DNA from: an uncultured Synechococcus sp.
GTDB lineage: Bacteria > Cyanobacteriota > Cyanobacteriia > PCC-6307 > Cyanobiaceae
Direction: 5' to 3'
Assembly: GCA_913050565.1 (NCBI GenBank)
Contig: CAJWZW010000007.1
Location: forward strand, 1-36,020
DNA: 36,020 nt
Shown here piece after piece: positions 1 through 36,020 of the stretch. The position numbers and the translations under genes were made by a program. The first letter of the stretch is position 1; the number at the start of each line of letters is the position of its first letter. The notes beneath the pieces were generated by a model. That model did no database searches. It was not told the DNA's origin and worked only from the letters and a program-made list of their open reading frames with translations.

Positions 1-860
1 TGCCGATCGAACGCTATGGCGACATGGCCTCGCTGAGAGACCTCAAAGGGCGGGTGGGTCCATTCATTCTTCGTCGGCTCAAAACCGACAAATCAATCAT
101 CTCTGATCTGCCCGAGAAGGTGGAGCTCAGTGAATGGGTGGGGCTCAGCAAGGAGCAGAAGTCGCTTTACAGCAAAACGGTCGAGGACACCCTGGATTCC
201 ATCGCCAGGGCACCTCGCGGTCAGCGTCACGGCCAGGTGCTGGCATTGCTGATGCGGCTCAAGCAGATCTGCAACCATCCGGCACTGGCACTGAGTGAAG
301 GTGCTGTGGACGATGGTTTCCTCGGACGCTCCGCCAAGCTGCAGCGGCTTGAGGAAATCCTTGAGGAAGTGATCGAAGCCGGGGATCGGGCTTTGCTGTT
401 CACCCAGTTCGCGGAATGGGGTCACCTGCTCCAGGCCTGGATGCAGCAGCGCTGGAAATCGGAGGTCCCCTTCCTGCACGGCGGCACACGCAAGAGCGAG
501 CGACAGGCGATGGTGGATCGCTTCCAGGAGGATCCCAGAGGTCCGCAACTTTTCCTGCTGTCACTCAAAGCCGGTGGGGTGGGCCTCAACCTCACCCGAG
601 CCAGCCATGTCTTCCACATCGACCGCTGGTGGAATCCGGCGGTTGAGAACCAGGCCACCGACCGTGCTTATCGAATCGGTCAGACAAACCGGGTGATGGT
701 GCACAAGTTCATCACGAGCGGGTCCGTCGAAGAGAAGATCGATCGCATGATCCGCGAGAAATCGCGCCTGGCCGAGGATGTGATCGGCTCCGGTGAGGAC
801 TGGCTCGGCAGCCTTGCGGGCGATCAGTTGCGAGACCTTCTGGCCTTGGAGGACACCTGA
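1..860 (+). CDS. SNF2-family DEAD/H helicase, C-terminal part (5' end outside window)
   Basis: The reading frame is open from the left edge (codons in phase with base 3), so the gene begins upstream. The first internal ATG at 24 is not a plausible start, because the residues before it (PIERYGD) fit the family. The visible part is the second RecA-like lobe of a SWI2/SNF2 ATPase. PFILRRLKTDK near the beginning is the usual junction after the first lobe. Then come LFTQFAEW, FLHGGT, SLKAGGVGLNLT (motif V) and the NPAVENQATDRAYRIGQ block (motif VI with its arginine finger). Such proteins use ATP to translocate on double-stranded DNA and remodel DNA-protein complexes; the bacterial substrate is usually unknown. 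It ends two bases before the SWIM zinc-finger gene, a common bacterial pairing. The family call is firm, the cellular role is open. Confidence 0.95.
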   Translation, partial: PIERYGDMASLRDLKGRVGPFILRRLKTDKSIISDLPEKVELSEWVGLSKEQKSLYSKTVEDTLDSIARAPRGQRHGQVLALLMRLKQICNHPALALSEGAVDDGFLGRSAKLQRLEEILEEVIEAGDRALLFTQFAEWGHLLQAWMQQRWKSEVPFLHGGTRKSERQAMVDRFQEDPRGPQLFLLSLKAGGVGLNLTRASHVFHIDRWWNPAVENQATDRAYRIGQTNRVMVHKFITSGSVEEKIDRMIREKSRLAEDVIGSGEDWLGSLAGDQLRDLLALEDT

Positions 861-862
861 CC

Positions 863-1738
863 ATGACCATCAGCAACAACCTCACCTCTCTCAGTGAAGA
901 CGGACTGGGCCAGCAGCCCTGGTGGGTTGAGCAGTGGATGGAGCTGATCAACGGTTATCGCTTCAAAAAACGACTGGAGAGAGCCTGGGGCTACGCCCGC
1001 GAAGGTCATGTGACCTCGATTCGCTTTGAGGGGCGCCGGGTGCATGCCCGGGTGCAGGGGACCGACGAGACCCCTTACAAAGTGAAGCTCTGGCTCGACG
1101 TGCTGAACGACGAAGACTGGGGCTACGTGCTTGAAGCCCTTGCGCAGAAAGCGCGCTGGTCCGCTCAGCTGCTGGCGGGAATCATGCCTGCGGACATCGA
1201 GCGGGCCTTCGCCGCCAGCGGCAAACGTCTGTTCCCCTTCAAGTTGCAGGAGGTGCGCAGCGAATGCACCTGTCCTGACAAGGCCAACCCCTGCAAACAC
1301 ATCAGCGCCGTTTACTTCCTGATGGGAGACCGCTTCAGCGAAGACCCCTTTGTGCTGTTTCAGCTTCGGGGTCGGAATCGGGCCCGATTGCTGGAGGACC
1401 TGGCTGAATACCGACGCAAGGCACTGGCGAATCTGGCCAGAAAAGCGAAAAGCAAAAAAGCCAACACACCACTCAGTGATTCCACACCGTTGCCTCCCCA
1501 CGCAGCGGTGCAGGATCCGGCTCTGTGGTGGCGCTACAGCCGCAACCTGGATGGCGATCTGGTGGTGATCACGCCAGCCCTGGAAGGCGATACCGGCCTT
1601 GATGATGCCGGCGAGCTGCCGCTCGCAGAAGATCCACGCTTCCCGGATGCCCGCAACAGCTTCATTGGCAACCTCAAGGCCCACGGACAGGCCAGTGCGC
1701 AGAAGGCGATGCTCCAGGCCATGGCAGCCGGAGGCTGA
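863..1738 (+). CDS. SWIM zinc-finger protein, partner of the SNF2 helicase
   Basis: A 291-residue protein whose ATG lies two bases after the helicase stop, so the two are almost certainly co-transcribed. The diagnostic feature is a SWIM finger, C-x-C-x6-C-x-H, with Cys135, Cys137, Cys144 and His146 (core CTCPDKANPCKH). SWIM domains bind zinc and are thought to mediate DNA or protein contacts. In bacteria they commonly sit next to, or are fused to, SNF2 ATPases. The N-terminal 120 residues are rich in Trp and Arg and look globular. A Lys-rich stretch at about 145-150 residues before the C-terminus (RKAKSKKA) leads into a less conserved tail. No catalytic motif is visible. I infer a non-catalytic subunit that helps the helicase engage its substrate. 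Confidence 0.9.
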   Translation: MTISNNLTSLSEDGLGQQPWWVEQWMELINGYRFKKRLERAWGYAREGHVTSIRFEGRRVHARVQGTDETPYKVKLWLDVLNDEDWGYVLEALAQKARWSAQLLAGIMPADIERAFAASGKRLFPFKLQEVRSECTCPDKANPCKHISAVYFLMGDRFSEDPFVLFQLRGRNRARLLEDLAEYRRKALANLARKAKSKKANTPLSDSTPLPPHAAVQDPALWWRYSRNLDGDLVVITPALEGDTGLDDAGELPLAEDPRFPDARNSFIGNLKAHGQASAQKAMLQAMAAGG

Positions 1739-1980
1739 TCGAACTGGGTCGGGGAGGAGACAACCGACCGGCTGACGAGGGGACAGCAACAATCACGATT
1801 GGCTGTGAATTCGGGCCGATTCGGTTTCAACGCCATTCCTGGTGTGTCAACCGAACCAGGTGGTAAAGACCGATCAAAAATGGACGGTTCTCCCACTTCG
1901 GATTGTCATTCAACAGGCGCAGATTGTGATGGCGGGCAATCCAATCAGTCCGCAGATGTTCACTCTCCGGAACCACAACC
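1739..1980. other. Intergenic region upstream of the small heat-shock gene
   Basis: These 242 bases separate the SWIM gene from the small heat-shock gene and should hold the heat-shock promoter and leader. A pair of 7-base inverted arms, TTCGGTT and AACCGAA, lies about 22 bases apart around 1821-1856 and could form a leader stem. I find no CIRCE element (TTAGCACTC-N9-GAGTGCTAA) and no clear -10/-35 pair. A 62-codon open frame at 1799-1987 has no family features and overlaps the heat-shock start, so I do not call it. Confidence 0.4.
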
Positions 1981-2373
1981 ATGCTGACCCTGCATTCCTC
2001 CGCCATTGATCTGTTCGAGCGTCTGGATCAACAAATGGCCAGCGCCGAACGAGTCCCGAATGCCGAAATCCTCGACAGCGAGTCCAACTACACCGTGCGT
2101 CTGGAACTGCCGGGTGTCGACCGCAATTCAATCGACATCAAGGCCACGAATCGCAATCTTGTGATCTGCGCCCAGCGGCCGGCTGCATCCTCTGACGACA
2201 ACCAGTCCCCGCTGATCAGCGAATTCCGCAGCGGAACCTGGAGCCGCAGCTTCCGCTTCCCTCACAGTCTTGATCGTGACCAGATCAAGGCCACCTACCG
2301 CGACGGAATCCTCGAGATCACTGCTGGCAAGGCCGTTGAGCACACCAGTGTTTCAGTCACTCTCGAAGACTGA
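1981..2373 (+). CDS. Small heat-shock protein, Hsp20/alpha-crystallin family
   Basis: A 130-residue protein, slightly short for the family because the N-terminal arm is brief. Residues from about 22 to 122 form the alpha-crystallin domain: an opening strand (YTVRLELPGVDRNSIDI), a middle part with WSRSFRFPHSLD, and the highly conserved A-x-x-x-x-GILEI motif (ATYRDGILEI) near residue 100. The short tail ends in a V-x-V element (VSV), in place of the I-x-I that docks oligomers. These are ATP-independent holdases that bind unfolding proteins and membranes during heat or light stress. The gene is flanked by non-coding DNA on both sides and closed by a strong hairpin terminator, so it is probably monocistronic and stress-regulated. 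The ATG at 1981 is preceded only by a weak GGAA. Confidence 0.93.
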   Translation: MLTLHSSAIDLFERLDQQMASAERVPNAEILDSESNYTVRLELPGVDRNSIDIKATNRNLVICAQRPAASSDDNQSPLISEFRSGTWSRSFRFPHSLDRDQIKATYRDGILEITAGKAVEHTSVSVTLED

Positions 2374-2434
2374 ACAACCAGGCCCGAAAACATTCGGAGG
2401 CGACGACCTAATCACACAGAAGAACGGAACCCAG

Positions 2435-2461
2435 ACCCCTGCCCTGCTGCAGGGGTTTTTT
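2435..2461 (+). terminator. Rho-independent terminator of the small heat-shock gene
   Basis: A perfect 7-bp stem CCCCTGC / GCAGGGG (2436-2442 and 2449-2455) encloses a 6-base loop and runs directly into six T residues at 2456-2461. It lies about 60 bases after the heat-shock stop codon, in the plus direction. Confidence 0.9.
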
Positions 2462-2751
2462 GTGGCCCAAAATCAACACATAAAGAATTGTACAAAGCAA
2501 CAGGAGACATTCCATAAAAGTGCTCAGAAGGCCTCAGCAAGATGGCATCAGCAAGGCATCCTTTACCCAGGATTTGATTGAATTAATTCCTCCCATAATC
2601 GCGACCTGTCAATAGATATCTAACCGATTCAGCAAAAGCGGAATCAGGAAGATAAATAATTTTTCAAATCCGTATTTAATTATTCGACAACAAAGCGAGA
2701 TTTACTTTCTACCTAAAAAGAATCTCTATCGGTTTCAATCTCAAACAAGGA
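2462..2751. other. AT-rich non-coding stretch between hsp20 and the NRAMP-like gene
   Basis: Together with the terminator just upstream, this is the longest gene-free stretch in the window (2374-2751). From about 2580 onward it is visibly AT-rich (for example AATTAATT, GATAAATAATTTTT, TATTTAATTATT), unlike the GC-rich neighbours. A near-palindrome with GATTC / GAATC arms around AGCAAAAGCG at about 2628-2646 could help terminate the minus-strand transporter transcript, but it has no U-tract. A short tandem-like repetition of 'TCAGCAAG' occurs at about 2534-2557. I see no tRNA or recognisable ncRNA, and the 103-codon open frame at 2270-2581 overlaps hsp20 and looks spurious. Confidence 0.5.
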
Positions 2752-4050
2752 TCAAGCCGTACCCAGCCCGAAGAATGCCGTGGCCACGAAAAGGAGACTG
2801 AATCCGCTGAAAAACACCAAGCCAAACCAACAGAATGCTCGGGTCAGACGCCCGTAACGGTGCTCTGCAGGCACCAGGCTGCTGTTGATCGTGTCCATGG
2901 CCATCCAGGCAAACAGCGGTGCCGTCAGGAAGCTGCCCGTCATCGCACCGAACACGAAGTCCTTCACACCGATGCCACCACTTTTGGCCAGGACCAACGC
3001 CAGCACAGCTGCGAGCAGATGCACCACCACCCAGATGTCAAAACGGCGCTGCATCGGTCCGGGCGCTGAATCGCCACTGTCGTGGCGACGCAACAGCCCC
3101 TGGATGGCGGCAATGCTGCGGGGATAGGCATCCAGGCAGGTGAGGGTGGTGCTGAACATGGCTGAAAACGCCGCCGGAATGATCACCCAGGCCGCCCAGC
3201 CGCCCATGGCTGCGGTGTAGAGCTGAATCAGCTTCTGGGCGAAGGACACGCCGCTGCCGGCGAGCATTCCATCACCGCTGCCGTACATCGTGTACGAGCC
3301 GAGAATCACAAAAAACATGGCCGTCACGACAGTGACGCCGTAGCCGAGATTGAAGTCAAATTCGGCTTCCTTGGGGGATGCGGTGTGTTCCGTGTCCCGA
3401 GCACGGGAGAACATCCACAACGAAGGCCAGACGCACATCTCCACCGGTCCGGGCATCCAACCCATGAGCGGGATCAGAAATGCCAGGTTGGCCAGCGTCC
3501 AGGGCGTGGGATCGGTGCTGACCCAGCTCGCCGCCACGTCTCCAACAGGTCCGCGTATCAGCAGGGATGCCGCGGCCAGTCCCGTGAGCAGCGTCAGCAG
3601 AAAAACCAGCAGCTTGGACAGTCGATCAAGCGCCCGGTAATGGCCCAGTAACAACACCAGTCCGCTCACCACCAGCACCCCGATGGAGAGTCCATAGGGG
3701 TCCTGTCCGGCCAGTCCAGGAATGTTGGTGAGCAGCAGCCCCGCGACAAAACTGACAGCGGCGATGGTGGCTGTGCCTGTGATCAGGCTCACCAGCAGAT
3801 AAATCGGCAGATAGGCGGGATTGCGACGCTGAAAGCCCTCCAGCAACGAGAGCCCGGTGGCGGACGTGAAACGGGTCCCCACTCTCAGGAACGGGTATTT
3901 GACGAGATTCGTCAGCAGGATCAGACCCACCAAAGCGAAGCCAAACCTGGCCCCTGCGGTGGTGGACGACATCAGATGAGACCCACCGATGCAGGCACCA
4001 GCCAGCAGGATTCCGGGGCCGATGCTCTGCCTGAGCGTCGATGACGCCAT
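2752..4050 (-). CDS. NRAMP-related (COG1914-type) membrane transporter, atypical metal-site motifs
   Basis: A 432-residue polytopic membrane protein with about 11 hydrophobic segments. I place the start at the ATG at 4050, because GPGILLAGACIGGSHLM then falls in the first helix, as in NRAMP relatives. The frame stays open to a GTG at 4122, but the extra residues are not family-like. The helix-1 motif of true NRAMP Mn/Fe transporters (DPGN) reads GPGI here. The helix-6 motif (MPH) is replaced by the GWMPGPVEM segment. These are the main metal ligands of canonical NRAMPs, so this belongs to the divergent NRAMP-related branch whose substrates are poorly known. The gene is divergent from flv3 across a short shared upstream region. 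The membrane transporter call is firm; divalent metal as substrate is uncertain. Confidence 0.85.
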   Translation of the reverse strand: MASSTLRQSIGPGILLAGACIGGSHLMSSTTAGARFGFALVGLILLTNLVKYPFLRVGTRFTSATGLSLLEGFQRRNPAYLPIYLLVSLITGTATIAAVSFVAGLLLTNIPGLAGQDPYGLSIGVLVVSGLVLLLGHYRALDRLSKLLVFLLTLLTGLAAASLLIRGPVGDVAASWVSTDPTPWTLANLAFLIPLMGWMPGPVEMCVWPSLWMFSRARDTEHTASPKEAEFDFNLGYGVTVVTAMFFVILGSYTMYGSGDGMLAGSGVSFAQKLIQLYTAAMGGWAAWVIIPAAFSAMFSTTLTCLDAYPRSIAAIQGLLRRHDSGDSAPGPMQRRFDIWVVVHLLAAVLALVLAKSGGIGVKDFVFGAMTGSFLTAPLFAWMAMDTINSSLVPAEHRYGRLTRAFCWFGLVFFSGFSLLFVATAFFGLGTA

Positions 4051-4131
4051 CACAACGGTTGCGGTTAACACCAGTGTGTGCGACCCGGCTAGGTGAATCT
4101 CCTTAAAGTCGACATCCGTCACGGTCGTGTA
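4051..4131. promoter_or_regulatory. Shared divergent upstream region of the NRAMP-like gene and flv3
   Basis: With the preferred starts, 81 bases separate the two divergent start codons, so both promoters must lie here or reach into the coding regions. I do not see a convincing -10/-35 pair or a clean operator palindrome. Neither start has a strong Shine-Dalgarno sequence. The short spacing would allow co-regulation of O2 photoreduction and the transporter, which is inference only. Confidence 0.4.
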
Positions 4132-5880
4132 ATGGTCGTCGCTCCTGCTGCTCCCAAGCTTTCGCTGCAGTGCGAACCAATTGCTTCAGACACCACCACC
4201 ATTCGTTCCCTTGACTGGGATCGCAGCCGTTTTGACATCGAATTCGGGCTGCGCAACGGAACCACCTACAACTCGTTTCTGGTGCGCGGAGAACGAACCG
4301 CGCTGATCGACACCAGCCACGCCAAGTTCCGCGACACCTGGATTCCCCTCCTCAAGGAGCAAATCGATCCCAGAGACATCGATGTTCTGATCGTGAGCCA
4401 CACAGAGCCGGATCATTCCGGCCTGATCGGGGACCTCATCGACCTCAATCCAGAGATCGAGATCGTTGGCTCCAAGGTGGCGCTGCAGTTTCTCAAGGAT
4501 CAGGTTCACCGCCCTTTCCGTTCCCTTGCCGTGAAATCAGGGGATGAGCTGGACCTGGGCACCAACCCCGAGAGCGGCCTTCATCACCGCTTTGAATTCC
4601 TCAGTGCTCCGAATCTGCACTGGCCGGACACGATTTTTTCCTTTGACCACGGAACAGGCATCCTTTACACCTGCGATGCCTTTGGTCTGCACTACTGCTC
4701 CGATGACGTCTTTGACAGCGATCCCGGCGCCATCGCACCCGATTTCCGCTTCTATTACGACTGCTTGATGGGCCCGAACGCACGCAGCGTGCTGCAGGCG
4801 TTGAAGCGCATGGATGGGCTGCCGGAAATCACAACCATTGCCGTGGGCCATGGTCCGCTGCTTCGCCATCACCTCAGCCACTGGGTGAGCGACTACCGCG
4901 AATGGAGCGGCCAGCGCAGCAAAGGAGAAAGTTATGCAGCGGTCTGTTATCTGAGCCAGTACGGATTTTCAGATCGAATCAGCCAGGCGATTGCCCATGG
5001 CATCGGCAAAGCAGAGGCTCAGGTGCAGCTGGTTGATCTCCGCGCCACCGATGCCCAGGAGCTCACAGCGCTGATCGGCGAAGCCAAGGCCGTCGTGGTT
5101 CCCACCTGGCCTGAACAACCCGACGGTGAACTGCAAACCTCCATCGGCACCCTGCTGGCTGCCCTCAACCCGAAACAAATGGTGGGGGTCTACGACGCCT
5201 TCGGCGGCAACGATGAGCCGATCGATGCGGTCGCCGATCAACTGCGCGCTCAGGGGCTCAAACAGGCCTTTGATCCCTTACGGATCAGACAACTGCCGCA
5301 AGGGAGCGATTACCAACGCTGTGAAGAGTCCGGAACCGACCTTGGCCAGATCCTGACCCGTAAAAAGTCGATCGAAGCGCTGCGCAGCATCGATGCCAAC
5401 CTCGACAAAGCTCTCGGTCGCCTCACCGGTGGGCTTTACATCGTGACGGCCAGCCAGGGCGAGGGAGACGGGCGTCGGAGCGGCGCGATGGTGGCCAGCT
5501 GGGTGAGTCAGGCAAGCTTCAAGCCGCCCGGTCTGAGTGTGGCCGTCGCCAAGGACCGCGCCATTGAAGCCTTGATGCAGGTGGGTGACCGCTTCGTGGT
5601 GAATGTGCTGCGTCAGGACCACTACAGACCACTGATGCAGCACTTCCTCAAGCGCTTCCCACCGGGTGCGGATCGGTTCGCCGGAATCAGCGTGCTGGAC
5701 AATGCCGCGGAGGGCGGGCCGGTGCTGAGCGATGCGCTTGCCTACCTGGACTGCCGCGTTGAAAAACGAATGGAAGGCCCCGACCACTGGCTGATCTACG
5801 CCCTTGTGGAGCAGGGCAACGTGGCTGATCTGGATGGCCGCACAGCTGTTCATCACCGCAAAACAGGAAATCACTATTGA
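4132..5880 (+). CDS. flv3: Flavodiiron protein Flv3
   Basis: A 582-residue class-C flavodiiron protein with three modules: a metallo-beta-lactamase-like diiron domain (about 25-255), a flavodoxin-like FMN domain (about 270-410) and a C-terminal flavin-reductase domain (about 430-582, SGAMVASWVSQASF). The diiron ligands are canonical: His90-x-Glu92-x-Asp94-His95 (HTEPDH), His163 (NLHWPD), Asp182 and His240 (VGHGPL). That set, together with the SLDWDR...FGL.NGTTYNS N-terminus, marks Flv3 rather than Flv1. In cyanobacteria Flv1 and Flv3 act together in the cytosol, passing electrons from photosystem I acceptors to O2 and forming water without superoxide, which protects PSI under fluctuating light. 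The ATG at 4132 fits homologue length; an upstream GTG at 4093 would add 13 residues. The stop overlaps the flv1 start in TGATG. Confidence 0.95.
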   Translation: MVVAPAAPKLSLQCEPIASDTTTIRSLDWDRSRFDIEFGLRNGTTYNSFLVRGERTALIDTSHAKFRDTWIPLLKEQIDPRDIDVLIVSHTEPDHSGLIGDLIDLNPEIEIVGSKVALQFLKDQVHRPFRSLAVKSGDELDLGTNPESGLHHRFEFLSAPNLHWPDTIFSFDHGTGILYTCDAFGLHYCSDDVFDSDPGAIAPDFRFYYDCLMGPNARSVLQALKRMDGLPEITTIAVGHGPLLRHHLSHWVSDYREWSGQRSKGESYAAVCYLSQYGFSDRISQAIAHGIGKAEAQVQLVDLRATDAQELTALIGEAKAVVVPTWPEQPDGELQTSIGTLLAALNPKQMVGVYDAFGGNDEPIDAVADQLRAQGLKQAFDPLRIRQLPQGSDYQRCEESGTDLGQILTRKKSIEALRSIDANLDKALGRLTGGLYIVTASQGEGDGRRSGAMVASWVSQASFKPPGLSVAVAKDRAIEALMQVGDRFVVNVLRQDHYRPLMQHFLKRFPPGADRFAGISVLDNAAEGGPVLSDALAYLDCRVEKRMEGPDHWLIYALVEQGNVADLDGRTAVHHRKTGNHY

Positions 5881-7685
5881 TGACATCAGCTGTTGAGATC
5901 TCCGACTCACGGCGGACCATTCGCCTGCCGATTGAAGAAGGGGTGATCGCCTTCCGGAGCCTCAGCCCGCAACGTCACCGGTTTGAACTTGAGTACGCCC
6001 TCGAGCGTGGAAGCACGGCCAACAGTGTGCTGTTCGAGGCCGGCGACGATGCGCCGGCGATCCTGGTCCACCCCCCGGGAGCTGCTTATCGCGATGCATT
6101 CCTTCCCGCACTAGCGGAAGCTCTGCCCCCCTCTGATGCACCCTTGCTGGTGGTGGTGGGTCACATCAATCCGAACAGGGTTGCTCTGCTCAGGGATCTG
6201 GGGGAAACGTACGCAGGGCTTGAACTGATCGTTTCCAATGCCGGCGCAAAGCTGATCGACGAGCTTTGGAATCAACGCAGGCCTGCTCCTCCAGGAGAGG
6301 AAGTCGAGCAACCTCCCTTGCCCCCACGACCACCCTTGAGGGTGGCTCGACGGGAGGAAGCCCTGGCCCTTGCTCAGGGCCGCAGCCTGTTGCTGCTGCC
6401 AGCTCCCACCCCACGCTGGCCAGGTGGCCTGCTGGCTTTCGAGGAGAGCCTCGGACTGCTGATGAGCGGCAAGTTCTTCAGTGCGCACCTCTGCACCGAA
6501 ACCTGGGCGGAGGCCAACCGCAGCAGCACCGAAGTGGAGCGACGGCACTTTTACGACAGCCTGATGGCGCCGATGGCGCGAAAGGTGGAGCTCCTTGTTG
6601 AGCGACTCGAGGAACTCGATATCCGCACCATCGCGCCGGCCCACGGTCCGGCGATCGACACCAGCTGGCGCAGCCTGCTGAATGATTACCGCCGCTGGGG
6701 CGAAAGCCAGCATCAATCCAACCTCACGGTGCTGCTGCTCTTCGCCAGCGCCTACGGAAACACCGCCGCCATCGCCGATGCCCTCGGTCGCGGCGTCACT
6801 CGCACCACCATCCGCGTGAACTGCCTGAACTGCGAATTCACTCCGGCAGATGAACTGATCAGTGCCATCCAGAGCGCAGATGGGGTGCTCATCGGCTCAC
6901 CCACCTTGGGTGGCCATGCCCCGACTCCGGTGGTGTCAGCCCTGGGAACGCTGCTGGCGGAGGGGGACCGCAACAAGCCGGTCGGGGTTTTCGGCAGCTA
7001 CGGCTGGAGCGGGGAGGCCGTTGATCTGCTGGAAACAAAACTGCGCGACGGCGGCTTCCGGTTCGGATTCGATCCGATCCGAATCAAGTTCAGCCCCGAC
7101 CGCACCAAGGTGAAGGAGCTTGAGGAAACAGGCACACGGTTCGCTCGTCAACTGCTGAAGGCCGAGCAGAGGGCCAAGCGACGCAATGCAGGCGGGATGA
7201 GTGAAAGCCGCAGCAATCCAGCCATTCAGGCCCTGGGTCGTGTGGTCGGATCACTCAGCATCCTCACCACGAAGAAGGGAGACCTCAGTGGGGCGATGGT
7301 GGCGAGCTGGGTGAGTCAGGCAAGCTTCACACCGCCAGGGCTGACCGTGGCCGTCGCGAAGGATCGGGCCGTGGAATCGTTGCTGCAGAAAGGTGATTGC
7401 TTTGCCATGAATCTGCTGGCAGAAGGACGCGAAAGTGGTCCCATGAAGCAGTTTCTGCAACCGTTCGACCCGGGAGCCGACCGCTTCGCTGGCCTGGAAC
7501 TGGAGCAAAGTCCGTCCGAGCAACCGTTGCTGCCGGAGGCTCTGGCCTGGTTGGAATGCAATGTGAAACAGCGAATGGAATGCGGAGACCATTGGCTGTT
7601 GTACGCCGAAGTGACGCACGGAGGTGTTTTTGACGCCGACTCAACAACCGCCGTTCATCACCGCCGCAGCGGTGCCAACTACTGA
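5880..7685 (+). CDS. flv1: Flavodiiron protein Flv1, degenerate diiron site
   Basis: A 601-residue protein with the same three-module layout as Flv3: lactamase-like domain, flavodoxin domain (LLLFASAYGNTAAIADALGR near 280) and flavin-reductase domain. The diiron motif is not canonical. The HxExDH block reads H95-I-N-P-N-R100, and the later ligand positions are changed too (PRWPGG in place of LHWPD, SGKFFSAH in place of CDAFGLH), while the last His (APAHGP) remains. Non-canonical ligands are typical of Flv1, which works as the partner of Flv3 in light-driven O2 reduction. The ATG at 5880 overlaps the flv3 stop by one base, so the two are translationally coupled and probably made in equal amounts. 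It converges on the ZIP transporter gene with a 19-base gap. Confidence 0.94.
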   Translation: MTSAVEISDSRRTIRLPIEEGVIAFRSLSPQRHRFELEYALERGSTANSVLFEAGDDAPAILVHPPGAAYRDAFLPALAEALPPSDAPLLVVVGHINPNRVALLRDLGETYAGLELIVSNAGAKLIDELWNQRRPAPPGEEVEQPPLPPRPPLRVARREEALALAQGRSLLLLPAPTPRWPGGLLAFEESLGLLMSGKFFSAHLCTETWAEANRSSTEVERRHFYDSLMAPMARKVELLVERLEELDIRTIAPAHGPAIDTSWRSLLNDYRRWGESQHQSNLTVLLLFASAYGNTAAIADALGRGVTRTTIRVNCLNCEFTPADELISAIQSADGVLIGSPTLGGHAPTPVVSALGTLLAEGDRNKPVGVFGSYGWSGEAVDLLETKLRDGGFRFGFDPIRIKFSPDRTKVKELEETGTRFARQLLKAEQRAKRRNAGGMSESRSNPAIQALGRVVGSLSILTTKKGDLSGAMVASWVSQASFTPPGLTVAVAKDRAVESLLQKGDCFAMNLLAEGRESGPMKQFLQPFDPGADRFAGLELEQSPSEQPLLPEALAWLECNVKQRMECGDHWLLYAEVTHGGVFDADSTTAVHHRRSGANY

Positions 7686-7704
7686 CGACTTCAGCTCTGA
7701 AGCG

Positions 7705-8568
7705 TCAGTGCAGCAGAACCACAATGCAGAACGCCAGGGCGAATCCCAGTCCACCGAGGACGCTGACAAGATCATGGGTTTCTTCGTAGGCCTCGGGAAT
7801 CACGGTCTGGAGGGTCATGGCCAGAACGCCTCCTCCGGCAAAGGCGGTCGTCATCGCTTTGAGCAGATCAGGCGCTGATTGCATCAGCGAATGAGCCAGG
7901 CCAGCAGCAATGACGCAGACCGCCACCACGCAGGACCAGATGGCGAGGATTCGGCTGACAGGCAGACCTGATCGACGCAACCCGGCACCACTGGCCAGGC
8001 CCTCAGGCAGATTGGCAACGCCAACGGCAAAAACAACGGACATACTCACCAGCGGATTGTCCAGCAAGGAGATCCCGATGCTCATCGATTCGGGAATGCC
8101 GTCGAGGGCAGCACCGAACACCAGTGCCATGGCTGTTGCCTTCTCCTCCTGTTGTTCGGCGTTCAGAGCAACAACCCCACCTAATCCACCACAGGTTGAG
8201 GAACAACGACGCTTCACCCCTCGTTGAGAGAGCCGACGGTTGATCAATACATAGGTGATCAACCCGAGAAAAAATCCGCTCAGTGCAGCAACAATCCCCC
8301 CTGTCTCCAGAGCCACCTGCATCAGGTCGAAGCAGAGCAACGAAATCAACAATCCGCAGCTGAATGCCAGAAAGACAGCCGTGAATTTCTTGGAAGGTTG
8401 ATATATGGCTCCGAAACCTGCCGCGATCAGTGCCGACACCATTGCGACAAAAGACCAGACCATTGCATCAACGGTTGTGCCTCCCTGCGTCAAGGCTGGA
8501 TCGCGGACCAAAAACAAATGCAGCTGATCCACCATGGCGTGACCTGCGTCCATCGTTTTTGTAGCCAT
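7705..8568 (-). CDS. ZIP-family divalent metal transporter
   Basis: A 287-residue membrane protein with about eight hydrophobic helices. Helix 4 carries the ZIP signature as ALDGIPES (Asp156, Glu160) and helix 5 has ANLPEG (Glu189); helix 7 has TVIPEAYEETH. These residues line the binuclear metal site of ZIP transporters, which move Zn(II) or related metals into the cytoplasm. The usual first His of the helix-4 motif is Asp here, a variation also found in bacterial ZIPs. The 112-145 loop contains two Cys and a charged QQEEK stretch. The start is the ATG at 8568 (the frame opens one codon earlier at a TTG). No Zur box can be recognised upstream. The specific metal cannot be told from sequence. 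Confidence 0.9.
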   Translation of the reverse strand: MATKTMDAGHAMVDQLHLFLVRDPALTQGGTTVDAMVWSFVAMVSALIAAGFGAIYQPSKKFTAVFLAFSCGLLISLLCFDLMQVALETGGIVAALSGFFLGLITYVLINRRLSQRGVKRRCSSTCGGLGGVVALNAEQQEEKATAMALVFGAALDGIPESMSIGISLLDNPLVSMSVVFAVGVANLPEGLASGAGLRRSGLPVSRILAIWSCVVAVCVIAAGLAHSLMQSAPDLLKAMTTAFAGGGVLAMTLQTVIPEAYEETHDLVSVLGGLGFALAFCIVVLLH

Positions 8569-8811
8569 CAAGCCGCGATGCGACCCGAAGCACCTGCAAC
8601 AGACACCAGCTGTCAGTGAGGTGTGAACAACAACCGAGCCGCTTCCCGGAACAGTTCAGAGATGGCAACGTCGACCTTGGTGATCGCTGATGCTTCAACC
8701 AGCGAGGCTCCGCTGGCAAGGCGGATTGGCTCTGGCTAGGAAGTGAATCTGATCGTTGTTTTCGATGATCTGCCATCTGGACAAGGCTTCCCAGGACGAA
8801 AGATTGAGAGC
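8569..8811. promoter_or_regulatory. Divergent intergenic region, ZIP transporter / FMN reductase
   Basis: This 243-base gap must carry the promoters of both divergent genes. A perfect 6-bp hairpin CCAGCG-AGGCTC-CGCTGG lies at 8699-8716. No clear metal-regulator operator or good sigma-70 pair stands out. The frame of the FMN reductase is open back to 8743, but only the ATG at 8812 gives a family-like N-terminus. Confidence 0.35.
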
Positions 8812-9339
8812 ATGAACAACACCATCAACCCGGATGTGCTGGTGATCGCTGCAAGCAATGGCGAAAATCTGAAACTCGCTGAACGATTTGCAACGCAAAC
8901 AAAGGGGCTGGGGAAGTCTGCGGAGGTGCTGGATCTGACCACGATCGAACTGCCCCTGTTCACACCAAGAACCCAGGAACGGGGCACACCCGAAGCCGTT
9001 GCTCCATTGCAACAACAACTGATGGGAGCACCACGCTGGGTGATCTGCGCTCCCGAATACAACGGCTCAATCCCACCATCACTCACCAACGCCATCGCGT
9101 GGTTGTCTGTGACAGGGGACGATTTTCGAGCTCTGTTCAATGGTCATCCCATTGCCATCGCCACGTTCTCCGGTGGCGGAGGCATGGAGCTGCTCCTATC
9201 CCTGCGAATCCAGCTCACTCACCTCGGAGCCCAGGTTGTTGGACGTCAGCTCCTCAGCAACTACAGCAAGCCAGCCCAGGACGACAGCATTGTCAACCTG
9301 TTGCAACTGCTTCTGCAGATGACGCCTCTCAAGGTCTGA
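8812..9339 (+). CDS. NAD(P)H-dependent FMN reductase-like flavoprotein
   Basis: A 175-residue protein of the flavodoxin-like NADPH-dependent FMN reductase family, close to the usual length of 170-190. The N-terminus (DVLVIAASNGENLKLAERFA) is the beta1-loop-alpha1 phosphate-binding region for FMN. The motif APEYNGSIPPSLTNAIAWLS (residues 81-100) is the family hallmark that packs against the flavin. GGGGMELL near 122 fits the third flavin loop. Members reduce free flavin, quinones or azo compounds with NAD(P)H in the cytosol; which substrate is used here cannot be read from sequence. It lies 35 bases upstream of the pirin gene on the same strand and is likely co-transcribed, suggesting an oxidative-stress or quinone-related unit. 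Confidence 0.88.
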   Translation: MNNTINPDVLVIAASNGENLKLAERFATQTKGLGKSAEVLDLTTIELPLFTPRTQERGTPEAVAPLQQQLMGAPRWVICAPEYNGSIPPSLTNAIAWLSVTGDDFRALFNGHPIAIATFSGGGGMELLLSLRIQLTHLGAQVVGRQLLSNYSKPAQDDSIVNLLQLLLQMTPLKV

Positions 9340-9374
9340 GTCAACCAGCACCCATCGCCGCAAGAGGACATTCC

Positions 9375-10154
9375 ATGCCACCAACACCTCAGACCAGCAC
9401 GCCACCGCTGGTGCTGCGTCCAGCGGATGAACGCTTTCACACCCAGCTGGACTGGCTCGATTCCTGGCACAGTTTTTCCTTCGGGCATCATTACGACCCT
9501 GGATGGATGGGCTTTGGTCCTCTGCGGGTGATCAACGACGACACCATCGCTGCCGGGCGCGGATTTGGAATGCATCCGCACCGTGACATGGAGATCATCA
9601 CCGTGATGGTGAAGGGAGAACTGACCCATGCCGACTCCATCGGCCACTGCGAAGTGCTGCGGGCCGGTGAAGTGCAACGCATGAGCGCTGGAACCGGCAT
9701 CGTTCACAGCGAAATCAACAAAAGCAATCAACCCTGCCGGTTGCTGCAGATCTGGATTGAGCCCGAACAGATCGGGATTGAGCCCGTCTACGACCAACAA
9801 CCGATCGCCATAGGGTCTGAATGGACGACATTGATCCATCCGGATGCCCCAAGAGATGCCATGGCGACTGCCAGCGCCACCCGGATGTGGCGAGCGAGAC
9901 CGAAGCTGGAGGGGCCTCTGCAGCTTCCAACCACTGCAGACAACGCACTGTGGATTCAGGTGATCGACGGCGCGCTGGAGCTGCAGTGCGACAACGGAAT
10001 GATCTACCCGCTGAAGCGTGGCGATGGTCTGGGAATCGTCGATGCGGCGACAGGCGGACACACACTGGTCGGTGTCAACGGAACTGCGGATGCACTCCTG
10101 TTGGCATTGAACAGGAACCCTGAAGGGAAGGTGCAGACCAGCGGGGGTCGTTAA
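9375..10154 (+). CDS. Pirin family protein (bicupin)
   Basis: A 259-residue bicupin. The N-terminal cupin carries the full pirin metal site: His67 and His69 (GMHPHRDME), His111 and Glu113 (GIVHSEIN). The second cupin (from about 165) has no metal motif, as in most pirins. Typical pirin text follows: WHSFSFGHHYDP, GFGPLRVINDD and LLQIWIEP. Bacterial pirins bind Fe and some have quercetin 2,3-dioxygenase activity; others bind metabolic enzymes or act as redox sensors, so the role is open. The ATG at 9375 is preceded by GAGGACA (9364-9370). An upstream-extended frame from 9099 runs antisense-like through the FMN reductase gene in another phase and is not real. Confidence 0.92.
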   Translation: MPPTPQTSTPPLVLRPADERFHTQLDWLDSWHSFSFGHHYDPGWMGFGPLRVINDDTIAAGRGFGMHPHRDMEIITVMVKGELTHADSIGHCEVLRAGEVQRMSAGTGIVHSEINKSNQPCRLLQIWIEPEQIGIEPVYDQQPIAIGSEWTTLIHPDAPRDAMATASATRMWRARPKLEGPLQLPTTADNALWIQVIDGALELQCDNGMIYPLKRGDGLGIVDAATGGHTLVGVNGTADALLLALNRNPEGKVQTSGGR

Positions 10155-10255
10155 CTCCAAGCTCGAACGATCCCAAAGAGATTCAGAGAATGACTTGCAC
10201 ATCAGAGGACGCGCAGTGAAATGACGATGTCACTACCCAGTGGATTCCTAGAGCG

Positions 10256-10462
10256 ATGGGACATCCAATGAGTCATCAGGCCGTGGTGCGTTACCGCGGC
10301 TACTTACTGCTCCCCCAAACCAATCAGAGCTGGTTGGTCAGACCGGAACGCAGTCCGATGCAGTTACTGCCGTTTCGGACACCCACCTGTTCTCTTTCCG
10401 ACGTGAAAGCACTGCTGGACTGGCGGCTGTCTCAGGAATCAACCGAAATAGGGGTCGCTTGA
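10256..10462 (+). CDS. Small protein of unknown function (68 aa)
   Basis: A small frame of 68 residues from the ATG at 10256, or 64 from the ATG at 10268, which is preceded by GGGA and may be the true start. I do not recognise a family. The composition looks natural: an aromatic/basic opening (VVRYRGYLLLPQTNQSWLVRPE), then a hydrophobic patch and an amphipathic C-terminal helix (SLSDVKALLDWRLSQE). There is no signal peptide or membrane segment. It lies about 100 bases after the pirin gene and converges on another small unknown gene. A hairpin overlaps its stop codon. I judge it real from its protein-like composition and from the lack of any better gene in the gap. Confidence 0.6.
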   Translation: MGHPMSHQAVVRYRGYLLLPQTNQSWLVRPERSPMQLLPFRTPTCSLSDVKALLDWRLSQESTEIGVA

Positions 10463-10470
10463 GCGACCCT
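10451..10470. terminator. Bidirectional hairpin between two convergent small genes
   Basis: A perfect 7-bp stem GGGTCGC / GCGACCC (10452-10458 and 10463-10469) closes a TTGA loop that contains the upstream gene's stop codon. It sits exactly between two convergent genes, where a shared terminator is expected, but neither flank has a proper T-run. It may act as a 3'-end stabiliser rather than an intrinsic terminator. Confidence 0.5.
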
Positions 10471-10479
10471 TGAAGCAAA

Positions 10480-10734
10480 TCAGGCGGCGGCTGGCGGCGG
10501 AGTTGGATCACCCATTGTCTGCAACGGGATCACCAGCGTGGCCCAGTGTGCTGGACGTTCAGGGCGAATCCGACGGGCTTGCCGCACTCCGAAGGGAACA
10601 CGAACGACGTTGGTTCCTTCCACGGGGATTGTGTGTCCACGGCTGAGGGCTGAATCAAGACCACCAGAAATGACTGGAAGACTCAAACCAGCCTGAGTTT
10701 CAGTCTCCGAATTGTTGTTGTTGTCCCGATCCAT
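10480..10734 (-). CDS. Small protein of unknown function (84 aa)
   Basis: An 84-residue frame on the minus strand. Its ATG at 10734 is preceded by a G-run (GTCGGGGGGCACC) that can serve as a ribosome binding site. The protein opens with an Asn-rich polar segment (DRDNNNNSETET), continues with a Gly/Pro/Arg-containing middle (VPFGVRQARRIRPERP), and ends with a short hydrophobic stretch and a Pro-Ala tail. No domain, signal peptide or membrane helix is recognised. It is downstream of gcvP on the same strand but separated by 141 bases containing a perfect palindrome, so it probably has its own promoter. No function can be proposed. Confidence 0.55.
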   Translation of the reverse strand: MDRDNNNNSETETQAGLSLPVISGGLDSALSRGHTIPVEGTNVVRVPFGVRQARRIRPERPAHWATLVIPLQTMGDPTPPPAAA

Positions 10735-10772
10735 GGTGCCCCCCGACAGACGAATCAGTTGCCGACCAGTTT

Positions 10773-10791
10773 GGTTGCTTTTTAAGCAACC
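10773..10791. repeat. Perfect 8-bp palindrome upstream of the 84-aa gene
   Basis: GGTTGCTT-TTT-AAGCAACC: 8-bp arms with a 3-base spacer. It lies 85 bases downstream of gcvP and about 40 bases upstream of the 84-residue gene, both on the minus strand. It could be a gcvP terminator hairpin, although neither strand has a U-tract after it, or an operator for the downstream gene. A second small palindrome, AAAACT-TT-AGTTTT, follows at about 10809-10822 in an AT-rich patch. Confidence 0.45.
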
Positions 10792-10875
10792 ACTGTGCGA
10801 AACAAACCAAAACTTTAGTTTTCAGTGAAAATTTACACGTTGGAGAGAATTATTACCAGCTGCACTCCGCTCACC

Positions 10876-13755
10876 TCACGCGGCGATCGACACAGCCATG
10901 TCCTCAACTGAGGGGCAAGTGCAAATCAAATTGCGATCGCCAAAAGCGTTATCGATGCGAGCCACCGCTGGCCAGATCTTGTTTTGCTGCAGTTCCTCAA
11001 GTGGAAACGCCGCCTGACGACGGCTGTAGGGACGATCCCAGTCGTCCGCAGTGACGGCCAACATGGTGTGTGGAGCCCGTTTCAGAGGATTGTTGCTGGC
11101 ATCCAGAGAACCGGTCTCAATCGCCCTGATCTCATCGCGGATTGCAATCAACGCATCCACGAAATGATCGAGCTCCACCAGGCTTTCACTTTCCGTGGGC
11201 TCCACCATCACCGTGCCGGCAACCGGCCAGCTCACAGTTGGAGCATGGAAACCGAAATCCATGAGTCGTTTGGCAATGTCGTCGACGTCGATGCCGGCAT
11301 CCCGCTTGAGCGGCCGCAGATCGAGAATGCATTCATGGGCCACCCGGCCGCTGGCTCCTCGAAACAGAACCGGATAGTGCGGATCAAGTCGATGAGCCAG
11401 GTAGTTGGCGGACAGGAGAGCCACAGCGCTGGCACGCCGCAGAGCGTCACCTCCCATCATCCGGAGATACATCCAGCTGATCGGCAAAATGCTGGCGCTG
11501 CCCAGTGCCGCAGCCGATACAGGCCCGATGGCCGACTCCTTGGATGGCTGAAGGGGGTGGCCCGGCAGAAATGGAGCAAGGTGCTCCGCAACTCCAATCG
11601 GACCAACCCCAGGGCCTCCGCCTCCGTGGGGAATGCAGAACGTTTTGTGCAGATTCAGGTGGCAGACATCCGCCCCGAAGGCGCCCGGTCGACATAAACC
11701 CACCTGAGCATTGAGGTTGGCCCCATCGAGATAGACCTGACCTCCATGGCGATGCACCAGGTCACAGATGCTGCGGATTCCCGCCTCGAACACCCCATGG
11801 GTCGAGGGGTAGGTGACCATCAGGGCCGCCAGACGATCGGCGTACTGCTCAGCTTTGGCTGCCAGATCCATTTGATCGATATTGCCCTCGTCATCGCAGG
11901 CCACCGCCACCACGGTGAGACCAGCCATCACGGCACTGGCTGGATTGGTGCCATGGGCGCTGGTGGGAATCAGGCACACATCGCGGCATCCATCGCCGCG
12001 GGATTCATGCCAGGCACGAATCACCAACAAGCCTGCATATTCACCCTGAGACCCTGCATTGGGTTGCAGGGAAACAGCAGAGAAACCCGTCAGTGCCGCC
12101 AGCCAGATTTCAAGATCCTCGGCCAGACGGCGGTAACCGACCGCCTGGGAGGCTGGGGCGAAAGGATGCAATCCGGCAAAAGCAGGCCAGCTCACCGGCA
12201 GCAGTTCAGCCGCCGCATTGAGCTTCATGGTGCAGCTTCCGAGAGGGATCATCCCGTGCACCAGGGAGACATCTCGACTCACCAACCGCTGGATGTAGCG
12301 GAGCAGCTCCGTCTCGCTGCGGTAACGGTGAAACACATCCTGGGTCAGCCAGGGGACGGTGCGGCCGGGGATGTTGTCAAAACTCCGATCGGATGCAGAT
12401 GAAAGCCTTGGCGATGGTTTGCCGGCAGCCTGCGCCAGAACAGCCACCAGTCGCTGAACCTCGGCGGCGTCGCTGCACTCATCGAGGCTGATGCCGAAAC
12501 CGGTGGCTTCACCGGGCTCAGCACCATCCGGCAGAACCCGCAGGTTGAAGCCGGACCCCACCGCCGCACGATGCACCGCAGGCGCCAGTGCGGATGTGAT
12601 CGTCACCGTGTCGAACCGATCACCACTGGGAACGGAAAAACCCAGTTCGGTGAGAGCCTCCTCCAGTTGCTGACGAAGTCCACAGATCCGCCGAGCAATG
12701 TTCTGCAGCCCGGTCGGCCCGTGATGCACGGCATAAAACGAAGCCATGACCGCCAGAAGCACCTGGGCCGTGCAGATGTTGCTGGTGGCCTTGTCACGGC
12801 GGATGTGCTGCTCTCTGGTCTGCAGAGCGAGCCGCAATGCGGGCTGACCTTCAGCATCCCTGGACTGTCCGACGAGGCGACCGGGAATCTGCCGCTTATA
12901 GGCCTCACGCGTCGCAAAAAATGCAGCATGTGGTCCGCCGTAGCCCATCGGCACACCAAAACGCTGGGCACTGCCGACGGCGATATCAGCCCCGAAATCA
13001 GCCACTGGAGCGATCAGAGTCTGGGCCAGCGGATCGATTGCAACCGTGGCAAGAACTCCAGCCGCATGAGCCTTGGCAATCACATCAGTGGGATTCCAGA
13101 GCTGTCCATCGGAGCCAGGCAACTGCACCAACAGACCGAAGGCACTCTCATCAATCGAAGCCTCAAGCGGGTCCACCCGCTCCAGAACAATGCCCAACGG
13201 CTCAGCGCGGGTCTGGAGCACTGCCCAGGTCTGTGGAAGCACCGCGTCATCCACCAGAAATCGATTGGCATCGCTGCGGCGGCAGACCCCGAAGCTGAGG
13301 CTCATCGCCTCAGCGGCAGCCGTTGCCTCATCCAGGAGCGAGGCATTGGCGATCGGCAAGCCGGTGAGCTCGCTGATCAGAGTCTGAAAATTCAGCAGCG
13401 CTTCCAACCGCCCCTGAGCAATTTCCGCCTGGTAGGGGGTGTAAGCGGTGTACCAGGCCGGATTTTCAAAGACATGGCGCTGGATCAATGCGGGGGTGGC
13501 CGTACCGAAATAGCCCAGGCCAATCAGGGAGCGGTGGTTCTCATTCCTCGATGCAATGTCACGCAGTTGATTCAGTGCCGCGGCCTCGCTGCACCCTTCC
13601 GGTAAGACATCGCCTGGAGGTGCTGCATCAAGGATGTCCTCCGGGACGACATCAGCCAGAAAGGCATCGATATCGGTGTATCCGAGGGCAGCCAGCATCC
13701 GATCCTGGTCGGCTTCGCTTGGGCCGACATGACGCTGCAGGAACGGAGAGGTCAC
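10876..13755 (-). CDS. gcvP: Glycine dehydrogenase (aminomethyl-transferring), P protein of the glycine cleavage system
   Basis: A 959-residue single-chain P protein, the usual length for the fused alpha2-type enzyme. It decarboxylates glycine with PLP and passes the aminomethyl group to the lipoyl arm of GcvH. The N-terminal half begins with [17 protein letters not shown], typical of the family. The C-terminal half holds the cofactor lysine in HLNLHKTF, followed by the glycine-rich loop [27 protein letters not shown] is also present. In cyanobacteria the complex handles photorespiratory glycine and supplies one-carbon units. The start is a GTG at 13755 with no strong Shine-Dalgarno sequence, chosen because it gives the family N-terminus. 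It is the last gene of a minus-strand unit, 40 bases after gcvH. The T protein is not in this window. Confidence 0.97.
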
Positions 13756-13795
13756 CAGGACGGGTCACACGGCCAACTGATCGTAAAGACGAGGT

Positions 13796-14185
13796 TCAGC
13801 CGGCGTTGACCTTGGCGGCGTAGGTCTCAGCATCCATGAGGTTCTGTAGCTGTGATGGATCGCTGGGGCGGAGCATCAGCAACCAGCCCTCTCCATGGGG
13901 GTCGTTCTGGAGCTCCTCAGGACTGGCAAGCACCGCTTCGTTGCGCTGAATCACCTCGCCGGCCAGGGGTGCGTACATGTCTTCGACAGCCTTGACCGAT
14001 TCAACCGAGCCGAAGCTGCTTCCCTTCTCAAGACTCTCACCCACCTCCGGCAGATCCACAAACACGATGTCCCCCAGTTGATCAACAGCGAACGCGCTGA
14101 TTCCCACCCGCACCAACTCACCGTCGGCATTGGCGTACTCATGGCTTTCAGCGAAGCGGAAGGAGGCGGGAAACTCGAACGCCAT
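13796..14185 (-). CDS. gcvH: Glycine cleavage system H protein
   Basis: A 129-residue lipoyl carrier, the normal size. Lys65 in VESVKAVEDMYAP is the lipoylation site, and the flanking GDIVFVDLPEVGE and PLAGEVIQRNE strands complete the barrel fold. It shuttles the aminomethyl group from the P protein to the T protein and its reduced lipoate to the L protein, in the cytosol. The ATG at 14185 is 12 bases after the stop of the PLP-dependent lyase-like gene, and gcvP follows 40 bases downstream, so the three genes form one likely operon. Confidence 0.97.
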   Translation of the reverse strand: MAFEFPASFRFAESHEYANADGELVRVGISAFAVDQLGDIVFVDLPEVGESLEKGSSFGSVESVKAVEDMYAPLAGEVIQRNEAVLASPEELQNDPHGEGWLLMLRPSDPSQLQNLMDAETYAAKVNAG

Positions 14186-14197
14186 CGATGGACCGAC

Positions 14198-15499
14198 TCA
14201 ACAACTATTTCCAGTGTGGGGGAGATCGATCAACCCCGCCGCATCCAGATCGGCCAGGGCTCTGGTGAGGGCCAACTGCACATGGGCCCGATGTGTGCCG
14301 CCCTGCACGTAGAGATTGAAAGGCTTCCTCAGGGGGGCATCCGCTGAGAATTCGCTGGTGGAGCCATCGATGAAGGTTCCACCAGCCATCACCAGATCAC
14401 TGGCGTAGCCCGGCATCGCAGCAGGCACTGGATCGAGATAGGCACCCACGGGTGAGCAGGCCTGAAAGGCCCTGCAAACCAGCTTCAACGCGTCGGGACT
14501 GCCGAGGCAGACAGCCTGGATCAGATCACTTCTGCTGCCGCCGGGCGTTGGATTCACACGAAAGCCAAGCTGCTGAAACACACCAGCCACCAGATCCGCG
14601 CCGATCAGAGCCTCCGCAACCATCTGGGGAGCCAGAAAGAGTCCCTGAAGAATCAGTCTCTGGAGATCAAAGCCGGTGCCCCCCTCGCTGCCGATCCCTG
14701 GTGCAGTGAGGCGACAGCAGGCCTGCTCCACCAGTGCCGACCGTCCGGCCACATAGCCCCCGGCAGGGGCAACAGTGCCGCCCAGATTCTTGATCAGTGA
14801 TCCCGCTATCAGATCAGCTCCCACCGCAGGAGGTTCCTGCTCCTGAACCAATTCGCCGTAACAGTTGTCGACGAAAACCACGCAATCGGATTGATGACGG
14901 TGAATCAGTGAACTCAGCCGACCGATCTCCGCCACATCGATCGAAGGCCGCCAGCTGTAGCCGCAACTGCGCTGGATGAGCACCATGCGGCAGGGCTGCT
15001 TCAAAGCCTCCAACAGCGCCTTCTCATCAACATGGCCCGCGGATGAAAGGTCGATCTCGTCGTAGGTGACCCCGAACTCCGCCAAGGAGCCCTGACCACT
15101 GCTGCGCAGACCAATCACCTCTTCCAGAGTGTCGTAGGGACGACCCGTGATCGACAACAGACGATCGCCAGGTCTCAAAACGCCGAACAAGGCGGCGGCG
15201 ATGGCATGCGTGCCACTGACGAACTGCATCCGCACGGCAGCAGCTTCCGCCCCGAGAACCCGAGCAAAAACCCGATCCACCACCTCACGCCCCTGATCGC
15301 CATGGCCGTAGCCGGTCAGGGAAGCGAAATGCTGCGTTCCCACCCGTTCCGCGGCCATGGCCCCCAGAACCCGCTCCAGGCCTTGCCTCACACCCGATGT
15401 ACGGCTTGCGGCCAGGTCCTGCTGATGCTGGGCAACGGCCGTCACCAGGGCCTCAGCGCGAGCAAGCCGACCTGCAGCCGAATCATCCAGCTTGTTCAT
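14198..15499 (-). CDS. PLP-dependent enzyme, 'aluminium resistance'/methionine gamma-lyase-like family
   Basis: A 433-residue fold-type-I PLP enzyme of the family annotated as aluminium resistance or methionine gamma-lyase-like. The likely cofactor lysine is Lys237 in GSLIKNLGG, followed by the TVAPAGGYVAG loop. The PLP-phosphate region is QFVSGTHAIAAALFGVLRPGD (about 92-112), and the aspartate contacting the pyridine nitrogen is probably in VVFVDNCYGE (Asp211). The family resembles Cys/Met gamma-lyases but its reaction is not well established. It is the first gene of a minus-strand unit with gcvH and gcvP, linking it to glycine or sulphur amino-acid turnover by context only. The ATG at 15499 fits. 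The promoter should lie in the 141-base gap shared with desC. Confidence 0.88.
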   Translation of the reverse strand: MNKLDDSAAGRLARAEALVTAVAQHQQDLAASRTSGVRQGLERVLGAMAAERVGTQHFASLTGYGHGDQGREVVDRVFARVLGAEAAAVRMQFVSGTHAIAAALFGVLRPGDRLLSITGRPYDTLEEVIGLRSSGQGSLAEFGVTYDEIDLSSAGHVDEKALLEALKQPCRMVLIQRSCGYSWRPSIDVAEIGRLSSLIHRHQSDCVVFVDNCYGELVQEQEPPAVGADLIAGSLIKNLGGTVAPAGGYVAGRSALVEQACCRLTAPGIGSEGGTGFDLQRLILQGLFLAPQMVAEALIGADLVAGVFQQLGFRVNPTPGGSRSDLIQAVCLGSPDALKLVCRAFQACSPVGAYLDPVPAAMPGYASDLVMAGGTFIDGSTSEFSADAPLRKPFNLYVQGGTHRAHVQLALTRALADLDAAGLIDLPHTGNSC

Positions 15500-15640
15500 G
15501 CCATTGCCTGAGCAGCACTGCAGCTTGCCCGCCCGCCCACGAATGCGAGCGATAATTCCTTTAGATTTCGTCCACTAACGACACTCTCCGCTCCCGGGAC
15601 TCCTGCTTGAGCGGCGCTGTCGATCCAAGGAGTTCTCCTT
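15500..15640. promoter_or_regulatory. Divergent promoter region, gcv unit / desC
   Basis: This 141-base gap serves both the minus-strand gcv unit and the plus-strand desaturase. A possible plus-strand -10 element GATAAT is at 15551-15556, which would give a leader of roughly 80 bases, but no well-spaced -35 is seen. I looked on the minus strand for a glycine riboswitch ahead of the gcv unit: an isolated GGAGAG is present but the conserved core is not. Confidence 0.4.
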
Positions 15641-15644
15641 TTGG
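15625..15644 (+). promoter_or_regulatory. Ribosome binding site of desC inside a hairpin that also pairs the TTG start
   Basis: AAGGAG at 15627-15632 is a near-perfect Shine-Dalgarno sequence eight bases before the TTG at 15641. It is half of a perfect inverted repeat AAGGAG-TT-CTCCTT. In RNA, GGA pairs with UCC, and CCAA (15625-15628) can pair with UUGG (15641-15644), leaving a two-U bulge. Both the Shine-Dalgarno and the start codon would then be in the stem. Confidence 0.6.
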
Positions 15645-16555
15645 TTTCCTCGCAGACAGTTGGTAATCGCGCCGTACTGCGGATGCGCGAAGCGGTGAAA
15701 TCACCGCGCGGACCGCTGCCAGCTCGTCAGCGCAAGATCAAGTGGGGCACCACCAGTTTCATGCTGGTCAACCACATCCTCGCGACCGTTGCCCTGCTCC
15801 CCCAGTTCTGGAGCTGGGGTGCGGTTGTGGCCTTCGGCGTCCTCTACTGGGTGACCGTTCTGGGGGTCACCCTCGGGTTACACCGTCTGGTGGCCCACCG
15901 CAGCCTGGTTGTTCCCGTATGGCTCGAGCGTGTCCTGGTGATCATGGGCACCCTGGCCTGCCAGAGCGGCCCGATTGAATGGGTCGGACTGCACAGACAC
16001 CACCACCGTTTTTCTGACCAGCCCAAAGATCACCACGACGCCGGACGCGGTCTCTGGTGGAGCCACAGCGAGTGGATGCTGCATGAGATCCCTGCCCTCC
16101 AGGAGATCGATCGCTACGCCGGAGACCTGCGCGCTGACCGGTTCTACCGCTGGCTGGATCGCTGGTTTCTTCTGCTCCAGATTCCTCTCGGCCTCAGCCT
16201 GTACTGGATCGGAGAAGCCACTCAGGTCCATGGTGGTGGGCTGGGACTTGTGCTCTGGGCCATCCCGTTGCGCCTGGTTGTGGTCTACCACGTGACATGG
16301 CTTGTGAATTCAGCCACCCATGCTTTCGGATACCGCAATTTCGACTGCCCCGACCTCTCACGCAACTGTTGGTGGGTGGCCATGCTTTCCTTCGGTGAGG
16401 GCTGGCACAACAACCACCATGCCCATCCGGCCAGTGCTCGTCATGGACTCCGATGGTTTGAGTTCGATTTCACCTGGCAGCACGTGCGGCTGCTGAAACG
16501 ACTCGGCTTGGCCCGAAAAATCCGAACTGCCCGTTACGTGCCAGGTCTTTCCTGA
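15641..16555 (+). CDS. desC: Acyl-lipid desaturase, delta-9 (DesC) type
   Basis: A 304-residue integral membrane desaturase. It has the three histidine boxes that hold the diiron centre: His81-x4-His86 (LHRLVAHRS), His118-x2-His121-His122 (HRHHH) and His256-x2-His259-His260 (WHNNHH). Two hydrophobic pairs lie at about 40-75 and 175-225. The enzyme introduces a cis double bond at C9 of stearoyl or palmitoyl chains in membrane glycerolipids, using reduced ferredoxin, and helps keep membranes fluid in the cold. The start is a TTG at 15641, chosen for the AAGGAG eight bases upstream; the next in-frame ATG is at 15683 and would remove 14 residues. A GCCACGT-CGTA-ACGTGGC hairpin follows the gene. 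It precedes rplI by 75 bases. Confidence 0.93.
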   Translation: MVSSQTVGNRAVLRMREAVKSPRGPLPARQRKIKWGTTSFMLVNHILATVALLPQFWSWGAVVAFGVLYWVTVLGVTLGLHRLVAHRSLVVPVWLERVLVIMGTLACQSGPIEWVGLHRHHHRFSDQPKDHHDAGRGLWWSHSEWMLHEIPALQEIDRYAGDLRADRFYRWLDRWFLLLQIPLGLSLYWIGEATQVHGGGLGLVLWAIPLRLVVVYHVTWLVNSATHAFGYRNFDCPDLSRNCWWVAMLSFGEGWHNNHHAHPASARHGLRWFEFDFTWQHVRLLKRLGLARKIRTARYVPGLS

Positions 16556-16579
16556 CTCTGCAGTTTCAACCCATCTCAG

Positions 16580-16597
16580 GCCACGTCGTAACGTGGC
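16580..16597. terminator. Hairpin between desC and rplI
   Basis: A 7-bp stem GCCACGT / ACGTGGC encloses a CGTA loop, 25 bases after the desC stop. No T-run follows, so it may be a weak terminator, a transcript-end stabiliser, or a leader element of rplI. Confidence 0.4.
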
Positions 16598-16630
16598 TGA
16601 TCGCATCGTTTACGTCGTCCGTCCGCTCCC

Positions 16631-17089
16631 ATGCCCAAGCGTGTACAAGTCGTTCTGAATGAGGACGTCCTCAGCCTCGGCAAGGACGGAGATCTGGTGG
16701 AAGTTGCACCTGGTTACGCCCGCAACTTCCTGCTGCCCTTCGGCAAGGCAGTTCCAGTCACCCCTGCGGTGATGAAACAGGTGGAGCACCGCAGAGCCAA
16801 GGAAGCCGAACGTCAAGCCGCTCTGAAACAGGAAGCCCTCGATTTCCAGACGGCTCTCAACACGATCGGGCGTTTCACCGTCAAAAAGCAGACCGGTGAA
16901 GACAACGTGCTGTTCGGCACCGTCACCAATGGCGATGTTGCCGATGCCATTCAGGAAGCCACCAAGAAGGAAATCGATCGACGTGACATCCTTGTGCCCG
17001 AAATCCATCGCACCGGTAAGTTCGCGGTCCAGGTGAAACTGCACAGCGAAGTCACCGCTGAAATCAATCTCGAAGTGGTCAGCTACTGA
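16631..17089 (+). CDS. rplI: 50S ribosomal protein L9
   Basis: A 152-residue protein of normal length. The N-terminal domain, [40 protein letters not shown], is the classic L9 signature that binds 23S rRNA. A long connecting helix (about 40-75, [23 protein letters not shown]) leads to the C-terminal domain, which reaches out from the ribosome near the L1 stalk. It helps maintain reading frame. It sits 64 bases upstream of dnaB; rplI-dnaB neighbourhood is common across bacteria. A small GGCTT-TAGC-AAGCC hairpin lies at 17106-17119 in the gap. Confidence 0.98.
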
Positions 17090-17153
17090 CCCCGCGAGAC
17101 ACAGCGGCTTTAGCAAGCCAAAGTGATGAGCCTGTCCATCACGCCCTGCCGCC

Positions 17154-18569
17154 ATGGTGAGCGTCCCCCTCTCAGATAACGGCGAAAACGTCGGAGGTGG
17201 GCGCCGTGGCTTTGGTCAGGGCCGCAACGACCAGGAGCCCAATTTCGAGGCTCTGCCGGATTCGATTCCCCCCCAGAACCTGGAGGCGGAGGAAGCGGTG
17301 CTCGGCGGCATCCTGCTCGACCCTGAGGCGATCGGTCGCGTTGCAGACGTGCTGCAGCCGGAAGCCTTCTACATGAATGCTCACCGGGAGATCTTCCGCA
17401 CGGCCCTGATGTTGCACGGCCAGGGAAAACCAACCGACCTGACGGCGATGAGCGCCTGGCTGGCGGATACCGGTGCCCTGGAGAAAGTGGGCGGCAACAA
17501 TCGGCTGGTGGAGCTGGTGGAGCGGGTGCCATCAACCGCCTCGATCGAACAGGTGGCGCGCCTGGTGATGGACAAGTTCCTGCGCCGCCAGTTGATTCGC
17601 TCCGGGAATGAGGTGATCAAACTGGGCTTCGATCAGAGCCTGCCGATGGAGCAGGTGCTCGATCAGGCCGAGCAATCGATCTTCGCCATCAGCCAGGAGA
17701 AGCCCTCCAAAGGCCTCACACCCACAGCGGAGATCCTCACCCAGACCTTCGAAGAAATCGAAAGCCGCTCACTGGGCACTTCGGTTGCGGGCATCCCGGT
17801 GAACTTCTACGACCTGGATGCGATGACCCAGGGCCTGCAGCGCAGCGACCTGATCATCGTGGCCGGCCGCCCGGCCATGGGCAAAACCTCCATCGTGCTC
17901 AACCTGGCCAAGAACGTGGCCCAGCTGCACGATTTGCCGGTTTGCGTGTTTTCGCTGGAGATGAGCAAAGAGCAGCTCACCTACAGGCTGCTGTCGATGG
18001 AGGTGGGCATCGAAGCGGGGCGGCTGCGCACCGGCCGGCTGCAGCAGGAGGAATGGCCGCTGCTGGGCCAGGGCATCAACAGCCTGGGGCAATTGCCGAT
18101 CTACATCGACGACAAACCCAACTCCGGCGTGCTGGAGATGCGTTCCCTCTGCCGTCGACTGATGGCGGAACAGGGCAAGGAACTGGGGCTGGTGATGATC
18201 GACTACCTGCAGCTGATGGAGGGCTCAGGCTCCGACAACCGGGTGCAGGAGCTCTCACGCATCACCCGGGGCCTGAAGCAGATGGCGCGGGAACTGAACG
18301 TGCCGGTGATCGCCCTCTCCCAGCTCAGCCGGGGCGTTGAATCCCGCACCAACAAGCGGCCGATGCTGAGCGACCTGCGGGAATCGGGCTCAATCGAGCA
18401 GGACGCCGATCTGGTGCTGATGATTTACCGCGACGAGTACTACAACCCGGAAACCCCGGACCGAGGCATCACCGAAGTGATCGTGACCAAGCACCGCAAC
18501 GGACCAGTAGGCACCGTAAAACTGCTGTTCGAGCCCCAGTTCACCCGCTTCCGCAACCTGGCGGCGTAA
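17154..18569 (+). CDS. dnaB: Replicative DNA helicase DnaB
   Basis: A 471-residue hexameric helicase of full length with no intein. The primase-binding N-terminal domain runs from about 35 to 140 (PPQNLEAEEAVLGGILLDPEAI), then a linker, then the RecA-like ATPase domain from about 205. Walker A is GRPAMGKT (238-245), Walker B is LGLVMIDYLQL, and the SRGVESR segment holds the arginine finger region. It unwinds DNA at the replication fork, moving on the lagging-strand template. Many cyanobacteria carry an intein in dnaB; the ATPase motifs here are uninterrupted. The ATG at 17154 fits, and mnmG follows after 21 bases, so co-transcription is likely. Confidence 0.98.
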   Translation: MVSVPLSDNGENVGGGRRGFGQGRNDQEPNFEALPDSIPPQNLEAEEAVLGGILLDPEAIGRVADVLQPEAFYMNAHREIFRTALMLHGQGKPTDLTAMSAWLADTGALEKVGGNNRLVELVERVPSTASIEQVARLVMDKFLRRQLIRSGNEVIKLGFDQSLPMEQVLDQAEQSIFAISQEKPSKGLTPTAEILTQTFEEIESRSLGTSVAGIPVNFYDLDAMTQGLQRSDLIIVAGRPAMGKTSIVLNLAKNVAQLHDLPVCVFSLEMSKEQLTYRLLSMEVGIEAGRLRTGRLQQEEWPLLGQGINSLGQLPIYIDDKPNSGVLEMRSLCRRLMAEQGKELGLVMIDYLQLMEGSGSDNRVQELSRITRGLKQMARELNVPVIALSQLSRGVESRTNKRPMLSDLRESGSIEQDADLVLMIYRDEYYNPETPDRGITEVIVTKHRNGPVGTVKLLFEPQFTRFRNLAA

Positions 18570-18590
18570 ACCGATTCAGATAATGAAGCC

Positions 18591-20516
18591 ATGAGCTTCT
18601 CCGCAGACCCCACCGAATGCTTCGACGTCATCGTCGTCGGCGGTGGTCATGCCGGTTGTGAAGCAGCCATCACCGCAGCACGACTCGGGCTGAACACAGC
18701 CCTGTTCACCCTCAACCTCGACCGCATCGCCTGGCAGCCCTGCAACCCTGCCGTCGGTGGACCGGCCAAAAGCCAACTCGTCCACGAAGTGGATGCCCTC
18801 GGCGGGGTGATCGGCCGCCTTGCTGATGCCACCGCCATCCAGAAACGCATCCTCAACGCCAGCCGCGGCCCGGCGGTCTGGGCCCTTCGCGCCCAGACCG
18901 ACAAACGCCTCTATTCCCGCCAGATGCTGCAGCTGCTGCAGCACACCCCCAACCTCGCCTTGAGAGAAGCAATGGTGACTGGCCTGGAAGTCACCGGCAA
19001 CGCTGATCAACAACGCATCAGCGGCATCCGCACCTATTTCGGCAGCGTTTATGGCGCCGAAGCCGTGATCCTCACCGCCGGCACCTTTCTCGGAGGCCGC
19101 ATCTGGGTGGGCCATCAATCGATGGCCGCTGGCCGCGCAGGCGAACAGGCTGCAGAAGGTCTCACCGAAGCCCTCCAGCAACTGGGCTTCCACACCGACA
19201 GGCTCAAAACCGGCACCCCCGCCCGCGTCGATCGCCGCAGCATTGCCCTTGATCAACTGGAAGAGCAGCCGAGCGATGCCGCTGATCGCTTCTTCTCCTT
19301 TGATCCCGCCGCCTGGGTGAGCGGTGAGCAGATGAGCTGCCACATCACCCGCACCACGGCACAAACCCATCAGCTGATCCGCGACAACCTCCACCTCACC
19401 GCCATCTACGGGGGCGTGATCGACAGCAAAGGGCCCCGCTACTGCCCCTCAATCGAAGACAAGATCGTTCGCTTTGCCGACAAGGACAGTCACCAGATCT
19501 TCCTCGAGCCCGAGGGTCGCGACACGCCGGAGATCTACGTGCAGGGCTTCTCCACCGGGCTGCCGGAGCCGATTCAGCTGCAACTGCTGCGCAGCCTGCC
19601 GGGCCTTGGGCAGGCGGTCATGCTGCGACCCGCCTATTCCGTGGATTACGACTATCTGCCCGCCACCCAGCTCAAACCCTCACTGGAAACAAAGCGGGTA
19701 CGAGGCCTGTTCAGTGCTGGCCAGCTCAACGGCACCACGGGCTATGAAGAAGCCGCCGCCCAGGGACTGGTGGCCGGCGTCAACGCCGCCCGGCTGATCG
19801 GTGGACAGGAGCCGATTCACTTCCCCCGCGAGGGCAGCTACATCGGAACGATGATCGACGATCTGGTGAGCAAAGACCTGCGCGAGCCCTACCGGGTGCT
19901 GACCAGCCGCAGCGAATATCGCCTGATCCTCAGAGGGGACAACGCCGACAGGCGCCTCACCCCCCTGGGCCGTGAGCTCGGACTGATCGACGACCGTCGC
20001 TGGCAACTGTTCGAAGACAAACTCCTGGCGATGGAAACCGAGAAGCATCGACTGGAAACCGTGCGTCTCAAAGTGAGTGATCCGGTTGCCCCAACGGTGG
20101 AACAGGAAACCGGGGCTGCCATCAAGGGCTCCATCACTCTGGCTGACCTCTTGCGCCGGCCGGGGATGCATGCCTCCGATCTGGTGCGGCATGGACTCGC
20201 CGATGCCGAGCTGCCTTTGCCTGTCAGGGAAGGCGCGGAGATCGACATCAAGTACAGCGGTTATCTGCAACGCCAGCAGCAGCAGATCGATCAGGTGAAA
20301 CGTCAGAGCCTGCGCAAGCTGCCTGCGGATCTGGATTACATCAGCATCAGCACCCTCTCCAACGAAGCACGCGAAAAACTCAGTGCGATCCAACCCGGCA
20401 CCCTTGGGCAGGCCAGCCGCATTCCTGGGGTCAGCCAGGCCGACATCACCGCTCTGCTGATGTGGCTTGAACTACAACAACGCCAGACCCTCGCCGCCTC
20501 AAGAGAAGCTCGATAG
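18591..20516 (+). CDS. mnmG: tRNA uridine-5-carboxymethylaminomethyl modification enzyme MnmG (GidA)
   Basis: A 641-residue FAD enzyme, normal length. The dinucleotide-binding motif is [14 protein letters not shown] near the N-terminus. The conserved [22 protein letters not shown] block, which contains one of the catalytic cysteines, follows. [20 protein letters not shown] near 375 and the helical C-terminal domain that contacts MnmE and tRNA complete it. With MnmE (not in this window) it modifies the wobble uridine of several tRNAs, using FAD, NADH and methylene-tetrahydrofolate. The one-carbon unit it uses can come from glycine cleavage, encoded nearby, though this link is metabolic rather than transcriptional. 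Confidence 0.98.
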
Positions 20517-20596
20517 CGTTGGGGACCCGAGGGTCCGTCTTGACCGTCCGGTTTCCCACATCACCTGCCTACTGGAACCTGCGTGCTGAGCAGGTG

Positions 20597-21277
20597 ATGA
20601 ACAAGGTTTTCGAGATCGATCCTCTCGAACCTGTTGAGGTGGCCGTGCATGAGCCTGCGGTTCCAAGCCCAGCTCCCGCTCAGCCCGCTGCACAGCAGCC
20701 GGTTCAGAGCCCACCGCCAAAACCCAGCACTGGTTTGATCAGCCTGCTCACCCTCGTTGCGGTGGCAGGCACCGTCAGCAGTGGGTGGCTGTTGAGCCAT
20801 TGGCAGAGCAGCCGCGATCAACTGGCCCAGGAGCGCAGCATGCTGATGCTCGAACGCCTGCGGGGCCCGTCTTCACCTGGATCAGCAACACCTCAGGCAA
20901 CGTCATCGAAATCTGAAGCCAGCAGTGCTCTGCCGCCTCCACCGCCTGAGCCAGCCTGGATGCGCGAGCTCGAACCGCTCACCACCGAGGAAACCCAGCT
21001 TCCCCCACTGGCCTCTTCACCACTGGCAACAGCACAACTCTCATCGGCCCCACTCAACACAGCCCCTCAGGGACCCATTCCTCAGCTGAGTGGTGTGGTG
21101 CAGGGCCCCGGCGGCAACAGCTCGGCCATCTTTCAGCTCGGCAGCAACTCCTTCTCCGCCGGGGTGGGGGAAGCGATCGGCAGCAGTGGCTGGGTCCTGG
21201 AATCGATCAGCGAGGCAGGCGCTGTGATCAGTCGCAATGGCCAGCAACAAAACCTGGCCGTGGGAGGGGTGTTCTGA
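20597..21277 (+). CDS. Membrane-anchored protein with a GspC/PilP-like C-terminal domain (unknown function)
   Basis: A 226-residue protein from the ATG at 20597; the frame is open back to a TTG at 20519, three bases after mnmG, so a longer form cannot be excluded. It has a Pro-rich cytoplasmic segment (about 18-44), one membrane helix (about 46-68, GLISLLTLVAVAGTVSSGWLL), and a short helix followed by a long Pro/Ser/Ala-rich linker (about 85-155). The compact C-terminal domain (about 158-226) reads LSGVVQGPGG...AIFQLGSNSFSAGVGEAIGSSGWVLESI...GAVISRNGQ...L. That pattern (homology-region fold: 'GV', 'A.I', 'S..VGE.IG', 'V..I', 'G.V') resembles the periplasmic HR domain of GspC and PilP, inner-membrane parts of type II secretion and type IV pilus machines. 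Similarity is by eye only. Confidence 0.72.
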   Translation: MNKVFEIDPLEPVEVAVHEPAVPSPAPAQPAAQQPVQSPPPKPSTGLISLLTLVAVAGTVSSGWLLSHWQSSRDQLAQERSMLMLERLRGPSSPGSATPQATSSKSEASSALPPPPPEPAWMRELEPLTTEETQLPPLASSPLATAQLSSAPLNTAPQGPIPQLSGVVQGPGGNSSAIFQLGSNSFSAGVGEAIGSSGWVLESISEAGAVISRNGQQQNLAVGGVF

Positions 21278-21291
21278 GCTCCAACCCCTCG

Positions 21292-21873
21292 TTGTTGATC
21301 TCCCCGAAGCAGCTGTGGGAGGCACCCACCGAAGCCGTGCTCAGTGGAGAAGGTCCACGCCAGCTGCCGGGGGCGTGGCGTTTGATGTTGCTCGGAGATG
21401 GCAGCCCAACCCGTCACCTGCAGTTGCTCACCGGCCAACCGGTGGCGGTTGATCTGATCGCGATGGAGCCGGAAGCTGAACCACCCGCCAATGCACCTCC
21501 CGAGGTCTCCGAACTGCAGGCACCTCTGCTGCGACGCCAGGTCTGGCTCACCTGCGGTGACATGCCGATGGCCTGGGCAGAAAGCTGGTGGAACCAGACG
21601 GAAGCGGATGTGCATCTGCAGGACCGCAACCTGCCGATCTGGAAAAGCCTCACCCAGGGGCGTTCTGAGCTCTTCCGCGAGGTGGACGGTCTGGCCCTGG
21701 TGCATGCCGACTGGCTCGAACACACCTTTGGTCATCGCGGCCCGTTCTGGAGCCGCCACTACCGCTTCTTCCGAGGCGGCAAGGCCCTCACGGTGATCCG
21801 GGAGGTGTTCAGTCCGCAGCTGGAGACCTGGCTGGGAGCCACGCTGCGCCAGGAGCTTCAAGAAATTTCATGA
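21292..21873 (+). CDS. Chorismate lyase-like protein (DUF98/UbiC-type)
   Basis: A protein of about 193 residues matching the cyanobacterial chorismate-pyruvate lyase family (DUF98). Signs are an N-terminal LPGAWRLMLLGDGSPTRHLQLLTG, the central LRRQVWLTCGD strand with the substrate-binding Arg, and the C-terminal HYRFFRGGKALTVIREVFSP with the conserved Glu. In cyanobacteria this enzyme makes 4-hydroxybenzoate, the ring precursor of plastoquinone, from chorismate. The start is unsettled. TTG codons lie at 21292 and 21295, too far from the GGGAGGGG at 21262-21269. A CTG at 21274, overlapping the previous gene's stop, sits at good spacing from that purine run and would add six residues (LSSNPS, with the initiator read as Met). 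Confidence 0.82.
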   Translation: MLISPKQLWEAPTEAVLSGEGPRQLPGAWRLMLLGDGSPTRHLQLLTGQPVAVDLIAMEPEAEPPANAPPEVSELQAPLLRRQVWLTCGDMPMAWAESWWNQTEADVHLQDRNLPIWKSLTQGRSELFREVDGLALVHADWLEHTFGHRGPFWSRHYRFFRGGKALTVIREVFSPQLETWLGATLRQELQEIS

Positions 21874-21903
21874 ATAATTCCACGGATTTGTCGGGATTTG
21901 CTC

Positions 21904-21942
21904 TTGACAACTTGCCATTACATGTGCTGGGTGGAGCATGTA
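21904..21942 (+). promoter_or_regulatory. Candidate promoter/operator: TTGACA and inverted repeat TACATG-N12-CATGTA
   Basis: A consensus -35 hexamer TTGACA is at 21904-21909. Ten bases further on, TACATG (21919-21924) and CATGTA (21937-21942) form perfect 6-base inverted arms with a 12-base spacer, overlapping where a -10 element would lie. No good -10 hexamer is visible at 17-18 bases. The next gene starts 21 bases after the repeat. Confidence 0.4.
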
Positions 21943-21963
21943 GGCACATCGGTTTTCTCTGTC

Positions 21964-22416
21964 ATGGCTGTCAACAGCCCCTGGCTTTGCCTCGCCGAAC
22001 TTGGCCGGATCTACGGAATCTCCGCGTTTCACTGCGGCCGCATCCTGGAAAACCACGGCTGGCGTGACCGCCGTGGTCGGCCGACCCCAGCTGCCCTCGA
22101 AGCCGGTGCAGCAAGCAGTGTCGGACCCTATGGCCAGGGCCGCAGCGTGTTCTGGAGCCGTCCCCTGTGCACGGAATTGCTCAACAGCAACGGCTACACG
22201 CCGATGAGCCGCAGCCTTCAGGTTGAACAGTGGACCCAGCTGTTGGAAGCCTTGCAGCTGGGCTCACCTTCGATATCCGCCACTGCTGATCAAATGGCCG
22301 AAGAGATGCCAAGCGAACTGGTGGAGGATGTGAATCGACAGCTGAAGGTTCGCGGGTGCAGCTACCGCGTACCCCCTCACAACACGTCACCCAAACCCAG
22401 GGTGACCATGGGCTGA
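21964..22416 (+). CDS. Possible winged-helix protein of unknown function
   Basis: A 150-residue protein from the ATG at 21964; the frame is open further upstream but those residues (Cys/His/Trp-rich) look non-coding. Residues 6-50, LCLAELGRIYGISAFHCGRILENHGWRDRRGRPTP, have the pattern of a winged-helix or KilAC/ANT-like DNA-binding domain: 'ELG..YGIS' helix-turn, recognition helix, then 'GW..R.GRPT..AL..G' wing. The middle (FWSRPLCTELLNSNGY) and the C-terminal helices (VEQWTQLLEALQLG, MAEEMPSELVEDVNRQL) are not recognised. There is no membrane segment. It is preceded by a possible promoter with a palindrome, which would suit autoregulation, and converges on the next gene with a 7-base gap. 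The DNA-binding role is inference. Confidence 0.7.
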   Translation: MAVNSPWLCLAELGRIYGISAFHCGRILENHGWRDRRGRPTPAALEAGAASSVGPYGQGRSVFWSRPLCTELLNSNGYTPMSRSLQVEQWTQLLEALQLGSPSISATADQMAEEMPSELVEDVNRQLKVRGCSYRVPPHNTSPKPRVTMG

Positions 22417-22423
22417 GCAGGGT

Positions 22424-22894
22424 TCAGACGCGACGCCGACTGGAACGCGGCAGAGCTCGGCGAACGGGCGATGGCTCAGCAGGAGCTGAAGCTGCGTCGA
22501 CCTGACTGCTGCGGGAGCGCTGCCAGCGTTCCACCCGAAAGCTGTCGTCCTCGGGCCATTCTTCGGCTGAATCAACAGCCCTTGACGAGATCACTGGAGC
22601 TGGGGGCTGCTGAGCCTGCGGTTGGCCAGGGGCAGCGTGCGGCTGACGGCGGGAAATGGCGTCCAGAGGGCGCTTGCCGCGCCGACCCGATCGCACCGCT
22701 GGCTCCTGCCAGGGTTCACGCCAGTCATCGTCCTCCTCAAGCAACCACTCCACCTTGTCGCCAACCCAACGGCCGACCGATTCCAGATCCAGAGAGCTGC
22801 GGCGCTGCCCCGGGCGTCGTCCGGAGACCCCATCCACGATCTGGCGACCTGTCTCCAGCCAGACGTCCCTGCGGCGTTCTCTGCGTTCTTCCAT
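22424..22894 (-). CDS. Charged protein of unknown function (156 aa)
   Basis: A 156-residue hydrophilic protein of no recognised family. The N-terminal third is ordered-looking: EERRERRRDVWLETGRQIVDGVSG, then LESVGRWVGDKVEWLLEEDDDWREPWQEP with several Trp and an acidic run. The remainder is Arg/Pro/Ala/Ser-rich and probably disordered (RRQPHAAPGQPQAQQPP, then an Arg-rich tail). There is no signal or membrane segment. The ATG at 22894 is nine bases after the stop of the 31-residue microprotein, itself coupled to the SprT-like gene, so the three are one unit. The Trp-rich ordered block suggests the real conserved domain is the first 70 residues. Confidence 0.72.
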   Translation of the reverse strand: MEERRERRRDVWLETGRQIVDGVSGRRPGQRRSSLDLESVGRWVGDKVEWLLEEDDDWREPWQEPAVRSGRRGKRPLDAISRRQPHAAPGQPQAQQPPAPVISSRAVDSAEEWPEDDSFRVERWQRSRSSQVDAASAPAEPSPVRRALPRSSRRRV

Positions 22895-22903
22895 GGCTCG
22901 ACG

Positions 22904-22999
22904 TTACCGACGCCGCTGACGCAACCACTGCTCCCGACGCAGGCCAATCAGCACGATGGCCACACCACCAAGCTCCAGCGTCAGGAAAAAAGCCTCCAT
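22904..22999 (-). CDS. 31-residue single-helix membrane microprotein
   Basis: A tiny frame of 31 residues with ATG at 22999 and TAA at 22904. The peptide is an N-terminal acidic start (MEAFF), one hydrophobic helix (LTLELGGVAIVLIGL) and a strongly basic tail (RREQWLRQRRR). That is a typical N-out/C-in small membrane protein by the positive-inside rule. The ATG follows the SprT-like stop by one base (TGA-G-ATG), with GAGGAG ten bases upstream (23010-23015), so translation is probably coupled. The next gene starts nine bases downstream. I know of no named family. The precise fit between two genes, the ribosome binding site and the clean helix argue that it is real. Confidence 0.68.
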   Translation of the reverse strand: MEAFFLTLELGGVAIVLIGLRREQWLRQRRR

Positions 23000-23000
23000 C

Positions 23001-23567
23001 TCAACCCCACTCCTCAAACTGCAGCAGGCAACCGACATGCCAGCGGCCTCCGTGATGGAGGTCGCAACAACGTCGACAGGCGGCATTGGTGATGCGCCGA
23101 CGGTAGGGGTAACGGCTCCCGCAACAGGGGCAAACCGCACACCAGCGAGGAGGTCGGGCCGGCACCGGGAAGCGATGGCGCACACTCACCTGAAATCGAT
23201 CCTGGGCGGCATTGATCGTCGCCATCCGCTCCCGGAACAATGGTCCGTGCCCTTCACGCTCCCGCAGGATCAGGTCCACCCAGGCATGAATCATCTCGTG
23301 GCAGAGCGTGCTCTCGGTTGCTTCCAGAGGCAACTGTTCCAGCAACGGTCGCGACAACACAATCTCGCTGCCACGGCCGTTGCCCACTCCAGGGCCACGT
23401 TTGTAGTGACCTGCACTGCGACTCATCCGACCATCACTCCAGCGCACGGAGCTGAGGGGCTGACCCTCCCGTGCCAGCACACCTCCGAAGTGTTCGCGAT
23501 TGAGGCGATGAAACAACGGCAGCAGCGGCTGCAACGGCACGAGGGTGGAGATCCGAATCTGCGCCAT
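23001..23567 (-). CDS. SprT-like zinc metalloprotease-family protein
   Basis: A 188-residue protein of the SprT/Spartan-like family. The zinc-protease motif HExxH is in LCHEMIHAWVD near residue 90, with a further His in GHGPLFRERM as a candidate third ligand. The C-terminal part is a zinc ribbon: WCAVCPCCGSRYPYRR...CRRCC. Eukaryotic Spartan degrades DNA-protein crosslinks; bacterial SprT-like proteins are little studied, so the function is not proven. It is cytosolic, with no signal peptide. The gene heads a minus-strand unit with the 31-residue microprotein and a charged unknown protein, and is divergent from the next gene with a 44-base gap. The ATG at 23567 suits the family. Confidence 0.9.
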   Translation of the reverse strand: MAQIRISTLVPLQPLLPLFHRLNREHFGGVLAREGQPLSSVRWSDGRMSRSAGHYKRGPGVGNGRGSEIVLSRPLLEQLPLEATESTLCHEMIHAWVDLILREREGHGPLFRERMATINAAQDRFQVSVRHRFPVPARPPRWCAVCPCCGSRYPYRRRITNAACRRCCDLHHGGRWHVGCLLQFEEWG

Positions 23568-23611
23568 CCTGACGTGGTCAGTCAGACTCGTCCCTGCTTC
23601 AACGGCTGCTG

Positions 23612-26068
<2,457 letters not shown>

Positions 26069-26069
<1 letters not shown>

Positions 26070-26254
26070 TGAACCAACCTGACTCTGCTCTGCATCGCTG
26101 GATCAAAACCGACTGTGGTCGCGCCAAGCTTGCTGAGCTGCAGCGTCGCGCTGGATTTCCAGCTCGGTTGCGGCTGATCTGGTTTGTTGTGATTGCGGCA
26201 CTTCGCGACTGGCCGTTGCCGAATCCTGATCAGAGCGACGACTCCACATCCTGA
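26069..26254 (+). CDS. Small protein of unknown function (61 aa), coupled to ligA
   Basis: A 61-residue frame whose ATG overlaps the ligA stop (TGATG). It has a basic N-terminal half (HRWIKTDCGRAKLAELQRRAGFPARLRL), one short hydrophobic stretch (IWFVVIAAL) and a polar tail ending in DQSDDSTS. The 3' end overlaps the convergent TVP38-like gene by 25 bases. The overlap start is the best evidence that it is translated; the composition is plausible but not diagnostic. No family is recognised. Confidence 0.5.
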
Positions 26255-26850
26255 AGTGCACGCCGTGCCGCCTTGCTGACCAGCCACACCACAGCAAGCG
26301 TCGCCAGCACCCCAATCACGCGCAGCGCCCAGGTACCGGCATCGGCCTGGCCCCCGAGCACATCACCAAAGCGAGCCACGTCACCTGCAAGCGCACCAAG
26401 ACCGCAAAACAACACCGTGCCCGGAAGGATTCCGATCAATCCAAGGCTGTAATCACGCAGGCTCACGTCACTCAGGCCATAGGCCAGGTTGAGCAATGAA
26501 AACGGAAAAGCCGGCGACAGGCGCGTGAGCAGCACCAGCTTCAGCCCCTCCTGGCTGACCGCCCGCTCCACGGCCTGAAGCTTGGGGATCTGCTCCAGGC
26601 GCCGCTGCGCCCACGAGCGCAAAACGGAACGCCCCAGCAGAAACACCACCACAGCACCCAGGCAGGCTCCGAAGAACACCAGCACGCTCCCAACCCAGGT
26701 GCCATAGAGCACACCGGCCAGCATGGAGGCCCACACCCCGGGTAACAGCAAGGTGACCCACAAGGCGTAAAGCGGAATGAACAGCACCGCACCGACTGGG
26801 GAGCGGAGCAGTTCCAACGCATCCGGAAGCCAGTGCTGAAACAGGGACAT
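26230..26850 (-). CDS. TVP38/TMEM64 (VTT-domain, DedA-like) membrane protein
   Basis: A 206-residue membrane protein of the SNARE-associated/VTT family. Hallmarks are the glycine-spaced re-entrant segment AGVLYGTWVGSVLVFFGACLGAVVVFLLGR (about 45-75) and the later LTRLSPAFPFSLLNLAYGLSDVSLRDY with its conserved Arg and Pro-Phe, followed by GILPGTVLFCGLGALAG. Relatives (DedA, UPF0043) help flip lipids such as undecaprenyl phosphate or affect proton-motive-force maintenance; specific roles in this subfamily are not set. I chose the ATG at 26850. An ATG at 26883, five bases after the upstream permease stop, would add 11 residues and give tighter coupling. It is the last gene of the minus-strand exporter unit. 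Confidence 0.88.
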   Translation of the reverse strand: MSLFQHWLPDALELLRSPVGAVLFIPLYALWVTLLLPGVWASMLAGVLYGTWVGSVLVFFGACLGAVVVFLLGRSVLRSWAQRRLEQIPKLQAVERAVSQEGLKLVLLTRLSPAFPFSLLNLAYGLSDVSLRDYSLGLIGILPGTVLFCGLGALAGDVARFGDVLGGQADAGTWALRVIGVLATLAVVWLVSKAARRALQDVESSL

Positions 26851-26888
26851 CAAACGAAAACACCCACCCACAGGGCGGAGCATTGCAC

Positions 26889-27677
26889 TCAACTGGATGC
26901 TGAGGTGTAAAAACGCAGCGCAAACAACCAGAACGAACGAGCTGCTGCAAAAAACACCACCGCCAACCCCAGTCCGGCCAGCAACATCGGCGTCCCTGCT
27001 GAATCGAGCAGCACCTTCGCTGGAATCGTGGTGAGGAAAGCCACAGGCAACACAAAGGTGAACAGCACTCGCAGGGCCGGTGGATAGGCGTTGAGGGGAT
27101 AGCGTCCAGAGGCCAGCAGAGCGCGCAACACCTCGGTGGCATTCCAGGTTTTGACGAACCAGATGCTTGTGGCGGCAATCAGAAACCACAGCGAATAAAG
27201 AATCAATCCACCCGCCAGCAGCATCACCAGGACGATGCACAGCGATGGAATCGTCAGCACCACACCGGCCTGAAGGCTGCCCCAGGCCAGCAGCCCCAGA
27301 CCGAGTCCGATCTCCGGCAATCCAGCGGGGGAAAGCGTTCTCAGTGACAGCCAGAACTGACTGTCGATCGGCTTCAACAGCACGAAATCGAGGGTCCCCT
27401 CCCGAACATGGGTGACGATCGCCCCAAGGTTCGGGCGCAACCAGGTGCTGGCCATGCCGTCGAACACGGTGTAGAGCCCCTGCACCATCAGGGCCTGGGC
27501 CCAGCTCCAACCTCCGAGGGTCTGATCGGGGCCGTAAAACAGCGATAAAAGGAACAGGCTTCCGCTGAGGCTCATCGCAACGGCCAGCAGCTCAATCAGA
27601 ACATTGGCCTGATACTCCAGCTGCACCGCCAGGGCGGTGCTCCAGAAGCGCCGCAGGGTTCGCCAGTAGCGCCCCAT
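26889..27677 (-). CDS. ABC-2 type exporter permease (DUF990 family), second subunit
   Basis: A 262-residue permease with about six hydrophobic helices. GRYWRTLRRFWSTALAVQLEYQANVLIELLA at the N-terminus and the motif VREGTLDFVLLKPIDSQFWLSLR in the first cytoplasmic loop are typical of the DUF990/ABC2_membrane_6 group. The ATG at 27677 overlaps the stop of the other permease gene by one base (TGATG), so the two subunits are probably made one to one and form a heterodimer. With the upstream ATPase it would form an ATP-driven exporter. In Synechocystis, ABC exporters of this type are linked to viologen resistance; here the substrate is unknown. The frame opens further upstream, but that stretch belongs to the other gene. 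Confidence 0.9.
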   Translation of the reverse strand: MGRYWRTLRRFWSTALAVQLEYQANVLIELLAVAMSLSGSLFLLSLFYGPDQTLGGWSWAQALMVQGLYTVFDGMASTWLRPNLGAIVTHVREGTLDFVLLKPIDSQFWLSLRTLSPAGLPEIGLGLGLLAWGSLQAGVVLTIPSLCIVLVMLLAGGLILYSLWFLIAATSIWFVKTWNATEVLRALLASGRYPLNAYPPALRVLFTFVLPVAFLTTIPAKVLLDSAGTPMLLAGLGLAVVFFAAARSFWLFALRFYTSASS

Positions 27678-28474
27678 CAGGCCCCCATGGCGCTGTAACG
27701 GCGCACGCCGGCCCGCCAAAGCACCAACACGAGGGGCAACAGCACGGCAATCCAGGCCAGCTGGGCCCCGAAGCCGGCCATCAGATCAACCGACTGCCCA
27801 GCCAGCACTCGAGCGGGGAAGTCGATCAGATAGGGGAAGGGAGTCCATTGCGCCCAGGCCCGCACCACCGGTGGGAAGGCGGAGAGCGGCGCCAGCAAAC
27901 CGGAGAGGAACACGAACGGGATGAACTGCAACCGCTCAAGAGCACTGGCCTTCTCACTCCAGAAGCACAGGGTTGCAATCAGGCTCTGGAACAAAAAGGC
28001 GATTGCGAATGCCAGCCAGGTGGCCAGCCAGGCCAGCAGGAATCCTCCTGGAGATGGCAACCAGAAGGTGGCGGGCTGGACCGCGAAAAACACCGCAGCG
28101 ATCAGGGCCGCAAAGGGCAGACGGGTGAGCTGCTCGCCGAGATGGGCGGCCACGTATCGCCAGAGCGGGTGCAATGGCTGCAGCAGATAGGGCGACAGCC
28201 TCCCCAGCAGAGCATCCTCCTCAAAGGCATACACCACCCACACCACTGAGAACTGCCGCACCAGATAGGCACTGAGGAAGTAGCGATCCAGCGCCACACC
28301 ATCCAGCCCCAACCCCGACCGCGCCTCACTGCCACTCCAGATGCTCAGCATGATGAACGGCAACACACCGGAGAGGGCCCAGAGGGCGATTTCAGCCCGG
28401 TACTCGAGCATGTGGGCGTACTGGGACCCCAGAAGAACGCGGATGATCCGCCGGTTGAGCCCGAAGATCCGCAT
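27677..28474 (-). CDS. ABC-2 type exporter permease (DUF990 family), first subunit
   Basis: A 265-residue permease with about six helices and the same family pattern: YAHMLEYRAEIALWALSGVLPFIMLSIW at the start, the coupling-loop motif EEDALLGRLSPYLLQPLHPLWRYVAAHLGEQ, and the final RRYSAMGA. It shares its first base with the ATPase stop (TGATG) and its stop with the second permease start, a chain of overlaps that indicates one mRNA and coupled translation. It is predicted in the plasma membrane. It is clearly paralogous in layout to its neighbour but differs in sequence, as is usual for heterodimeric exporters of this class. Confidence 0.9.
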   Translation of the reverse strand: MRIFGLNRRIIRVLLGSQYAHMLEYRAEIALWALSGVLPFIMLSIWSGSEARSGLGLDGVALDRYFLSAYLVRQFSVVWVVYAFEEDALLGRLSPYLLQPLHPLWRYVAAHLGEQLTRLPFAALIAAVFFAVQPATFWLPSPGGFLLAWLATWLAFAIAFLFQSLIATLCFWSEKASALERLQFIPFVFLSGLLAPLSAFPPVVRAWAQWTPFPYLIDFPARVLAGQSVDLMAGFGAQLAWIAVLLPLVLVLWRAGVRRYSAMGA

Positions 28475-29448
28475 CAGACGCGCCCCTGCCGGAACAACCC
28501 ACCGATCAGTTCCTCGATCGGTGGGTCGGTCACATCAAGGTCGCGCACCGGAAAGCGTTCCAGCAGCTGCGCCACCACCTCGGTGAGCTGATCCCGAGGG
28601 ACCAGCAGGCGCACCTCGCAGCCCTCCATCCGCTCGATGCGGCCAAAGCCAGCCAATGCTTCAGGCTCACCGGGCGATTCCAGCTCCAACCGCACTTCCC
28701 GCTCCGGCGCCAGCTGTTCAGCGAGACCCTCGAGCGGTCCGTCATGGAACAGACGCCCCTGGTGAATCAGCAGCACCCGGGGACAGAGGGCGGTGATGTC
28801 GGCCATGTAGTGGCTGGTGAGCAGCACCGTTGCCCCCGTGCGGCGGTTGTACTCCGCCAGAAACTGACGCACCCGGGCCTGGGCATTCACATCCAGTCCA
28901 AGGGTGGGTTCATCGAGAAACAGCACCTCCGGTTCATGCAGCAGTGCGGCGAGCAGTTCGGCCTTCATCCGCTGGCCCAGCGACAGCTTGCGTACCGGGC
29001 GGCTGAGTTCCTCCCCCAGCTCGAGCAGGTCGGCCAGATCGCGAATCCGCCGCTGCGCAACAGCTTCGGGAATGCCGTACACCGCCGCATTCACCCGCAG
29101 CGAATCCATCGGCGGCAGATCCCAGAGCAGCTGCTGCTTCTGCCCCATCACCAGCGTGATCCGGCGGAGAAAATCCGCCTGGCGCCGCTGAGGACTGAAC
29201 CCCGCCACCTCCACCCGTCCGCCACTGGGATGGATCAACCCGCAGAGCATTTTGAGCGTGGTGGTTTTGCCGGCCCCATTGGCCCCGAGAAAACCCACCA
29301 TCTCTCCTGGCTCGATTGAGAACGACACGTCCTGGACCGCCATCACATCCCGGGTACGACGGCGGACAAAGTGGCGCAGCGTGCCTGCAAAACCGGGCTG
29401 CTTCTCAGCAACCCGGTAGATCTTGTTCAGCCCATCAACCTGAATCAC
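28474..29448 (-). CDS. ABC exporter ATP-binding protein (ABC-2 type)
   Basis: A 324-residue nucleotide-binding subunit. It has Walker A GANGAGKT (55-62), the signature LSLGQRMKAEL (family variant of LSGGQ), Walker B VLFLDEPTLGLD and the switch His in LLTSHYMADI. The C-terminal 90 residues form the extension seen in drug/antibiotic and polysaccharide-type ABC-2 exporters. The start is a GTG at 29448, four bases after the valS stop, so it belongs to the same minus-strand run as valS. With the two DUF990-type permeases it makes a complete exporter. The nature of the exported molecule cannot be read from the sequence; lipids, drugs or viologen-like compounds are possible. Confidence 0.94.
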   Translation of the reverse strand: MIQVDGLNKIYRVAEKQPGFAGTLRHFVRRRTRDVMAVQDVSFSIEPGEMVGFLGANGAGKTTTLKMLCGLIHPSGGRVEVAGFSPQRRQADFLRRITLVMGQKQQLLWDLPPMDSLRVNAAVYGIPEAVAQRRIRDLADLLELGEELSRPVRKLSLGQRMKAELLAALLHEPEVLFLDEPTLGLDVNAQARVRQFLAEYNRRTGATVLLTSHYMADITALCPRVLLIHQGRLFHDGPLEGLAEQLAPEREVRLELESPGEPEALAGFGRIERMEGCEVRLLVPRDQLTEVVAQLLERFPVRDLDVTDPPIEELIGGLFRQGRV

Positions 29449-29452
29449 CGAT

Positions 29453-32197
29453 TCAGCTGAGGTCGGCCATGCGTTTGCGGGCCAGATCCGCCTGCGCTTG
29501 CTTCTCGGCCAGATTGGCCTGGCATTCCGCCACCACCTCCGGCGGCGCCTTATCAGCGAAGTTGGGATTGTTCAGCCGGCCGGCCAGGCCCTTGATCTCC
29601 TTCTCCGCCTTGGCGATGTCTTTCTCCAGACGGCCCTTGAGCGCCTCCAGATCCACCAGGCCCTCGATCGGTAACAGCACCTGAAGCTCACCGCTCACCC
29701 CCGCCAGAGCCTTGGCCACCGGCGCGGCATCGGCATCGGCGGGAGCCATCACCGCCACCGATTCAGCCCTGGTGAGAGCAGTGATGTCGGCCAGGCCCTG
29801 GGTGAGCACTTCAGCAAGCTCGCCGCGGCCGGTGACGAAACGCACCGGCACGGACTGCGAGGGTTTGAGCCCGGCGACCGCACGGAGGTTGCGCACCACG
29901 CGGATGGCGCCGATCAGTTCAGCGAAGGAGGATTCCAGCGCATCATCGAGAACGCTCTCATCCAGCGCCGGCCAGGGCTGCAACGCCAGGAACGTGGATT
30001 CGGATGCCGCGGTGACGCTGTGCCAGAGCTCCTCGGTGAGGTGGGGCATCAGCGGATGCAGCATCAGGTGCATCTGGCTGATCACCTTGGCCAGCACCTG
30101 CTTGGCCACCCGCTGATCGGCAAGGGCCTCAGCTGAGGGGTTCTCACCAGGGTTGAGCCGGCGCTTGCTCAGCTCCAGATACCAGTCGCAGACGTCGTTC
30201 CAGGCGAATTCGTACAGCCCTTTGGCCGCTTCACCCAGGGCATAACTGCTGTAGCGCTCGGCCGTCTCCCGGTTCACCCGGGCCAGACGGGAGAGGATCC
30301 AGCGGTCCGCCAGCTGCAGGGCAGCGGGGTCGGGATCACCGAGTTGGGCCGGCGTTTCGCCGCCCAGGTTCATCAACGCGAAACGGGTGGCGTTCCACAG
30401 CTTGTTGGCGAAGTTGCGCGAGGCCTCCACCGTGGCCGATGTGTCCTTCTTGCGGTCGTAATCCAGGCGGATGTCCTGCCCCGCACCGGCCACTTCCCGT
30501 ACCAGGGCGAAGCGCAGAGCATCGGTGCCGTAGCGGTCGATCAGCAGCAGCGGATCGATGCCGTTGCCGGCGCTCTTGCTCATCTTGCGGTTCTGCTCAT
30601 CCCGCACCAGGCCGTGGATGTAGACGTCCTTGAACGGCATCTCACCGGTGAAGGCGCCGGCCATCATCGTCATCCGGGCCACCCAGAAAAAAATGATGTC
30701 GAAACCCGTCACCAGCGTGCTGGTCGGGTACCAGCGCTGGAGATCGGCACTGTCGGCATCGGGCCAACCCAGGGTGGAGAAGGGCCAGAGGCCGCTGGAG
30801 AACCAGGTGTCGAGCACGTCTTCGTCCTGCTCGATCTCCGCCGCCGTGCCGTACTCAGCCTTGGCCTTCTCCAGGGCTTCGGCTTCGTTGCGGGCCACCA
30901 CGTAGGGCGTGGTGTCGGTGTACCTGCCACCGGTCTCGCTGATCACGAACCAGGCAGGAATGCGATGGCCCCACCAGAGCTGGCGGCTGATGCACCAGTC
31001 GCGGATGTCGGTGAGCCAGTCGCGGTACACCTTCTCCCAGCGCTCGGGGATGAAGCGGGGATCCTGCTTCTCAAGAGCTTCGCGGCAACGGGCCGCCATG
31101 GGCTCGGTCTTCACGAACCACTGGGTTGAGAGCAGGGGCTCCACCGGCACTTTGCCGCGGTCGGAATAGGGGACGCTGTGGCGGTAGTCCTCCACCTTCA
31201 CCAGCAGCCCCAGCTCCTCCAAACCGGCCACCACCGCCTTGCGGGCCTCGAAGCGATCCAGCCCTTCGAACTGACCGGCCTCTTTGTTCATCGTGCCGTT
31301 TTTGCGCATCACCGTGATCTGCGGCAGACCATGGCGCTGGCCGATGGCGAAATCGTTGGGATCGTGAGCGGGCGTCACCTTGACGCAACCGGTGCCGAAA
31401 TCCTTCTCCACGTGGTCGTCGGCCACGATCGGGATCTCCCGCCCCACAAAGGGAAGCGTCAGGGTCTGGCCCACCAGGTGGGCATAGCGTTCGTCGCTGG
31501 GATTCACCGCCACCGCCGTGTCGCCCAGCATCGTTTCGGGGCGGGTGGTGGCGACTTCCAGATAGCCCTCACCCCTGCTGAGTGGATAGCGGAAATGCCA
31601 GAGATGGCCATCCACCTCCTTCATCTCCACCTCCAGGTCACTCACCGCCGAACCGGAGGCGGGACACCAGTTCACGAGGTATTCACCGCGGTAGATCAGC
31701 CCCTGCTCGTGCAGGCGGACGAAGGCCTCCTTCACCGCTTCGCTCAGCCCCTCATCCAGGGTGAAGCGCTGTCGCCTCCAATCCACCGAGTAACCCAGGC
31801 GCCGCAGCTGGCCAACGATGCGCCCACCGCTTTCAGACTTCCATTGCCAGGCCCGCTCCAGAAACGCCTCTCGGCCGAGATCACGGCGTGTTTTGCCCTC
31901 CTCCTTCAGCTGCTTCTCGAGAATCGTCTGCACGGCAATGGACGCATGATCCGTACCGGGCAGGCAGAGCACATTTTTTCCAGCCAGGCGCTGGTAGCGA
32001 ACGATCGTGTCGATGAGCGCCGTGTTGAAGGCATGACCCATGTGCAGGCTGCCGGTGACGTTCGGTGGCGGTATCACCACAGAAAACGGATCGCCAGACG
32101 CCTGCGGATCAGGGTGGAATGCCCCCTGGTCCTCCCAGGCCTGCTGCCAACGCGCTTCCGTACCAACCGGGTCGTAGGTCTTGGCCAGTTCGGGCAC
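29453..32197 (-). CDS. valS: Valyl-tRNA synthetase
   Basis: A 914-residue class-I aminoacyl-tRNA synthetase of normal length. The HIGH motif is HMGH at residues 52-55 ([13 protein letters not shown]) and the KMSKS loop is in [14 protein letters not shown]. Between them lies the large editing domain that removes mischarged threonine ([17 protein letters not shown]). The C-terminal anticodon-binding domain is followed by a coiled-coil arm (about 860-914, [28 protein letters not shown]). It charges tRNA-Val in the cytosol. The start is a GTG at 32197 with no clear Shine-Dalgarno sequence, chosen for the family opening [16 protein letters not shown]. The ABC exporter genes follow immediately; the ubiquitous valS is an unusual head for an exporter unit. 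Confidence 0.97.
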
Positions 32198-32286
32198 AGG
32201 AGGCAGAACGTTGATCCGGCCATGCTCGCAAAAGATCCTGCCGACCCTGCCGTCCGTCTTTAACCTCAGCGGACGTCCGGGAACTT

Positions 32287-33528
32287 ATGAACGCTGCGTT
32301 CAACCGATCGTTGCTCACAGGCCTGGCTTGCTGGTTGTTGAGCGGTTGCGGAGCGGTCAACGGGCCTGCCGTTGTGGACATCATCCGCACCATCGACAGA
32401 AGCGATGGCATCACCAGTGAGGACTATGACGAGCTGACCGACATCTCAGATCAGGTGTTCCGACAGATCCGGGACCTTGATCCACAGATCTACCCGCAGC
32501 TGACCCTGTTCACCAGCAGGAACTTTGTTCAGCACATCAATCAGCGAACCCAGAGTGGCTTCGGGCCAGACCTGATCGTCACCGACAGCGAGACAGCCCT
32601 GGAGCTCTACAGGCTCGACCTGATCGATCCGATCAGCCTCCCATTGAAGAACGGCCAGGACACGCCGCAAAGCTTTCTGGACCTTGTCACCGCGGAAGAC
32701 GGTGCCCTGGTCGCTCGGCCGGTGCAGCAGTTCGTGCAGCTCGCCTGCTTCAACAAGAGTCGACTCCCTGCCCCGCCAGGCAGCCTGAATGAACTGGCAC
32801 AGACCAGCAGCGATTCCACCTTCGGCCTGGCCATCCAGCTCAAAGACCTCTACTGGAGTGCTCAGGCTTTCAACGCCACCCCTGCTTTCCAAGCCGCTAT
32901 CAAGGGCTCAACCGTCAGTGATGAAAGTCGTGCCAGGGTCACGGCCTGGCTGCAATGGCTGGTGGGATCCAGTTATCAGCAGAACATTCGCTTTCTCAAC
33001 AGTCAGAAGCTCCTTCGCCAGGGCCTGATCAAGGGCGAACTGGACTGGATCACCTGCTGGAGCAGCAACCTGAAGCGACTGAAAGCGCAGATGGGTGACA
33101 ACCTCGGCATCGCAGCTCTTCCACAAGGCCCTGCAGAACGCCGCAGAGCTTCCACAAAGCTTGAGGTGTGGGCACTGGGGAAGAACTCCAGTCCACTTCA
33201 ACGACGTAAAGCCCTTGTGATGCTCGAGTTCATCACCAAACCCTGGGCACAGAAGACCTATTCCCTGATGAGCTCCAGCGCCATGCCCGTCAGCAAAAAG
33301 GCTGCCGCAATTGTTGCTTCCAAAATTCCTGGGGGCCGCGAAGCCCTGAACAACTTTGCCCAGTCCAATGAGAAGCGCCTGAAACCAGTTCGCGTGAAGG
33401 CTCTGATCTTCAGAGATCCCCTGAAATACGAAAAAGTCTCCGACGCTTTGCTCGACACCATCTATGACATTGCAACGCCGCAGGAGAGCACCAAAGCCAT
33501 TCTCAGAGATCTGAGGGAGGAGAACTGA
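32287..33528 (+). CDS. Lipoprotein resembling a family-1 extracellular solute-binding protein
   Basis: A 413-residue protein with a lipoprotein signal: a short basic start, a hydrophobic stretch (LLTGLACWLL) and a lipobox LSG-Cys21. The body has the two-lobe solute-binding-protein pattern: PDLIVTDSETALELYRLDLIDPISLP (about 94-119), PVQQFVQLACFNKSRL, then WLQWLVGSSYQQN and GELDWITCWSSNLKRLKAQMGDNLGIAALPQGP. It ends with WALGKNSSPLQRRKALVMLEFITKPWAQKTYSLMSSSAMPVSKKA, typical of sugar-type binding proteins. No ABC permease or ATPase is beside it. Instead its stop overlaps the start of an MscS channel gene (TGATG). It is therefore probably a periplasmic ligand sensor or regulator of that channel, which is inference. 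Ligand unknown. Confidence 0.85.
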   Translation: MNAAFNRSLLTGLACWLLSGCGAVNGPAVVDIIRTIDRSDGITSEDYDELTDISDQVFRQIRDLDPQIYPQLTLFTSRNFVQHINQRTQSGFGPDLIVTDSETALELYRLDLIDPISLPLKNGQDTPQSFLDLVTAEDGALVARPVQQFVQLACFNKSRLPAPPGSLNELAQTSSDSTFGLAIQLKDLYWSAQAFNATPAFQAAIKGSTVSDESRARVTAWLQWLVGSSYQQNIRFLNSQKLLRQGLIKGELDWITCWSSNLKRLKAQMGDNLGIAALPQGPAERRRASTKLEVWALGKNSSPLQRRKALVMLEFITKPWAQKTYSLMSSSAMPVSKKAAAIVASKIPGGREALNNFAQSNEKRLKPVRVKALIFRDPLKYEKVSDALLDTIYDIATPQESTKAILRDLREEN

Positions 33529-34841
33529 TGCTTGAGGCTCTGAGCCGAGAACTGATCACCTGGCTGGGCTACCTGCAACGAACCGCGGTGTTGGTGCAGG
33601 TGGCGATTGTGGTGATCACGGTGGTCCTGGACAAAAGGAGTCGATTGACCCGGAGAGTGAATTCCGAGTTTCTCCGCAGTGTGTCCCCCCTGATCGCTCC
33701 AGGACTCCTGATCCTGCTGGGCTTCGCGATGAAGTTGGTGGGTGTGCCTGGTGGCTATCTGCAGTACCTGGCACTGCTATGGCTGATCTGGCGCTTGATT
33801 GAACCAGCCAATTTGCTGCTGAGTCGGCGGTTCCCGAAGCTCCCTGTTGAAGAACTTGATCGATCGCTGTTCAGGCCGATTCTGCTGATCTTCTCCGTCC
33901 TGAGTTTTTTTCAGATCCTCGGCAGTCGTCAGTCTCTTTCGATCATTGAGATCGGAGAGGTTTTTGGGGTGACCCTCACCGTGGGCAAGCTCCTCACAGC
34001 CCTGGTGGTCACTTACCTGATCACCGCATACGCCCGCAGACCTGCGGCTTTTGTGGCATGGCTGGGGGGCTCATTCCTGGGTCTGAAGCCTCAGAGGCAA
34101 AGGGCGATGGAGGTGATTTTCCAGTACTCCGTGATCGCGATCGGGGTGATGGGAGTGGCTTATTACATCGGCATCAACGGCACTGCCCTGGTGGCGGTGG
34201 CCGGTGGCCTCTCGGTGGGCATCGGATTCGGCATCAAAGAGATCATCTCCAACTTCATCAGCAGTCTCTGGCTGCTGTTTGAAGGCTCTGTACGCCCGGG
34301 CGAAATCCTGATGATCAACGGAGATCCCTGCACGGTGCGGAAACTGGGGATGCGGGCCACCCAACTGCGCCGCGGCCGGGATGGAGCGGAACTGCTGATT
34401 CCCAATCAGAACTTCTTCACTCAGGAGGCCGAGTCGTACACCGCTGAGGAAACCTCACGCAGGGACGCTGTCGTGGTGGGAGCTGCGTACCACCATGAAC
34501 CTCGAGAGGTGATCGCAATCCTGGAAGCGGTCGCCAAGGAACACGAGAAAATTCTGTCTTACCCAGCCCCTGCTGCATTCACGATTGAATTCGCCGACTC
34601 CTCGATCAACTACAAGTTGCTGTTCTGGGTCCGGAACCCCCTCGATGCCTTCGGGGTTGGGAGCGATCTTCGCCAGGAGATCTGGACAGCCTTCGAAAAG
34701 AACGGGATCGGCATTCCCTTCCCCCAGCAACAGGTGTATCCGATGGAATGGCCTCCATCAAAAGACGAAACCCTTCGGATCGGTGGTTCACCCCGGCAGC
34801 TTCAGGCGGAAGAAACCGAATCAGCCGGCGAGACGCCTTAG
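33528..34841 (+). CDS. MscS-family mechanosensitive channel
   Basis: A 437-residue channel, larger than E. coli MscS because of extra N-terminal helices. About six hydrophobic segments (from about 17 to 214) precede the pore helix, ALVAVAGGLSVGIGFGIKEIISNFISSLWLLFEGSVRPGEIL (220-261), which carries the alternating Gly/Ala pattern and the conserved N-F-x-S. The beta domain (GDPCTVRKLGMRATQLRRGRDGAELLIPNQNF) and the alpha/beta vestibule domain follow. MscS channels open under membrane tension to release osmolytes; larger members may be ligand-gated. The ATG overlaps the lipoprotein stop by one base, so the two proteins are co-translated. The last 21 bases overlap the convergent oxygenase gene. 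Confidence 0.93.
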   Translation: MLEALSRELITWLGYLQRTAVLVQVAIVVITVVLDKRSRLTRRVNSEFLRSVSPLIAPGLLILLGFAMKLVGVPGGYLQYLALLWLIWRLIEPANLLLSRRFPKLPVEELDRSLFRPILLIFSVLSFFQILGSRQSLSIIEIGEVFGVTLTVGKLLTALVVTYLITAYARRPAAFVAWLGGSFLGLKPQRQRAMEVIFQYSVIAIGVMGVAYYIGINGTALVAVAGGLSVGIGFGIKEIISNFISSLWLLFEGSVRPGEILMINGDPCTVRKLGMRATQLRRGRDGAELLIPNQNFFTQEAESYTAEETSRRDAVVVGAAYHHEPREVIAILEAVAKEHEKILSYPAPAAFTIEFADSSINYKLLFWVRNPLDAFGVGSDLRQEIWTAFEKNGIGIPFPQQQVYPMEWPPSKDETLRIGGSPRQLQAEETESAGETP

Positions 34842-35444
34842 GTAGTCAGCCTGTCTTCCGGCATTGATCCAACCGGTGGCGATCAGTTTGCTGTCTGATT
34901 CACTCACCCTTCCGCGGTGAATGTGAGAAGGGCCAGCGGGAAACACCACCAGCTTGCCCCGCTCGGCCGGTTCATGGTGATCCTGCCAGTGGAATTCGGT
35001 GCCCGCCTCATCCACGTCGTTGCAGTAGAGAATCCAGGCGAGCACACGGTGAACAGGTTCAGTGGCCTCATTGCTGATGGTCCAGTCGCAATGCCACCGC
35101 TTGAAACCTTCGCCTGGGGCGTAGTGCTGAAGGTTGAAAATCGGATTCACAAACAGGCTCTGATCCGGGCAGCACTCCTGGAACTTGGGCCGCTCCTGCA
35201 GGTAACGCTGCAACCCGGCGGTGACCCCTCGCAGCACCAACTGCGCCAGAGCAAAGGACTCCGGTTCGGAGCGATCGATCGCCACCAGGCTGATGTCGGT
35301 GCTCTCTTTGGCCGGCTGTTCATCCCCTGCCGATCCGAAGGCCACACCAGCTCGCCTCAGATCATCCCGGCGACCGTAGAACTCAACAACGGCATCGGCC
35401 ACGGCCTCAAAGCCCGCATTGCGATAACTCCCGATCAGATTCAT
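34821..35444 (-). CDS. 2-oxoglutarate/Fe(II)-dependent oxygenase-like (prolyl 4-hydroxylase-like) protein
   Basis: A 207-residue protein from the ATG at 35444; the longer frame to 35495 has Cys/Arg-rich junk and overlaps the next gene. The double-stranded beta-helix metal site is visible: His118-x-Asp120 in YAPGEGFKRWHCDW, and a distal His174 or His176 in FPAGPSHIHRGRV, with basic residues after it to bind 2-oxoglutarate. NLQHYAPGEGFKRWH is typical of P4H-like dioxygenases. These hydroxylate proteins or small molecules using O2, Fe(II) and 2-oxoglutarate in the cytosol; the substrate is unknown. It overlaps the upstream unknown gene by four bases (ATGA) and the 3' end of the convergent MscS gene by 21 bases. 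Confidence 0.86.
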   Translation of the reverse strand: MNLIGSYRNAGFEAVADAVVEFYGRRDDLRRAGVAFGSAGDEQPAKESTDISLVAIDRSEPESFALAQLVLRGVTAGLQRYLQERPKFQECCPDQSLFVNPIFNLQHYAPGEGFKRWHCDWTISNEATEPVHRVLAWILYCNDVDEAGTEFHWQDHHEPAERGKLVVFPAGPSHIHRGRVSESDSKLIATGWINAGRQADYLRRLAG

Positions 35445-35902
35445 GGGTCTGCGGCCAGTCGTGGAACGGCCACAACGGCATCCAGCACCTGCCATCGGCT
35501 GCGATCAGCCACCACCAGGCCTTGCAGCTGCACCCGCTCGATCACCGCTGCAGCGCGTTCGACATCGAGGGGGACGCCGGGTCCCATCGGCAACACCAGC
35601 ACCTGCTGTTCAGCTGGATCAGCCATCACCTGAAGATCCAGATCCTCGAGCTCCCGCTCGAAGAACACCCGTCGCATCCGGGTGGTCACCGTGGAGCCCA
35701 GAGCCTCGACGAAACGGGCCATCCCTGCCTCATCCCCCGAGCATCCGCAATTGAGTGACAACCAGATCAGCAGCTTCACCCAGCTGTCCACCGTCCACAA
35801 CGGCTGAAAGCTGCCCCTGTGCTGGCGCACCAGTTCTCCAATGGCAAAGTCAAACAACGTGGCCTGAAGGCCGGTGGAATCAGCGGAATCCATGCTTTCC
35901 AT
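35441..35902 (-). CDS. Protein of unknown function (about 153 aa)
   Basis: A protein of about 153 residues from the ATG at 35902, or 150 from the ATG at 35893. AAGGAG lies 3 and 12 bases upstream of them respectively, so the choice is open. It begins with an acidic stretch, then a Trp-rich helical block (ATLFDFAIGELVRQHRGSFQPLWTVDSWVKLLIWLSLNCGCSGDE), a helix (ARFVEALGSTVTTRMRRVFFERELEDLDLQVMAD), and beta-like segments (AEQQVLVLPMGPGVPLD, LQGLVVADRSRWQVLDAVVAVPRL). There is no signal peptide and no recognised family. Its stop overlaps the oxygenase start by four bases (ATGA), pointing to a two-gene unit. Confidence 0.75.
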   Translation of the reverse strand: MESMDSADSTGLQATLFDFAIGELVRQHRGSFQPLWTVDSWVKLLIWLSLNCGCSGDEAGMARFVEALGSTVTTRMRRVFFERELEDLDLQVMADPAEQQVLVLPMGPGVPLDVERAAAVIERVQLQGLVVADRSRWQVLDAVVAVPRLAADP

Positions 35903-35947
35903 CCTCTCCTTCAAAAGGTCAGACTGAGTTCACTGGCGATTCTCACG

Positions 35948-36020
35948 ATGGCCCTGGATCTGAATGATCCCGAACTCGAATTCTCCGATCTCGTCTACGC
36001 CTACCAAAGCTGGGTGATGG
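35948..36020 (+). CDS. Start of a small conserved-looking protein (3' end outside window)
   Basis: The ATG at 35948 opens a frame that runs off the right edge after 24 codons: MALDLNDPELEFSDLVYAYQ, then SWVM. The acidic, helix-prone opening looks like a real protein and not chance sequence. It is divergent from the unknown gene at 35902 with about 45 bases between the two starts. No upstream Shine-Dalgarno sequence is obvious. Function cannot be told from this fragment. Confidence 0.6.
   Translation, partial: MALDLNDPELEFSDLVYAYQSWVM

Follow-up and report, generated by a model that had tools for sequence, protein, structure and literature searches.

A solute-binding-type lipoprotein as the very probable dedicated partner of an MscS-type channel in cyanobacteria

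Genes at the locus

The window (the whole 36,020-nucleotide stretch that was analysed, from contig CAJWZW010000007.1 of an uncultured Synechococcus sp.) carries a gene for a solute-binding protein (SBP) that overlaps a downstream channel gene. The features are the following.

32287..33528, + strand: SBP-type lipoprotein, 413 aa (PF13416, MalE-like two-lobe fold), from Pfam, an AlphaFold2 model and structure comparison
32338..32349, + strand: lipobox LSGC with the lipid-acceptor Cys21, a column kept in at least 90% of 72 aligned sequences
33526..33530, + strand: TGATG stop/start overlap, with the channel start inside the SBP stop codon
33528..34841, + strand: MscS-family channel, 437 aa, seven predicted transmembrane (TM) helices, from Pfam, the model and E. 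coli MscK as best sequence match among solved structures
33528..34088, + strand: N-terminal extension of the channel, residues 1-187, five TM helices, from the model and topology by charge distribution
33561..33599, + strand: signature WxGYLxRxxVxxQ, residues 12-24, periplasmic N-terminus/TM1
34089..34727, + strand: MscS core, residues 188-400, with a TM2/TM3-like pair, beta domain and alpha/beta domain
29453..32197, - strand: valS, divergent neighbour, with a match in 61 of 160 pair loci and 0 of 18 distant loci
34821..35495, - strand: 2OG-Fe(II) oxygenase, convergent neighbour, with a match in 39 of 160 pair loci and 0 of 18 distant loci

An earlier note on this DNA had described a lipobox protein with a sugar-type two-lobe fold, its TGATG overlap with an MscS channel bearing extra N-terminal helices, and valS and an oxygenase as neighbours, and all of these were confirmed. 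Its remark that no permease or ATPase was in sight held for importers only. On the far side of valS there is an ABC-2 exporter-type set, made up of an ABC ATPase (28474-29448) and two ABC2_membrane_6 proteins; no PF00528 importer permease was found on the contig. The 14 PF00528 matches at 0.001 lay elsewhere in the host genome, which is about 87% complete in 127 contigs. Among pairs from named loci, the two genes overlap by 4 bases in 58 of 74 and by 1 base in 4 of 74.

The lipoprotein

The SBP open reading frame (ORF) begins with MNAAFNRSLLTGLACWLLSGC, which includes the lipobox with Cys21. It matches SBP_bac_8 at 2.1e-15 (57.7 bits, Pfam cut-off 27), and its AlphaFold2 model (pLDDT 88, pTM 0.85) superposes on GacH (VIA-align Z 35.5, rmsd 3.3 A, 361 residues) and on maltose-bound MalE3 (Z 35.2, rmsd 3.7 A, 360 residues). 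The protein thus belongs to the MalE-like solute-binding proteins by fold, family profile and lipoprotein signal. MalE3, GacH and TMBP share its fold (Z 34.1 to 35.5), lipobox and PF13416. It differs from such MalE-type proteins in that the host contig has no MalF/MalG-type permease and the partner gene is the channel.

In a profile alignment to MBP, the equivalents of its maltodextrin-contacting residues W62, D65, R66 and E111 are replaced in the window SBP; identity is low and contacts vary among SBPs. Pro, Gly, Trp and two Cys stand out as the best-conserved residues of the SBP, and have a structural look. From their invariance we would guess at a Cys154-Cys257 disulfide.

The channel

By its domain scores, the window channel is a member of the MscS superfamily. 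The beta and C-terminal domains pass curated cut-offs (PF00924, 38.6 bits against 20.2; PF21082, 59 bits against 21), MS_channel_3rd and MS_channel_2nd match at 6.2e-16 and 1.2e-9 (Pfam), and MS_channel_1st falls slightly below its cut-off (1.2e-4, 22.4 bits against 23.1). About 187 residues with five TM helices precede the TM2/TM3-like pair. This extension is predicted to contain a periplasmic helix (residues 2-16) and a periplasmic loop (131-151) bearing a beta hairpin. Averaged over 72 sequences, loops 36-47, 98-108 and 168-188 are net positive and loop 130-151 is net negative, a charge distribution that predicts a periplasmic N-terminus (N-out). Of 148 SBP-linked channels, 143 have the core of the WxGYLxRxxVxxQ signature (a pattern search gives 144, including a chance match in locus L219), as against 0 of 25 unlinked MscS ORFs tested.

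Among solved structures, E. coli MscK (KefA) matched best (6e-32 over residues 140-404), and both MscK and MscM resemble the window channel in having extra TM helices ahead of the MscS core. Foldseek also placed MscK in its first rows. The model of the single chain is of only fair quality (pTM 0.47), and its fit to complete MscK chains is poor (TM-score at most 0.35). For the MscK equivalog NF008438 (NCBIfam), the channel scored 132.5 bits against a cut-off of 991, with only residues 149-404 matching. The matched region begins at residue 831 of 1120 in MscK and 806 of 1113 in MscM, after large N-terminal parts. The window channel lacks the large N-terminal part of MscK; a separate lipoprotein gene lies upstream instead.

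In a rival reading, the SBP fold now serves as a structural cap or tether that takes no small ligand; it would give form to the vestibule, hold the channel in place or replace the N-terminal part of MscK/MscM. The large N-terminal parts of MscK and MscM, the replaced MBP sugar contacts and the structural look of the best-kept residues would fit. We regard it as fairly unlikely, as the full-length two-lobe fold is retained, matching several sugar SBPs with bound ligand at Z above 33, and SBP paralogues that share one locus have only 26-56% identity to the window SBP, a divergence that fits differing ligands.

Conservation of the pair

The two genes have nearly the same distribution across the order: the SBP was found in 118 of 299 genomes, the channel (matches with E up to 1e-30) in 118, and both in 117. 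The hypergeometric probability of this co-occurrence is 3.6e-82, a value that treats genomes as independent and ignores kinship. The two discordant genomes carry gene remnants, namely an N-terminal SBP piece adjoining a valS-length ORF (G058) and the last 79 positions of a channel (G029).

The channel was the next gene downstream on the same strand for 146 of the 150 SBP matches listed (130, plus 9 read from DNA, 1 from match rows, and 6). The remaining four are a contig end (G101) and three fragments of one broken SBP (G035), which is split over three frames and followed by an intact channel ORF. The channel may therefore persist alone, unless the breaks are sequencing errors. A channel-first scan of all genome contigs (best 80 of 407) found the SBP upstream in 76 of 80 named loci; three of the others are cut by contig ends, and one has an internal deletion that left the ends of both genes.

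The adjacency is not restricted to a few strains, and the pair also occurs in other cyanobacterial families. The channel was present in 17 of 18 distant loci, and in the other the contig ends inside the SBP. The genes flanking the pair vary from locus to locus here. A third conserved partner was sought among these loci, and only small clusters recurred; one tested member of the largest (8 of 18) is a DUF1400 hydrolase. Beyond cyanobacteria the SBP search covered plasmids, and no relatives were found on them at 1e-5. In the loci examined, mostly from cyanobacteria with the pair, no intact member of the SBP clade had a MalFG permease and lacked the channel.

These patterns bear on a further alternative, in which the SBP is an ordinary ABC-type binding protein with its permease elsewhere and the channel is a mere co-regulated neighbour. 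PF13416 is an ABC-SBP family, and an orphan urtA, described in the available text of a review of picocyanobacterial SBPs (PMC8786288), is a precedent for an SBP without a linked permease. Even so, the pair stays linked where its other neighbours change, and its members are lost together and duplicated together, so we consider this explanation highly unlikely.

Importer genes near the pair

The host pair has no linked importer permease and ATPase. Such neighbours were found elsewhere: nitrate/sulfonate-like ABC permease and ATPase genes adjoin the pair in WH7803, as remains in its relative G097, and in G261. The search for a partner permease was thus empty for the host contig and positive for these three genomes. 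In locus L213, an importer-type permease lies two genes upstream of the pair.

Importer genes were rejected as regular partners. In a sweep of 237 loci (L036-L272) for the WH7803-type permease and ATPase, the permease turned up in L048 and L105 (WH7803 in both cases, a laboratory strain with two pairs), L237 and L238, and in no other locus. Whole-ATPase matches occurred in many of these loci, mostly at 25-29% identity; some of 35-42% identity lie at least 3 kb from the pair in L071, L079, L084 and L087, and about 5 kb in L064. Other importer permeases were searched for as PF00528 in 11 genomes and, among the matches listed, only that of WH7803 was near a pair. Across the order, 19 of 299 genomes encode ATPases with a PF09821 domain; the host has none.

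Another reading that involves an importer is recapture: osmolytes lost through the channel after a down-shock would be picked up in the periplasm by the SBP and taken back in by an ABC transporter whose genes lie elsewhere. Translation from an overlapping gene pair would suit this, as would the ABC genes beside the pair in WH7803, G097 and G261 and an osmolyte-type ABC operon on another host contig (GT20 synthase, SBP, two permeases and ATPase). Yet that operon already has its own SBP, the WH7803 genes are not of the MalFGK kind, and the PF09821 ATPases are rare and absent from the host. Nor would recapture lead one to expect the SBP tail that resembles channel TM1, described below, and we judge this reading to be quite unlikely.

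Co-evolution and a possible split fusion

SBP and channel divergence were correlated across 148 pairs (r 0.88), a set that by its own rule excludes single-ORF fusions. Within nine loci with two or three paralogous pairs, r was 0.79, compared with a mean of 0.05 and a maximum of 0.55 in 2000 shuffles of paralogue partners. The paralogue partners chosen agreed in 134 of 176 comparisons, short of all but above the 75 expected.

In two loci (L219 and L221), the SBP has an added C-terminal TM helix with LRRPxxxxQ, resembling channel TM1. The channel ORF of these loci lacks TM1: its match to the channel profile starts only at position 42 or 30. Ahead of a globin domain, this ORF has six TM segments (hydropathy at least 1.5). 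From its sequence, the SBP tail looks like a split fusion taking the place of channel TM1. The similarity is weak, with a profile i-E of 0.043 and other rows ranking ahead of it by whole-sequence E-value; class-preserving shuffles reached the tail score in 0 of 1000 cases for L219 and 12 of 1000 for L221, and the best local alignment of the L221 tail is outside the motif register. Such a tail occurs in 2 of 388 genomes of the class.

Fusions of whole SBP and channel in a single ORF were absent from the 80 named loci and from further ORF listings. Long SBP frames (for example 783 aa in G183 and 785 aa in G156) were rejected as fusions: they extend upstream of the SBP, with the channel in another frame.

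The proposed device

The adjacency across the lineage, the loss of both genes together, the co-evolution of paralogous pairs and the split-fusion-like SBP tail give strong support to the SBP being a dedicated partner of the channel and not of an ABC importer, as the earlier note had suggested, and we think this very probable. On balance we also lean towards a single device, in which an MscK-like seven-TM channel has the SBP as a periplasmic, ligand-tuned subunit. The ligand-tuned gating makes this whole reading less sure than the partnership. The replaced MBP contacts and the ABC genes beside the pair in WH7803, G097 (remains) and G261 count against it.

In this device, the lipoprotein would be held by its lipid anchor on the outer side of the plasma membrane and may dock on the periplasmic N-terminal helix and TM1 of the channel. 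Binding of a solute would open or close the two SBP lobes, and this movement may shift the channel's opening tension. Osmolyte release would then be set by membrane tension and a periplasmic solute together. The analysis gave no support for glucosylglycerate, the earlier note's example of an osmolyte ligand. An SBP tied to an osmotic channel, and not to a nutrient pump, suggests a valve that senses solute as well as pressure.

Other channels combine a pore with a sensor. In GluR0, a single polypeptide holds both an amino-acid-type binding domain and a potassium-channel pore, and GluR0-type channels share the idea of a binding-protein fold that controls an ion channel; the window system differs in having two separate ORFs, an MscS pore and a sugar-type SBP. 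The cyclic-nucleotide-gated MscS relatives (bCNG) likewise add a sensor to an MscS-type pore. Their sensor is cytoplasmic and fused, whereas the one proposed here is periplasmic and separate. A cAMP-regulated MscS is mentioned in the available text of PMC7522525.

More tentatively, and with less than even confidence, the pairs may form a new cyanobacterial class of two-subunit, solute-gated mechanosensitive channels, with the SBP sensing the ligand in trans for an MscS-type pore. The duplicated pairs, two or three in tandem, would have diverging specificities. In two lineages, an SBP covalently joined to channel TM1 and a cytoplasmic globin would combine solute, tension and haem-based inputs.

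Meaning for picocyanobacteria

A search of open PubMed Central papers found none on an SBP paired with an MscS channel, and the terms "mechanosensitive" and "MscS" are absent from the available text of the SBP review (PMC8786288). MscS gene variants are linked to low salinity in picocyanobacteria (PMC7522525, PMC9361551), with no partner named in the accessible parts of these papers. If true, a conserved SBP-MscS unit would add a chemical input to osmotic release, and it would offer a reason for the varying MscS gene numbers among related picocyanobacteria. Standard teaching has SBPs as importer components and MscS channels as valves that respond to tension; such a unit would bring in a class of ligand-regulated channels with the SBP in trans.

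A lipoprotein gene overlapping a channel gene

The earlier note described a solute-binding protein (SBP)-type lipoprotein gene that shares a TGATG overlap with an MscS channel gene. This overlap is real and amounts to one base between two open reading frames of the window:

32287-33528, + strand, SBP-type lipoprotein (Pfam SBP_bac_8)
33528-34841, + strand, MscS-family channel (Pfam MscS domains)

No NCBIfam model matched the window SBP at 0.001, and the model nearest to the channel was MscK, with a score far under the MscK cut-off. Among the best 80 of 407 channel matches, the closest named loci were Synechococcus sp. records (87% channel identity). The host assembly (127 contigs, 1.78 Mb) contains two PF13416 matches besides the window SBP, on contigs C5 and C26. 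Three neighbours of the C26 match were scanned and none was an importer gene. The run on C5 gives the host an osmolyte-type importer that comes with an SBP of its own:

L234:4940-10374 (host genome G000, contig C5), osmolyte-type operon with GT20 synthase, SBP, two importer permeases and ATPase with TOBE

The pair is conserved and travels together

Within the order, the SBP (search at 0.001) and the channel (search at E 1e-30) were each present in 118 of 299 genomes. The two sets differ by genomes G058 and G029 alone, both of which carry remnants. Adjacency held within the order, with the channel next downstream for 146 of 150 SBP matches among the matches listed. Conversely, the SBP was upstream of the channel in 76 of 80 cases in named genomes (best 80 of 407 matches); 73 came from the automated count and three from loci L157, L161 and L164, where a long open frame masked the channel start. 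SBP stop and channel start overlapped by 4 bases in 58/74 pairs and by 1 base in 4/74, and gaps of 8-56 bases separated the genes in 12/74.

Class-wide, a profile built from 72 SBPs detected the SBP in 59 of 388 genomes at 1e-8. We fetched 18 of 20 out-of-family rows with E up to 1e-37, and the channel was next downstream on the same strand in 17; the remaining contig (L206) stops inside the SBP. Five of ten weak partial out-of-family rows (E 6e-9 to 1e-12) provided a useful contrast, as the channel occurred in 0/5 of these 14 kb stretches. Genes flanking the distant pairs encode, among others, a ResB protein, deoxyhypusine synthase, porphobilinogen deaminase, lipoyl ligase, AraC regulators and a proton-antiporter subunit. 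With short loci scored as misses, matches to the window valS and oxygenase were found in 61/160 and 39/160 pair loci, respectively, and each in 0/18 distant loci. Only the SBP and channel, of the genes tested at distant loci, travel together.

Several loci show further variation. Up to three paralogous pairs lie inside 20 kb in L044-L047. One sub-lineage (L044-L048, L104, L105, L107, L108, L109, L121) has an additional MscS-like open frame of ~375-390 aa directly after or near a linked channel; this frame falls outside the linked clade. In L106:5568-6535, a deletion fused SBP residues 1-46 to channel residues 161-437. In a one-contig genome (G035, L042:8599-9838), the SBP is broken over three frames beside an intact channel ORF, reflecting either decay or sequencing error; this case speaks against a dedicated pair. 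Two MAG records titled Rhodopirellula and Bifidobacterium breve (L102, L124) carry Synechococcus/Cyanobium-like pairs, and these contigs are probably mis-binned. In the window, an ABC-2 type ATPase and two ABC2_membrane_6 proteins adjoin valS (26889-29448, - strand); Synechococcus WH7803 likewise has an ABC2_membrane_6 protein close to a valS-length ORF.

Partner trees and importer genes

After removal of incomplete genes, SBP and channel tree distances correlated at r 0.88 over 148 non-identical pairs, a value that shared ancestry alone could explain. Shuffling partners within loci is the stronger test. Across nine loci that each hold two or three pairs, r was 0.79 versus a mean of 0.05 and a maximum of 0.55 in 2000 shuffles, and nearest-partner choice matched in 134 of 176 comparisons (75 expected). 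At the level of comparative genomics, these analyses show that SBP and channel are associated.

Contrary evidence comes from ABC genes beside some pairs:

L048:1229-8086 (Synechococcus WH7803, assigned through identity with L105), two-BPD-domain permease, AAA_assoc_C ATPase, SBP, MscS, second MscS-like protein (354 aa)
L238:5854-9566 (G097, a WH7803 relative), remnants of WH7803-type permease and ATPase directly upstream of the pair
L237:6438-12183 (G261), pair, permease, AAA_assoc_C ATPase, then PhoX-type phosphatase on the opposite strand

In WH7803, permease/ATPase and ATPase/SBP overlap by 4 bases each, and these importer genes are nitrate/sulfonate transporter-like, unlike MalFGK. The same permease and ATPase lie in pieces ahead of the pair in G097. 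The order in G261 is unlike that of WH7803, and these two arrangements hint that the SBP may serve an importer at times or that the pair acquired one secondarily. At the distant locus L213, an alcohol dehydrogenase lies between the pair and an importer-type permease (PF00528) located two genes upstream. Leak and recapture, with solute released by the channel and taken up again, is one main rival explanation.

Structure of the two proteins

The predicted SBP model was good (pLDDT 88, pTM 0.85) and resembled MalE-like sugar SBPs (Z 35.5 for GacH, 35.2 for MalE3 and 34.1 for the trehalose/maltose SBP of T. litoralis; rows at most 1 Z apart are tied). Also on the contrary side, a profile alignment at low identity suggests that the maltose contacts of MBP are not retained. 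The other main rival is that the SBP plays a structural role without ligand binding. Cys154 and Cys257 are invariant across all three SBP alignments (45, 72 and 25 sequences) and possibly form a disulfide.

The channel monomer model was fair (pLDDT 78, pTM 0.47), with helices including 2-16, 19-41, 47-70, 76-101, 107-130, 152-168, 188-214 and 218-232; a hydropathy scan at 1.2 gave seven TM segments. Over 72 sequences, loops 36-47 (+3.7), 98-108 (+0.8) and 168-188 (+0.9) were net positive and loop 130-151 (-2.3) net negative, which predicts a periplasmic location for both the N-terminus and loop 131-151. Conservation averages 0.59 in the N-terminal helix, higher than in the segments between TM1 and loop 102-106 (0.29-0.51).

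The core signature of this helix, hydrophobic-x-R-x-x-[VI]-x-x-Q, matched 144/148 linked channels by pattern; the L219 match arose by chance in a protein lacking TM1, so the true count is 143/148. It occurred in 0/25 unlinked MscS ORFs, a set that includes a C-terminal fragment (L040) and counts WH7803 twice. These were drawn from 35 listed ORFs. Of the ten excluded, five are linked-clade genes truncated by contig ends or the L106 deletion, two of which (L096 and L102) have the fuller motif; the G029 remnant, a split piece, a short frame and two duplicates make up the rest. Because it also marks a clade, the signature suggests a candidate docking site without proving one.

A possible split fusion in globin-bearing channels

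Two loci from different families (L219, f15; L221, f12) encode SBPs of 474 and 493 aa (including stop or last residue as listed), both with a C-terminal TM helix:

L219:8367-10109 and L221:8903-10633, MscS channel with C-terminal globin (PF00042), overlapping a TM-tailed SBP

The SBP and channel ORFs share 61 bases. The channel ORF has six TM segments (hydropathy of at least 1.5) ahead of the globin part (PF00042 1.8e-16 and 5.4e-17), and its match to the channel profile starts only at position 42 in L219 and 30 in L221. Hydropathy exceeded the cut after residue 330 in 5/148 SBPs, three at ~1.7 inside the folded part and L219 and L221 at 2.4 and 2.9. The SBP tail MLRRPIILVQIVLFIVVLTLTWLVA was set against the L207 channel start ILQRPAVQVQLLAIAISIFITWIVS. 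Sequence support was modest (i-E 0.043; 0/1000 shuffles reached the score for L219 and 12/1000 for L221), and among 618 other channel windows, 8 and 11 reached an equally high score; windows near residue 45 overlap the N-termini being compared. In genome G592, a two-sequence SBP profile passes two stop codons to reach position 481, covering the channel ORF start in the same frame. Taking into account the tail's position, its motif, the topology and the helix absent from the channel, the simplest reading is that TM1 moved from channel to SBP in L219 and L221.

A putative ligand-tuned channel

Most likely, the lipoprotein would dock on the channel from the periplasmic side and bias its opening, with lobe closure driven by solute binding as the putative switch; we infer both docking and gating by the SBP. 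Solved MscS and MscK entries are heptameric (seven chains each). Known kinds include MscS channels, SBPs and channels with a fused binding domain. In searches of the open PubMed Central literature, we found no report pairing an MscS channel with an SBP lipoprotein in trans. The globin-coupled channel, if true, would be a finding in its own right.
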